DNA of 53,013 nt from an uncultured Anaerolineaceae bacterium (GTDB taxonomy: Bacteria > Chloroflexota > Anaerolineae > Anaerolineales > Anaerolineaceae), in NCBI GenBank assembly GCA_927443345.1, contig CAKMKJ010000055.1:1-53013 (forward strand), in the 5' to 3' direction. How positions within the stretch are numbered: position 1 is the first letter of the stretch; each line of letters opens with the position of its first letter. This document shows positions 1-53,013 of this stretch, piece by piece. Both the position numbers and the translations under genes were made by a program. Under the pieces are notes generated by a model. That model did not search any database, was not told the origin of the DNA, and was given only the letters and a program-made list of their open reading frames with translations.

Positions 1-867
1 ATAGTGATTGCATTGTCAGCTTGCACGACACCGCCTGCCGCTCAACCAACGGCACAAGCCACGGCTATTCCAGAAATCGTTGCCACAGAAGCTGCCACCG
101 AAGCAGTTGCAGCCGTTGAACCCACAGCAACCATCGCACCCACAGCCACACTTGAACCTACTGCCACCGCAATTGTGGAAGCCACTGCCACCGCCGAAGT
201 TGCAGACGCAACACCAACAACAGATATGGTTACTGCTGCCGGAAACGTGGTCATCTCTCTGGCCAAAAACACGATCTGCCGCACCGGACCCTCCACCAAC
301 TACCCATCCGTGGCATCCATCCCCGCCGGCCAGCAAGTTAACGCGATTGGAAAGCTAGAAAACAGCACCAGCTATACTTATATTGAAAACCCCTCAGTAG
401 CAGGCAGTTATTGCTGGGTCTTCAGCGAAGGGGCAACTATTCTAGGCAAGCAAACGGATTTGAAGATCATCAAACCGCTGCCCTCACCCACCCCTGACAC
501 AAAGGCTAACTTTAGCGTAACCTATTCAGGCATCCAGCAATGTGTTGGCGGCGATTACTCTTTCAATATGGTAGTAGCGAACACAAACGAACAGATATGG
601 GAATCCATCAGCATCTACATCGTGGATGCCAACACCAAGATCGCCACCAAATACTCAAGCGATCATTTTGAAGGTTGGAGCAATTGCCACGTGGATTGGT
701 ATCAAGATGACCTCACTGAGGGTGAACATGCCTTTATCAGTCCTTTTAATCCCGGTCACTTTGACTACAACCCCAAGGGCGGCACATTCTTCATCCGGGT
801 CAAGTTATGCTCAGAAGAAGGACTCAAAGGCATTTGTATGAATAAAGAAATCAAGGTTTTGCCTTAG
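1..867 (+). CDS. SH3-like domain lipoprotein, 5' partial
   Basis: Predicted surface lipoprotein, no enzymatic function visible. The frame is open from base 1, and the first residues (IVIALSAC) are the end of a signal peptide with a lipobox, LSAC, so the true start lies outside the window. The GTG at 4 is only the first in-window candidate. A linker of about 60 residues rich in Ala/Thr/Pro follows. Then comes a bacterial SH3-like segment (about residues 80-145, containing CRTGPSTNYPSV, typical of SH3_3 domains). The last about 120 residues, with several cysteines, look like a beta-rich domain I do not recognise. The gene stands alone and is followed by a strong terminator. Lipoprotein call: good. 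Binding target: unknown. Confidence 0.75.
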   Translation: MVIALSACTTPPAAQPTAQATAIPEIVATEAATEAVAAVEPTATIAPTATLEPTATAIVEATATAEVADATPTTDMVTAAGNVVISLAKNTICRTGPSTNYPSVASIPAGQQVNAIGKLENSTSYTYIENPSVAGSYCWVFSEGATILGKQTDLKIIKPLPSPTPDTKANFSVTYSGIQQCVGGDYSFNMVVANTNEQIWESISIYIVDANTKIATKYSSDHFEGWSNCHVDWYQDDLTEGEHAFISPFNPGHFDYNPKGGTFFIRVKLCSEEGLKGICMNKEIKVLP

Positions 868-900
868 TCCAAACGCGTTATCAGACCTAAAAATTAATAA

Positions 901-934
901 AACCTCCGCAGACAACAATCCGCGGAGGTTTTTT
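901..934 (+). terminator. Rho-independent terminator after the SH3-like lipoprotein gene
   Basis: A perfect 9-bp stem (901-909 with 922-930) has a 12-nt loop and runs straight into a T tract. It lies 33 bases after the lipoprotein stop. The opposite strand also gives an A/T-rich flank, so it may also stop transcription of the convergent ABC exporter gene. Confidence 0.85.
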
Positions 935-946
935 GTCACATTTTGA

Positions 947-2869
947 TTATCCCAAATCGGTGCCGTGTTTGCGAAACTGGGTTTTATAAAGCTGAGCGTA
1001 TAAGCCTTTTTGGGTCAGCAATTCGGAGTGGGTGCCTTTTTCAAGCACCTGTCCGCGGTCAATCACCAAAATCTGATCGGCGGCTAATATAGTACTCAGG
1101 CGGTGCGCAATGACGATGCTGGTTCGTTCTGCCATCACCCGATTGAGCGCTTCTTGAATAAGTGCCTCAGATTCACTATCCAGGCTGCTTGTGGCTTCAT
1201 CCAATACCAGAATGCGCGGGTTCTTCAGAATCACACGCGCCAGGGCAATGCGCTGTTTTTCACCGCCGCTGAGCCGATAGCCGCGTTCAACCACCACTGT
1301 ATCATACCCATCAGGCAAGTCGTTTATAAAATCGTGAATATTAGCTGTCTTGCAGGCCGCTTCAATTTCATCCTGACGGGCATCCAGCTTTGAATACAGC
1401 AGGTTGGTGCGGATGGTGTCATGAAAAAGATAAGTCTCCTGGGTGACCATGCCAATTTGATCAGCGAGAGCATCCAGCTTGAGGTCGCGCAAGTCGACCC
1501 CGTCTAGGCGGATGCTGCCTGATGTGGGATCGTACAATCGTGGGATGAGATAGGTCAGTGTAGTCTTGCCTGCCCCGCTGGGGCCGACCAGCGCCACCAG
1601 GCTGCCGGGTTCCACACAAAAACTAACATGTTCCAGCGCGTTGCCGCGTGCCTGGCTGTGATGACCTTCTTCCGCGTTCCCAACCGGGCTGGTTCCAGAA
1701 AGTGCTGTTGTGATGGATTCTGTGCTGTCATATCGGCGCACGTCGCTCAACAAATGTTCATCACCAGCCTGGTAGGTGAAAGTGACATCATCAAAATCTA
1801 TCTGCCCTTTCACAGACTGTGGTGTTGTGGCATCAGGTTTCTCTTCAATATCCAGCGGCATATCAACCACTTCAAATACACGCTCAAAACTGACCACTGA
1901 AGTAGCAAAATCCATCGGAGCATTTGCCAGACTGAACAATGCACCGTAAAGGCTGCCAAGATATGACCCAAACGCCACAATGGTGCCCACGGTGAATAAT
2001 CCACTGATCACAAAATAGCCGCCAAAACCGTAAACCAAAGCCGTGCCCACCGCACTGAGTAATCCGATAATGGCCATAAAAATGGAGCCAACATAAGCCC
2101 GTTCAATGCCCTGATTTCTGACCTGTTTTGCCCTTTCACCAAATCGATCCACTTCCAGCATCCGTCTGCCAAAAAGCTTCACCAATAATGCGCCGCCGAT
2201 GTTGAGGGTTTCATGCATCATGGCATTCATCTGCGCGTTGGCTTCCATTTGTGCACGTACAATATCACGCATACGGTTGGCAAGTTTTCTTACTGCCAAA
2301 ATGAAAAGCGGTGCAATGATGATACTGATCAGGGTTAGACGCCATTCAAAGGTGAACATCACGACAAGGGTTGCAATCATCTGGATGATATTCGTTAAGA
2401 TATTCACGAAGGTGCTGCTGATGGCATTTTGTGCGCCAACAACATCATTATTTAGACGGCTCATTAATTCGCCGACCTTGGTGTTGGTGAAGAAACGCAA
2501 AGACATGCGTTGAAGGCCAGAATAGAGTGTCATACGCAGATCGTAGATCACACCCTCTCCCACAGCCGCACTCATCCGTCTTTGAATGACATTGAAAGCG
2601 CTGTTCATCACCGGAATCATAAATAAGGCCAAAGCCAGCCAAATCAACCCTTTTAAATCCCCGGCCGGGATGGTTTTATCGATCAATTGCCTGACCACAA
2701 TCGGCGATAGCAATGAAAGAGCCGTGCTGATCAATATCAGCGCCAACATACCCAGTAATGTTCCCATATAAGGTTTTGCATATTGAAACACCCGTTTCAA
2801 CAATTCCCAAGAAACGTGCGGGAGTTCATCTGGCGCATTTGCCAAACTCTTCATCATGTGACCGCGCAT
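947..2869 (-). CDS. ABC transporter, fused permease and ATPase (MsbA/MDR type)
   Basis: Half-size ABC exporter of 640 residues that would act as a dimer in the cytoplasmic membrane and use ATP to move a lipid, drug or peptide. The substrate cannot be told from sequence. The N-terminal half has about six membrane helices (type 1 exporter fold, residues about 35-330). The ATPase half shows Walker A GPSGAGKTT, signature LSGGEKQR, Walker B ILVLDEATSSLD and the switch His in IVIAHRLST. Odd point: about 45 extra residues (DEHLLSDVRRYDSTES through SQARGN) sit between the A-loop region (FTYQ) and the first core strand (ALEHVSF), where most relatives have a few residues. The frame is continuous, so this is an insertion, not a frameshift. 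It is monocistronic. Confidence 0.93.
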   Translation of the reverse strand: MRGHMMKSLANAPDELPHVSWELLKRVFQYAKPYMGTLLGMLALILISTALSLLSPIVVRQLIDKTIPAGDLKGLIWLALALFMIPVMNSAFNVIQRRMSAAVGEGVIYDLRMTLYSGLQRMSLRFFTNTKVGELMSRLNNDVVGAQNAISSTFVNILTNIIQMIATLVVMFTFEWRLTLISIIIAPLFILAVRKLANRMRDIVRAQMEANAQMNAMMHETLNIGGALLVKLFGRRMLEVDRFGERAKQVRNQGIERAYVGSIFMAIIGLLSAVGTALVYGFGGYFVISGLFTVGTIVAFGSYLGSLYGALFSLANAPMDFATSVVSFERVFEVVDMPLDIEEKPDATTPQSVKGQIDFDDVTFTYQAGDEHLLSDVRRYDSTESITTALSGTSPVGNAEEGHHSQARGNALEHVSFCVEPGSLVALVGPSGAGKTTLTYLIPRLYDPTSGSIRLDGVDLRDLKLDALADQIGMVTQETYLFHDTIRTNLLYSKLDARQDEIEAACKTANIHDFINDLPDGYDTVVVERGYRLSGGEKQRIALARVILKNPRILVLDEATSSLDSESEALIQEALNRVMAERTSIVIAHRLSTILAADQILVIDRGQVLEKGTHSELLTQKGLYAQLYKTQFRKHGTDLG

Positions 2870-2942
2870 AAAAATTCACCTCATTTAATAGAAAGTCAAT
2901 TTCATTATATTCCTGCTTGGCGTGAAATAGTCTTAATTCGCC

Positions 2943-2969
2943 GGATCCCCAAGCGGCACTTGGGGATCC
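2943..2969. repeat. Perfect 11-bp hairpin between two - strand genes
   Basis: GGATCCCCAAG (2943-2953) and CTTGGGGATCC (2959-2969) are exact reverse complements around a 5-nt loop. Neither strand has a T tract next to it, so it is not a classic terminator. It lies between the end of the DUF4405-type gene and the start of the ABC exporter gene. It could be an mRNA-stabilising stem or a REP-like element. Confidence 0.6.
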
Positions 2970-3063
2970 GTGTTGTTGCTAATGAGGAGAAGATGTGTTT
3001 TTGTTTAAAAATGGATTATGAAGGATTTATCAAGAATAGGCGTAGTTATTTCGATGTCTCTCC

Positions 3064-3954
3064 TTAGCTGCACTCACCCAAATCACATAACCCATTGCCG
3101 TCAGTATCAGAATATCTGCCGCAATCGCCGGGGAAAGAACAATGTTTTCGTTTCGGGCAGGTAGCGTAACAAACCAGGCTGTTTTGTGCAACCGGCGCAC
3201 TGGTCGCAGTTGGGAAGACTGTGGGTTGGGTCGTCTCGGTCTGGACGGAAGTTTGCCCTTCAGTGGATGCCGTGGTGGCTGCCTGAGTCTGCGCGGCGGC
3301 GGCCGTCGGCTGAGTCTGTGATGTCTCCATGTTGGTTGTTGATTCTGCGTTTTGTGTAACTGCTGAAGAGGCTTCAACCTTCTTGAGCGAAGGCAGCACA
3401 TTGCTGATTGCAAGGGCAGACCCCAAACCAACCACACCCATGGTCACCAAAAAATCTCTGCGGCTGACGGCTGAGGTTTGAGGCAAAGCGGTCAGCACCT
3501 GTGGCGCAAGTCCTGGCATGGGTGCGGGTTTGAAGATTTTTACCGCGGTTTTCACTATCCAGCGCCAGTGCAGCCCTATCTTGAGAACAACCAATGATAA
3601 TGTTGTTATAGATGAATAAATGTGAATATCCAACCAGACCTCATAATTGGTGAGGTTTAGGTTAAACCAGGTTGAGATGACCAATCCGGTTTCAATGATC
3701 AAAACAAACCCATAAAGCAAAAGTCCATCAATCAGGGCATAAACCCTTGCCCGGCCTGAAGTCTTGTTGAAAAATTTTGATAAAACACATTTAACCCAAT
3801 CCCAATGGTTGACCAGGTGGAAAGTGATGCCCACGAATACCGCAACGCCAAGCCATTGATGCACTGCAAGCCCGGTCAGATTGAGAAAAAAGGCGGCTAG
3901 AAACCCCAAAAGGATGATCAAGTCGAGGAGCCAATTAGATTTTTGTTTTTTCAT
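3064..3954 (-). CDS. DUF4405-type membrane protein with Cys-rich EF-hand tail
   Basis: Membrane protein of 296 residues. The start is set at the ATG at 3954 (MKKQKSNWLLDL); a longer frame to 4065 adds an unlikely polar leader. The first 150 residues form about four helices with His residues in the helices (GLAVHQWLGV, TFHLVNHW, LDIHIYS, IGLHWRW). This suggests a b-type haem-binding DUF4405 or cytochrome b561-like fold. Next comes SRRDFLVTMGVVGLG, a twin-arginine-like motif before a fifth hydrophobic segment. A Thr/Gln/Ala-rich linker follows. The tail has six Cys and an EF-hand-like loop DTDGNGLCDLGE, with acidic or polar ligands at positions 1, 3, 5, 9 and 12. Inference: a small membrane redox protein with an exported metal- or calcium-binding tail. 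No redox partner genes are adjacent. Confidence 0.7.
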   Translation of the reverse strand: MKKQKSNWLLDLIILLGFLAAFFLNLTGLAVHQWLGVAVFVGITFHLVNHWDWVKCVLSKFFNKTSGRARVYALIDGLLLYGFVLIIETGLVISTWFNLNLTNYEVWLDIHIYSSITTLSLVVLKIGLHWRWIVKTAVKIFKPAPMPGLAPQVLTALPQTSAVSRRDFLVTMGVVGLGSALAISNVLPSLKKVEASSAVTQNAESTTNMETSQTQPTAAAAQTQAATTASTEGQTSVQTETTQPTVFPTATSAPVAQNSLVCYATCPKRKHCSFPGDCGRYSDTDGNGLCDLGECS

Positions 3955-4134
3955 ATTCTTTTTAACCTGTAAGCCGATAATATGATTGATACTCATAGGA
4001 TAAAGGAAACTTGTGAATAAATTGTGTAGATTTGGTTGAAATACATTATTAAATTGTGATGTCATGAATAAGTATTTATTGCTAGTAATTGGGTAAAATT
4101 ATCGTTATCTCGATTTCATCAGGATGTAATTATT

Positions 4135-4791
4135 GTGGCTTATAAATTGTTTATCTTTGACTTTGACGGTACGCTGGCAAATTCCTTCCCCTGGGTGGTA
4201 GCCATTCTGGACGAACTGGCAGAAAAATTCAACGCAAAACCGGTTGATCATTCCAGGTTAGAAGAATTAAAAAACTATCCACCGCGGAAGATCATGAAAA
4301 TGCATAACGTCTCGATCTGGAAGCTGCCAGCCATTCTCAGGTTTACCCGCTCACGAATGAAGACTAACAGCGAGAGCATCCGCTGTTTTGAGGGTGTTGA
4401 ATCCATGTTGCAAAAGCTGAAGGAAAACGACATCCGCATGGCTTTGGTAACCACCAACACATGCGAAACGGTTCGTAAGGTTTTGGGTGATGACCTTTAC
4501 AACCTTTTTCACCACTTCGAAGACAATGTCTCATTGTTCGGCAAGCCGGCGGCTTTGAAACGAATTATTCGCAAGAGTGGATTGGATCGTTCAGAGATGT
4601 TGGCCATTGGCGACGAAATCAGAGATGTTGAAGCCGCCAAGAAAGTCAATATTCCGTTTGGCGCGGTCTCATGGGGTTTTTCATCAATGGAAGCCATGGC
4701 TCCACATTCACCCGAACACATTTTCACTGAAATGAGTCAAATTGCTGACCTGGTTGTGTCTGCACCTTTAACTTTAGATGCAGCAGCCTGA
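4135..4791 (+). CDS. HAD-superfamily phosphatase
   Basis: HAD hydrolase of 218 residues, phosphoglycolate phosphatase-like, cytosolic. It starts at GTG 4135. Motif I is DFDGTLANS (residues 9-17) with the nucleophile Asp and the general acid Asp. Motif II is the Thr in LVTTNT. Motif III Lys is in FGKPAALKRI. Motif IV is GDEIRDVEAAKK. The helical cap lies between motifs I and II and is short. Such enzymes remove phosphate from small metabolites such as phosphoglycolate or sugar phosphates; the substrate cannot be predicted here. The next gene, a racemase, starts 22 bases downstream, so the two may be co-transcribed. Confidence 0.88.
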   Translation: MAYKLFIFDFDGTLANSFPWVVAILDELAEKFNAKPVDHSRLEELKNYPPRKIMKMHNVSIWKLPAILRFTRSRMKTNSESIRCFEGVESMLQKLKENDIRMALVTTNTCETVRKVLGDDLYNLFHHFEDNVSLFGKPAALKRIIRKSGLDRSEMLAIGDEIRDVEAAKKVNIPFGAVSWGFSSMEAMAPHSPEHIFTEMSQIADLVVSAPLTLDAAA

Positions 4792-4813
4792 TATCACAAA
4801 AAAGGGGTTTTAT

Positions 4814-5509
4814 ATGAAAACCATTGGCATGATCGGCGGTATGAGTTGGGAATCTTCTGTTGAGTATTATAAATTGGTGAATGAAGGTATTCATCAAGCC
4901 TTGGGAGGTGTGCATTCCGCCAAAAGCGTCATGGTTTCAGTAGACTTTGCTGAAATCGAAGTGCTGCAAAAAAACAGACGGTGGGAAGAAGCCACTCAAA
5001 TGATGGTCACTGCAGCTCGCCAGGTTGAAGCAGCCGGTGCTGACTTTTTAATCATCTGCACCAATACCATGCACAAAATGGCAGATGAAGTTCAGGCAGC
5101 CATCCAGATTCCCCTATTACACATTGCCGACGCGGCTGCTGCCGCTGTGCTTGAACGGGGTATCCACACCGTAGGCCTGCTGGGCACTCGTTTCACCATG
5201 CAGGGAGATTTCTACAAAAGACGCCTGGCTGACAAGTTTGGGCTTAAGGTGTACACTCCCGTGGCAGCAGATCAAGACATTGTACATAACATCATTTATG
5301 AAGAGCTGGTCTTGGGCAAGATATTGCCTTCTTCTAAAGCTGCCTATCAAAAGATTATGCTCAATTTAGCAGATCTAGGCGCAGAAGGTGTCATTTTGGG
5401 CTGCACTGAAATCGGCTTGCTGGTCAAACAAACTGACTGCAGCTTGCCTCTCTTTGATACCACGCTCCTCCACGCTCAAGCCGCAGTACAATATGCATTA
5501 GAAGCATAA
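4814..5509 (+). CDS. Aspartate/glutamate racemase family protein
   Basis: Cofactor-independent amino-acid racemase of 231 residues. The start at 4814 (MKTIGMIGGMSWESS) has a good ribosome site (AAAAGGGG) upstream; the longer frame from 4778 overlaps the HAD gene. The fold signature MIGGMSWESS is typical of the YgeA/RacX branch. Both catalytic cysteines are visible: CTNTMHK near residue 85 and GCTEIGLL near residue 195. These enzymes interconvert D- and L-amino acids by two-base proton transfer, supplying D-amino acids for the envelope or using them. Substrate (Asp, Glu or broad) is not decidable. It lies in a + strand run with the HAD gene before it and the HEAT-like gene 18 bases after it. 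Confidence 0.88.
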   Translation: MKTIGMIGGMSWESSVEYYKLVNEGIHQALGGVHSAKSVMVSVDFAEIEVLQKNRRWEEATQMMVTAARQVEAAGADFLIICTNTMHKMADEVQAAIQIPLLHIADAAAAAVLERGIHTVGLLGTRFTMQGDFYKRRLADKFGLKVYTPVAADQDIVHNIIYEELVLGKILPSSKAAYQKIMLNLADLGAEGVILGCTEIGLLVKQTDCSLPLFDTTLLHAQAAVQYALEA

Positions 5510-5527
5510 CTTGAACGGGGAGTCAGT

Positions 5528-6082
5528 ATGTCTGTTTTAATGAAGATCGCATTCTATCAAGGAATCCGCGACGAAATTCCTAATCAGGAACTGGCGCGCG
5601 AACTGGCGTCTGCCAAAAACGCGGAGGGGGTTAAAGAAATTGCCGAACACCTGTGGGATAAAAATCCCAATGTGAGCAGCGATTGTATTAAAGTGTTATA
5701 TGAAACTGGCTATATCGCGCCGGATTTAATCGCGCCTTATGCACAAGATTTCATAAAACTTTTGCATAGCAAACAAAACCGCCTGATATGGGGAGCCATG
5801 ATTGCGCTTTCTACCATTGCCCCGCTGGCTGCAGTGGATCTCTTTGAGAAACGCGATCTACTCATCAAAGCCATTTCACAGGGTTCTGTCATCACCCAGG
5901 ATGGCGGCATCAAAACCCTGGCGCAGGTTGCTGCTGTAGACCAGGTATATCTGGATGAATTAAATCCGTTTTTGATGAACTTTTTACGCACCTGCCGAAT
6001 TTCAGATTTGCCCAGGCATGCTGAATTTATTGTGCCGTGTGTTAACGAATCCAATCGGCATGAATTTCTCACCATCCTGTAA
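5528..6082 (+). CDS. HEAT-like repeat protein with probable premature stop
   Basis: Soluble, helical protein of 184 residues. Repeating helix pairs (for example GVKEIAEHLWDKNPNVSSDCIKV, LIWGAMIALSTIAP) fit HEAT/ARM-type repeats, which usually serve as protein-binding scaffolds; no enzyme motif is seen. The start ATG has a strong GGGGAG ribosome site. The reading frame stops at TAA 6080-6082 but stays open in the same frame for 22 more codons that look coding (ERLPHMTPSQARRINKIQK...), ending at TAA 6149-6151. An uninterrupted protein would have 207 residues. The stop may be a recent nonsense change, a readthrough site, or a sequence error. It probably belongs to the same transcript as the racemase gene. 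Confidence 0.7.
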   Translation: MSVLMKIAFYQGIRDEIPNQELARELASAKNAEGVKEIAEHLWDKNPNVSSDCIKVLYETGYIAPDLIAPYAQDFIKLLHSKQNRLIWGAMIALSTIAPLAAVDLFEKRDLLIKAISQGSVITQDGGIKTLAQVAAVDQVYLDELNPFLMNFLRTCRISDLPRHAEFIVPCVNESNRHEFLTIL

Positions 6083-6245
6083 GAAAGGCTGCCGCATATG
6101 ACACCCTCGCAAGCCAGGCGCATTAACAAAATACAAAAAATGCACTTTTAAGCAAAAGCATCTACATTATTGAGTTAACAATAATAAATGATCGGTGATC
6201 GTGTAGAATTAAGAAAATAGTGTATAGGATTAAGGAGAAGTAAAA

Positions 6246-7229
6246 ATGGAATATCGTCATTTAGGTAAAACAGGTTTGCGTGTGAGCGCCCTGTCTTATG
6301 GATCGTGGGTCACCTTCCACACTCAGGTGGGCATTGATGCTGCAGTCGAATCCATGTCAATTGCCTACGAGGCTGGTGTCAACTTTTTTGATAATGCTGA
6401 AGTCTACGCAGCAGGGAAATCCGAAGAAGTAATGGGGGCCGCACTTAAAAAATTGGGCTGGAGACGCGGAAGTTATCTTGTCTCTACCAAATTATTCTGG
6501 GGTCTCAATGAAGGCGTCAACGAAAAGAATACCCTCAATCGCAAGTATCTGATTGAAGCCATGAATGGATCATTGAAACGCTTGGATCTGGAACACGTTG
6601 ATCTACTCTTCTGCCACCGTCCAGATGCAGCGACCCCCATTGAAGAAACCGTTTGGGCCATGCACAATCTGATCGAATGGGGCAAGGCACTCTATTGGGG
6701 CACCTCCGAATGGTCTGCCTCAGAGATCGTTTCGGCCATTGAAATTGCCGAACGACATCATCTTCACAAACCTGTGATGGAACAACCCCAATATAATCTT
6801 TTATGGCGCGACCGTATGGAAATAGAATATGCCCGCCTGTTTAAGGATTATGGCTATGGCACTACCATTTTCAGTCCGCTTGGTGCAGGCTTGTTGACCG
6901 GCAAATATAACAACGGCATACCCGCAGATTCACGCGGTGCGCTTTCTGGATATGAATGGCTGCGAGACAAATTCACTGATCAAGAAGCCCTCGAAAAAGT
7001 AAAACAATTGGGTAAACTGGCCGAAGACATCGGCATAACCCTTCCTAAAATGGCCATTGCCTGGTGTCTGAAGAACCCCAACGTGAGCACGGTGATTACC
7101 GGCGCCAGCCGCGTGGAACAGATGCATGAGAACATGAAAGCCATGGATGTGGTCGATAAATTGACCCCTGACGTCATGAATCGCATTGACGAAATCCTTT
7201 CCACTTACAAAAAGAATTTGAACGGATAA
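6246..7229 (+). CDS. Aldo/keto reductase, K+ channel beta-subunit-like
   Basis: NADPH-dependent oxidoreductase of 327 residues with a TIM-barrel fold. It starts after a strong AAGGAGAAG ribosome site. The N terminus [21 protein letters not shown] is typical of the AKR6 / voltage-gated potassium channel beta-subunit branch. The catalytic tetrad is visible: Asp and Tyr in [18 protein letters not shown], Lys in LVSTKLFWG, His in LLFCHRPD. The NADPH-binding end is [13 protein letters not shown] and [15 protein letters not shown]. These enzymes reduce aldehydes or ketones. No channel gene is adjacent, so a metabolic or detoxifying role is more likely. It is single and followed by a terminator. Confidence 0.93.
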
Positions 7230-7249
7230 ACTCAACCCAGGATGAACTT

Positions 7250-7280
7250 AAAGCCGTGGCATAATTGGTCACGGCTTTTG
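7250..7280 (+). terminator. Terminator after the aldo/keto reductase
   Basis: A 9-bp stem AAAGCCGTG / CACGGCTTT (7250-7258 and 7270-7278) with an 11-nt loop ends in a short T run, 20 bases after the stop codon. Confidence 0.7.
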
Positions 7281-7335
7281 AATAATTTGACAAGGCGAGA
7301 ATAGCATAGACGATTTAACGATACTCCAATACCTT

Positions 7336-8076
7336 TTGGCTGGCTTAGGTGCATTTGCGGCAGGCATGGTGAATGCCCTGGCTGGCGGTGGCACTCTGAT
7401 CACTTTTCCGCTGCTGACCGCTTTTGGTCTGCCGGCTGTGGTTGCCAATGTTACCAATACAGTGGCACTCTGCCCCGGTTATTTTGGCGCTACCTTCGCC
7501 CAACGCGAGTTGCTCAAGCAACAGGCCAAACGCTTGTGGTTGCTGCTGCCTGCTGCTTTGCTGGGCGGATTGGGCGGCGCTTTCTTGCTCTTGAATACTG
7601 GTGAACGTCTGTTCAAAGGATTGGTACCCTGGTTGATTCTGTTGGCCAGTTTATTGCTGGCCGTTGGTGAGCCGATTAAATCATGGCTCAAGAAAAAATC
7701 TGCCGAAAGCGAAGTCAATAGGCAAGACAAACTGATTGCCATATTGCCGGTTGGTCTGTCTGCTGTCTATGGCGGTTATTTTGGCGCCGGGCTTAGCGTG
7801 ATCGTACTGGCCGTGCTTGGCATTTTCTACAGCGATTCACTCACACGATTGAACGCATTAAAACAAACCGTCGCTTTTGCTTCGAATACGGCGGCGGCGG
7901 TGGTCTTCCTCTTTTCTAATCAGGTGTATTGGAGTGTGGCCCTGTTTATGATGGTCAGTGCCCTGGCAGGGGGAGCCGCTGGCGGAAAACTGGCAAACAA
8001 AATCAATGCCTCAGTGCTGCGCTGGTTGGTGGTGGGCATCGGGTTGGTGGTTGCATTAATCTATTTCATCAAGTAA
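7336..8076 (+). CDS. TauE/SafE-family membrane exporter
   Basis: Polytopic membrane protein of about 246 residues, sulfite/anion exporter (TSUP/DUF81) family. The family's twofold repeat is visible: GAFAAGMVNALAGGGTLITFPLL at the start and VYGGYFGAGLSVIVLAVLGI in the second half. About eight helices are expected. Start choice is unclear. The TTG at 7336 has no ribosome site and trims the first helix. In the same frame an ATA at 7306 has an AAGG-type site about 10 bases before it and gives the usual N terminus (IDDLTILQYLLAGLGAF). The true start may therefore be 7306 with a non-standard or mutated codon. Substrate may be sulfite, sulfoacetate, taurine-derived ions or others; no sulfur genes are adjacent. 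The MFS gene follows after 47 bases. Confidence 0.83.
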   Translation: MAGLGAFAAGMVNALAGGGTLITFPLLTAFGLPAVVANVTNTVALCPGYFGATFAQRELLKQQAKRLWLLLPAALLGGLGGAFLLLNTGERLFKGLVPWLILLASLLLAVGEPIKSWLKKKSAESEVNRQDKLIAILPVGLSAVYGGYFGAGLSVIVLAVLGIFYSDSLTRLNALKQTVAFASNTAAAVVFLFSNQVYWSVALFMMVSALAGGAAGGKLANKINASVLRWLVVGIGLVVALIYFIK

Positions 8077-8123
8077 TCTGTACTAATAATTACCAAAAAA
8101 GAATTGACATGAAGGACAGTCAA

Positions 8124-9320
8124 ATGACGAAAGCGTCTCCTAAAATTATCGTGGCAATAACTTGTCTTGTGTTTTTGGTGTTTGGATTATTTAACGGCTC
8201 AATCGGTCCAATCGTCAAGGAATTATCTCATCAGACCAATTCAACACTAGGCGCCATCGGCGGAGTGCTCACATTTTTGTTTACGGGTGCCCTCATCTCC
8301 ATGTTTGTGGCGGGGCCGCTGACTGACCGTTTTGGCAAAAAAATTGTGATGGTCATTTCATTGTTATTTTTATCAGCCGGTCTCGTCGGGCTGTGTCTCA
8401 CCCGATCTTTACCCTTGATGTTCTTCTTTTTCTTTTTTACGGGTCTTGGTCAAGGGGGCATGGAGGTCAGCGGAAATTTAGTGGTGGCTGAGGCCTACCC
8501 CAAAAATAATACCGGAATTTTGAATTTGCTGCATTTCTTTTACGGCTTTGGTGCTTTTATAGGTCCGGCATTCATCAGCCTTGCTATTTCAAATGACGTA
8601 TCGGGCAAAATTGTTTTATGGTTCGCATCCGGGTTTTTTGTTGTTCTCGCAGTCTTATATATCATCTTGTATATGAACAAACCAAAAAGCGCATCTATGC
8701 CCCTCTCTGAGAACAAAGCAACTCGCGTCAGTGTCTATCGCTCTCCGCTGCTATGGTTTACCGGCATTATGCTTTTGACTTATGTAGGCGTCGAATTTGG
8801 CCTTGGAAGTTGGGCAACCACTTTCATGGAGGTTTCAGCCCGGCTTCCAATTCAACAAGGTGCCCTGGTGACCTCGGCCTATTGGGGTTTCATCACCTTG
8901 GGCAGATTAGCCGGTCTGGTCTTGAGTAAGAAGTTAAAATCACTTCAATTGCTAGGCGTGGCCACAATAGGTTCGTTGATCGGGGTCATCGCGTTAATCA
9001 TATTTACCGGAACAACCTCCGCCGCGATCGTCAGTATCATGGTCATTGGGTTATGTTTTGGCACCGTTTATCCAACTACCATCGCCTTTACTTCAGACGC
9101 TTTCATCAACAATCAAGGCAAAGCTGTCGGGTTGGTTTCAACATTCGGCAGCATCGGTGGGTTGACTTTACCCTGGATGGCGGGAATAATTCTCGAAAAA
9201 TACCCCCCATTAACCTTTGTGATTTTCGAAACTGCCATCATAATCGCCATGTTAGCGTTTTTCATTTGGATAAGAGTCACGTTTAAGAACACTAAAACAA
9301 CAGAAATACTCACACAATAG
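8124..9320 (+). CDS. MFS transporter
   Basis: Twelve-helix major facilitator, about 398 residues. The start at ATG 8124 (MTKASPKIIV) has AAGGA seven bases upstream; an in-frame ATG at 8109 has a weaker site. The MFS motif A appears as GPLTDRFGKK between helices 2 and 3. The helix 4-5 region (FFTGLGQGGMEVSGNLVVAEAYP) resembles the FucP/sugar or multidrug branches, but no substrate can be named. It lies 47 bases after the TauE-type exporter and may share its transcript. A terminator follows at 9365. Confidence 0.85.
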   Translation: MTKASPKIIVAITCLVFLVFGLFNGSIGPIVKELSHQTNSTLGAIGGVLTFLFTGALISMFVAGPLTDRFGKKIVMVISLLFLSAGLVGLCLTRSLPLMFFFFFFTGLGQGGMEVSGNLVVAEAYPKNNTGILNLLHFFYGFGAFIGPAFISLAISNDVSGKIVLWFASGFFVVLAVLYIILYMNKPKSASMPLSENKATRVSVYRSPLLWFTGIMLLTYVGVEFGLGSWATTFMEVSARLPIQQGALVTSAYWGFITLGRLAGLVLSKKLKSLQLLGVATIGSLIGVIALIIFTGTTSAAIVSIMVIGLCFGTVYPTTIAFTSDAFINNQGKAVGLVSTFGSIGGLTLPWMAGIILEKYPPLTFVIFETAIIIAMLAFFIWIRVTFKNTKTTEILTQ

Positions 9321-9364
9321 AGATGGTTTAAATTAAACTAAAGAAACAGGTTGTTTTTTAGTTG

Positions 9365-9407
9365 AACAGCGAAAGGATGTTTGCCAATATTCTTTTGCTG
9401 TTTTTTT
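9365..9407 (+). terminator. Terminator after the MFS gene
   Basis: AACAGCGAAAGGA (9365-9377) pairs with TTCTTTTGCTGTT through G-C, A-U and G-U pairs around a loop of about 12 nt. It is followed by seven T bases at 9401-9407. Confidence 0.7.
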
Positions 9408-9508
9408 ATGTATGTTTAACGATATCTTTCATCAGTATTTATTGATTTTTGGAAGAAATAATTATATGGTTTACTCTGAACAAATTTACTGATTCAAGGA
9501 TGGAAAAA

Positions 9509-11647
9509 ATGGCAGTTTCTTCGAGTAATTCGACTGATAAGGTTTTGAATCCCAAAAAATCAAGACAATGGCTGATTGGCGTTTGGTTAATCCGCGTGAC
9601 TTATATTGCCCTGTCGATAAGCTGCGTCATTGACATTATCATCGGGTTCACCGAAAAATTTGATTGGGTAGATTGGACCAGCTTGTTAATCCGCCTGACT
9701 GCTGTTGCCATCATCGTCATTTTCGCAGAGCCATCCCTCAAGAAGAACAATCCCATCCCGGCTGTTTTGACCACCATCCTGGTTTCTGAAATTGCTCTGT
9801 TTTTCATGTGTGTCGTCAGTCCATTGATGATTGCCTGGCTGTTAGGCATCATCATCAGCCTGCTGCTTTCATTGCTGGTAATTCAATTGATGCCTCCCTC
9901 CTGGATGGGTAAAGGCATTTTCATTTCTTTTGTGGGTGGCGCAGTGGTCGCTTTGACCGACTTTTTGCCAAAAACTGTAAGTTATCAGATCAATGTTAGT
10001 GATCCGCAAGCATTATTGTTGACTGCCATGGCCATTGGATTAAGTGTTCTGCTGTTTGCCAGATACTCGAAATATCCCGTTACCGCTAAATTGGTTCTGG
10101 CTATTTCTACATTGGTCGTCTTTGGTGTCAACATCTTGGGGGTCATTATTTCAAGTGTACTGCTCCGATCTGAAAATATGGCTACCGAAACCATCAGCAC
10201 CATTTCATCGTGGTTCTTGTTTGGATCACAAATTTTTATCATTTTTTCGGCTGTGGCTGCTTTATGGCTGGCGCGTTTCATAACCAAACCGCTTCTCGAA
10301 ATCGTGGAGGTGGCAGACAAAATTTCTCGTGAAGGAGATCTTTCTCAGCGCTCCATTACCCACTATCAAGATGAAGTGGGATTGATGTCAGATTCTTTCA
10401 ATCAACTAATCGCTTCATTATATGAAATGGCCAACATCGCAGAACAGATTTCAAATGGCGACCTGACCATGGAAGTCACACCGAAATCAGATCATGATGA
10501 CCTCGGCAACGCCTTTAAGAAAATGGTTTCCAGCTTGCGGGTGACGGTTGCCAGTGTGGCAGCCAATGCCGCAGAATTAAATCAGTCGGCAGCCGAATTA
10601 TCAGAAGCCTCTTTGCAAGCCAGGGCTGCCACAGATCAAATCACCAATTCCATGCAGCAGATGGCTTCCAGTTCGCAAGATCAAACTTCCGCTATTGCCG
10701 CCACTTCCAATTCAGTTGAGCAGATGTCTAAAGCCATTGAAGGTGTCGCTCGCGGGTCGCAGGAACAAAGCCAATCAGTTTCCAAAGCCACTGAAATCAC
10801 CGATCAGATCAACACCGCCATCCGTCAAGTTGCCCTAAATGCAAATGCAGTAGCAACGGATTCAGCCTCTGCTGCAGAAACCGCTAAAAATGGGTCTCAG
10901 ATTGTTGAGGGAACCCTGACAGGAATGCATACCATCAAAACCAAAGTGGATGCAGCCTCAGAAAAAATCGAAGAAATGGGCAAGCGTTCGCTTGAAATCG
11001 GCGCTATCGTTGAAACCATCGAAGAAATAGCCTCTCAAACCAATTTGCTGGCATTGAATGCTGCCATTGAAGCCGCCCGAGCAGGTGAACACGGTAAAGG
11101 CTTTGCTGTCGTCGCGGACGAAGTACGCAAGTTGGCAGAACGCTCCTCTTTGGCCACAAAAGAGATCGACGCCTTGATTAACGGAATTCAATCCACCGTC
11201 TCAGATGCAGTCCAGGCTATGGCAGAAAGTTCCAGTGAAGTTGAAGATGGCGTAACCAATGCCAACCTTGCAGGTAAAGCCCTGGCGGATATTTTAGGTG
11301 CTACCACCGCTGCGAACAAACAGGCAGCGCTAGCCTCAGAAGCCACGGCGCGTATGGAACAAGCCTCTCAAGAGTTGGTCATAGCCGTGGATGCAGTATC
11401 CGAGATCGTAGAACAGAACACCGCCGCAACTGAAGAGATGGCCGCAACTTCATCAGAGGTATCTCAGTCAATAGAACACATTGCCAGCGCCAGTGAAGAA
11501 AACAGCGCAGAAGTTGAACAAGTAAGTGCCAGTACAGAAGAAATGAGCGCACAGATCGCTGAAGTGACAGACGCAGCAGCTTCATTATCAAGCATGGCAA
11601 AAGCACTTGATCAAATCGTTTTGGGTTTCAAATTAACCCGCGAATAA
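9509..11647 (+). CDS. Methyl-accepting chemotaxis protein with multi-pass membrane sensor
   Basis: Chemoreceptor of 712 residues. The ATG at 9509 has AAGGA eight bases upstream; longer starts lack this. The N-terminal about 255 residues hold roughly eight hydrophobic helices with only short loops and no large extracellular ligand domain, so sensing is probably within or close to the membrane. A HAMP domain follows (about residues 257-315, starting [14 protein letters not shown]). The rest is the cytoplasmic coiled-coil signalling domain, with the conserved hairpin tip [18 protein letters not shown] at about 508-525. This tip contacts CheA and CheW, which are not encoded in this window. The second receptor gene 122 bases downstream is a close paralogue with the same layout. 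Confidence 0.93.
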
Positions 11648-11769
11648 GAATTATGGTATAGCGTTTTTACAGGTTTAATTTCTATAATTTATGTAGTATT
11701 TATTCTATTTCATTTACAACTGTTGTATCAATTTAACTGTACAAAATCTAATTGTTTAGGCAGGTATAT

Positions 11770-13905
11770 GTGAATTTTCAGAAAGTTGTGTCAACTATCA
11801 GTGTTGACGGCAATACATCATCACGCCAGTGGAAAACTGGTATTTGGCTAATCCGTCTTACCTATTTTGCATTATTGGCAAGCAGCATCCTTGATATAGT
11901 CCTATCCTTTTCAACAAAGACACTCTTTGCTGAATACATCAGCATGGCAATCCGATTAGTGGCTGCTTTGATCATTCTTATTTTTGGCGAATCTTTCATG
12001 CGAAAGAGAAAGCCAATTCCGGCTACCTTGACCACAATAATCGTCGCGATTATTGCATTATTTACGATGTGTCTGGTTCGCCCTATCAATATAGGCTGGT
12101 TATTGGGGCTGATTGTCAGTTTGCTTTTATCTTTGATTGTCATCCAATTAATGCCTGCAAATTGGATGGGTAAGGGAATTTTTATCGCATTTATCGGCGG
12201 CGCAATAATAGCACTTACCGATTTCTTCCCGAATACAGCCCATTACAAGGTTAATCTTGGCGATCCACAGGTCTTTCTGTTGTTCGGTATTTCAATTGGA
12301 TTAACGATTATGTTGTTCACCAGGTTTACCAAATATCCTGTCACTGCCAAGCTGGTGTTGGCAATTACATCCATGTCTGTTTACCTGTTCAATATTTTAG
12401 GGATTATTCTTGCAAGTGCTTTAGAAAGTCAGGCCACCTCAGGGGTCATGACTATTACGCTTTTTGCGCATTGGTACTTATTGGGGTCTCAACTTTCAGT
12501 AATCATCGCTGCTGTTGCCGCTTTATGGTTGGCACGCTTAATTACCAACCCCCTGCTTGAAATCGTGAACGTTGCAGACAAGATCGCTCGCGAAGGGGAT
12601 TTGTCACAACGCTCCGTCACCCGTTACCAGGATGAAGTCGGCTTGATGTCTGAATCGTTCAACCAATTGATTGGGTCCCTGAATGATATGGCACAAGTTG
12701 CTGAAGAGATATCCTCAGGCAATTTGACCGTGGATGTTAGACCGAAATCTGCAAATGATGATTTAGGCAACGCTTTTAAAAAAATGATTGCCAGCCTGAA
12801 AGAGACTGTCTCAAGCGTGGCACTTAACGCCGCCGAACTCAATCAATCTGCTTCTGAACTCTCTGATGCATCCCTTCAAGCCAGAGCTGCCACAGACCAG
12901 ATCACCAATTCCATGCAACAGTTGGCTGCAAGCTCTCAAGAACAAACATCAGTCGTTGCCACTACATCCAATTCAGTTGAACAGATGGCCAAAGCCATCG
13001 AAGGTGTGGCCTTGGGTGCCCAGGAACAGAGTCAATCTGTATCTAAAGCCACCGAGATCACTGACCAGATTAGCTCCGCCATCCGCCAGGTAGCCCAGAA
13101 TGCCAATGCCGTTTCAACCGGTTCGGCTTCTGCAGCCGAAGCTGCCAAAAAAGGATAGCAGACCGTCGAAATTACCCTTTCAGGCATGCAAACCATCAAA
13201 ACCAAGGTGGGGGCTGCCTCAACAAAGATAGAAGAGATGGGCCAACGTTCACAAGAAATCGGTGCCATCGTTGAAACCATTGAAGACATCGCCTCTCAAA
13301 CCAACCTGCTGGCACTCAATGCTGCCATCGAAGCAGCCCGCGCCGGTGAACAAGGCAAAGGTTTCGCAGTTGTTGCAGATGAAGTGCGTAAGTTAGCTGA
13401 GCGTTCTTCATTAGCTACCAAAGAAATAGGCTCACTGATCAAGGGCATTCAAACTACTGTATCCGAAGCCGTCCAGGCCATGGAAGAAAGCTCATCCGAA
13501 GTCAATCAGGGTGTTGAAAACGCAAACCAGGCTGGCAAAGCCTTGACTGACATCCTTTCTGCGACAGAAGCCGTGAATAAACAAGCCGCTCTTGCTTCAG
13601 AAGCTACAGGCCGTATCGAACAAGCTTCTCAAGAATTGGTCACCGCCGTGGATGCCGTCTCGCAGATTGTGGAACAGAACACCGCCGCCACTGAAGAGAT
13701 GGCTGCCACCTCCAATGAAGTTGCACAAGCCATTGAGCACATTTCAACGTCGACCCAACAGAACAACGCCGAAGTTGAAGAGGTTAGCGGCAGTACTGAA
13801 GAAATGAGCGCACAGATTGTTGAAGTCACCGAAGCGGCTGTCTCACTCTCCAATATGGCCAACGCTCTCGACCAGATTGTGGCACGATTCAAATTAAATA
13901 ATTAA
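11770..13905 (+). pseudogene. Second chemotaxis receptor, interrupted by in-frame TAG
   Basis: Paralogue of the upstream chemoreceptor with the same order: about eight membrane helices, HAMP domain and signalling coiled coil. It starts best at GTG 11770 with AGG-type bases just upstream. After codon 462 a TAG (13156-13158) interrupts the signalling domain at AAEAAKKG-stop-QTVE. The frame then continues unchanged to 13905 with the whole hairpin tip ([18 protein letters not shown]) and adaptation regions. The upstream paralogue has Ser at this position, and TCG to TAG is one base change. Translated only to the TAG, the product would lack the CheA-binding tip and should not signal. Alternatives are readthrough or a sequence error. 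Without the stop the protein would have 711 residues. Confidence 0.85.
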
Positions 13906-13932
13906 GTCAAATTTGTAATCCAATTTAGAAGG

Positions 13933-13971
13933 GATCTTTCCTGACCAAATAATCAGGAAAGATCTTTTTTG
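13933..13971 (+). terminator. Terminator after the chemoreceptor pair
   Basis: A perfect 12-bp stem GATCTTTCCTGA / TCAGGAAAGATC (13933-13944, 13953-13964) with an 8-nt loop is followed by T bases. Confidence 0.88.
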
Positions 13972-14044
13972 TTATTCAGACTTAAATGCTCTCCTTTGTG
14001 CTAATATAAATAAAACAACTTGTTCGACAAATTGGAGATTACTT

Positions 14045-14557
14045 ATGGCTGGATTTGATTTTTTAACAGGGACAAAAAGACCTGCGGCAGGCACCCCGGT
14101 GCTGCCCGCCCTGGATGTGCGTGAACGACTGCTGAGATTGAACCGCCCTACGGCTCCCTGGCAGATCATTGACGGCGCTGCTGAAAAAGTGGATTTGATT
14201 GCAGAGTGGAGAATTGTTGACGCGCAATGGTTCGAGATTTTTGCCAAAGCCGGTCTTAAGAAGGTCTTCCGCATCTACATGAAACTGGTCGAAGCCTCTC
14301 ATGAACTGCGCGCCATGGACCGCGAATACAGCGTGGAGTGGTCTGCCGGCATCCCCAATCTCAGTTTGGCGGTTAGTGCTTTCAAGGGGCAATCCACTTC
14401 GGTAGAGTTCGGTCAGGCAATCGGGTTCACCGAAACCCTGGCCATCGGTGAGATTTATAAGTACAAATTCAACAGCAATGAGCTGAAAAAGCCCATTCAA
14501 GATGCCGCACTTGCCTGCGGCTGGGTTTATAAAGGCGTTGCATTCGGAAAGTTGTAA
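14045..14557 (+). CDS. Conserved protein of unknown function
   Basis: A 170-residue soluble protein with no signal peptide or membrane helix. Start ATG has GGAGA eight bases upstream. It has a hydrophilic alpha/beta composition with motifs such as RPTAPWQIIDG, LIAEWRIVDAQWFEIFAKAGL, MDREYSVEW and ACGWVYKGVAFGKL. The overall pattern matches a widespread conserved hypothetical family that I know only as uncharacterised; no catalytic motif stands out. It lies between the chemoreceptor terminator and its own terminator, so it is probably transcribed alone. Confidence 0.8.
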   Translation: MAGFDFLTGTKRPAAGTPVLPALDVRERLLRLNRPTAPWQIIDGAAEKVDLIAEWRIVDAQWFEIFAKAGLKKVFRIYMKLVEASHELRAMDREYSVEWSAGIPNLSLAVSAFKGQSTSVEFGQAIGFTETLAIGEIYKYKFNSNELKKPIQDAALACGWVYKGVAFGKL

Positions 14558-14578
14558 ACGCTAATTAATCAAACTAAT

Positions 14579-14608
14579 AGTGCCTGGTAAATTACTCAGG
14601 CACTTTTG
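14579..14608. terminator. Terminator between convergent genes
   Basis: AGTGCCTG (14579-14586) pairs with CAGGCACT (14597-14604) and is followed by TTTTG. It lies 22 bases after the conserved-protein stop and 36 bases from the end of the opposing response-regulator gene. Confidence 0.75.
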
Positions 14609-14639
14609 AGTTAAACTATTTGAAGCATTTTTAGACCCA

Positions 14640-15149
14640 TTAATTATTTACCGAATACCTGGCGCCCAACTTCCCTTTTGAGTCTGTCATCATCTGCTTT
14701 CCATTTTCATCTTTTAGCGGTGCTTTATTACTTTTCCAATACTGGATGAGAATGTTGGCCAAATTGCACATATCTTCATAGCGATAAGGCTTAACAAAAT
14801 AAGAATAAGCCCCCAATCGGTAAGCGGTTTGAATATCATCAGGGTCTTCAGAAGATGAGAGCACCATTGCAGGTATGATCGCTCTGGATGGGTTGTTTTG
14901 CAGGTTTTCAAGTATTTCAAAACCATCCTCCCCGGGCATTTTGATATCCGTAATCAACATTGAGGGATAAGGATTAGTTGCTCGATCTGAAAACTCACCT
15001 TCACCCTGCAAATAAGCAAGGGCTTCTCGGCTGCTGTTCATGCATATAAGTTTATTCTTGCCAACAACGAGACTAAATGCGCGCTCAATCAGCTCTAAAT
15101 CACTGATGTCGTCATCTATGATCATAATCCATGATTCAGTATTGTTCAT
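14640..15149 (-). CDS. Single-domain response regulator (CheY-like)
   Basis: Receiver-only protein of 169 residues. Acidic pocket IIDDD near residue 10, phospho-acceptor Asp in LITDIKMPGEDGFEIL, conserved Ser in VLSSSE and Lys in YFVKPY are all present, so it should be phosphorylated by a partner histidine kinase. There is no output domain; the last about 40 residues are a polar tail. The spacing resembles Rcp1-like receivers that pass phosphate within a phosphorelay. No kinase is adjacent. The nearby chemoreceptors make a chemotaxis link possible but not shown. It is on its own transcript, convergent with the conserved-protein gene. Confidence 0.9.
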   Translation of the reverse strand: MNNTESWIMIIDDDISDLELIERAFSLVVGKNKLICMNSSREALAYLQGEGEFSDRATNPYPSMLITDIKMPGEDGFEILENLQNNPSRAIIPAMVLSSSEDPDDIQTAYRLGAYSYFVKPYRYEDMCNLANILIQYWKSNKAPLKDENGKQMMTDSKGKLGARYSVNN

Positions 15150-16000
15150 TATGTCAATCTCTCTACTAGTAAAGATAATCCCCCAAAAAAGGAGGATAGT
15201 ACGCCAATGTATACAGATAATAGAAGATTGATTTTTTTTACCAATAAATAAATTACAAAACCGTGACTATTATTTTACTAAAGAATAATTTATTTGGTGC
15301 TTTATTAATTTTCTCTTATTTATCTGCGGAACTATGCAAACAAGAGATTCTAATGGTCGCTGACCATTATTAATTTAGAAGCAAGTTGTTTGGCAATAAT
15401 ATGCTATAGCCAATCTGTTTATGAGAAAAATTATATCATTATCACATTGATGCGGTTTGGCTAAACATCAACTACCCGAACCCAAAACCACTAAGTGGAT
15501 TCACCCAGCAAACAGGCCATCAGTTGAGTAGCGCCAACACTATACAGATATCGGCAAAACATTACCGTTCCTGCGAGGTTGATAAGAATAGAAAAAGTTA
15601 GCGCTTTGTCTTTCTAACGTCATAATCCGAGTAGGGTACCGGTGGCGATAATCATATGGCCGAAAACCATTTTCAACCACATTGAGGATCACCGCCAGCG
15701 CTACCACGAGAAAGACCGAGGTGAGGATAGGAAATAACCAGATCAGCCCCATATTGATGCCACCCCCGGGTGTCACATCCCTTTGCCGATGCCCTTCCAC
15801 CAATCAGGAAGAAGGTTTTGGGTTGTACCACATGGGTGCGCTCAGCATGCTGAGCACCACACCGACAAACACTGTCAGCCGAATAAGTGAATAAATACTC
15901 GTAATTTCCTTCTACATATGTAATCGAACCAATTTTTTCCGCATTACGGCATGCAGAGTGAAGGAAATGAAACAATGATCCTTAAATTTTTATCACAACC
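15150..16000. other. Gene-poor stretch between response regulator and NfeD-type gene
   Basis: 15150-15535 is A/T-rich with no credible reading frame, RNA fold or repeat that I can see. 15540-15960 is richer in G/C. On the - strand it holds two short frames predicting membrane helices, in different phases (VFVGVVLSMLSAPMW and then IWLFPILTSVFLVVALAVIL). This looks like either tiny membrane-protein genes or a decayed gene. Confidence 0.4.
15540..15752 (-). CDS. Possible small single-helix membrane protein
   Basis: A frame of about 70 codons starting at ATG 15752 (MGLIWLFPILTSVFLVV) with a G-rich stretch upstream that could serve as a ribosome site. It would encode one membrane helix and a basic, Tyr/Arg-rich tail (GFRPYDYRHRYPTR). 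A second hydrophobic frame lies just upstream in another phase. I do not recognise the protein; a remnant of a larger gene is equally possible. Confidence 0.25.
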   Translation of the reverse strand: MGLIWLFPILTSVFLVVALAVILNVVENGFRPYDYRHRYPTRIMTLERQSANFFYSYQPRRNGNVLPISV

Positions 16001-17326
16001 TTACACCCTCTTAACCACCACCTTCAACCCTTCTGTCCTCACCACTTCCACCAGATCATTCGCCTTGATCGCATGTTCACCCTCCACCAGTTTCGCGGAC
16101 CAGCGCTCACCCGCCACCTGCACGATACCGGTCGGGTTGATCTCGGTCACGGCCAGACCGCTGCGCCCCACCAGCGCGGATTGACCCGTAATAACCGGTG
16201 TCTTCATTGCGCGGACGGCGATCATCACAAGTGTAAAGAAGGTAGCACCGGTGAACACGCCCATGCCTATCACCAACGGCACAGAGACGCGGCCAAATAC
16301 AGGCATTTCTGCAGAGTTAAACAACACCAACGCACCGATGATGAAGGTCACAACCCCGGCTACGGTCAACGCCCCATGCGTAGGTGCTTTAATATCCAAA
16401 ATAAACAAGATAAATGAAATACCAATCAAAACCAATCCAAACCAGTTGACCGGCAGAATACCCAGTCCATACCCAGCCAACGCCAACAGGATGGCACCGA
16501 AGAAACCAGCCACCCAGCCTCCGGGTTGTGAAAGTTCGATCAGGATGGCCTGCACACCCAATGACAGTAACACAAAAACGATATTGGGGTTTACAAGCGC
16601 GCCTAAAAGGTTTTCGATAAACGTGGCTTTCACCACAACCACTTGAGCATTGGCGGTGTGAATCACCACTTTGTTGCCGTCCATGTCATAAGTCTGCCCA
16701 TCGATTTGGGCGAGCAGATCGTTCACATCTTTTGCAATAAAATCCACCATGTTTACAGCCAGAGCCTCATTGGCGCTGGCAGCTTTGGCATCCTGTATGG
16801 ATGATTCAGCCAGGGCAACGGCATCTGCACCACGACGCTCTGCCAAGGCGCGCGCACTGGCTTTGAGAATTTCCTTGGTTTTCGCCTCCATGGTGGCGTC
16901 AATATCTTCGCCTTGAGCCCCAACCGGGCTGGCCGCGCCTATTACCGAACCAGGGCTCATGGCAGCATAGTCCCCAGCAAGGACGATTAACGTCCCGGCC
17001 GACGCTGCCATCGCACCCCGCGGCGCAACATACACGGCTACAGGTACGGGGCTGGCTAAAATCTGCTGGATGAGATTGTTCATTATTTCAACTGAACCGC
17101 CGGGCGTGTTGACCTCAATCACGATCAGGTCCGCGTCGAGATTGACAGCCTGGTCAACGCCGCGCTGCAGATACGTCCGCCAAACGGGGGTCAGCGGTCC
17201 GTTGAAGTTCATTGAGACCACTACAGGGGCATCCGACTGGGCAATAACCGGTTTCGGTGCCAGGGGGATGAATGACAACGCTAAAAGCGTGAATAAGAGA
17301 ATTTTAAGGGTTCGTTTTGTGTTCAT
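16001..17326 (-). CDS. NfeD-family membrane-bound serine protease (ClpP-class)
   Basis: Membrane protein of 441 residues with the full NfeD1b layout. A signal peptide (residues 1-29, ending VIAQS) is followed by a ClpP-like domain (about 30-235) with LIVIEVNTPGGSVEIMNNLI, the catalytic Ser in AMAASAGTL and a candidate Lys in AKTKEILKASARALA. Four or five helices follow (about 240-370), then a C-terminal OB-fold (SALVGRSGLAVTEINPTG). In studied homologues the protease cleaves membrane proteins such as stomatin/SPFH partners. No stomatin gene is next to it here. Its upstream region is occupied by the 70-bp repeat array, so its promoter may be unusual. Confidence 0.92.
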   Translation of the reverse strand: MNTKRTLKILLFTLLALSFIPLAPKPVIAQSDAPVVVSMNFNGPLTPVWRTYLQRGVDQAVNLDADLIVIEVNTPGGSVEIMNNLIQQILASPVPVAVYVAPRGAMAASAGTLIVLAGDYAAMSPGSVIGAASPVGAQGEDIDATMEAKTKEILKASARALAERRGADAVALAESSIQDAKAASANEALAVNMVDFIAKDVNDLLAQIDGQTYDMDGNKVVIHTANAQVVVVKATFIENLLGALVNPNIVFVLLSLGVQAILIELSQPGGWVAGFFGAILLALAGYGLGILPVNWFGLVLIGISFILFILDIKAPTHGALTVAGVVTFIIGALVLFNSAEMPVFGRVSVPLVIGMGVFTGATFFTLVMIAVRAMKTPVITGQSALVGRSGLAVTEINPTGIVQVAGERWSAKLVEGEHAIKANDLVEVVRTEGLKVVVKRV

Positions 17327-17360
17327 GGTTTCATTATAGCAAATTGTAAAAACCTTTTCT

Positions 17361-17695
17361 TAACCACGAAATTCACAGAAATTTTTAAAAAGAAGTTCAA
17401 AAATACGAAAACCAAGAACAAAAACATTCTTAACCACGAAACTCACAGAAATTTATAAAATGAAGTTCAAAAATACGAAAACCAAGAACAAAAACATTCT
17501 TAACCACGAAACTCACAGAAATTTATAAAAAGAAGTTCAAAAATACGAAAATCAAGAACAAAAACATTCTTAACTACAATAATTGCATAAATATCTAAAA
17601 GAAGTTCAAATAACGAAAACAAGAACAAAAAAAAATCAACCACTAATAACACGAAATTGTCTAAAAAGAATTTCAAAGATCAAAAATAGAATCTT
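17361..17695. repeat. Tandem array, 70-bp period, left side of GxxExxY module
   Basis: Units starting TAACCACGAA begin at 17361, 17431 and 17501, exactly 70 bases apart and nearly identical. They are followed by a degenerate unit at 17571 and a more decayed one from about 17641. The sequence is A/T-rich with the recurrent blocks AACCACGAA, CACAGAAATTT and GAAGTTCAAAAATACGAAA. It has no coding potential and lies between the NfeD gene start and the GxxExxY gene end. The outermost 40 bases match the inverted right-hand array end at 18371-18410. Confidence 0.9.
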
Positions 17696-17710
17696 TTCCA
17701 CAACCAATGT

Positions 17711-18103
17711 TCATAATATCACTCTCTCAACTGTTGCTCTTGGATAATGTCCGAAGTTCACTAAAAGTCCGAGGCGAAGTTTTGACACCTTCAAGTAGTT
17801 GAGGAGTTGGGCTTTGTGCTCTTCACATGTATCTTTAGTTGCTTTTAATTCCAGAATAATTTTTCCAAAACAAAGAAAATCTGGACGAAACACTTGATTT
17901 AGCACAAAACCTTTGTACTCAATTGTCATTTCAGATTGTGATTTATAAGGAATTTCTCGTAGTTCAAACTCTTTTGTAAGAGCCCCTTGATAGACCCCTT
18001 CAGTGAATCCACATCCTAATTCTCTATATACCTCAAAGATTGCTCCTTGAATCAAAAAACATTCCTCTTTATATAGGATTTTCGTACTTAAGTCAGAACC
18101 CAT
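17711..18103 (-). CDS. GxxExxY protein, PD-(D/E)XK nuclease-like
   Basis: Protein of 130 residues with a very good ribosome site (AGGAGGGAATT before the ATG). The family hallmark occurs near residue 30: GCGFTEGVYQGAL. A nuclease-type core follows: FRPDFLCFGKIILELKA, giving the PD and ELK parts of the PD-(D/E)XK active-site pattern, so a metal-dependent nuclease fold is likely. Members of this family (PDDEXK_3, TIGR04256) are also found inside intervening sequences of rRNA genes; the cellular role is unknown. Here the gene is flanked on both sides by repeat arrays in opposite orientation and is more A/T-rich than its neighbours, which suggests an acquired module. Confidence 0.9.
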   Translation of the reverse strand: MGSDLSTKILYKEECFLIQGAIFEVYRELGCGFTEGVYQGALTKEFELREIPYKSQSEMTIEYKGFVLNQVFRPDFLCFGKIILELKATKDTCEEHKAQLLNYLKVSKLRLGLLVNFGHYPRATVERVIL

Positions 18104-18125
18104 AATTCCCTCCTATAAATAAAAC

Positions 18126-18410
18126 TCAATTACTCGGGTTATTGATATATAAATAAGCTTTTTGTTTTTGTACTTTTTAGTTTGTTTGAATTTTCCTTTA
18201 AAATGTTTATGCTGCGTGGTTACAAGTATTGCCAATTTTCATTGGTTTAATATAAACAGATTCCTTTTTTGGTTTGATTGCACTTTCCTTTAAAATTGTT
18301 AGTGCTATCGCGGTTACAAGTATTGCCAATTTTTCCTTGGTTTAATTTGAACCAGAATTTTTTGGTTTGTTTGCACTTTCCTTTAAAAATTTTCGTGCCC
18401 TTCGTGGTTA
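18126..18410. repeat. Tandem array, 94-bp period, right side of GxxExxY module
   Basis: The block GGTTACAAGTATTGCCAATTTT occurs at about 18218 and 18312, 94 bases apart. The related block CGTGGTTAAAA occurs a further 94 bases on at about 18404. Shared internal blocks are TTTGGTTTG and TTTCCTTTAAAA. A more decayed unit precedes these. The units read TTCGTGGTTA, that is, inverted relative to TAACCACGAA in the left array. No coding sequence. It ends 14 bases before the herA-like gene's last codon. Confidence 0.85.
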
Positions 18411-18423
18411 AAATAGGTTTTTT

Positions 18424-20151
18424 TTAAAACCCTAACTCCTTCAGATTCTGATCCACATTGCGCGAACCACCACGAGGCAGCAACTCATCCCAGAATTTTT
18501 GATCGTAGCGGCGTGAACGAACCAGAATAGGCATTGGCACACCCCAGCCCAATAGCACGACTTCTTCTTTGGGCTGCAGGCGAGCCAGCATGCCGCGTAA
18601 GGCATCCCGCCCGGCCAGGCCGGAGAGTACCGCGGCCACGTCACTTTCATCCCCGAGCCAGCCGGAGACGCGTGTACCCAATTGGGACATGACTTCGTCA
18701 TAGATTTGAGACGGACGCTGGTCAATGATCAGCAGCGTAACATAATACTTGCGCATTTCACGGGCGATGGTGCTGAACGAAGTCTGCGAAGCCATCTCAC
18801 GGTTGAGCAGCTTGTGCGCTTCTTCCACTGCAATCACCAGCGGACGCGGTTCCGCTTTGCCGTGGCTGCGGAAATCGTTGGTGCTCTCCTCCCACGCGTC
18901 GCGGATTTTGCGCGTCAGCAGGTTCGAGACCAGCAGATAATCCAGATCGGATTCGTAATCGCCAAAAGATAAAATAACATGCTGACCGGCTTGCAGCGCT
19001 TCAATTACATTCTTGAGCGGATCGGCGCCGGCGGTTTCTTCAACAATATACGGACAGGTGAAGACGCGTCCCAGTTTGCTGCGCAATCCTTCTGCAGCGG
19101 CAACGTTGACCCCTACCTGGTTGGCCCAAAAAGCCACGCTGTCAGGCGCATGCACCTTTTTGCCGTCGCCGTCCGTTTCCATCGCCCCCACTACCATCTT
19201 TTTGAATTCGCTGAACCATTTAGTCATGCCAAAAGAGTGGATCAGCGCGTCCAGCGTGGTGGAGGTGGTGTCGCGCAGATTGAGTTCGCGCGCCAACAGT
19301 TCAATATCCGCGGGTTGGATGTCAGATTCGTTGATCTCAAGTGTTAGGTCAGGCGTTTTGCCGCGAATGGTACTCTTGCGCCCCAAGCCGACTACGCGCA
19401 CGCGTGAGGCGAACTTGCTGCGCAGCCCTACCACCGGCTGACCGGTATCCGAGGCGATGTCGTCAAAGCCGTACTCGTTGTGCATGTCAAAGACCAGCAC
19501 CGAAGCGGCGTTGTGTTCGATCAGCCCCGCCAGGATGATGCGCGTCAAGAAAGATTTGCCCGATCCGGTGGCTCCGAAGATGCCGGCACTGCGCTGCACA
19601 AACTTATCCAGGTTAATGCACACGGGGTGATCCTGCTCGCGTGTCTTGCCGATCTCAAAGAACCCCTTCTGCCCAGGTTCGCCGAAGATTTCGGCCACAT
19701 CCCCGGCGGAGGCTAGCCTCGCTAATGAGTGGTGCGATGGCACGGTCTTGATCGGCAGCGGACGGGGCAGGTTCTCATTCTGGTGCGCTTTCGTCCAGGC
19801 TTCGTAATCGGGTGAATCCAGTTCGGGGCCGCGCTCAAGCATCAGCGCGGGCAGCACCTCAAGGTTGGTATATAACGTCTGCTCGTTGAGCAGGCGGGTG
19901 ACCAGAGGCGAGAGTCTGTTTTCGGCGGGTTTCTCAGCATAACGCGGATCGGAAGCCCCGAGCTGCAGATCAGTCACTAATCCGTAGAACTGCCAATTGC
20001 CGCTTTCGAGCACCACAAAACCGCCCTCCTGCACCTGGTCTGAAGGAACGGTGAGGCGCACGAAGAGGTTGGCCTTAAGACCGCCGCCCACCACGTATCC
20101 AATAGGCTGACCGCCTGATGTTTCAAAAGTAAACTTATTCAAATTGCTCAT
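18424..20151 (-). CDS. herA: HerA-like DNA translocase/helicase ATPase
   Basis: FtsK/HerA-superfamily ATPase, 575 residues. The first about 80 residues are a HAS-barrel domain. The RecA-like core has Walker A GATGSGKS (193-200), Walker B-type LVIAVEEAHKLL near 440, and downstream REMRKYYV and IDQRPSQI, matching HerA's sensor and arginine-finger region. HerA forms a hexamer that threads double-stranded DNA into the NurA nuclease for end resection in archaea; bacterial relatives also serve in phage defence. It is the third gene of a tight NurA / HAS-barrel-like / HerA operon; only 13 bases separate it from the middle gene. The pairing with NurA favours DNA repair over HerA-Sir2-type defence. 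Confidence 0.88.
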   Translation of the reverse strand: MSNLNKFTFETSGGQPIGYVVGGGLKANLFVRLTVPSDQVQEGGFVVLESGNWQFYGLVTDLQLGASDPRYAEKPAENRLSPLVTRLLNEQTLYTNLEVLPALMLERGPELDSPDYEAWTKAHQNENLPRPLPIKTVPSHHSLARLASAGDVAEIFGEPGQKGFFEIGKTREQDHPVCINLDKFVQRSAGIFGATGSGKSFLTRIILAGLIEHNAASVLVFDMHNEYGFDDIASDTGQPVVGLRSKFASRVRVVGLGRKSTIRGKTPDLTLEINESDIQPADIELLARELNLRDTTSTTLDALIHSFGMTKWFSEFKKMVVGAMETDGDGKKVHAPDSVAFWANQVGVNVAAAEGLRSKLGRVFTCPYIVEETAGADPLKNVIEALQAGQHVILSFGDYESDLDYLLVSNLLTRKIRDAWEESTNDFRSHGKAEPRPLVIAVEEAHKLLNREMASQTSFSTIAREMRKYYVTLLIIDQRPSQIYDEVMSQLGTRVSGWLGDESDVAAVLSGLAGRDALRGMLARLQPKEEVVLLGWGVPMPILVRSRRYDQKFWDELLPRGGSRNVDQNLKELGF

Positions 20152-20164
20152 CGCTCACCTTCCC

Positions 20165-20755
20165 TTATGCCGTTACTTCAGAAACCGCGCTGAGCACGTC
20201 CATCAACTGCGGATAATCGTCTTTGAGGAGCGCGATCACTTCTCTCAAGGCCACTTCAATCTGATCCGCGGCACTGGTTTGCAGCACCTGTCTGAGATGC
20301 GCGGTCAGCAGATCCGCGGCGGGCAGCTCCATGTTGCGCAGCAGCCCGCGGAAGTAGCCGAATTTGCCGCTGGCGCAAAAGGTCGCCACTTCATCCAATG
20401 TGCAGGGGAAGATTTTATCAAGCGAGAGCGGCGGTCGGGGCGGACGCGTCTGCGAAATGCTAATTCCCTGCTGCCAACCAATGAAGACCACGCTCATTTC
20501 AACCGGCATGTTGCGGTTCTTGCGGTTGTCTTCGATGACCTCATCAGAGAGGTTGGTGGAAGTAACCAACTGGCGCACCAACCCATCATCGTCAATATGG
20601 ATTTCGTGTATGAGTCCGTATATCTGGCTGCCGTCCTCGAGCGGAATGCGCACCATCTGACCGAATACAGGTGCCTCAAGCGGAGAAACCTGGCAGCCGA
20701 TCACACAGCCTGAAGTATTGGCCCTGAGTAAACGTCCGATTGCGATTGAGCTCAT
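20165..20755 (-). CDS. Stand-alone HAS-barrel-like protein in the HerA-NurA operon
   Basis: Protein of 196 residues without membrane helices or enzyme motifs. The first about 100 residues (IGRLLRANTSGCVIGC, PVFGQMVRIPLEDGSQIYGLIHEIHI, MSVVFIGW) are beta-rich and resemble the HAS barrel that begins HerA itself. The rest is helical and acidic. The start codon follows the NurA stop after one base, and the HerA gene starts 13 bases downstream, so the three products should be made together. Inference: an adaptor or cap for the HerA hexamer or NurA dimer. I know no characterised homologue. The HAS assignment is based on pattern similarity only. Confidence 0.65.
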   Translation of the reverse strand: MSSIAIGRLLRANTSGCVIGCQVSPLEAPVFGQMVRIPLEDGSQIYGLIHEIHIDDDGLVRQLVTSTNLSDEVIEDNRKNRNMPVEMSVVFIGWQQGISISQTRPPRPPLSLDKIFPCTLDEVATFCASGKFGYFRGLLRNMELPAADLLTAHLRQVLQTSAADQIEVALREVIALLKDDYPQLMDVLSAVSEVTA

Positions 20756-20756
20756 C

Positions 20757-21911
20757 TTACATCCTTCCTCTTGCCTGGTGCTGTTTGTGTGATTGTTTAT
20801 TTGAATTGAAAGAGGGCGGCAATCCGCGGTTCAAAAGTTCACTCTCTATCATCTCGCTGATCTGGTTATGGTCATCCATCTTGACCACGGCGATCTCGTG
20901 CGCGCGGATCAGCGGATAAGGATACGGCCGCGACCCCGCCTGGTGGGATTGTTCGACCAGCACCGACTGCAAGAGGCTCATGGCGTGTAGGTCTTCAACC
21001 ACCCACAGCGGAACTTCCACTCGCGCCAGGGCGGGTTGCCCAGTACTGCCCACGTTGATATAAAAGAAGTGCAGCGCTTTCTTATTGGCGAAAGCGTCTG
21101 CCGAACTGGATTGCAGTTTGAAGACCGCCGAACGTTCGCCCGGGTTGAGTATGGTTTCAAATAATTGCAGATCCGTAACCCCGGCGAAAGGTCTTTCGTT
21201 GGGATCGTTTTCGGGTGCCACCAGTTCTAGCAACTTGACCACCAGATCCGCGCGCGGACGGTCTACATAACCAGCGGTAATCACTTGATTGAGCGCCTGG
21301 TCATCCAGCGCAGCCAGGTATTGTTTGAAATAATGCTCGAAGGCTTTTTCCTGGCGAGGCTCATGATACAGCTCAAGCGGACCGTCCGTCAGCGTGATCA
21401 ACGGCGCGGATTCGTTTTGCGCCAGGTCTGCCAAAATCTCGCGCTCATGCACATCACGCATCAGCGAGATCAGGTCTTCTGAAGCCAACCCACCTGATGG
21501 ATGCAATTCTTCGTCATAAAGTAAATTGGAAAAGGTTTTGATCTCTGGCGCCAAACCGCTGCCCGGCTGCATGCGAATCACCCCAACGTTAACCAACCCA
21601 TAGAGCGCCGAGCCGTGCGGGTCTGGGTTGATCTGCGACCCATCCGCGGCGAGGATGGTGCAGGCCGGAGCTGGCAGCTCAGCGGAATTGTGCGCAGTAA
21701 GCGCTTCACTTACCGGCACGGCACAGCGCAAGCCTTTATTTTTACTTACCCGGTTTTCAACAATTTCTTGAAGTTCTTTCTGCTGGTCACTGTATTGAGA
21801 CAGTAAAACCTGACAGGCAGCCAGTTTTTGCGCCATTTCAGAACGGTGCGAAACGGCCGTTTCGGCCAGCGCTTGAATTTGAGGTTTCAGGTTGAGAAAA
21901 TTTACCGGCAT
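20757..21911 (-). CDS. nurA: NurA-domain nuclease
   Basis: NurA-like nuclease of 384 residues. The conserved first metal-binding Asp is in ILAADGSQINPD (Asp90), the second in LITLTDGPLELY (Asp176), and a C-terminal acidic motif is VVKMDDHNQISEM. An N-terminal coiled-coil segment (about 10-55) precedes the nuclease core, a common layout in bacterial relatives. In archaea NurA is a Mn-dependent dimeric nuclease that resects DNA ends with HerA, Mre11 and Rad50. No Mre11/Rad50 genes are in the window. It is the first gene of the operon. No clear promoter was identified. Confidence 0.85.
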   Translation of the reverse strand: MPVNFLNLKPQIQALAETAVSHRSEMAQKLAACQVLLSQYSDQQKELQEIVENRVSKNKGLRCAVPVSEALTAHNSAELPAPACTILAADGSQINPDPHGSALYGLVNVGVIRMQPGSGLAPEIKTFSNLLYDEELHPSGGLASEDLISLMRDVHEREILADLAQNESAPLITLTDGPLELYHEPRQEKAFEHYFKQYLAALDDQALNQVITAGYVDRPRADLVVKLLELVAPENDPNERPFAGVTDLQLFETILNPGERSAVFKLQSSSADAFANKKALHFFYINVGSTGQPALARVEVPLWVVEDLHAMSLLQSVLVEQSHQAGSRPYPYPLIRAHEIAVVKMDDHNQISEMIESELLNRGLPPSFNSNKQSHKQHQARGRM

Positions 21912-22039
21912 GCCAGCCTTTCAGATATCGAACATTTGTTTGAATTATACGAAATCGCAGGGATGCTGGCAAGATGAAATGACATTAAAGCATAAAACTC
22001 ACGTTATAATCATTGGGTTTGCCCACAGGAGACTTCGAC

Positions 22040-22600
22040 TTGGATTTAATCACCACACTTCTCATTGCACTTGGCCTGGCCATGGATTGTTTCGCTGTTG
22101 CGCTTGGCATCGGCTGTTCTCCCACCCCAAAAGATTTCCGCACATACTTCCGAATAGCGTTTCATTTCGGCCTCTTTCAAGGCGGGATGACCTTTTTAGG
22201 CTGGCTGGGCGGCAGCACCATTGCTCACTTGATCTCCGATTTCGACCACTGGATCGCGTTTGGTCTATTGGTGTTTGTAGGCTTGCGCATGGTTCGCGAG
22301 AGCCTATCGAAAAACGAAGAAGAAGACCCCTGCAATCCGTCTCGCGGCAAGACCTTGATCATGCTTTCTGTCGCCACCAGCATTGACGCGCTGGCCGTCG
22401 GTCTGAGCCTGGCCATGGTAAATGGCTCCATCTTGGTGTCAAGCCTGGTAATTGGTGCAACTTCTTTACTGCTCTCGGTGCTGGGGCTCTTTATTGGCGG
22501 CAGATTGGGCTGCAAATTCGGCAAACGCATGGAGCTAATCGGAGGCTTGGTGCTGATCGGTATCGGCATCCGCGTGTTATTAAGTCACTTATTGGGATAA
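22040..22600 (+). CDS. mntP: MntP-type manganese efflux pump
   Basis: Six-helix membrane protein of 186 residues. The TTG at 22040 has AGGAGA seven bases upstream and yields the usual N terminus (DLITTLLIALGLAMDCFAVALG). The family's paired motifs are present: AMDCFAVALGIG in helix 1 and SVATSIDALAVGLSLA in helix 4, with the conserved acidic residues needed for Mn(II) efflux. No manganese riboswitch of the yybP-ykoY type can be seen upstream; the leader is only about 30 bases from a TATAAT at 22005. It is divergent from the NurA operon. Confidence 0.9.
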   Translation: MDLITTLLIALGLAMDCFAVALGIGCSPTPKDFRTYFRIAFHFGLFQGGMTFLGWLGGSTIAHLISDFDHWIAFGLLVFVGLRMVRESLSKNEEEDPCNPSRGKTLIMLSVATSIDALAVGLSLAMVNGSILVSSLVIGATSLLLSVLGLFIGGRLGCKFGKRMELIGGLVLIGIGIRVLLSHLLG

Positions 22601-22610
22601 TTCACATCGA

Positions 22611-22630
22611 AACACTATTAGTGTTTTATT
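22611..22630 (+). terminator. Weak terminator after mntP
   Basis: AACAC/GTGTT stem (22611-22625) with a 5-nt loop is followed by TTATT. The stem is short. It lies just upstream of the promoter for the zinc-ribbon gene. Confidence 0.4.
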
Positions 22631-22649
22631 AGAAGGTATTCTACCCTTC

Positions 22650-22678
22650 TTGACCATGCCCTTTAATCAGACTATAAT
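22650..22678 (+). promoter_or_regulatory. Sigma-70-type promoter for the FmdB-family gene
   Basis: TTGACC at 22650-22655 and TATAAT at 22673-22678 are separated by exactly 17 bases. This is close to the consensus. The gene start is 38 bases after the -10 box. Confidence 0.75.
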
Positions 22679-22715
22679 GGGCAAGATTATTGCTCAATGA
22701 AACAGAGGTGTTAGT

Positions 22716-23072
22716 ATGCCGGTATATACCTATCGGTGCGGAAATTGCGGCGTCCAGTTTGACCAGACCCAAAAATTTACAGATGAAGCATTGACCAAGT
22801 GCCCTGAATGCGGAAAGATCACCCTGCAAAAGGTCTACACGCCGGTCGGCATCGTCTTCAAGGGTTCTGGCTTTTATGCAACCGACCACCGTTCTCCTTC
22901 AGGGCAGAATAGTTGGGCTTCTGATAAAAAAGATGAGAAGGCCGCTGAATCCAAGTCTGACTCAACAAGTTCAGACAGTTCCAGCAGCACAACCAGTGTT
23001 GCTGAGAAACCTGCAGCCAAACCTGCTGAAACCACCAAACCCGCAGCCGCACCCAGCGTCGAAAAATCCTGA
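22716..23072 (+). CDS. FmdB-family zinc ribbon protein
   Basis: Small protein of 118 residues. The N-terminal zinc ribbon (PF09723 type) has two CxxC pairs, C8-x2-C11 and C29-x2-C32, in PVYTYRCGNCG and TKCPECGK, then the conserved segment GIVFKGSGFYATD. The remaining 55 residues are a Ser/Thr/Pro/Ala-rich, low-complexity tail with no fold. Family members are annotated as putative regulators but their role is largely unknown. It has its own promoter and terminator. Confidence 0.9.
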   Translation: MPVYTYRCGNCGVQFDQTQKFTDEALTKCPECGKITLQKVYTPVGIVFKGSGFYATDHRSPSGQNSWASDKKDEKAAESKSDSTSSDSSSSTTSVAEKPAAKPAETTKPAAAPSVEKS

Positions 23073-23095
23073 TTAAAAAAATTGCTACCCTCAAC

Positions 23096-23122
23096 ACTCC
23101 CGGCGCGACCGGGAGTATTTTT
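23096..23122 (+). terminator. Terminator after the zinc ribbon gene
   Basis: ACTCCCGG / CCGGGAGT (23096-23103, 23109-23116), loop CGCGA, followed by ATTTTTG. Confidence 0.9.
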
Positions 23123-23212
23123 GTATTATGATTACTGATAGTTATTGTTAGACCGTTGATAGCTTTTGATAGCATCTTAAAAATACACTCTACCCATCAC
23201 GTGAGGCAAGGT

Positions 23213-23365
23213 ATGTCAAGAAAAAATTCAAAAACAAACAGCCGAGAGACTAAACCGCGGACTTCTTTCGTGCAGAGAAAAATGCGCCGCCAGCAAATTT
23301 TTATGGCAGTCGTGGCAATCATTTTGGTTCTGACCATGGTGCTGGCACTGGCGATTCAATACTAG
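23213..23365 (+). CDS. Small single-helix membrane protein
   Basis: Fifty residues: a basic, Ser/Lys/Arg-rich cytoplasmic N terminus followed by one hydrophobic helix (IFMAVVAIILVLTMVLALAI) near the C terminus. The start ATG at 23213 is preceded by GAGGCAAGG. It ends 8 bases before the DUF4173 gene and is probably co-transcribed with it. Many such short proteins of this build occur in Chloroflexota; function unknown. Confidence 0.7.
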   Translation: MSRKNSKTNSRETKPRTSFVQRKMRRQQIFMAVVAIILVLTMVLALAIQY

Positions 23366-23373
23366 AGGAAAAA

Positions 23374-24951
23374 ATGCCTAAACATAAGAATTGGTTTTGG
23401 CTCGCTGCATTCGCAGCAGCCTGTTTCTTTGATTTTCTATTCTGGAAAAAAGATCTCGGAATCTCGTTTTTGATCTGGATCGCAGCACTGATCATCATTG
23501 GATACTTGTTAGCCTGGCGCGAAGGTAAAAAACCCTCCGCCGCCAGCATCATCATTACCCTGTTGACCCTGGGCTTTGCCTTCATCCCTGTCTGGCGCAG
23601 TGAACCCTTCACCCGCTTTTTCAGCGCCATGCTCACTATGGGCGGTTTGCTGCTGTTGTCGGCCACTTTTTTAACCGGCAACTGGCCGTTCTACAAAATG
23701 GTCGATTATTTCAAGGCTTTATTCACCGCCATCGGCGGAGCGCTTTCTCGCGCAATTCTGTTAAGCTCAAAAAGCCCAACGCCGCCACCGCTTGAAGAGT
23801 CTCAAAAAACACGAGGCGGCAAAAAATTCTGGGCCATCGTGCGCGGATTGCTGATTGCCCTGCCCATCGTGGCCATTCTGGCGCTTCTGCTGACTGCGGC
23901 TGATCCGGTGTTTGGCGATTGGCTGAAAAAAATCCTTGATCTTGAAAAACTGCCCGAATACCTCTTCAGAGCCTTCTATATCGTTGCCATCGGCGGATTA
24001 TTGGTGGGAATATACCTGCACGCCATCCATCCCAACAAAATGGAAGAACGCCCTGATCCTAACAAGGCCTGGATGAAACCCTTCCTGGGTTGGACTGAAT
24101 CTGCCGTGATTCTGGCGGCTGTTGATCTGCTTTTCTTGTCTTTCGTATTCATTCAAATGCGCTACCTTTTTGGCGGCACAGCCAACATTACTGAAACCGG
24201 CTTCACCTACGCCGACTATGCCCGCCGCGGCTTTGGAGAACTTGTGGCAGTAGCAGTGCTCAGCCTGGGTCTTTATCTGGTGCTGCATACTGTTTCAAAG
24301 CGAGAAAGCCGGGGCTCACAAATTGCGTTTTCTGCCCTCACCATCCTGCTCATGACCAATGTATTGATCATCCTGGCCTCCTCGATGAGCCGCCTCCTGC
24401 TTTACGAAGAAGCCTACGGGTTTTCTCAACTGCGCACCTACACCCATGTTTTCATCTACTGGCTGGCTGCGCTGATCGTGGTCACCGTCTTCCTCGAACT
24501 CTTCCGCCGTCGCGGCTCTTTCGCCCTGGCTTTACTGGTGATGACCCTCGGTTTCGGCGCCACCCTGGCTGTGATGAACGTCAACGGTTTTATTGCCAAC
24601 AAAAACATTGCCAGAGCAGTTGCAGGTGAAGACCTGGATGTGCCTTACCTGGTTTCGCTCTCTTCAGATGCCGTGCCGACCCTGTTTGAGAAATTCACCG
24701 ATACCGCCACCCCCAAGGCCATCAAAGAAGATTTGGGATACGCACTGGCTTGCCGCTCCGTCTTGATGGATGACCCTTCCACCCAACCCTGGCAAGAGTT
24801 TAACATCAGCACCGTCCAGGCTTGGAACCTGTTGCAAACCAACAAGTCTGTCTTGTTAAAATACAAGATTGTGGATAGTAATGATCGGGGTTGGTACTAC
24901 TTAAAAAATGGCGAAAAAATATCCTGTTTTGATTATGGCTTCATGGATTAA
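23374..24951 (+). CDS. DUF4173-type polytopic membrane protein
   Basis: Membrane protein of 525 residues with about twelve helices and a C-terminal soluble part of roughly 90 residues. It starts after an AGAGGAAA ribosome site. The region EAYGFSQLRTYTHVFIYWLA, with its conserved Tyr, Gly, Leu and Arg, is characteristic of DUF4173/DUF4153 proteins. Their function is not established. A soluble insertion around residues 130-150 (KSPTPPPLEESQKTRGGKK) separates the first membrane block from the second. Predicted co-transcription with the 50-residue protein upstream. The downstream 33-bp palindrome may end the transcript. Confidence 0.85.
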   Translation: MPKHKNWFWLAAFAAACFFDFLFWKKDLGISFLIWIAALIIIGYLLAWREGKKPSAASIIITLLTLGFAFIPVWRSEPFTRFFSAMLTMGGLLLLSATFLTGNWPFYKMVDYFKALFTAIGGALSRAILLSSKSPTPPPLEESQKTRGGKKFWAIVRGLLIALPIVAILALLLTAADPVFGDWLKKILDLEKLPEYLFRAFYIVAIGGLLVGIYLHAIHPNKMEERPDPNKAWMKPFLGWTESAVILAAVDLLFLSFVFIQMRYLFGGTANITETGFTYADYARRGFGELVAVAVLSLGLYLVLHTVSKRESRGSQIAFSALTILLMTNVLIILASSMSRLLLYEEAYGFSQLRTYTHVFIYWLAALIVVTVFLELFRRRGSFALALLVMTLGFGATLAVMNVNGFIANKNIARAVAGEDLDVPYLVSLSSDAVPTLFEKFTDTATPKAIKEDLGYALACRSVLMDDPSTQPWQEFNISTVQAWNLLQTNKSVLLKYKIVDSNDRGWYYLKNGEKISCFDYGFMD

Positions 24952-24980
24952 AAAACCTTAAGTCCACCCCAATTTATACT

Positions 24981-25013
24981 AACCTTGCCAAGGTTTGAAA
25001 CCTTGGCAAGGTT
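24981..25013. repeat. REP-like palindrome, copy 1
   Basis: AACCTTGCCAAGG (24981-24993), spacer TTTGAAA, CCTTGGCAAGGTT (25001-25013): a perfect 13-bp inverted repeat. Each arm is itself nearly palindromic (CCTTG-C-CAAGG). It has the same spacer and layout as the palindrome beside the RAYT gene at 49451-49483, differing by one compensated base pair. It lies between the convergent DUF4173 and alkyltransferase-like genes; GATTTTT follows on the + strand, so it could also terminate transcription. Confidence 0.85.
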
Positions 25014-25079
25014 GATTTTTAACAGGTGTCCTGAAATCTATCTTTCCAAGGGATGTACTTCATGTTGCACCTTGCAGGT

Positions 25080-25430
25080 TTAATCCTGGTTTCTACTTGA
25101 AACTGAGATACCGTCCCAGCCAAATTTGTCAAAATCAATTTCACCTTCAAGGCTAAACTCAATGCCTTTCTCTTCGAGCAAAACGCGCTGCATGTTGGTG
25201 CCAAATCCGTAGCCATGCGGACTGATGTGCCCTTTGGCATTGACCACCCGCTGCCAGGGCACATCCTCTGCATTGGGCTGCTTGCCAAGTGCGGCCAGGG
25301 CAAAACCAATCATCTGCGCCGAACAGCGACCGACGATTCGCGAAATTTGGCCGTATCTGGCCACTCTTCCCGCCGGTATCTGTCTAATCACAGCATAAAT
25401 AAGGTCATAAAGTCTTGGTTCTTCTGTCAT
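25080..25430 (-). CDS. Alkyltransferase-like protein (ATL), MGMT family
   Basis: Protein of 116 residues with the DNA-binding domain of O6-alkylguanine-DNA alkyltransferases. Start set at ATG 25430 with a strong GGAGGTAGA site; the longer frame is unlikely. Helix-turn-helix region GQISRIVG..., recognition segment and KGHISPHGYGFG are present. The active-site PCHR motif is changed to PWQR (Trp59 instead of Cys), so it cannot transfer an alkyl group. ATL proteins instead bind O6-alkylguanine and hand the site to nucleotide excision repair. Divergent from the UPF0104-type gene. Confidence 0.9.
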   Translation of the reverse strand: MTEEPRLYDLIYAVIRQIPAGRVARYGQISRIVGRCSAQMIGFALAALGKQPNAEDVPWQRVVNAKGHISPHGYGFGTNMQRVLLEEKGIEFSLEGEIDFDKFGWDGISVSSRNQD

Positions 25431-25514
25431 TCTACCTCCAGCATCGCTACCTGCATTATAGTCATCCTGCAACAGGTTGCAAGTGAAGACGGCTCTCATG
25501 GTAGAATTTCATTT

Positions 25515-26540
25515 ATGAAAAAATGGCAGTTTTGGCTGGGGATAGCAATCAGTGCAATTTTCTTGTATTTTGCCCTCCGCGGGTTAAACCTGGAGGATTT
25601 TTGGAGTGCAATTAAATCCGCAAACTATTGGTGGGTATTCCCCGGTATTGCGGTTTATTTTATCGGTGTCTGGGCGCGTGCCTGGCGCTGGCATTACCTG
25701 TTAAAACCGATCAAGAATATAAAAACCAGCGTGATGTTCCCCATCACCTGCATCGGATACATGGGCAACAACATTTACCCGGCCCGCGCTGGTGAAGTGC
25801 TGCGTGCGGTGGTGCTCAAACGCAAAGAGGGGGTGGCCATTTCTGCCTCGCTGGCTACCATCATCGTCGAACGTGTCTTTGATTCCGTGGTCATGTTGGC
25901 CTTCGTATTTGTCAACCTGCCTGAATTGGCCAAAGTCGCCAATTTTGATTCAGGGTTTGCAGGAAACATTCAGCAGCTAGCCTTTGTAGGGATGGGTATC
26001 TTTCTTGGGGCATTGATCATCTTCTTGTTGGCAGCCATGTTTCCCAAAACAACTGAGAAAATTTGTCTCTGGCTGATCAATCGCATCATTCCAAAGAAAT
26101 TTCGCGAGAAAACAATCGGCATCACCTTGAAATTCCTTGAAGGTCTGGTCTCTCTGCGTTCACCCGCCAATGTATTGATGGTATTTTTTACCTCCATCAT
26201 CATCTGGCTGCTCGAAACCGTGAAATACTGGTTCGTCATGCATGCATTTACCTTTACGGTCAGTTTCTTTGCCCTGATGCTGCTCAACGGCATCGCCAAC
26301 CTGGTCACCATCATCCCAGCCGCGCCGGGTTATATCGGCACCTGGGAGGCCGTAACCAAGGCAATATTGGTCGCTTATAACGTGCCAGGCGGTGAAGCTT
26401 TAGGTTACGCCATTGTGCTGCATGTGGCTTTGTGGCTGCCCATCACCTTGCTGGGTGCCTATTACATGACTCGCGAAGGCATCAAGTGGAACGACAAACT
26501 GCGTAAAGAAACTGAAACCGCTGAACTTCAAGCTGAATAG
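25515..26540 (+). CDS. UPF0104 / LPG-synthase-type membrane protein
   Basis: Polytopic protein of 341 residues with about eight helices; the frame before ATG 25515 is not coding-like. Motifs YPARAGEVLRAVVL near residue 90 and TIIPAAPGYIGTWEA near 275 are typical of the lysylphosphatidylglycerol synthase transmembrane family (flippase domain; UPF0104, AglD-like). There is no aminoacyl-transferase domain, so it is not MprF. Relatives are thought to move lipid-linked molecules across the membrane. The FAD oxidoreductase gene follows 38 bases downstream and may be co-transcribed. Confidence 0.87.
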   Translation: MKKWQFWLGIAISAIFLYFALRGLNLEDFWSAIKSANYWWVFPGIAVYFIGVWARAWRWHYLLKPIKNIKTSVMFPITCIGYMGNNIYPARAGEVLRAVVLKRKEGVAISASLATIIVERVFDSVVMLAFVFVNLPELAKVANFDSGFAGNIQQLAFVGMGIFLGALIIFLLAAMFPKTTEKICLWLINRIIPKKFREKTIGITLKFLEGLVSLRSPANVLMVFFTSIIIWLLETVKYWFVMHAFTFTVSFFALMLLNGIANLVTIIPAAPGYIGTWEAVTKAILVAYNVPGGEALGYAIVLHVALWLPITLLGAYYMTREGIKWNDKLRKETETAELQAE

Positions 26541-26578
26541 CATCACACCCATTACTGCCTAGCGTGGGTTGGAGGAAT

Positions 26579-27889
26579 ATGGATAAAATGAAAATCGCGA
26601 TCGTTGGTGCCGGATTCGGCGGCCTCTCAGCCGCTTTTGATTTGGTCAAAGCCGGCCATCAAGTGACCGTTTTTGAGAACGCCGCCACCCCCGGTGGTTT
26701 GGCCGCAGGTTACAAAGAACCCGGCTGGGATTGGACCGTGGAAAAGTTTTATCACCACTGGTTCACCTCTGACAAACACATGTTTGGTCTTATTCACGAA
26801 CTCGGCTTGGACGCCAAAGTGATGGTGCGCAGCCCCAAGACCGTGATGTATACCAAAGGCAAGTTTTACCCCTTCGACTCCATCCTCAGCGCTCTGCTCT
26901 ACCCCGGGTTGGGTTACGGCATCAACAAGATCCGCTTTGGATTAGTTGGGGTTTACCTGCGCCTGACCAACCATTGGAAGCCAATGGAACAAACCACAGT
27001 ATCGCAGTGGATGCGCAAATGGGCCGGAGACAAGGTTTACACCGAAATGTGGCAACCCATGGTCGTGGGCAAGTTTGGCGAGAACTATGCCGAAAAAGTC
27101 AACATGGCCTGGATGTGGGCGCGTCTGCACAGCCGCAGCACTAAACTGGTGACATACGAGGGCGGTTTTCAGGCTTTCGCGGATGATTTCGCTGCCATTC
27201 TACAAGAGATGGGCGTCAAAATCCGTTATAACACCCCAGTTGAAAAGATTAGCTCTGAAGAAGACCAATCGATTAAAGTGAGCCTCAAAAGTGGCGAAGA
27301 AATCTTTGACCGCATTCTGGTGACCCTTTCACCGGGGCAGATGGCAGCTATGACACCTCAACTGCCACAGGACTATCTCAAGGGGCTGCTTGACCTGAAG
27401 AGCATTGGCGCGGTGGTTTTGTTGATCTCACTCAAACACCAGCTTTCGCGCGAAGGATACTACTGGTACAACCTGCCCAAGTCTGCGGGTTTTCCCTTTC
27501 TGGCACTGGTGGAACACACCAACTTTCTGCCCAAAGAGAAATATGGCGGCGAACACCTGATCTACTGCGGCGACTATCTTGAAACAGATCACGAATATTT
27601 CAAGCTAACCAAAGAAGAATTACTTGAGCGCTTTTTACCTAGTTTATCAAAGGTCAACCCTGAATTCGAACCTGAGTGGGTCAACCGCACCTGGCTGACC
27701 CGATCCAATTATGCCCAACCGGTTCCGCTCCTCAATCACTCCAAAAATATTCCCGCTATCCAAACACCGCTGCCCGGTATCTTTTTCGCCAGCATGTCTC
27801 AGGTTTATCCGTGGGATAGAGGCACAAACTTTGCGGTGGAAATTGCCCGCAAGGCAGCGGCTAAAATATTATCCACCCTCGAAAAATAG
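26579..27889 (+). CDS. FAD/NAD(P)-dependent oxidoreductase, protoporphyrinogen oxidase-like
   Basis: Flavin enzyme of 436 residues. Start ATG 26579 has GGAGGA upstream. The N-terminal dinucleotide-binding motif is IAIVGAGFGGLSAAFDLVKAG, followed by VTVFENAATPGGLA, typical of amine oxidase/protoporphyrinogen oxidase folds. The C-terminal flavin contact is FFASMSQVYPWDRGTNFAVE. Relatives act on isoprenoids, amines or sugar-lipid intermediates; the substrate cannot be predicted. Association with the upstream UPF0104-type gene suggests a role in lipid or glycolipid metabolism, which is inference. A terminator follows. Confidence 0.87.
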   Translation: MDKMKIAIVGAGFGGLSAAFDLVKAGHQVTVFENAATPGGLAAGYKEPGWDWTVEKFYHHWFTSDKHMFGLIHELGLDAKVMVRSPKTVMYTKGKFYPFDSILSALLYPGLGYGINKIRFGLVGVYLRLTNHWKPMEQTTVSQWMRKWAGDKVYTEMWQPMVVGKFGENYAEKVNMAWMWARLHSRSTKLVTYEGGFQAFADDFAAILQEMGVKIRYNTPVEKISSEEDQSIKVSLKSGEEIFDRILVTLSPGQMAAMTPQLPQDYLKGLLDLKSIGAVVLLISLKHQLSREGYYWYNLPKSAGFPFLALVEHTNFLPKEKYGGEHLIYCGDYLETDHEYFKLTKEELLERFLPSLSKVNPEFEPEWVNRTWLTRSNYAQPVPLLNHSKNIPAIQTPLPGIFFASMSQVYPWDRGTNFAVEIARKAAAKILSTLEK

Positions 27890-27945
27890 ACTTTGCCTTC
27901 AATAATTGAAGCTACTGTAAAGATTAAAAATATTAAGAAAACCGA

Positions 27946-27977
27946 AAGCCAAATCTCGTGTGAGAATTGGCTTTTTA
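27946..27977 (+). terminator. Terminator after the FAD oxidoreductase
   Basis: AGCCAAATCTC (27947-27957) pairs with GAGAATTGGCT (27962-27972) with one mismatch and a GTGT loop, followed by a T tract. Confidence 0.78.
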
Positions 27978-28385
27978 AATTTTTGGTGTGCAAGATGTTT
28001 TTTTTGAAATGTTGTCCAACATTTGGCAGTTATGCCCTTTCTACCCACAAAAACACCACATATAGGGTTATCGAAAATTTGTTTCACGCGCTTGTGGTGT
28101 TTAAAATAATCGGAATGTTTTGTCAGAAATATCTGTTTACCCTGGTTTATTTAAGCTTTGGTTTTCTTAAATATTGGAATTTTTTTAACCCAGCGTAGGG
28201 TAATCGCCTTGTCTGAGATGTTGGTTTCTGCTAAAATTGTCATTAATGATTTGTTAACGCTAATCGGGATTGAGCGTTGAAAACCAAAAAAAATTATAGT
28301 TAGCAATTATTATTTACCATTTTTACCGATGGCTTGGCAATGCTATACCTGTTTCACAAAACCCTTTACTTGAGGCCCTTATTAA
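27978..28385. other. dnaA upstream region with two inverted repeats
   Basis: About 400 non-coding, A/T-rich bases before dnaA. It holds an operator-like palindrome AAATGTTG-TC-CAACATTT (28007-28024) and an exact 10-bp inverted repeat AAACACCACA / TGTGGTGTTT (28051-28060, 28093-28102). I found no consensus DnaA boxes (TTATCCACA or its complement), so I do not call it an origin. A possible promoter (TTGAGC at 28270, TATAGT at 28295) has a spacer of 19 and is weak. Confidence 0.6.
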
Positions 28386-29738
28386 ATGAATTCGCAGCAA
28401 GCATGGCAAGCGGCCGTTGGCCAACTGCAAATGGAAATGTCGAAAGCTTCCTTTGACACCTGGGTGCGCAGCACCGAAATGGTGTCTTATGAAGATAACG
28501 CATTTACCATTGGTGTGCCTAATGCTTATGCCCGTGACTGGCTCGAATCTCGTTTAACTTCTACCATCGTCAGAATTTTGACCGGTTTGATGGAGGGTCC
28601 CCAAGAAATTAAGTTTATCGTCTGGCATAAAGAGTACCAATCCCAGGTTGAAGAAAAACCCAAAGAAATTCTGCAGCAGACACCCGTTGTCTCAATTTCG
28701 CAACCTGTTGTATCTTGCTCCATAAACTCAAAATACAGTTTCGATAATTATGTGGTGGGGTCATCAAATCGGTTGGCACACGCGGCCTGTCTGGCCGTGG
28801 CCGAGAACCCTGCTCAAGCTTATAACCCGCTCTTCCTTTACGGCGGGGTCGGTCTTGGAAAAACCCACCTGCTACATGCCATCGGTAACCATGCCCGAAC
28901 AACCGGCAAACAGGTGCTGTATGTTTCATCAGAAGAATTCACCAACGACCTTATTAACGCCATCCGCACCCATAATACCCCTGCATTCCGCGAACGTTAT
29001 CGCCGCATCGACATTCTGCTAATCGACGACATCCAGTTCATTGCTGGCAAAGAATCCACCCAGGAAGAATTCTTCCACACCTTTAACACTTTACACGGTC
29101 AGGATAAACAGATCGTGATCTCCTCCGACCGTCCTCCAAAAGCTATGGGCACGCTTGAAGAACGGCTGCGCTCACGCTTTGAATGGGGCCTCACCGCGGA
29201 TATTCAGTCTCCAGACCTTGAGACGCGCATCGCCATCCTTGGTGAAAAAGCACAAAAATCCCGTCACAAGGTGCCCCAGGTCATCCTTGAACAGATTGCC
29301 CGGCAGTTCACCTCCAACATTCGTGAACTCGAAGGTGCCCTCACCAGGGTGGTGGCTTATGCAGAACTTCGCGGCAAGCCGCTGACTGAAGACCTGGTCA
29401 ATGTGGCGCTCACCGATTTGATTCCGCAGCGCAACACCTTTGAACCTTCCAGAGTTGTGGATGTGGTAGCCTCCGTCTTTGGCATCAGCTCTGAAAAACT
29501 GCTCGGACGCGACCGCACCCGCGAAGCAGCTCTGCCCAGACAGGTGGCCATGTATCTGCTGCGCCAGGAAGCCAATGTTTCCCTTCCCCAGATCGGCCAG
29601 GTGCTCGGCGGACGTGACCATACCACCGTTATGTATGCCTGCGAAAAAGTGGCTGACATGATTGAAAAAGACGAACTGCTGCGCCGTCAGATCGTTCAGA
29701 TCCGCGAACAGCTTAATGGTCAGCGCACCATCTTCTAG
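28386..29738 (+). CDS. dnaA: Chromosomal replication initiator DnaA
   Basis: Replication initiator of 450 residues. Domain I (1-80, WQAAVGQLQMEMSKASFDTW) binds helicase-loading partners. Domain II is very short (about 85-115). Domain III is the AAA+ core with Walker A GGVGLGKTHLL, Walker B ILLIDDIQF and the initiator helix region. Domain IV (about 350-450) has the DNA-binding signature GGRDHTTVMYACEKV. The ribosome site is weak. No dnaN, recF or gyr genes follow, unlike the classic dnaA cluster; rnj is next. No DnaA boxes were seen in the long upstream region. Confidence 0.97.
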   Translation: MNSQQAWQAAVGQLQMEMSKASFDTWVRSTEMVSYEDNAFTIGVPNAYARDWLESRLTSTIVRILTGLMEGPQEIKFIVWHKEYQSQVEEKPKEILQQTPVVSISQPVVSCSINSKYSFDNYVVGSSNRLAHAACLAVAENPAQAYNPLFLYGGVGLGKTHLLHAIGNHARTTGKQVLYVSSEEFTNDLINAIRTHNTPAFRERYRRIDILLIDDIQFIAGKESTQEEFFHTFNTLHGQDKQIVISSDRPPKAMGTLEERLRSRFEWGLTADIQSPDLETRIAILGEKAQKSRHKVPQVILEQIARQFTSNIRELEGALTRVVAYAELRGKPLTEDLVNVALTDLIPQRNTFEPSRVVDVVASVFGISSEKLLGRDRTREAALPRQVAMYLLRQEANVSLPQIGQVLGGRDHTTVMYACEKVADMIEKDELLRRQIVQIREQLNGQRTIF

Positions 29739-30028
29739 TTTTTATCTTGACTTTTGATTTATTATCTATTTCTTATAAATAATCTCCAAATAATAGAGTA
29801 TAATGGTTCTGAAATACTAATTGAATCATAAGATATATTATTAATATTGATGAGACAATCAGTTTGGACAGTAGTAGATGGATTTTCCCCGTGTTCTTTG
29901 GGGCAGTGTGACAAAAAACATTGATTATTCAACGATCCCTGGCCTTAAATATTGCCAGGGATTTTTCTAAAAATACGCACTTAATGCTGCCGCAGGCAGT
30001 TTATTATTTTGCACTGAAGTTCTTCTAA
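29739..30028. other. Spacer between dnaA and rnj
   Basis: 290 bases with no coding potential. The first 130 bases are A/T-rich with a TATAAT at 29799-29804 that could be a -10 box. A small CCCC/GGGG hairpin sits near 29887-29904. A strong terminator-like stem is at 29935-29967. I recognise no RNA gene. Confidence 0.5.
29935..29967 (+). terminator. Terminator or attenuator upstream of rnj
   Basis: ATCCCTGGC (29935-29943) and GCCAGGGAT (29954-29962) form a perfect stem with a 10-nt loop, followed by TTTTC. It lies about 200 bases after dnaA and 62 bases before rnj, so it either ends dnaA transcripts or attenuates rnj. Confidence 0.8.
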
Positions 30029-31726
30029 ATGGGGAACGAGAAAGGTTTTAAGTTTAAAATGAAACAAAAAAATACAACACAGAGCACCCAGCCAGGTGTG
30101 CTCAAGATCATTCCATTGGGCGGACTCGGAGAAGTCGGCGCCAACATGATGGTTTATGAGTACGATGGCCAAATTTTATTGGTAGATACCGGATTGATGT
30201 TCCCTGAAAATGATATGCTGGGTATAGATTACATCATCCCGGATCTCACTTATCTTCGTGCCCGCCGCAATAAGGTGAGGGGCATTGTCATCACCCACGG
30301 TCATGAAGACCATACCGGCGCCATTCATCATGTGCTTGAAGAAATTCAGGCACCCATTTATGCCACCCCCCTGACCCGCGGATTGCTCGAAGTCAAACTG
30401 GCAAAAAACGGTATGGCTGCAAAAGCAAAGATCGAAACCATCCATGCTGGCGACACGCGCAAGATAGGTCCGTTTAAGGTGGATTTCTTCCATGTCTGCC
30501 ATTCCATCCCGGATGCTGTCGGCCTGGGTATTGAAACCCCTGCCGGTTTGGTCGTACACACAGGCGACTATAAATTCGACCACACCCCCGTGGATAGCTG
30601 GCCAACCGATTACGCCAAGCTGGCTGAGTTTCAACGGCGCGGCGTCATGGCTTTGCTAGCCGATTCCACCAACGCAGAACGTCCCGGTTGGACGCCTTCA
30701 GAGCGGGTCATCGACGCAGGTTTTGACAATGTCTTTCGTGAAGCCAAAGGTCGGGTCGTAATAGCTAGTTTTGCCTCTTTGATCTCGCGTATGCAGCAGG
30801 TTGCCAACGCTGCCGCACGCCATGGCCGCAAGATGGCTTTCGCCGGCACCAGCATGGTAGATAATGCCAAGATTGCTATCAAACTCAATTATCTTAAACC
30901 CAAAGATAATCTGATCATCAGTCTTGAAGAGGCCTTAAAAATGCCTGATAAAAGCGTGGTCATCATGTGTACCGGGTCACAAGGCGAGCCTACGTCCATT
31001 CTTGGACGTCTCTCCATGGGCAGCCACCGTACCTTTGATGTCAAAGAAGGCGATACCATTGTCCTTTCCGCGCATCCCATCCCTGGCAACGAAGAAAGCG
31101 TTTCACACACCATCAACCGCCTGCTTGAACGCGGCGCAAATGTTGTTTACGATACTATCGCACCGGTGCATGTTTCTGGTCACGCCAGCCAGGAAGAAAT
31201 GAAGCTGATGATGCATCTGACTCAGCCAGATTACTTCATTCCCATCCACGGCGAATTGCGACAATTGAAACAGCATGCCAAGCTGGCAAAAGAACTGGGA
31301 CTTCCAGAAGACAACATCGCGGTCATTCTCAACGGACAAAGTGTCGAATTCGCCAATGGCAAGATGCGCAAAGGTGAGCGAGTTCCCGCGTCATATGTCT
31401 ATGTGGATGGTTCAGGTGTAGGTGACGTCGGCAAAGATGTCATGAAAGACCGTGAAATCCTCGCTCAAGAAGGTGTTATGGTGGTCAATATCGTCATGGA
31501 TAAATTGACCGGAAAACCCTTGAAGATGCCCGAGATCATCAGCCGTGGATTCATTACAATGGATGATGCGGGAGAAATCTTTAACAAGTTGCGTGCCAAA
31601 GTGTTTGACACCGCTGCCAAGGCCAATGGCAACATCCAAAAAGATGTAGAACAGGCCGTCGGCAACTATCTCTACAGTGAAACCCACCGTCGTCCGATGG
31701 TGTTTGTCAACATCGTAAAAAATTAA
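30029..31726 (+). CDS. rnj: Ribonuclease J
   Basis: Metallo-beta-lactamase/beta-CASP ribonuclease of 565 residues, acting in mRNA decay and RNA 5' processing. Core motifs: GGLGEVGANM at the start, the zinc site THGHEDHTGAIHH, the aspartate in TGDYKFDHTP, STNAERPGWTPSE, then the beta-CASP motifs CTGSQGEP and IPIHGELRQL. The C-terminal about 110 residues match the domain used for dimer formation. ATG 30029 gives MGNEKGFKFKMKQ; an alternative start at 30059 (MKQKNTTQ) would remove ten residues. It has its own transcript, with an attenuator-like stem upstream and hairpins downstream. Confidence 0.96.
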   Translation: MGNEKGFKFKMKQKNTTQSTQPGVLKIIPLGGLGEVGANMMVYEYDGQILLVDTGLMFPENDMLGIDYIIPDLTYLRARRNKVRGIVITHGHEDHTGAIHHVLEEIQAPIYATPLTRGLLEVKLAKNGMAAKAKIETIHAGDTRKIGPFKVDFFHVCHSIPDAVGLGIETPAGLVVHTGDYKFDHTPVDSWPTDYAKLAEFQRRGVMALLADSTNAERPGWTPSERVIDAGFDNVFREAKGRVVIASFASLISRMQQVANAAARHGRKMAFAGTSMVDNAKIAIKLNYLKPKDNLIISLEEALKMPDKSVVIMCTGSQGEPTSILGRLSMGSHRTFDVKEGDTIVLSAHPIPGNEESVSHTINRLLERGANVVYDTIAPVHVSGHASQEEMKLMMHLTQPDYFIPIHGELRQLKQHAKLAKELGLPEDNIAVILNGQSVEFANGKMRKGERVPASYVYVDGSGVGDVGKDVMKDREILAQEGVMVVNIVMDKLTGKPLKMPEIISRGFITMDDAGEIFNKLRAKVFDTAAKANGNIQKDVEQAVGNYLYSETHRRPMVFVNIVKN

Positions 31727-31740
31727 ACAATCTTATCTAG

Positions 31741-31770
31741 TTCCCGAAGTCTTTGCTCTGACTTCGGGAA
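31741..31770. repeat. 11-bp perfect hairpin downstream of rnj
   Basis: TTCCCGAAGTC (31741-31751) and GACTTCGGGAA (31760-31770) are exact inverted repeats around an 8-nt loop, 14 bases after the rnj stop. No T tract follows. It is the first of three hairpins in 160 bases. Confidence 0.7.
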
Positions 31771-31837
31771 CATGCAATAATTGTGTCAATGCAAGAATCA
31801 GGAATCTGAAAAATTTTTCATTTCTCTTAACTAACAG

Positions 31838-31864
31838 ACCCCCGCGGATATCCGCGGGGGTTTT
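31838..31864 (+). terminator. Strong terminator downstream of rnj
   Basis: A 22-base perfect palindrome, CCCCCGCGG-ATAT-CCGCGGGGG (31839-31860), extended by an A-T pair and followed by TTTT. It lies between rnj (+) and mutY (-). Confidence 0.85.
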
Positions 31865-31870
31865 AAGTCG

Positions 31871-31902
31871 GTCACCGAATTCTGGTAAAAGAATTCGGTG
31901 AC
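31871..31902. repeat. 12-bp perfect hairpin next to the rnj terminator
   Basis: GTCACCGAATTC (31871-31882) and GAATTCGGTGAC (31891-31902), loop of 8. No T tract on either side. Its function is unclear. Confidence 0.7.
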
Positions 31903-31992
31903 TTGCCCTTAATTAAGCTAATTATATTCAAATTGGTTGTGTCGCGCTATCATTCAAAATTCTGACTTATGGCTTGTAATGGTTTTACAAAT

Positions 31993-33054
31993 TTACATTC
32001 TTAACAAATCATTTGAAATAGATCGATCTATCTTCCCCATAGGATAGTCGCCCAGTTCTTCAATTTTGACCCAACGGATCTCGCTGGCTTCAAGCGCATT
32101 GGGCGGTTCACCTTGCAGCTCGGCAAACCAGGCTTGCAGCGTCACTTTAAAATGAGTGTAAGCATGGCGATATACACCAAACTTGTGTGTGGCGATGACT
32201 TCACTGCCGAGTTCTTCGCGAATCTCCCTGACTAGCGCCTCGGCATGGTTCTCTCCAGCTTCCAGTTTGCCGCCAGGGAACTCCCACAATCCGCCCAGCA
32301 GCCCTTTTGATGGGCGCCTGGCGATCAACACCAAATCATTCTGACGGATGATCGCCGCGACTACGTCGATATGCGGTACAGGTTGTTTTTCGCGCATCAA
32401 GGGATATTTTTCTTGCGAATTACTCTTAAGGCTGATGCAAATAGAATTGACCGGGCAAATTATGCAATCGGGTGATTTCGGTGTGCAAATGGTCGCCCCC
32501 AAATCCATCACCGCCTGGTTATATGCAGATGCCTCGCCTTTCGGCAGTAGATCCGCAGCCAGCAACCACAACTTCTTTTCGCCTTCGGGAATATTCACCG
32601 CTTCTGAAAACTCAAAAAGACGCGCCAGCACTCGTTTGACATTGCCATCCAGCACGGCTTCATCTGCACCAAATGCGATGGAACTGATGGCCGCGGCAGT
32701 GTAGCGACCTATCCCTGGCAATTTGCATAATTCAACCGCTGTGGATGGGAATTGGCCTTGATAGTTATCACTCACCAGTCGCGCTGCCTTAAGCATGTTT
32801 CGTGCCCGAGAATAATAGCCAAGCCCTTCCCAGACATTCAACACGTCGTGCTCTTCGGCAGCCGCCAGCGCCTGTACAGTCGGGAATTTCTGCATCCATT
32901 TATCGTAATAGGGAATTACGGTGTTGACCTGGGTTTGCTGCAGCATAATCTCTGAGACCCAAATCGAATAGGCATCCGTTTTGCCTCGCCAGGGCATCTG
33001 ACGTGCATGTATGGCATACCAGTTTAATAGCAGCCTGCCGAATTCAGCGTTCAT
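31993..33054 (-). CDS. mutY: A/G-specific adenine glycosylase MutY
   Basis: DNA repair enzyme of 353 residues that removes adenine opposite 8-oxoguanine. The catalytic Glu is in SEIMLQQTQV (Glu35). The helix-hairpin-helix is LPGIGRYTAAA (112-122), with catalytic Asp136 in VLDGNVKRV. The iron-sulfur ligands are Cys190, 197, 200 and 206 with the canonical spacing. A C-terminal Nudix-like domain carries GGKLEAGENHAEALVREIRE with a full Nudix box (REIREELG), so unlike many MutY tails it may keep hydrolase activity. It is the last gene of a three-gene operon, 7 bases after its neighbour. Confidence 0.96.
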   Translation of the reverse strand: MNAEFGRLLLNWYAIHARQMPWRGKTDAYSIWVSEIMLQQTQVNTVIPYYDKWMQKFPTVQALAAAEEHDVLNVWEGLGYYSRARNMLKAARLVSDNYQGQFPSTAVELCKLPGIGRYTAAAISSIAFGADEAVLDGNVKRVLARLFEFSEAVNIPEGEKKLWLLAADLLPKGEASAYNQAVMDLGATICTPKSPDCIICPVNSICISLKSNSQEKYPLMREKQPVPHIDVVAAIIRQNDLVLIARRPSKGLLGGLWEFPGGKLEAGENHAEALVREIREELGSEVIATHKFGVYRHAYTHFKVTLQAWFAELQGEPPNALEASEIRWVKIEELGDYPMGKIDRSISNDLLRM

Positions 33055-33061
33055 GAGGGAG

Positions 33062-33376
33062 TTAAAGTTGAAAACCGGTTTTGGCGGGGATGATCTTTTG
33101 TTCGTAATTTTGGACGTATTCCATCAGTTTCAAGTTCAGGTCAATCCAGGCTTGTGAACTGATTAATTGTCTGGCTTTGTTGAGGCTGGAAATCACCGCA
33201 CCCACCAGAATCTGGGGCTGGTCGCCATAGACCGTAGCCCACGCATCAGACAACTCACAGCCAAGCCGCTGCACCCCGGGGATGAAATCCCGAATCACGA
33301 ACTCAAAATAGTCCTGTTCGTGTTCGGGAATGATATCCCAAGTCATTAGAAGCTTAACCTGTTGAGCGTCTGTCAT
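33062..33376 (-). CDS. Conserved small protein of unknown function
   Basis: Soluble protein of 104 residues. Its pattern (KLLMTWDIIPEHEQDYFEFV..., QILVGAVISSLNKARQLI) fits a ferredoxin-like alpha/beta fold of the dimeric alpha-beta barrel kind, but I cannot assign a family. Its start codon overlaps the stop codon of the MBL-fold gene (TAATG), so translation is probably coupled. mutY follows after 7 bases. Confidence 0.8.
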   Translation of the reverse strand: MTDAQQVKLLMTWDIIPEHEQDYFEFVIRDFIPGVQRLGCELSDAWATVYGDQPQILVGAVISSLNKARQLISSQAWIDLNLKLMEYVQNYEQKIIPAKTGFQL

Positions 33377-34044
33377 TATGCACCATTGTTCTTTTGATAA
33401 TCGAGCACCACCACCTTTGTTTCATCAGGCAGTGAATTGGTGTTTTGAATTTTCAAGGAAGGTACGCTTTCAACACTGGTGAGTCCCATTTCCTTTAAGA
33501 ATTTTGTTAAAGGTTCCATGGGTTCAGCGGTTTCGGTTGAAGCGTCTGTTTTGTAATGCATAGGGATGACTATGCTGGGTTCAAGCATACTGATCACTTC
33601 GACTGCCTTGATGGCATTCAAACTGCCGCCAGATCCCACTGGCACCAACGCCACATGAATCGGGCCGAAATCTTCAACTTCAGTTTGCGTGGGCACCCGG
33701 TTCAGGTCGCCGAGATGCAGAACATTAATGCCGTTGTAATCAAAAAGGAAGAGGGTATTACGAGGCTCGTTAGCGGTCTTCTTGGTGTGTCCGTTTGAAA
33801 AAATGCCTGTGATAAACACACTGCCAATTTCAAACTCGCCGGGTCCGTCAATGAGATGTGGATCACCCTTGACTGCAGAAAGGTTATTGTGCCCGGGGGT
33901 GTTGTGACTTATGGTGACGATATCGGCTTTGAGCTTCAAAGGCTCATAGCCCACCTGTTTATGATCATAAGGGTCTGTCACAACCGTCGCCAGCCCGCGC
34001 TCCGTCAATCTGAAGCAAGAATGTCCATACCACGTAATTTCCAT
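33376..34044 (-). CDS. MBL-fold metallo-hydrolase (UlaG-like)
   Basis: Protein of 222 residues of the metallo-beta-lactamase superfamily, PF13483-like branch. GHSCFRLT and TDPYDHK open the fold; the metal-ligand region is ISHNTPGHNNL, a variant of HxHxDH with N and H residues and no Asp at the expected site. A second His/Asp pair appears in LHLGDLN and a third in IPMHYKT. The altered first motif suggests a modified metal site or altered activity. It is first of the operon with the 104-residue protein and mutY; a role in repair is possible but unproven. Confidence 0.85.
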   Translation of the reverse strand: MEITWYGHSCFRLTERGLATVVTDPYDHKQVGYEPLKLKADIVTISHNTPGHNNLSAVKGDPHLIDGPGEFEIGSVFITGIFSNGHTKKTANEPRNTLFLFDYNGINVLHLGDLNRVPTQTEVEDFGPIHVALVPVGSGGSLNAIKAVEVISMLEPSIVIPMHYKTDASTETAEPMEPLTKFLKEMGLTSVESVPSLKIQNTNSLPDETKVVVLDYQKNNGA

Positions 34045-34120
34045 GCAACCTCCGTTAATCTGGATAGATTATACCTTAAACAGCTTGCAGCTCGGTCGTT
34101 ACCCACCGCATTTCAATAAA

Positions 34121-34142
34121 AAAGACCGCGTTTGCGGTCTTT
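34121..34142. terminator. Bidirectional terminator beside tRNA-Ser
   Basis: AAAGACCGC-GTTT-GCGGTCTTT with A- and T-runs on both sides. On the - strand it ends the tRNA-Ser pair; on the + strand it has an equal T tract. Confidence 0.9.
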
Positions 34143-34149
34143 TTTCAGG

Positions 34150-34238
34150 CGGGGAGGGAGAGATTCGAACTCTCGGTCGAGGTTAAACCCGACAATCACT
34201 TAGCAGGCGATCCCGTTCGGCCACTCCGGCACCTCCCC
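34150..34238 (-). tRNA. tRNA-Ser(GCU)
   Basis: An 89-nt class II tRNA. Acceptor stem GGGGAGG pairs with CCTCCCC and discriminator G. A long variable arm is present. T loop is TTCGAAT. The anticodon loop is CTGCTAA, giving anticodon GCT, which reads AGC and AGU serine codons. CCA is not encoded. A terminator follows within 10 bases, and a second tRNA-Ser lies 31 bases upstream on the same strand. Confidence 0.95.
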
Positions 34239-34269
34239 GGGTATTCAATTTTTTACTTGACAGGTCTGG

Positions 34270-34354
34270 CGGAAGGGGAGGGATTCGAACCCACGTTGGC
34301 TTTCACCAAACTTGTTTTCAAGACAAGCGCCTTAAACCGCTCGGCCACCCTTCC
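34270..34354 (-). tRNA. tRNA-Ser(UGA)
   Basis: An 85-nt class II tRNA. Acceptor GGAAGGG pairs with CCCTTCC with discriminator G. The anticodon loop CTTGAAA gives anticodon TGA, reading UCN serine codons. A variable arm is present. The T stem has one mismatch (T-T) at the second pair. CCA is not encoded. It is probably transcribed together with tRNA-Ser(GCU). Confidence 0.93.
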
Positions 34355-34490
34355 ATCTTAGCCTAATCGAACTGAAATTTTATCATGGTTGAGCCTGCCA
34401 GACAAGCCATCTGCTAACAGCCATCTGTAACAACCCAGCCGAGAGATCCTCTTGCCATCAGGTCGTCCAATCATGTCCTGTTAATAATAT

Positions 34491-35465
34491 CTATAACTCC
34501 ATAAAGAACTGGAAGATTTTATCCGACAAACCTGGCAAGGGCTCATGAGCATAATCGGGGTACAAAAGCATGTTTTTTTTGGAATTGATTTTGTTATAGA
34601 CTGCAAATTGAGAAGAGGGAGGGCAGATTGTATCCATTAACCCAATTGCCCAAAGAATGTTTGATTGAATTCGCGGTGCCAAATTTTGAATATCTATATA
34701 ACCAAGGCACTCAAATACTTTGTCCTCATTTTCATGATTTGGATCAAAAAAGCGGAAATACTCCTGCAACTCTTTGTACGCATCTTTGGCTTGATCCATT
34801 TCCCAAACCCGTTTGTAATCACTTAAAAACGGATAGAAAGGTGCGGCGAGTTTGATGCGTGGTTCCAGAGCAATACAGGCGACCGTTAATGCGCCCCCCT
34901 GACTGCCACCCGTTGCACCAACCCGATCAGGGTCAACATCCGGCATTTCCATCACGATTTTTGCTAGTTGCGCTGTGTCGAGGAATATTTGGCGAAAGAG
35001 AAGTTTCTCGGGTTTTCCATTTAAAGCATCATCCAGGCCGCGGATGATTTGTCCGTGGTAGGTGTTGCCAGTAACGTTACCTTTATCTTCTGACAACCCA
35101 CCCTGCCCGCGGCAATCCAGCGCGGCGACGGTAAACCCTTGTGCTACATAGGCAAGTTTATCTGACCAATCCCCCGCGTTACCGGTATAGCCATGAAACA
35201 TCAAGACCGCCGGATGGGGTTGATCAGCCTTTGCTGGTCGTAATAATTTTGCGTGCACTCTTGCCCCACCCACACCGGTAAAATATAAATGAAAACATTC
35301 AACTCCCGGAGCTTGAAAATCAGCCGGGATTAATTCCACCTTGGAATCGATTAACCTCATTTCTTTCAGCCCGTTTTCCCAATATTCATCAAAATCTTTA
35401 GGGCACGGATTGATGCCATTGTATGTTTTTAATTGAGCTAATGGAAAATCAAAAGTGAGCGGCAT
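34491..35465 (-). CDS. Acetyl xylan esterase/cephalosporin deacetylase (CE7)-type hydrolase
   Basis: Alpha/beta hydrolase of about 324 residues. The start at ATG 35465 (MPLTFDFPL) lies eight bases after GGAGT, better spaced than an ATG two codons earlier. The catalytic triad is visible: Ser in GGSQGG, Asp in LMDTICPPS and His in DYAHEP. The oxyanion region is LDCRGQGG. CE7 enzymes remove acetyl groups from sugars or antibiotics. It lies at the end of the sugar operon behind sucrose phosphorylase, separated by 85 bases, so deacetylation of an acetylated sugar taken up by the transporter is plausible. Not proven. Confidence 0.88.
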   Translation of the reverse strand: MPLTFDFPLAQLKTYNGINPCPKDFDEYWENGLKEMRLIDSKVELIPADFQAPGVECFHLYFTGVGGARVHAKLLRPAKADQPHPAVLMFHGYTGNAGDWSDKLAYVAQGFTVAALDCRGQGGLSEDKGNVTGNTYHGQIIRGLDDALNGKPEKLLFRQIFLDTAQLAKIVMEMPDVDPDRVGATGGSQGGALTVACIALEPRIKLAAPFYPFLSDYKRVWEMDQAKDAYKELQEYFRFFDPNHENEDKVFECLGYIDIQNLAPRIQSNILWAIGLMDTICPPSSQFAVYNKINSKKNMLLYPDYAHEPLPGLSDKIFQFFMEL

Positions 35466-35549
35466 GACCATTACTCCTAATAATTCTGCCCGTGTCGAAC
35501 AAGGTTATTATTATTGTTTTTTGACTGCTAATCATCCACTCATTTTTAC

Positions 35550-37019
35550 TCATAATGATAATTTCTTAATCTCGTTGGATTGTGTATCACTGTAGATGAT
35601 TTCGCCTGTAATCTTCTTTAAGTCGACAGTAAGCCTTGCATAAACATCTTTATTACTCCAAGACAGTATTATGGTTTCATCGTCACTAATACCCACATCA
35701 AACACCCCCTCAAATGCTGGGTGCATATTTCTAAACTTAATCAATTCAACCATTTTCTTAACAACATCACGTTGTACTTCCTGGCCTATTTCTTTTATTG
35801 AAAAATTATGTCGGTTGATTTCTCTTCCTTCACCTGTCTGATTTACTGCTTCAATATCATTTTTCCCGGCAAGCAAACCCACATAATACACTTGAGGGAT
35901 GCCAGGTGTGAAGAATTGAATCGCTCTCGCAGCCAGATAAGCCGCATCATTACAATCTAATAATGAGTAATAAGTGCCTCTGATTTGATGTACATCAAAT
36001 CCGTCTGGGTCTTTGTGCGCCGGTGAAAGAATCAAGCTTAAATTTGCCTCGCGTTCAAGGCATAGACCAACAACTTTCCGTGCGTCGTCACTTTGGTATA
36101 AACCATCCATATCTGGTTTTATGGGTACACCATCATGGCAATCAAGCATCGTAAATTGATTGTGAGGTCGTACTTTTAAATATGATTTAAGTTTCTTGCT
36201 TGATTTAGTAATCAACGTTTCAAGAATTGTATATGGAAGAATGAAATCATAAATCCAATATCCCGCTTTGGCTAATTTAAACTGGGTTTGATACTCAGCG
36301 TGGATTTCGGGCAGGATTTCAATGTTTAACGAATCAGCTAATTTATAAATCCATTTCAGATAATCATAGATTTCCGGTTCCACAAAAAAACATGATGTCC
36401 CAAGTTTTTTAATCACATATCCCACTGCATCCAGGCGTACGATCTTAACATTATTCTTACTGAAATTTGTTAAGAATTTTGTCAATAATTCATCTGCAAT
36501 TGGAGAGTGAATATCCATATCTATTTGTTCTGATGGATTTGTTTTTCCAAAAGTAGTCCAGACTTTTTCTGATTCACCGGTTTTCTCAATTTTGAAGTCA
36601 GAAAACGGTTTGTCTCTTCGAAGAAACATCATGTCAATATCTTCTTGGCGAGGGGTGCCATCAGGCCACAATTTCTTTATAGGAATAAATAGATCAGCGT
36701 AATCTGACTCGAACCCATTTTTAAGAAAATCTTGAAAATACGTGGATTTCGCAGAAATATGGTTGACCATTAAATCCAAAATGATGGCATGTTTATCACC
36801 AATTCGCTTGATATCATCCCATGTACCGAACTGTGGCTCAATCTCAAGATAGGTTAAAGGTGCAAAACCACGGTCTCCAGACGACGGAAATGGAGGTAGA
36901 ATGTGAATGCCGCCAGTAAAGAGGTCGGGGAAAAACTTTTCAAGGACAATGTCAAGTTGTTTTAGATCACCACCCAAAGAATCTGGATACGTAATTAACT
37001 GAACCTGATTTTTTACCAT
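35550..37019 (-). CDS. gtfA: Sucrose phosphorylase (GH13_18)
   Basis: Enzyme of 489 residues that splits sucrose or a related glucoside with phosphate to alpha-glucose-1-phosphate plus the other sugar, saving one ATP. It starts MVKNQVQLITYPDSLGG, the family signature, after a TAGGAG site. Catalytic residues: nucleophile Asp197 (VRLDAVGY), acid/base Glu238 (ILPEIHAE), stabilising Asp296 (MLDCHDG). The acceptor could also be glycerate, glycerol or sucrose-6-phosphate; specificity is not decidable by eye. It lies 9 bases after the kinase gene. The gene is visibly more A/T-rich than the permease genes upstream, which suggests a different origin. Confidence 0.9.
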   Translation of the reverse strand: MVKNQVQLITYPDSLGGDLKQLDIVLEKFFPDLFTGGIHILPPFPSSGDRGFAPLTYLEIEPQFGTWDDIKRIGDKHAIILDLMVNHISAKSTYFQDFLKNGFESDYADLFIPIKKLWPDGTPRQEDIDMMFLRRDKPFSDFKIEKTGESEKVWTTFGKTNPSEQIDMDIHSPIADELLTKFLTNFSKNNVKIVRLDAVGYVIKKLGTSCFFVEPEIYDYLKWIYKLADSLNIEILPEIHAEYQTQFKLAKAGYWIYDFILPYTILETLITKSSKKLKSYLKVRPHNQFTMLDCHDGVPIKPDMDGLYQSDDARKVVGLCLEREANLSLILSPAHKDPDGFDVHQIRGTYYSLLDCNDAAYLAARAIQFFTPGIPQVYYVGLLAGKNDIEAVNQTGEGREINRHNFSIKEIGQEVQRDVVKKMVELIKFRNMHPAFEGVFDVGISDDETIILSWSNKDVYARLTVDLKKITGEIIYSDTQSNEIKKLSL

Positions 37020-37028
37020 ACAAAACTC

Positions 37029-37682
37029 CTACTTGATCTTTGTAACTTCAAACTCATCAGAAATTATAAAATCTGCAAGCTGTTTGTGACCAGCGATGAT
37101 CTTGTGTTCAGTAGCTAAAATTTGTTCGGTGAAGGGTTCGTTTACTTCATTGCCGCGATTTCTTTTGCGCCGATCTTCCAATGTTTTTAACCAATTTCGT
37201 AAAATAAACACTTTAATATCAACATGCTTGAGTAAAGAGGTATACGTCCCCTCAGCAATAATAACTTTTACATTTTCTAAATTAATTATTTGGGGTTCTA
37301 TGGTGTTGGCGTTGTAATCGACCAATGGTTTTTCAATACAAGACTTATTTTCAATTGCATCAATCAAGTTCTGTTCAAATACCGCAAAGTTAATTTCAGC
37401 GTGAGGGCCAAGCCAATCAGGATCCTCATGTCTCTTTGCACTGTTTGATTTGGGTGGAAGATAAAAATAATCATCCTGCCCTAACACAATAGACTCAATT
37501 CCGTAGTCTTTTAGTTCATTGGCTATTGCAACACCAGTTTCAGACTTACCACTACCAGACTCGCCGGCAACTGTAATGACAAACCTTGTCGGTTTGGCCT
37601 TTATTTGATCAATAATTTGTGCAACTATACCTTTTGCAGCATTTTTATGGTGCTCTTGAATTAAAACGATGTCACCCTTCAT
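37029..37682 (-). CDS. P-loop kinase, uridine kinase-like
   Basis: Kinase of 217 residues. Walker A is GESGSGKSE near residue 40, with the substrate-site DDYFYLPPKSN and a LID-like segment NWLKTLEDRRKRNRGN, matching the uridine kinase/phosphoribulokinase family. In this operon, between sugar uptake genes and sucrose phosphorylase, a sugar or nucleoside substrate is possible; phosphorylation of a released sugar is an inference, and the family name is not proof of uridine as substrate. It lies 69 bases after the second permease gene. A/T-rich like gtfA. Confidence 0.75.
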   Translation of the reverse strand: MKGDIVLIQEHHKNAAKGIVAQIIDQIKAKPTRFVITVAGESGSGKSETGVAIANELKDYGIESIVLGQDDYFYLPPKSNSAKRHEDPDWLGPHAEINFAVFEQNLIDAIENKSCIEKPLVDYNANTIEPQIINLENVKVIIAEGTYTSLLKHVDIKVFILRNWLKTLEDRRKRNRGNEVNEPFTEQILATEHKIIAGHKQLADFIISDEFEVTKIK

Positions 37683-37751
37683 ATCGGTCTCTCACAATTT
37701 TTATAGAATTTTTCTTTATGTTTTGAATGAACAAACAAATGAATTACAATA

Positions 37752-38576
37752 TCATCCCTTGACTGCACCCTGGAGTAATGCCTTAATTATCTGTCGCTGG
37801 AACAGCACAAAAACCAGGAGCGTTGGCACCAGGATAATGATTGTACCGGCACACAACAAAGGAACATTGGTCGAGTAGTGGCCTTGGAACGCTCCCAGCG
37901 CACCGGCCATCGTTCGTTGCGTCGGGTCTTCGACGAGCACCAGCGCAAGCAGGAACTGATTCCATGTCCAGATGGCCATGAGGATTCCGAGTGATGCGAT
38001 TGGTGCTTGCGCAAGCGGAAGTTGGATTCTCCGGAAAAGATCCCAGGTGGTGGCACCATCAACCCGGGCTGCTTCCGAGATCTCGACAGGCATGTTGACA
38101 AAGTGCGCACGCATCCAGAAAACGGCAAAGGGCATATACAAGGCAATCAACGGTAGCGCAATTGCAAACTTAGTATTATAGATCCCTATCGCCCGCTCCA
38201 GAACATAAATAGGGATGATGATCCCCTGGAACGGAAGCGTCAACCCGAACACAAATAATGTCAATAGGAAACCCGAGCCAGGGATACGCAAGAGACCGAT
38301 GGCAAACCCGGCCATTGTTGAAATGACAAGTGCCAATGGTACGACCATCAAGACAATCCGCAAACTGGATACAATAAGCGTATTCATATTCGCCACTTTG
38401 AAAGCTTCAACGAAGTTGATCCACTGTGGATCCGCCGGCCAATCGAGACCGCCGGGAACAGTTCCAGATGGATGAAGTGCAGTCAGAAAGATACTGATGA
38501 AGGGGAGTATCGTGAACACCATTAAAGACATGAGCAACGTTCGTCCTGCAAAAATTTCACCACGTCCAATTTTCAT
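37752..38576 (-). CDS. Carbohydrate ABC transporter permease, MalG type
   Basis: Inner-membrane permease of 274 residues with six helices. The coupling EAA loop reads SEAARVDGATTWDLFRRIQLP. It pairs with the MalF-type permease, whose stop codon directly abuts this start. No ATPase (MalK/MsmX) gene is present in the operon, so a shared ATPase elsewhere is expected. Confidence 0.93.
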   Translation of the reverse strand: MKIGRGEIFAGRTLLMSLMVFTILPFISIFLTALHPSGTVPGGLDWPADPQWINFVEAFKVANMNTLIVSSLRIVLMVVPLALVISTMAGFAIGLLRIPGSGFLLTLFVFGLTLPFQGIIIPIYVLERAIGIYNTKFAIALPLIALYMPFAVFWMRAHFVNMPVEISEAARVDGATTWDLFRRIQLPLAQAPIASLGILMAIWTWNQFLLALVLVEDPTQRTMAGALGAFQGHYSTNVPLLCAGTIIILVPTLLVFVLFQRQIIKALLQGAVKG

Positions 38577-39508
38577 TAATAAGTCTCCTTGTTCAAGCGC
38601 TGGATCGGGAGAATGATCACAACGACAAGGAACATGAGCATGACTGCCAAAGCAGAAGCCAAGCCAATATTTCGTTGAGCAAAAGCAAGAATGTAAATCT
38701 GTAGTCCGGGGACAGAAGTTGCGTTACCCGGTCCGCCTGCCGTCGCGACGTAAACAATATCAAACGTGGCAAGTGCGAAGATTACAGTTACTGTCAGGCA
38801 TACCCCGATCTCTTGTTTGAGAAGAGGTACGGTGATTGCGAAAAATTCTCTGATCCAGTTTGAGCCGTCTATTCTCGCTGCCTCATAAAGCGAAGGATCA
38901 ACCTTTGACATGGCAGTTGAAAGAAGGACTGTACAGAAACCAAGCAGTACCCAGATACCAATAATACCTACAGCCGAAAGCGCCCAGTCAAAATCACCCA
39001 ACCAAGCGCGAGTGATCGAACCAAGACCGATAGCACTGAGTATCTGGTTGACCAAGCCCGAAAGAGATAACAACCAACCCCAAATGATACCTGCCGCTAC
39101 AAGTGCAATAATATAAGGCAAGAATAAAACAGTCCGGGCCATCTCTCCGAACCGCCCTGTCGCTACACGGTTGATCACACTTGCAACTACAAGACCGAGA
39201 CCCACCGGTATAAAACTGAACCACACAACCAACCAGAAGGCGTTGAAGATAGTACCAATTAAGTTGGGTACCTCGAAAACAGTAATATAGTTTTTCAAAC
39301 CGACCCAAGTCATCAGACCAACACCGTTCCACTTATGAAATGAGTAGACGATGGTTAACACAAAAGGCACGAGTACGAAGACAGCGTACATAAGCAGTGC
39401 AGGTAAGACGTACAGCCAACCAATAAAAGATTCTCGGAGAACTCGCTTACTTGCACGGGGTCTCTTCGAGGCTGAGAGTGTCGCAGGTTGTTTATCTAAT
39501 GTCATCAT
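38576..39508 (-). CDS. Carbohydrate ABC transporter permease, MalF type
   Basis: Permease of 310 residues with six or seven helices. The EAA loop reads YEAARIDGSNWIREFFAITVP. A basic N-terminal extension (SASKRPRASKRVLRES) precedes helix 1. It follows the substrate-binding protein gene; a strong stem-loop in the 60-base gap probably limits downstream expression. Its stop touches the MalG-type start. Confidence 0.93.
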   Translation of the reverse strand: MMTLDKQPATLSASKRPRASKRVLRESFIGWLYVLPALLMYAVFVLVPFVLTIVYSFHKWNGVGLMTWVGLKNYITVFEVPNLIGTIFNAFWLVVWFSFIPVGLGLVVASVINRVATGRFGEMARTVLFLPYIIALVAAGIIWGWLLSLSGLVNQILSAIGLGSITRAWLGDFDWALSAVGIIGIWVLLGFCTVLLSTAMSKVDPSLYEAARIDGSNWIREFFAITVPLLKQEIGVCLTVTVIFALATFDIVYVATAGGPGNATSVPGLQIYILAFAQRNIGLASALAVMLMFLVVVIILPIQRLNKETY

Positions 39509-39525
39509 TTAAGTCGCGATCTGGA

Positions 39526-39551
39526 AGGCGCAGGGTTTTACCCCTGCGCCT
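39526..39551 (-). promoter_or_regulatory. Intercistronic stem-loop after the binding-protein gene
   Basis: AGGCGCAGGG and CCCTGCGCCT (39526-39535, 39542-39551) form a perfect 10-bp stem with a 6-nt loop between the binding-protein stop and the first permease gene. Such stems, known from malE-malF-type operons, usually stabilise the upstream mRNA so that binding protein exceeds permease. Confidence 0.75.
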
Positions 39552-39567
39552 CTACCGTTATTGATTG

Positions 39568-40962
39568 TTATTGAGCCAGTTCGCGCTCATACTCTGCTTG
39601 AACGGCTTTGAGGAGTCCGGCAGCATCTTGCTGGCCGCCGACCATCTTCTGGAGTTCAGGTGTCCAACCTTGAGCGAAGATCGAGCTGGTCGCATTGGCG
39701 ATGAAGTCCATCGCACCACCATCTGCACCCATCACAGGTCCGGCAGCAAGCGTTTCGGCTGTAACAGAGCCTGCGGCAACTTCAGGCATCGTAGCGCCAG
39801 CTGGTCCGCCAGGGTTTGAACCGCCAATAGCAACATCAATTTCGCGGGCTGCATCGTTAGTCGCGACCCAATTGAGGAAGAAAGCAGCGCAATCAGGATT
39901 TTTGGCCTTGGCTGCAATACCAAAGGTCAGTGGAGCAGACATAGCTGCATAAGGACCACCGTCTTCAGCAGGGGGCATCAGGAAGAATCCAACATTACCA
40001 GGCATTGCAGTATCATATCCAGTATTCTGCCAATCACCGTTGAAAGTAAAGACTCCTTCGCCTGCACCAAATCTGGCAGCGGCATCAGTATATTCGATTG
40101 CATTAACGTCAACCGGGAAGTAACCCGCCTTGATCCATTCTTCGAGTTTTTGAGCAGCAACAAGGTTCGATGGTGTATCAATTGTTGCGCCAGCTTTTCC
40201 GAAAATCCATTCATTGATAGGATCGACAGGGCCATAAGCAGCCATCAATTGCTGAAGCGGGAAAGCAAGACCCATACCACTTTTAGCGCTTCCCCAGATC
40301 ATGATTGGTTGAAGTCCGGCAGTCTTTGCGGCGGCGAGTAAACCTTCAAACTCAGCAACAGTCTTGGGCGCTTCGGTCATGCCGATCTGCGCTGCAAGCT
40401 CTTTATTGTAAAAGACACCTGTCAGGCTGTAATTAAGACCCATTGCATAGAGTGTACCAGATCCGCGAACACCATCGGCATCAATGCGGTTCTGATTGAG
40501 CTGAGGCACCGGCCAGTCATTCCAACCAAAAGCTTCAGCATAAGAATCAAGGTTCATCAGCAAACCATCCTTGGCGAAGGAAACCATCGTCGGCAACCGG
40601 AGGAGGTCTGGTGCATTGTCACTAGCAAGCACAAGCGGTGTTGAAGTGATCAAATTTGCGAATTGGTCCTGGCTGATATCCCATGTAACATTCGGGAATT
40701 GCTTTGTAAACTCTTCAGCAAGTTTGAAGGGAATATCAAAACCGGTTTCAAAGGTAGCCTTGAGTACGACAGGTTCTGTACCACAAGAAGGAGTCGTCGC
40801 TGCGACTTCAGTTGCGACCTCTGTAGCATCTGTGCTAGGTGCTTCAGTTGCAGCTGCAGGGGCTTCAACAGCAGGGGTGGCAGTTGCTGCGGGCTGACAT
40901 GCAGCTAAAAGCATAACACTGATGAGTAACAAACCAACCACTTTCATTAACTTATTGTTCAT
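39568..40962 (-). CDS. Sugar-binding lipoprotein of an ABC transporter
   Basis: Extracellular solute-binding protein, family 1, of 464 residues. Signal peptide with lipobox LLAAC (Cys21), then a Thr/Ala-rich linker (about 22-60), and the two-lobed binding domain (VVLKATFETGFDIPFKLAEEF to the end). An AAAGGAG ribosome site lies upstream. It is the first gene of the operon and is preceded by a LacI-type palindrome at 41108-41123. Ligand is inferred to be a disaccharide such as sucrose because of the sucrose phosphorylase gene. Confidence 0.93.
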   Translation of the reverse strand: MNNKLMKVVGLLLISVMLLAACQPAATATPAVEAPAAATEAPSTDATEVATEVAATTPSCGTEPVVLKATFETGFDIPFKLAEEFTKQFPNVTWDISQDQFANLITSTPLVLASDNAPDLLRLPTMVSFAKDGLLMNLDSYAEAFGWNDWPVPQLNQNRIDADGVRGSGTLYAMGLNYSLTGVFYNKELAAQIGMTEAPKTVAEFEGLLAAAKTAGLQPIMIWGSAKSGMGLAFPLQQLMAAYGPVDPINEWIFGKAGATIDTPSNLVAAQKLEEWIKAGYFPVDVNAIEYTDAAARFGAGEGVFTFNGDWQNTGYDTAMPGNVGFFLMPPAEDGGPYAAMSAPLTFGIAAKAKNPDCAAFFLNWVATNDAAREIDVAIGGSNPGGPAGATMPEVAAGSVTAETLAAGPVMGADGGAMDFIANATSSIFAQGWTPELQKMVGGQQDAAGLLKAVQAEYERELAQ

Positions 40963-41107
40963 TTTCTTCTCCTTTTGGATTTTTGTTCAATAGAGAGTTG
41001 GGTATTTTTGGTAGATTTGTGAAGTAGTTCACCTCCTCAAATTACTAACTAAGAATTGTGTTTACTTAACTCAATGTCTATAGGGAAGAATTCAGAAAAA
41101 TGTTTGC

Positions 41108-41123
41108 ATGAAAACACTTTCAT
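41108..41123. promoter_or_regulatory. LacI-family operator before the sugar operon
   Basis: ATGAAAACACTTTCAT, an imperfect palindrome sharing 14 of 16 bases with the operator at 42200-42215. It is 146 bases upstream of the binding-protein start. It is a likely site for the LacI-type repressor encoded next to it. Confidence 0.8.
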
Positions 41124-41169
41124 AAACAGAATAACACAATCCAAATCAAAAAGCAATAAGCAGATTAAT

Positions 41170-42177
41170 TTACGCTGTCAATCTTTCTATTACAGTCAAA
41201 GGGAGAGTAATATGCTGGACTGGTCGTGAATGGTTAGCAATATGTAAAAGAAGAATTTCAATGGCGATTCTTCCTGACTCGTCAAGATGCTGGCGAATAG
41301 TTGTAAGATCCTCGTAGTCTGCCATATCCAAATCATCAAACCCAATAACAGCCAGTTGTTCGGGGACTTTCACACCAAGCTGGCGAGCCGCTTTTAAAAC
41401 ACCAAGAGCTTGGTAATCAGTTGCGGCAAAAAATGCTGTCGGTGGATTTGGCATATCAAGCAATTCTTTTGCGACTATTCGAGCTTGATCCTGGTCGTAG
41501 GGGGCCAACCGAACAAATTCTTTTGGAATTTCAATATTCGCAGCTTTAAGTGCTTGACGAAAACCTTTTAATCTTAAGTTAACAGGATGGATAGAGTACT
41601 CCGGCAAATCTGTATCGCCAAGAAAGGCAATCCGTTTATGCCCTTTTCTTAACAAATAGTCCGCGGCCATTTTACCGCCCTCAACATCATTAATTTCAAC
41701 ACTATTTAATTGGGAATGAGGGAATTCAATTAACACAGTTGGAAGTTGATGCTCAACCAGCCGATTGACATCAGTTTCGGCTACCGGCAAAGACATAATT
41801 ACCAAACCATTTAGGTTGCCAGTAAGGGGAAGTGATGAAAGATAACTTTGCAAGCGATTATTTGAATCAACCGTGTAAATCACCAAATCATAGTTCTCTT
41901 TGGATAAAGAAGCGGCGATTCCGCGCAACCTCTGGACAAAGGATGGGGCGGTAAAAAATGGAGTAATGACACCAATTCTGCCCTTCAGGCGCAATGCTCT
42001 AGCCCGCGCTTCAGCCTGCGGCACAAAGCCTAATTTATCGATGGCTTCATAGACTCTTTGACGAGTGTTCATGTTTACTTTTTCAGGGGTGTTAATCACA
42101 CGGGAGATAGTAGAAATACTAACACCAGAGTCCGCTGCAACATCAAAAATTGTCGGTACCTTTTTTCCAATATTCAT
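41170..42177 (-). CDS. LacI-family transcriptional regulator
   Basis: Repressor of 335 residues. The N-terminal helix-turn-helix is PTIFDVAADSGVSISTISRV, followed by the hinge (RARALRLKGRIGVI) and a periplasmic-binding-protein-like sugar domain. It is transcribed in the same direction as, and upstream of, the sugar operon. The matching palindromes at 41108 and 42200 suggest that it represses both the operon and itself until its sugar is bound. Confidence 0.93.
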   Translation of the reverse strand: MNIGKKVPTIFDVAADSGVSISTISRVINTPEKVNMNTRQRVYEAIDKLGFVPQAEARARALRLKGRIGVITPFFTAPSFVQRLRGIAASLSKENYDLVIYTVDSNNRLQSYLSSLPLTGNLNGLVIMSLPVAETDVNRLVEHQLPTVLIEFPHSQLNSVEINDVEGGKMAADYLLRKGHKRIAFLGDTDLPEYSIHPVNLRLKGFRQALKAANIEIPKEFVRLAPYDQDQARIVAKELLDMPNPPTAFFAATDYQALGVLKAARQLGVKVPEQLAVIGFDDLDMADYEDLTTIRQHLDESGRIAIEILLLHIANHSRPVQHITLPLTVIERLTA

Positions 42178-42199
42178 AAGTCACTTCTTGTTAGCTTTA

Positions 42200-42215
42200 A
42201 TGAAAGCGCTTTCAT
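42200..42215. promoter_or_regulatory. LacI-family operator before the repressor gene
   Basis: ATGAAAGCGCTTTCAT is a perfect 16-base palindrome with the central CG typical of LacI/CcpA-type operators. It is 23 bases upstream of the regulator start codon, fitting autoregulation. Confidence 0.85.
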
Positions 42216-42382
42216 AATAGCATGCGGCTTTATGTTCGTCAATCCACAGAGAAAAAATTATTAAACCAAAATAGAAAAGTCCCCTTTTACCAAAGTTAAA
42301 ATGTCCCCATACGTGGAGGCAAAAACTGGATTAACACATTAATAAGTTTGATTATTATTGAACTTACTAAGTGAGTTATCAA

Positions 42383-42595
42383 TTAATCATGAGGTTTAAA
42401 TGCTAAATAAACTATGGCCCCAACGATTGGTATGGCCAGTATGATCAATACCCATATTGCCTTAGCAGTGGAATTCAAATTCTGCTTAATTAGTCTATTT
42501 AAGGAAGCGACAATCAGCGAAACCCAAACCACCGGGATCAATATGTAAAGAATTAAGGCAGATAGATAACCAAAACCTAAAGCAAAAGAGTCCAT
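42383..42595 (-). CDS. Small PLD-nuclease N-terminal-like membrane protein
   Basis: Protein of 70 residues with two helices. The second half (TAKAIWVLIILAIPIVGAIVYLAFKP) matches the PLDc_N (PF13396) pattern, seen also at the start of cardiolipin synthases. Function unknown; stand-alone members are common. The start has an AAAGGGG-type site. Confidence 0.8.
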   Translation of the reverse strand: MDSFALGFGYLSALILYILIPVVWVSLIVASLNRLIKQNLNSTAKAIWVLIILAIPIVGAIVYLAFKPHD

Positions 42596-42661
42596 AAGAT
42601 GCCCCTTTCTTTCCTTGCAAATGAATGGCTATTGGTAGAAATATTTGCAACCATCTAGTAG

Positions 42662-43288
42662 TTACAGATACTTTGGTAAATCAGACGGCTTTACCCCCAA
42701 CTCTTTGGGTGTGACAGCCATGTTTCTGAGTGCCTCAAAAGTGAGGTCATTGATCTCGATCTTCTTACTGCTTTTCATGCGGTCAAACAGCAGCAGATAG
42801 CTGTCGGTGATGCCCGTGGACCAATCCACTGCCAGCAAGCTGGCCGTCTTGCGGATCAGGGCACTATCAGCACATTCAAGCTCGGTGAAATTGCCATAGG
42901 GCATTTCATCCAGCGCAATTTCAAGTTCTCCCAGTTGATAAATGGTACGCCACTTCTCATACTTCAAACTCATGCAGAATCCCAGCGATTCAAGCAGGTT
43001 GGTGGCTGCCGAAAAATCATTGACTTCAAGTTCCACTTCAGGGCGCACACTGACGCCGTCTTTAATTTTTGATGGTCCCTTGTAGGTCAACAAAATGGAA
43101 TTATCCTGCCGCAGCCGCAGTACTTTGTGTTCACGTGCCAACGACATATCCTGAGTGTCAAAGCGGTAATTCACTTCTCGCGTGCGCGGACGAATTAATG
43201 AAGCGCCAATACTGCGCACCCTTTTCTCAAAGGATGGCATATCGGTCAGATAAAACTTGATTTCAACTTCGAGAGGCGTATTATTCAT
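42662..43288 (-). CDS. CYTH-domain protein (class IV adenylate cyclase / thiamine triphosphatase-like)
   Basis: Protein of 208 residues. The start is set at ATG 43288 (MNNTPLEVEIKFYL) with AGGTGAT upstream. The N-terminal EVEIK gives the ExExK motif of CYTH triphosphate tunnel enzymes. Basic and acidic tunnel residues appear in LRLRQD, LTYKGP, RPEVELEV and LEIALDEMPYG. Members act on triphosphates (ATP, thiamine triphosphate, polyphosphate); the exact substrate is open. Its start overlaps the end of the upstream membrane-protein gene by 8 bases. Confidence 0.88.
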   Translation of the reverse strand: MNNTPLEVEIKFYLTDMPSFEKRVRSIGASLIRPRTREVNYRFDTQDMSLAREHKVLRLRQDNSILLTYKGPSKIKDGVSVRPEVELEVNDFSAATNLLESLGFCMSLKYEKWRTIYQLGELEIALDEMPYGNFTELECADSALIRKTASLLAVDWSTGITDSYLLLFDRMKSSKKIEINDLTFEALRNMAVTPKELGVKPSDLPKYL

Positions 43289-43775
43289 TTTTATCACCTG
43301 AGGTCTGAACGGAAGAGTTGTCACCGCTAAATTTCAAATTCTGGTAAGTCCTCATGGCTGGGGTAACAAGATAGAGAGAACTGAACACAAAAATTAAAAA
43401 TATGCACATGATCACCAAAACAAGCGCATGCCGGCTGAACGGCATTGGATTCTGTGTCAGCAAGAGGCGCTCAACCCAAAACCACACAGTAACAAGGATG
43501 ATTACAAAGCTGCTGTATATGACTGCCCACGAAAAACGCAGCCACAGAATGACAGCGGCAGATACCCAGGCAAAGGTGATCAAAACGCCAACAAACACCT
43601 GCAACACAATTGAGTTGACTGAAACAAAAGACAACCACCAGCTCCAACTCTGAAAAATTCCGAGTGTACCAACCAATGAGAACATCCCGGCCATCAAAAA
43701 GATGAAAGCCAAAAGGTAAAGTAAAAATGGCCGTTTCGCCATCGGCTTGCTTGTCAATTCAGACTCACTTCCCAT
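43281..43775 (-). CDS. Four-helix membrane protein of unknown function
   Basis: Protein of 164 residues with four hydrophobic helices and a polar tail. No recognised family. The start overlaps the end of the glycosyltransferase-like gene by 22 bases; an alternative start is at 43742 (MAKRPFLLY). It overlaps the CYTH gene start, so the three - strand genes are probably co-translated. Its place after a GT39-like gene suggests an envelope role, which is inference. Confidence 0.7.
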   Translation of the reverse strand: MGSESELTSKPMAKRPFLLYLLAFIFLMAGMFSLVGTLGIFQSWSWWLSFVSVNSIVLQVFVGVLITFAWVSAAVILWLRFSWAVIYSSFVIILVTVWFWVERLLLTQNPMPFSRHALVLVIMCIFLIFVFSSLYLVTPAMRTYQNLKFSGDNSSVQTSGDKNE

Positions 43776-46063
43776 AGGTGCACATGCGCCCGCTCTCCAT
43801 CATGAAGGTTCAATATTTCAATGTGTATTTTTTCCACCATCACCGACTGATCAAGCGTGAAGACGATATCCCGAATATCGCTGGATTCAGGCGCTTGTTT
43901 CACAAGTACCTGCTCTGCTGATCCGTCTGCTGGTATCAGTCGAATTGTAACAGTAGATGCCGTTCCGCCGATGCGAATGCTGACCTGGTTTAGAGCAAGT
44001 GCTTCATCCGGTCTGATTTCCAACCGCATCGGATTCGTATCGAGCGTGCGGACCAGACTGCTACCGTCGCCGTCAAAAACATTTTTCGCCTCGCCCATAT
44101 CGAGGTTTGGCATGCTGACTTTGAGTGCCCGCCCTTGTGGATCAACAACATCGGCTTCAGAAAGTGTTAACCGCACTTTCTGTTCTTCTGCAAAAATATC
44201 ATTTATATGATCAACATATTGCAGATGCGCGAAATAGAATCCCGGCTCTCCATTAGGAAAATCCAGGGTTTTAAAGGGTTCTATAGCTTTGAATTTGTTG
44301 CTTGCTTGAGCCTTAGCCAATTCCTCCGGGATTAAAATGAAAATCTTGTCTTGATTTATTTCTTTCATTTCAAACAAGTAGGCATCAATACTGCCCATTT
44401 CAAAAGGCAGCGGGCCATCAAAGAAGAAGCGTGCCGTCACATCCGTGCCGTTAGCCCAGGAAGGTGAGATGAAAATCTCCTGCTTCGGATTCTCTTCGAG
44501 CATGGTTTTAATTTGACCGAAGACTTGTTTGGCTCCGTATTGCTGCCCGCCCAATCCGTAATTGTCATACCACAACGGCCCGTTGACCAGCGCATCCCTC
44601 AGCATAAACCCACTATAAATGGATAAGCCAACAAAAATGATGCCAATCAGTACTTTTCTGGGGACTTTGACTTTCTCAATCCACTGCATGAGCTGATCCA
44701 AACCAATGGCGGTCAGCATCACTGCGGGGATGACCATAAAGAGCGAGCGTGTCACGGCGATACCAGCCATGGCCGCACCGGCAGGCGCTGCAAGGGTGGC
44801 AATCAAAAAGAGGCGGTATTCCGGTTTGGCGATCTTGCGCAGCATCACCCCAAACCCGAGCACATAAAAAGGCAGGGTCCAGAGCAGTAGATGGCCGTAG
44901 TCCTTCATAATGTGGCGCTCAAGATCAACCTGGTTGGGTATAAACCAATACAGCGGATTGAGCATCTTGAGATATTCCTTGAAGTAGATGCCCAATTTTT
45001 CGCTGAATGGGATGGCTTGAATCCAGTAGGAATCCAAAATTTGCAGGTGACGCAGGTTCTCTTCTGGATGCAGAATGATAAAACGCACATATGGCACCGC
45101 CAGCAAGGCAGCGATCCCCAGGCTGATTAAGACTGTCTTCCAGTTTTTGATATGGCAGCGGCTATCGGTGAGCAACAAAGCCAGGGCAGTTACTGCCATC
45201 ACCAATTGTGCAGGGCTGTAGCTGTAAAAACTTAATGCGCCAAAAACTACTGCTGCAAAAAGGTATTTTAGTTTCCCCTGACGGTACTGCAGATAGCAAT
45301 ACAGAAAAGCTGCATAAAATGAAACCGCCATCACCACTTCAAAGGCCGTGCGAGAATGCAAAAACCAGGCTGGCGTGATGCACAAGATCAATATCCCGGC
45401 AAATGCACATCTGGATTTCAAATTGTTCTTTAGCATCAATCCGATGGCCAACGCGGCCAGCAGTGAGATCACTACCGATGTGCCGCGCGTGACCCAGATC
45501 GATTTACCAAACATTAACCACGGCAGCACCTGTGCGTAAACAGATGTGCTCAGGTTGTATTGCCCGCCATTCACCAGATATGTAGGCAGCAGCTCACCCT
45601 GATAATTACGAAACCCGTCGCGTACCATATCCGCAGCGAGCACTGTCTGCACGGCTTCATCAGTAAAGAAGTAAATTGGGTAGGCATCCAGCCCAATGAA
45701 GCGCGTCACCAGGTAGACCAGCAAAGCCAACCCGATCAGCCATACCTGCCAGGTTAATTTTCTGGCTGTTGCTTGTTTCTCAACAGGGTTTGGCATGGTC
45801 GGTTCAGCCTGCATTGGTGGTTCAGGTTCCAACACGGCATGCGGTTCTAGAGCATTGGTGAAACTTTTTCGCTGAAGAGAGACCGGCTTGCCGTCTGCGT
45901 CCACCTGGCTGACGATCAGGTCAAGCGATGCACCGGCCTCAAGCGTAATAGTAACGGTCGTCTTAAGGCTTGATTTGGCTTCAAGATTAATGAACTGCTC
46001 ACCCTGCGCTGCAGGGCTGCTGTTTTCTGTCGGAAGGGGATGGTCGGGGTCTGATTTATCCAT
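43754..46063 (-). CDS. GT39/PMT-like membrane glycosyltransferase
   Basis: Large membrane protein of 769 residues. A soluble N-terminal extension of about 110 residues precedes helix 1. The first outer loop carries RFIGLDAYPIYFFTDEAVQT, where the acidic residues resemble the catalytic Asp/Glu site of GT-C transferases. About eleven helices run to roughly residue 480. The C-terminal part ends in a beta-rich, discoidin-like domain (LNQVSIRIGG... HVHLWEVSLN). Family enzymes move a sugar from a lipid carrier onto protein or glycan. Acceptor not predictable. First gene of the 43-46 kb membrane cluster. Confidence 0.85.
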   Translation of the reverse strand: MDKSDPDHPLPTENSSPAAQGEQFINLEAKSSLKTTVTITLEAGASLDLIVSQVDADGKPVSLQRKSFTNALEPHAVLEPEPPMQAEPTMPNPVEKQATARKLTWQVWLIGLALLVYLVTRFIGLDAYPIYFFTDEAVQTVLAADMVRDGFRNYQGELLPTYLVNGGQYNLSTSVYAQVLPWLMFGKSIWVTRGTSVVISLLAALAIGLMLKNNLKSRCAFAGILILCITPAWFLHSRTAFEVVMAVSFYAAFLYCYLQYRQGKLKYLFAAVVFGALSFYSYSPAQLVMAVTALALLLTDSRCHIKNWKTVLISLGIAALLAVPYVRFIILHPEENLRHLQILDSYWIQAIPFSEKLGIYFKEYLKMLNPLYWFIPNQVDLERHIMKDYGHLLLWTLPFYVLGFGVMLRKIAKPEYRLFLIATLAAPAGAAMAGIAVTRSLFMVIPAVMLTAIGLDQLMQWIEKVKVPRKVLIGIIFVGLSIYSGFMLRDALVNGPLWYDNYGLGGQQYGAKQVFGQIKTMLEENPKQEIFISPSWANGTDVTARFFFDGPLPFEMGSIDAYLFEMKEINQDKIFILIPEELAKAQASNKFKAIEPFKTLDFPNGEPGFYFAHLQYVDHINDIFAEEQKVRLTLSEADVVDPQGRALKVSMPNLDMGEAKNVFDGDGSSLVRTLDTNPMRLEIRPDEALALNQVSIRIGGTASTVTIRLIPADGSAEQVLVKQAPESSDIRDIVFTLDQSVMVEKIHIEILNLHDGERAHVHLWEVSLN

Positions 46064-46084
46064 GAGATGATCCCACTATTAAAA

Positions 46085-46195
46085 TTATAGCATGGGCATT
46101 TCATCGTCGTACATATCCAAACCAAGTGCTCGAGCACTGTCATAAACTGTTTCAACCCAATGGCGTGACGTGTTACAATCCAAACTGTAAACCAT
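46085..46195 (-). CDS. Possible 36-residue protein upstream of the GT39-like gene
   Basis: A short frame from ATG 46195 to TAA 46085 encodes MVYSLDCNTSRHWVETVYD and then a tail with SARALGLDMYDDEMPML. It has amphipathic, coding-like composition and is 21 bases before the GT39-like start, in the same direction. Its start is only 19 bases from the divergent gatC start, leaving little room for a promoter, and I see no strong ribosome site. It could be a real tiny gene or the remains of one. Confidence 0.35.
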   Translation of the reverse strand: MVYSLDCNTSRHWVETVYDSARALGLDMYDDEMPML

Positions 46196-46214
46196 TTTAT
46201 CTACGAGAGTGACT

Positions 46215-46535
46215 ATGAGCGAATCAATCACTGTGGATGTTTTCAATCATCTGGTAGGGCTGGCCGCACTTGAACTGGCTCCAGATCAAGCGGATTATCT
46301 ACGCACTCAACTCAACCATCAACTGAAAGTTATTGATGAGTTGAAAGCCATCCCCCTGGATGAAAATGTGCCCATCAATTTGCACGGCGTGCCCTACGAG
46401 AAAGCCTCCAGTGCGCTGCCTCGCGAAGATATCCACAAACCCTTCCCTGACCCCAGATCCATTCTGGCTCAATCCCCACAGGTGGATGACGGCTACATTA
46501 TCGTGCCTGATATTCCCCACACCACATTGAAGTAG
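46215..46535 (+). CDS. gatC: Glutamyl/aspartyl-tRNA amidotransferase subunit C
   Basis: Subunit of 106 residues. ATG 46215 has GAGAG just upstream; a GTG at 46209 is in frame but less likely. It starts with the family's N-terminal helix (FNHLVGLAALELAPDQ) and ends with an extended tail that wraps around GatA in known structures. gatA follows after 6 bases. Confidence 0.93.
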   Translation: MSESITVDVFNHLVGLAALELAPDQADYLRTQLNHQLKVIDELKAIPLDENVPINLHGVPYEKASSALPREDIHKPFPDPRSILAQSPQVDDGYIIVPDIPHTTLK

Positions 46536-46541
46536 GCGCAC

Positions 46542-48128
46542 ATGGACCTCTGCGATCTTTCTGCTCTTGAATTAACCCAACTGCTGCGCCAGAAAAAAAC
46601 CTCTGCGGTCGAAATTCTAGAATCAACCCTTGAACGCATCGGCAGTGTGGACGGACGCAGCGGCGTCCTGGATGCCGGTGCCCTCAGCGAAGAAGACAAA
46701 CAAAAAGTTCACGCCTTCATCACCCTCACCGATGACCGCGCTTTGGAACATGCACAAAAAATTGATCAACAGTTGGCCAGGGGTGAAGACCCCGGTCCGC
46801 TAGCGGGTGTGCCCTTCTCGGTCAAAGACATCTTTTGCGTCAGTGGCACACCTTCAACGGCTGCTTCGCGCATTCTGGCCAATTTCAAATCGCCATACAC
46901 CGCCACAGCCGTCGCCCGCATGGAAGCCGCCGGCGCACTGATGGTCGGCAAGGTCAACCTGGATGAATTTACTCACGGCTCTTCAAACGAGTCCTCCGCA
47001 TTTCAACCCAGCCCGCGCAACCCTTGGGACACCTCGCGTGTGCCGGGAGGTTCTTCCGGCGGCAGCGCGGCATCCGTGGCGGCCGGTGAAGTACCCCTTT
47101 CCCTTGGCACGGATACCGCCGGCTCGATCCGCCAGCCCGCGGCTTTCTGCGGCGTGGTGGGCGTCAAACCCACCTACGGACGCGTCTCTCGCTACGGCTT
47201 GATCGCTTTCGCCTCCTCGCTGGATTGTCCCGGCCCGGTGGCGCGCACGGTCAGCGATGCAGCGGCCATGCTGCAGGTCATCAGTGGTGCGGATGAACAT
47301 GACGCCACAAGCGCCCCCACCCCAGCGCAGGATTATCTTTCAACCATCGAAAACGGCGTCAAAGGCATGCGCATCGGCCTTTCACCCGACTATTTCAAAA
47401 TCACTTATCCAGACCCGCAAACCGGTGAACTCTTAATCCAGCCGCTGCCGGCCGAAATTGAAAAATCCGTGCGCGAAGCAGCCGAAAAACTGGCTGCTTT
47501 GGGGGCTGAAATTGTTGAAGACGTGCCCATGCCAAACACGCGTTTTGGCATCCCCGCTTATTTCGTCATCAGCCGGGTTGAAACTGCATCCAACCTGCAC
47601 CGCTTTGACGGCGTTAAATACGGCCTTCGCACCACTGCGCCTACTGCAGATTTAACTCAGATGTACCGTCAGTCTCGCAACGAAGGCTTCGGCCTGCAAC
47701 CCAAGCTGCGCATTTTGATGGGCATGTATGTCAGCGCGGCGCAATACAGCGAGGAATACTACAAACGTGCGCTGCGCGTGCGCACCTTGATCCGCTGTGA
47801 TTTTGAAGCTGTATATGACCCCAATGGCAAATATCGCTTGGATGCGCTCCTGACACCCACCACCCCCACCACCGCGTTTGCCATGGAAGCCATTTATGGC
47901 AATTCGGTCTTGATGCAGTACGCCGACCAACTAACCGTTGCTGCCAACCACGCCGGTGTGCCAGGCATTTCCCTCCCTGGTGGTCTCGATGAAAGCGGAT
48001 TGCCCATTGGCATCCAACTGTTGGGTGCTGATTTCTGCGAAGACAAGTTGTTCCGCATCGGCCGTGCCTACGAACAAGCCACCGAAAGCGCAGAATGGCG
48101 CAAAATCAAACCACAAGTATTAAGGTAG
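46542..48128 (+). CDS. gatA: Glutamyl/aspartyl-tRNA amidotransferase subunit A
   Basis: Amidase of 528 residues that releases ammonia from glutamine for tRNA amidation. The amidase signature is GGSSGGSAASVAAGEVPLS with TDTAGSIRQPAAFCG, and the catalytic Lys is in FSVKDIF, giving the Ser-cisSer-Lys triad. An insertion of about 25 residues (residues 38-60, GRSGVLDAGALSEED) makes it longer than most GatA. gatC is directly upstream; gatB is separated by two inserted genes. Confidence 0.96.
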   Translation: MDLCDLSALELTQLLRQKKTSAVEILESTLERIGSVDGRSGVLDAGALSEEDKQKVHAFITLTDDRALEHAQKIDQQLARGEDPGPLAGVPFSVKDIFCVSGTPSTAASRILANFKSPYTATAVARMEAAGALMVGKVNLDEFTHGSSNESSAFQPSPRNPWDTSRVPGGSSGGSAASVAAGEVPLSLGTDTAGSIRQPAAFCGVVGVKPTYGRVSRYGLIAFASSLDCPGPVARTVSDAAAMLQVISGADEHDATSAPTPAQDYLSTIENGVKGMRIGLSPDYFKITYPDPQTGELLIQPLPAEIEKSVREAAEKLAALGAEIVEDVPMPNTRFGIPAYFVISRVETASNLHRFDGVKYGLRTTAPTADLTQMYRQSRNEGFGLQPKLRILMGMYVSAAQYSEEYYKRALRVRTLIRCDFEAVYDPNGKYRLDALLTPTTPTTAFAMEAIYGNSVLMQYADQLTVAANHAGVPGISLPGGLDESGLPIGIQLLGADFCEDKLFRIGRAYEQATESAEWRKIKPQVLR

Positions 48129-48153
48129 TGCTCAATTTGGAGTATGGATTTAT

Positions 48154-48891
48154 TTGTTGATAAAACGATTTTTAGCGGTTGTTGTATTGGTTCTGTTGGT
48201 AGGGTTTGGTTCTGCGTGTGCGTTTACTAACACTATCAGCCAAATCATTGCGTCTGATACACCCACCTTTACCAGCACCGCCACGAACACAGCTACCACC
48301 ACAAGTACATCTACACCCACGGTGACGCTGACGGCCACTGCAACAGCCACAGAAACACCCACAGCCACGGCCACCCAGACCGAGACGCCGCGTCCGACCA
48401 GAACCTTAACAAAAGCAGCACCCAAACCCACCAATACCACATCCTCGTCTGAAGGCGGCGAAGGTGGTGGAGAATCCGGTGGGGATAGCGGAGGCGGATG
48501 CAACGGCGCGAACAGTTCCATGGAATCAGCCGTGTTTAGCATGATTAACAGCCAACGCTCCGGCGCCGGGCTGGGATCTCTGCAAAGTTCATCCACACTG
48601 ACCAGCATCGCCCGCAGCTACAGTAAGTCAATGGCAGAAAATGGATTCTTTAGTCATGGTGACATCTGGAGCCGCGTTAATGCTTCAGGCGCCTATACCG
48701 CAGTCGGCGAGATCCTCTATGCCGGACCCGGCCCTTATAACAATGCCTCTTCTGCGATCTTTTCCTGGCTTGCCAGTTCAAGCCATCGCGACCAAATGTT
48801 GAGTTCAATGTATACCCAGATGGGCGTTGGTTACTGGTGCGCACCCAACAGCCAGTATGAAGGCTATTTCACCGTGGATTTTGCAAAATAG
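48154..48891 (+). CDS. CAP-domain (SCP/PR-1) lipoprotein
   Basis: Exported lipoprotein of 245 residues. The likely start is TTG 48154 or TTG 48157. The signal peptide ends GFGSAC (lipobox). A Thr/Ser/Glu-rich linker with many Thr-Ala-Thr repeats (about 35-110) leads to the CAP domain (about 120-245) with SIARSYSKSMAENGFFSHG and SSSHRDQMLSSMYTQMGVG. These match the CAP motifs. Function is unknown in bacteria; extracellular protease-like or lipid-binding roles have been proposed. It lies between gatA and the RAYT gene. Confidence 0.88.
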   Translation: MLIKRFLAVVVLVLLVGFGSACAFTNTISQIIASDTPTFTSTATNTATTTSTSTPTVTLTATATATETPTATATQTETPRPTRTLTKAAPKPTNTTSSSEGGEGGGESGGDSGGGCNGANSSMESAVFSMINSQRSGAGLGSLQSSSTLTSIARSYSKSMAENGFFSHGDIWSRVNASGAYTAVGEILYAGPGPYNNASSAIFSWLASSSHRDQMLSSMYTQMGVGYWCAPNSQYEGYFTVDFAK

Positions 48892-48918
48892 TAATAATTT
48901 CGACCTAGAGACTGAAAG

Positions 48919-49446
48919 ATGGAAGAACCTGCTTCACCTTACGTCCATTATTACAACCGGGGCGTGAATAAAGAAATTATCTTTTTCACTTCTGATAACT
49001 ATTTGCTTTTAATTAGAAAGTTAACAGAATATATTAAGGAATATCAAATTGAATTAATAGCTTTTTGCCTGATGCCCAATCACTATCACATTCTCCTCAA
49101 ACATGAGAATCAAAATGATGGGTCAAAATTAATTCAACGACTTTTCAATAGTTACACACAAGCCATCAACAAAAGGTATTCAAGAGTTGGAACATTGTTC
49201 CAGGGCAATGTAAAAAAACGCTTTATCGAAGATGATGATTACTTGGCAGAAACTATCAAATATATTCATCTCAACCCTGTAAAAGCAGGTCTTTGTGATA
49301 AACCGGAAAATTGGGAATATTCTGATTATCGAGAATGGATTGGGCTTGACGAAACAATAAGAAATATTTCTGTTGAACGTGATAACATATTTGGAAGTAC
49401 AAAAGATTATGAAGAGTTGATTAACTTTGAATACCAAAAGTTTTAA
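48919..49446 (+). CDS. REP-associated tyrosine transposase (RAYT, IS200-like)
   Basis: HUH-type transposase of 175 residues. The paired-His motif is MPNHYHILLK near residue 55, a Tyr follows in LFNSYTQAINKRYSR, and the C-terminal family motif is YIHLNPVKAGLC...NWEYSDY. These enzymes cut and join single-stranded DNA at REP palindromes. The gene is much more A/T-rich than the flanking gat genes and sits between gatA/CAP and gatB, so it was probably acquired. A REP-like palindrome lies 5 bases after its stop. Confidence 0.92.
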   Translation: MEEPASPYVHYYNRGVNKEIIFFTSDNYLLLIRKLTEYIKEYQIELIAFCLMPNHYHILLKHENQNDGSKLIQRLFNSYTQAINKRYSRVGTLFQGNVKKRFIEDDDYLAETIKYIHLNPVKAGLCDKPENWEYSDYREWIGLDETIRNISVERDNIFGSTKDYEELINFEYQKF

Positions 49447-49450
49447 TGCC

Positions 49451-49483
49451 AACCTTGACAAGGTTTGAAACCTTGTCAAGGTT
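49451..49483. repeat. REP-like palindrome, copy 2, next to the RAYT gene
   Basis: AACCTTGACAAGG (49451-49463), spacer TTTGAAA, CCTTGTCAAGGTT (49471-49483), a perfect 13-bp inverted repeat. It matches copy 1 at 24981 except for a C to A in the left arm and a matching G to T in the right arm. It lies 5 bases downstream of the RAYT stop and 50 bases before gatB. It has no T tract, so it is not a typical terminator. Confidence 0.9.
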
Positions 49484-49532
49484 GCCTGAAGAGTTTTTGT
49501 CCATAAATATGATAAAAAACTACAGAGGCACA

Positions 49533-50987
49533 ATGACAGAATACGAAGCAGTGATCGGACTTGAAACACACATTCAACTTAATACCACTACCAAGGTGTT
49601 TTGCTCTTGCAAAGCGGACTCATGGTACGACGGGCCTAATACCAACATCTGCCCGGTGTGCTGCGGCTTGCCTGGGGTGCTGCCGGTGCTCAACAAGGCA
49701 GTGGTCGAAAAAGCTACCCTGCTGGCCAATGCCATGCATTCCGAGATTCGTCCGATCTCATACTTCGATCGCAAGAATTACTTCTACCCCGACCTGCCCA
49801 AGGGATATCAGATTTCTCAATTTGACGAATCAATCGGCAAGGGCGGATTCCTTGACCTGCCCGTCCCGGCCAACGCCTCGCCTGACAAACAGGCATACAT
49901 TCGCCGCGTAGGCATCTGGAAGATGCACATCGAAGAGGACGCCGGCAAAACCAAGACCGCGGGCAATCGCCGTCTGATTGACTTTAACCGCTGCGGCGTA
50001 CCGCTGGTCGAGATGGTTACCGCCCCCGACCTGCGCACCGCGGATGAAGCCGCCCAATACCTCACCCGTCTGCGTCAATTGCTGCGCTGGATCGGCATCT
50101 CCGAGGCAGACATGGAAAAAGGCCACCTGCGCTGTGACGCCAACGTCTCCATCCGCAAAAAGGGCGAGACACTGCTCAACCCCAAGACCGAGATCAAGAA
50201 CGTCAACTCCATTGACGCAGTACGCGAAGCCATCCTCAAAGAGGTCGAGCGCCAGATCCGCGAAACGGAGGCCGGCAACCGTATTGAAGCCTGGACGCTT
50301 GAATGGGACGAAGATACCAACACCCTTAAAAAGATGCGATCCAAAGAGACCGAGGCTGATTACCGCTACTTCCGCGAACCGGATCTGCTTCCCATCCGTC
50401 TCGAAGACGAGTGGAAGCAAGCCATCCTTACTGACTTCCCCGAACTGCCGCTGGAGCGCCGAGCGCGCTTCATCGAACAATATGGCCTGCCCGAGTACGA
50501 CGCCGAAATTCTCACCTCTGAACGCAAACTCTCCGATTACTACGAAACCACGGTCAAGGCTTATGGCGGCGATGCAAAGAAAGTCTCCAACTGGCTGATG
50601 AACGAAGTACTGCGAATGATCAACGACCAGGGTCTCAACCCTGCCGAAATGGAGCTGACCCCCGCCGCGCTGGCTTCCATCCTCAAGCTGGTGGATGCCG
50701 GCACCATCAACATCAATACCGGCAAGAGCCTGCTGCAAAAAGTGCAGCAAACGGGCAAATCGCCTGATGCGATTGTCTCTGAAGAAGGCTTGGGATTGGT
50801 GAGCGACGATTCCGCCATCCGCGCCGTGTGCGAAGAAGTGTTGGCCGAAAGCCCCAACGAAGTGGCTGCCTTCAAAGGCGGCAAAGTCACTCTCATCGGC
50901 TGGTTCGTGGGCGGCGTGATGAAAAAGATGCGCGGCAAGGCTGACGCGGCTATGGCGAAAAATATTTTGGAAGAATTATTAAGCTAA
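49533..50987 (+). CDS. gatB: Glutamyl/aspartyl-tRNA amidotransferase subunit B
   Basis: Subunit of 484 residues that binds the mischarged tRNA and carries out the kinase and amidation steps. Start ATG 49533 (MTEYEAVIGLETHIQL) has GAGG upstream; the longer frame is encoded by the palindrome and is not real. The zinc-ligand segment is CSCKAD...CPVCCGLPG. The core YFDRKNYFYPDLPKGYQISQ and the C-terminal helical tail are present. It is cut off from gatC-gatA by the CAP and RAYT genes, so it needs its own promoter. Confidence 0.95.
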   Translation: MTEYEAVIGLETHIQLNTTTKVFCSCKADSWYDGPNTNICPVCCGLPGVLPVLNKAVVEKATLLANAMHSEIRPISYFDRKNYFYPDLPKGYQISQFDESIGKGGFLDLPVPANASPDKQAYIRRVGIWKMHIEEDAGKTKTAGNRRLIDFNRCGVPLVEMVTAPDLRTADEAAQYLTRLRQLLRWIGISEADMEKGHLRCDANVSIRKKGETLLNPKTEIKNVNSIDAVREAILKEVERQIRETEAGNRIEAWTLEWDEDTNTLKKMRSKETEADYRYFREPDLLPIRLEDEWKQAILTDFPELPLERRARFIEQYGLPEYDAEILTSERKLSDYYETTVKAYGGDAKKVSNWLMNEVLRMINDQGLNPAEMELTPAALASILKLVDAGTININTGKSLLQKVQQTGKSPDAIVSEEGLGLVSDDSAIRAVCEEVLAESPNEVAAFKGGKVTLIGWFVGGVMKKMRGKADAAMAKNILEELLS

Positions 50988-50996
50988 CTTTCCATC

Positions 50997-52802
50997 TTAT
51001 TGCTTATTAAAAAACTGCTCAAGTTTGGTATATAAAGCCGGGTTTTCATTCAGCATGCGTCGATCGCCGCAGGTGAAATTAATAAACAACGAAATCACAA
51101 TCGTCGCTGCGGATAACAAGCAGATGGCAATCAGAAGCAGCCCACGGTTCAATCTTGAATATCGCGACCGTTCAATCACCCCCATCAACAACACACAAGT
51201 GATAATCAACAATATAGGATAATAATCCGCCAGATAGCGCATGGTTGAAAACAAATACATCATATTAATGAGAAAGGTGGTCAGAAATCCACCGATGAGG
51301 GTTACCCACATCCAAATTGGCATACCTGGCCGCGGATTATCTTGTTGAGTGATAGGCGTCTCTTTCACCCAACGCCAGCCCTTTCGCAGCAGCGCCCAGG
51401 CCGGCACAATCAACAACCACAAAAACGGAACACAATAAAGAATTCCGGTTATTTGCTCACCAAAGAAATAATCCTTGGGGTAGCGAATAAACCTGGTCCA
51501 ACTGTTATCGGCTGTAGCGATAAAAAATGGAAAGCTGCCGGGCGTAAACGCGAAGGGTTGCAAGAGATTGAGATAGAGATTTGGGAGGATGTATCTGAAG
51601 GCAAATAACTGACTGAGATCCTCAGGCAGCGCATCACCGGTTAATTGATATCGCAATCCAGTTTCAAAGATGCTGCCAAAACGGGTGAAATTGAACCAGG
51701 CTATCCCTGCTGCAAAAACCACCAGCGGAAATAAAAACATCATGATATCCAGCCAATAAGTTTTTTGGCGAATAGCTTTTTTAATCATCAAAACAAGCGC
51801 AATAAAAACCACAAAAATTACGGTAAACACGATACTGGTTCTCGAACCCACTGCCGCACCAAACGAAAAACCGGCCAGAAGAAACCATCCCCTTTGAGGG
51901 GTTGCGGAATCCAATCCACGGATTAAGGCATAAAACCCCATGATCAGGAAAAACTGGCAAGAGGCGATCGCCGTCTCATATACATTGGGGCGATTCACCA
52001 GCCAAAAGAGCGGCGTTGCCAAACCTCCCAACAGTGTAAAAATGCCCATCGTCCAGGCTGGGACGGATGGAAAATATTTCTTCCGAAGAAAAGCCAATAT
52101 CAATGCGATAAAAATCGTGATGCCGATTACAAAAAATAACAACAGGTGTTGATCCTCCACCACTACGGGATGAATAATTTTGACTAGCGCTGCTATCAGC
52201 GCAGGAACCGCCCCCCAATAGAGGTAATAATTTCCCTGGTAATACGAAGCATCCCAAATGAATTTAATTCCTGTTCTGGCTCTCCAATCGTATGGATCCG
52301 CCAGTTTCGCCAGCTCCGCCGGTGGTTTGATGGTGAGAGAAGTTTGACCTGCCAGAAACCCGTCTGCCTGCAAATCAAAATAATTTGAATATCCGCGAAA
52401 ATGGAACATGTTCCCGCTGGTTATGTACCAAACCGAGCACAAAAACACAATCGCTAATGAGATAGCACTACAAAACATCGGTTGTGAAAAGAGAGATTTT
52501 TTATCAGAATCGACTGCTTTTTTTGAATCCGCTGATGGTTTGTTGTAATGCCCCCAAACTTTTGCGATTTTGTCAAAAAAGATTGAAAAATGAAAGTGGC
52601 GGTTCACACAACTTAAGCCAAGCACCAATAAGGGTGCCAGTAGCAGTAAAACGCCAAACCCTGCCAGGATTTTCCGTGAAGTTCCAAGTGTTACATTATT
52701 ATCCAAACCAAGTTGATAAGCAAAAAGCGCAACCCCAAGACAGGTGATCCCCGCTAAAACAATCAAGGTCGTGGCCACGATTTTGAAAATTCGAAATCTC
52801 AT
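50997..52802 (-). CDS. Large polytopic membrane protein, GT-C glycosyltransferase-like
   Basis: Protein of 601 residues with about twelve to fourteen helices. A first outer loop (residues about 145-200, YFDLQADGFLAGQTSL then WDASYYQGNYYLYWGAVPAL) is followed by densely packed helices, as in GT-C glycosyltransferases or related membrane enzymes. No precise family is assigned. The start has no strong ribosome site visible. Convergent with gatB. Its role is inferred to be in glycan or envelope synthesis. Confidence 0.7.
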   Translation of the reverse strand: MRFRIFKIVATTLIVLAGITCLGVALFAYQLGLDNNVTLGTSRKILAGFGVLLLLAPLLVLGLSCVNRHFHFSIFFDKIAKVWGHYNKPSADSKKAVDSDKKSLFSQPMFCSAISLAIVFLCSVWYITSGNMFHFRGYSNYFDLQADGFLAGQTSLTIKPPAELAKLADPYDWRARTGIKFIWDASYYQGNYYLYWGAVPALIAALVKIIHPVVVEDQHLLLFFVIGITIFIALILAFLRKKYFPSVPAWTMGIFTLLGGLATPLFWLVNRPNVYETAIASCQFFLIMGFYALIRGLDSATPQRGWFLLAGFSFGAAVGSRTSIVFTVIFVVFIALVLMIKKAIRQKTYWLDIMMFLFPLVVFAAGIAWFNFTRFGSIFETGLRYQLTGDALPEDLSQLFAFRYILPNLYLNLLQPFAFTPGSFPFFIATADNSWTRFIRYPKDYFFGEQITGILYCVPFLWLLIVPAWALLRKGWRWVKETPITQQDNPRPGMPIWMWVTLIGGFLTTFLINMMYLFSTMRYLADYYPILLIITCVLLMGVIERSRYSRLNRGLLLIAICLLSAATIVISLFINFTCGDRRMLNENPALYTKLEQFFNKQ

Positions 52803-52894
52803 TCACATCCTACTTTGGTTCATTGTTGAAAACATTTTACCCTACCTAAAATCGATTACCTAAAAAACCTCTCGCAAAGCAACTGTGTTGAAAG

Positions 52895-53013
52895 TCAAGG
52901 AGAAACAGGCTCAGGAGTAAGAGAATTTCGAATAATTGAGTTCAGATAAATGAGCATTTTATGCATACAAGCCACAATCGCGACCTTCTTAACCTTTCCC
53001 TTATCAAGTAAGT
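52895..53013 (-). CDS. IS110-family transposase, 3' end only
   Basis: Reading on the - strand from the edge to TGA at 52895-52897, the frame is open and encodes LLDKGKVKKVAIVACMHKML followed by IYLNSIIRNS and a short tail. The KxKKVAxVAxMxKxLxxLN pattern is the C-terminal end of IS110 (DEDD plus Ser) transposases. The start and catalytic domain lie outside the window. IS110 elements usually lack terminal inverted repeats; the flank 52803-52894 should hold the element end and possibly a guide RNA, but no boundary can be drawn by eye. Confidence 0.8.
   Translation of the reverse strand, partial: LLDKGKVKKVAIVACMHKMLIYLNSIIRNSLTPEPVSP

Follow-up and report, generated by a model that had tools for sequence, protein, structure and literature searches.

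In the window, by which we mean the whole stretch of 53,013 nucleotides analysed here, from an uncultured Anaerolineaceae bacterium, a small gene of the GxxExxY family lies between nfeD and a herA-like gene and is flanked by two repeat arrays which face one another. The family names given to genes here come from HMM matches and are to be read as annotation. The features of the locus are as follows.

16001-17326, minus strand: nfeD (NfeD), neighbour outside the module
17348-17411, plus strand: left half of the best outer inverted repeat, pairing with 18360-18423
17357-17680, plus strand: left arm array of 70-bp units, three good copies with decayed ones toward the gene, inward-reading
17360-17370, plus strand: outermost left terminus TTAACCACGAA, recurring at 17430-17440 and 17500-17510
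17711-18103, minus strand: GxxExxY / PDDEXK_3 nuclease gene, 130 aa, from ORF, profile match, alignment and fold model
18174-18410, minus strand: right arm array of ~93-bp units, 2.6 copies, inward-reading on the minus strand
18360-18423, minus strand: right half of the best outer inverted repeat, pairing with 17348-17411
18401-18411, minus strand: outermost right terminus TTAACCACGAA, 12 bases from the herA stop codon
18424-20151, minus strand: herA-like ATPase (DUF87), neighbour outside the module

A repeat search gives the outer inverted repeat arms of 64 nt which are 75% complementary. Positions 17361-17400 agree with the complement of 18371-18410 in 31 of 40 bases, including an identical run of ten at the start; this comparison, taken from the first-pass annotation, was reproduced exactly on recomputation. 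When both AT-rich stretches were redrawn 300 times under a first-order Markov model, one draw matched as well. Tandem Repeats Finder assigns the left array a period of 70 bp and 4.0 copies (17357-17631) and the right array a period of 93 bp and 2.6 copies (18174-18410), the second period having earlier been put at 94 bp. Independent divergence or expansion of the two sides, as first suggested, agrees with these different periods, but the outer ends are still matched. Between the outer arms the nuclease gene is the only ORF of at least 80 aa, and neither integrase nor transposase is present there. Elsewhere in the window, at 49009-49266 on the plus strand, there is a match to a Y1_Tnp (IS200/RAYT-type) gene, with no TTAACCACGAA in the surrounding stretch.

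The terminus belongs to a repeat family dispersed in the same genome. TTAACCACGAA has 50 exact matches in the 3.67-Mb assembly against two for the reversed control, while the shorter AACCACGAA alone is weakly informative (85 matches against 65). An alignment of 43 copies gives an extended form of approximately TTAACCACGAAANACACRAAAA followed by an A-rich stretch. Two of the three GxxExxY genes in the genome have arms of the TTAACCACGAAANACACRAAAA type; the third, on contig C53, has different arms, beginning TCTCGCAAAG. The isolated arrays which the first-pass annotation proposed to look for do exist, and gene-less facing pairs of ~120-210 bp are found on contigs C28, C35, C36, C43, C66 and C82. 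At the 40 sites with full context, an inverted partner (score of at least 14) lies on the inward side in ten cases, some of them counting both ends of a single pair, and on the outward side in one; the rate at random places is 6 in 108. Tandem arm units recur every ~200-216 bp at C9:397-821, C66:70-417, C82:16089-16369 and C36:11337-11560; three of the four stand at the ends of contigs and look like parts of longer arrays that the assembly cut short. On contig C36 two facing arms are 1.5 kb apart; the reading frames in that interval are not put forward here as cargo of another kind.

The GxxExxY protein

By profile and motif the window gene is a clear member of its family. The protein matches PF13366 (PDDEXK_3) with an E-value of 1.2e-38 and 132.5 bits (curated cut-off 22), and TIGR04256 (GxxExxY) with 3.8e-38 and 130.4 bits (curated cut-off 35). 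PF13366 is its sole Pfam match at E of 1 or below, the S23 four-helix-bundle domain being absent. In an alignment of 70 proteins G32, E35, Y38, D75, K87, Q99 and Y103 are invariant and E85 nearly so. The nuclease residues E35, D75, E85-x-K87 and Q99-xxx-Y103 are conserved in the same alignment, and the last of these we take to be the motif named QxxxY; the nuclease pattern first read from the sequence between the facing arrays is thereby borne out.

The AlphaFold2 model of the protein (pLDDT 93, pTM 0.85) has as its best fold match SSO0001 (4ic1; Foldseek E 1.9e-4), which is presumably a Cas4. The two superpose with a Z-score of 9.6 over 98 residues and an rmsd of 3.4, the next-best match reaching Z 7.4. 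At the level of sequence, a search of solved structures gave a best E of 0.15 for the window protein, and the Cas4 profiles in a defence library match it weakly (E 0.026). GxxExxY resembles the Cas4/RecB-type nucleases in this fold and in the D...ExK...QxxxY residues, but has only 130 aa. Cas4 carries an iron-sulphur cluster; cysteines are absent from the invariant and nearly invariant columns of the 70 proteins, so there is no sign of a Cas4-type cluster. The predicted fold is therefore that of a minimal Cas4/RecB-like PD-(D/E)XK nuclease.

Such a protein might be of the defence or toxin type, with the arms serving as self-markers or regulatory sites and not as transposition ends. The Cas4 profile matches point that way, weak as they are. 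The Rpn proteins are likewise PD-(D/E)XK nucleases, and we know of no comparable arms beside their genes. They are reported to be anti-phage (PMC10327210), and as recombination-promoting nucleases (PF04754) they have been linked to DNA mobilisation (PMC5350276), a tie which GxxExxY would share although it belongs to a different Pfam family. A defence role leaves the gene-less arms across genomes unexplained, however, and we find it hard to credit.

Arms and dialects at other loci

Arms were scored as the best inverted match between 300-bp flanks, a score which depends on that flank length, at loci which were either the best-scoring of each search or from multi-copy genomes among the matches listed. 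HerA flanks, PF05635 flanks and displaced windows served as controls. In a first set of 38 loci, 37 of them usable, the median score was 21, against 11 for cross-locus pairs and a maximum of 16 at 27 HerA loci. A set of named loci comprised the best 80 of at least 540 found, four being dropped for short flanks; 47 of the 76 usable ones score 18 or more, against two of 126 windows displaced by 1.6 kb. Arms of separate loci resemble each other, and 10.7% of the pairs formed from the left flank of one locus and the right flank of another accordingly score 18 or more. Pooling gave 197 loci, 174 of them unique and 164 usable; among these best-scoring loci 118 score at least 16, 107 at least 18 and 95 at least 20, and a strong inverted pair (at least 18) is missing at 57. 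The expectation that inverted arms would be met beside other GxxExxY genes was thus upheld.

The gene occurs widely among bacteria and in a small number of archaeal assemblies. By record name, loci with strong arms come from Chloroflexota, Planctomycetota, Bacteroidota, Acidobacteria, Nitrospirota, Beta- and Gammaproteobacteria, Microcystis and Methanothrix, although some of these records may be misbinned, since L189 (Methanothrix) and L192 (Paceibacterota) share identical arms. Near-identical gene copies at different sites, which would be recent duplicates, were not found among the 174 best-scoring unique loci. A consensus protein query matched eight of 72,556 plasmid records and none of 50,697 phage records; in two annotated plasmids, from Bernardetia sp. 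and Bacteroides finegoldii, arms flank the gene on both sides. A narrow search with exact 8-residue peptides of the window protein found nothing related in viral contigs; the annotation of one algal virus does list a GxxExxY protein (PMC12085832). Scarcity on plasmids and the lack of phage matches to the consensus query are more in keeping with REPtron-like chromosomal systems than with an ordinary insertion sequence.

Across phyla the arms share one layout. An outer TT(C/A)ACC is followed inward by boxes of the form C-R-C-N-N-A-R, mostly 9 bp apart, a spacing near one turn of DNA. The box and the permitted range of spacings (8-11 or 8-12) are imposed by the search rule; the terminus, derived from 165 arms with at least three boxes and with little conservation further out, and the peak of arm self-match at lag 9 across the pooled loci are independent of it. 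Chains of at least three boxes occur in none of 46 PF05635 flanks (23 of 31 loci, eight cut by contig ends being excluded) and in none of 44 HerA flanks (22 of 30 loci, six with a GxxExxY match in the locus and two short ones being excluded).

These chains bear on the view that the arms are simple-sequence repeats grown by slippage, with the gene landing in them by chance. The arms do expand in tandem, as in the 70- and 93-bp arrays, and their box units look low-complexity. A gene landing in a repeat would, however, have the same direction on both sides, whereas the flanks mostly face one another: chains of at least three boxes read inward in 166 of 332 flanks and outward in 43, and at 60 of 166 loci the two flanks both point inward, at ten both outward. 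With the outer end of the arms also conserved, slippage seems to us a most unlikely origin.

The last base of the box defines a dialect, and 92 labelled loci are of the G, 23 of the T and four of the A dialect. Typing was possible on both sides at 98 of 168 loci, on one side at 49 and on neither at 21. Left and right dialects agree at 97 of the 98 (shuffle maximum 77), and the first two box spacings are equal on both sides at 47 of 58 loci (shuffle mean 12.4). The 9-spaced G-dialect pattern has no match in the genome of the window, where the arms end in A.

Dialect also follows the protein. On a tree of 174 proteins, limited by few columns and many unresolved forks and with near-copies favouring clustering, dialect changes seven times against 25.1 when shuffled, and none of 200 shuffles was as low. 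The nearest protein of less than 50% identity shares the dialect in 106 of 119 cases (chance 0.64). One residue close to the C-terminus is glycine in 87 of 92 G-dialect proteins, and the residue itself is missing from all 23 T-dialect proteins. Within genomes protein similarity and arm similarity are weakly correlated (rho 0.36, permutation p ~0.06, 31 pairs from 16 genomes), and the dialect signal may therefore in part reflect the shared ancestry of whole elements.

Repeat number, finally, varies with the presence of the gene. Of 298 genomes of the class, 192 carry PF13366. A strict two-box pattern, covering one spacing and one dialect only, has 2851 matches in the 298, against 20 for the reversed control. 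At least one match occurs in 132 of the 192 gene-positive genomes, the other 60 having none, and in 37 of the 106 gene-negative ones; at least ten occur in 52 and one, respectively (Fisher 2e-10, uncorrected for relatedness or completeness). The exception, G138, has 25 matches and no PF13366 gene was found in it. Over the 298 genomes gene and repeat number correlate with rho 0.45, again uncorrected for relatedness and completeness.

One alternative is a passive cassette: a RAYT or IS transposase encoded elsewhere would move it, the arms would be its terminal repeats, and GxxExxY would be no more than frequent cargo. The module does lack a transposase of its own, gene-less pairs exist, and the genome has three Y1_Tnp genes, one of them inside the window. 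However, no TTAACCACGAA with up to one mismatch lies around any of the three, a comparison which covered the Y1 family only; arm dialect follows GxxExxY protein clades and arm numbers depend on the presence of GxxExxY; and the arms beside PF05635, another family of small genes, are of a 7-bp kind. We therefore hold such cargo status to be improbable.

As judged from sequence comparison, the nuclease gene with its matched arms is a recurring unit; its dialect follows the protein, and the number of repeats in a genome is linked to the gene. Scattering of the repeats without preference for GxxExxY genes had been set by the first-pass annotation against its proposal: the repeats are indeed genome-wide and mostly gene-less, yet they show a strong preference for GxxExxY both at the loci and across genomes. 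The proposal of an element rather than a normal gene gains from the recurrence of gene and facing arms. Direct signs of movement were not seen: no target duplication was found at the herA-nfeD site (as already remarked from the sequence) or at the dnaK site, and neither site offered a clean empty counterpart for comparison.

Sites of the arms and their history

A neighbouring ORF, taken mechanically as the longest of at least 100 aa within 400 bp outside the arm, could be assigned for 141 of 152 arms. The neighbour presents its 3' end in 93 cases (median gap 14 bp) and its 5' end in 48 (25 bp). This frequent position just behind stop codons, together with the complementarity of the arms, would suit a role in RNA, as a long stem round the transcript, a terminator or a processing site; a published parallel is the Coxiella 23S intervening sequence, whose 28-bp terminal stem is cut by RNase III (PMC4990558). 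Among the mismatches between the arms, however, G.U-compatible changes in the sense transcript are not in excess: there are 179 of them against 225 of the reverse sort, and the difference (p 0.025) thus runs the other way. Furthermore, of 40 arms in the genome of the window 14 are followed on the inward side by a direct copy (ten on the outward side); many arms, then, belong to tandem arrays and not to stems. A function at the RNA level is thus rather unlikely in our judgement.

The herA site can be followed across relatives, and it has been occupied more than once. Behind herA both the window's genome (G000) and G012 carry a GxxExxY gene, G004 and G005 have related reading frames in which no ATG start was found, and G002 has a distant GxxExxY gene in the opposite orientation with other arms. 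The empty site between nfeD and herA anticipated in relatives did not materialise in clean form: in G001, the nearest relative (HerA 96% identical), the gene is absent, and an apparent left-arm remnant is accompanied by repeats of a 7-bp type. HerA is 95% identical between the window's genome and G012; the window GxxExxY protein has 72% identity to the copy on contig C43 of its own genome and 59% to the G012 gene at the same place. At the dnaK site, read by eye, the element is present in G000 and G012, a gene-less facing pair in G003 and a gene-less 7-bp-type repeat in G001 and G013.

The neighbours of the two sites are exchanged among genomes. The arrangements herA-DUF212 and dnaK-nfeD are found in seven and ten genomes, respectively, and herA-nfeD and dnaK-DUF212 in three and four. 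Elements occupy both swap junctions in G000 (17326-18424 of the window at the herA site, and C43 ~51380-52110) and in G012. A simple inversion as the origin of the swap is contradicted by the gene order in G012 and by the orientation of the two element copies.

Gene-less repeats of the 7-bp type (GAGAACC..., GATTAGT...) were observed at L351 8118-8429, L350 and L064 3225-3389. At the dnaK site of G001 and G013 and the herA site of G001 such repeats stand where relatives have the 9-bp element, so that one site seems to be taken in turn by different small elements.

Relation to known systems and a possible mechanism

REPtrons and TIRtrons consist of a RAYT or TIRYT gene flanked by inverted repeats which are also dispersed without the gene; in the published accounts the repeat type is specific to the gene copy, the repeats lie mostly downstream of genes, and several phyla are represented (PMC3733652; PMC3116915). 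The present module is like them in having a single small gene between inverted repeats, with the repeats dispersed in gene-carrying genomes. Unlike REPtrons, it has a PD-(D/E)XK nuclease (PDDEXK_3) between the repeats and no HUH Y1 transposase, and its arms are direct boxes ~9 bp apart with a TT(C/A)ACC end, where REPtrons have GTAG/CGTC-tagged palindromes; because the HUH transposase and tagged palindromes are absent, it falls outside the REPtron and TIRtron families. It also differs from a classical insertion sequence or transposon, since it encodes neither transposase nor integrase.

A second likeness is to the 23S rRNA intervening sequence and the S23 (PF05635) elements, in which a small gene also lies inside a terminal inverted repeat. 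Many PF05635 genes of the class lie between facing arms (23 of 31 loci scored, median 20). The protein is unrelated, and the PF05635 arms are of 7-bp units such as TCAGCAG and GGTTAGC (loci L123-L153, e.g. L146, L129, L134, L153) without 9-bp box chains; the best-window match at lag 7 is 0.68 in PF05635 flanks against 0.42 in HerA flanks. These four-helix-bundle (23S IVP) elements look like a parallel system, and their 7-bp repeats may, we assume, equal the heptamer repeats of cyanobacteria.

The open-access literature, most subscription papers and bioRxiv preprints lying outside its scope, yielded no account of arms flanking GxxExxY genes; 'PDDEXK_3' is absent from the part searched and 'GxxExxY' is named there in passing only. 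The only bacterial match to arm sequences in it is a Bacteroides fragilis primer, in which the G-dialect arm sequence AACTCTGTGTTCTCTGTGGTG lies, from the invertible promoter region upstream of BF2782 (PMC3090145). Such arms may occur near invertible promoters.

By analogy with REPtrons and TIRtrons, we consider it probable that the module is a system of repeats with a cognate nuclease, resembling them but built around an unrelated enzyme; recognition, cutting and spread are what we infer. The GxxExxY protein would recognise a row of boxes in its own dialect and cut at or near them, and the cut would be repaired from another copy by gene conversion or recombination. Such repair would copy arms or whole elements to new intergenic places, often just behind a stop codon, and would also let arms grow in tandem, the gene-less pairs being non-autonomous passengers. 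The system may be old and largely vertically inherited, decaying and turning over at favoured sites.

Taken as a whole the module has the look of a home-grown type of mobile DNA not described before. It is attractive to consider, as a broader proposal to which we give somewhat less than even weight, that it represents a separate class of mobile DNA in bacteria and archaea: its sole protein would be a Cas4-like nuclease reading helically phased boxes in its own terminal repeats and spreading them, with or without the gene, by cut and repair and with no transposase, and beside it would stand a parallel four-helix-bundle class with a 7-bp code.

PF13366 genes, common as they are in the class, are barely mentioned in the open-access literature searched. 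If the arms are dialect-specific targets, GxxExxY genes gain a testable function in sequence-specific arm recognition. This would explain the intergenic low-complexity CACAGAG, CACGAAG and CACAGAT repeats of many genomes, and would offer a transposase-free counterpart to the REP-RAYT systems together with a natural set of nuclease and site pairs.
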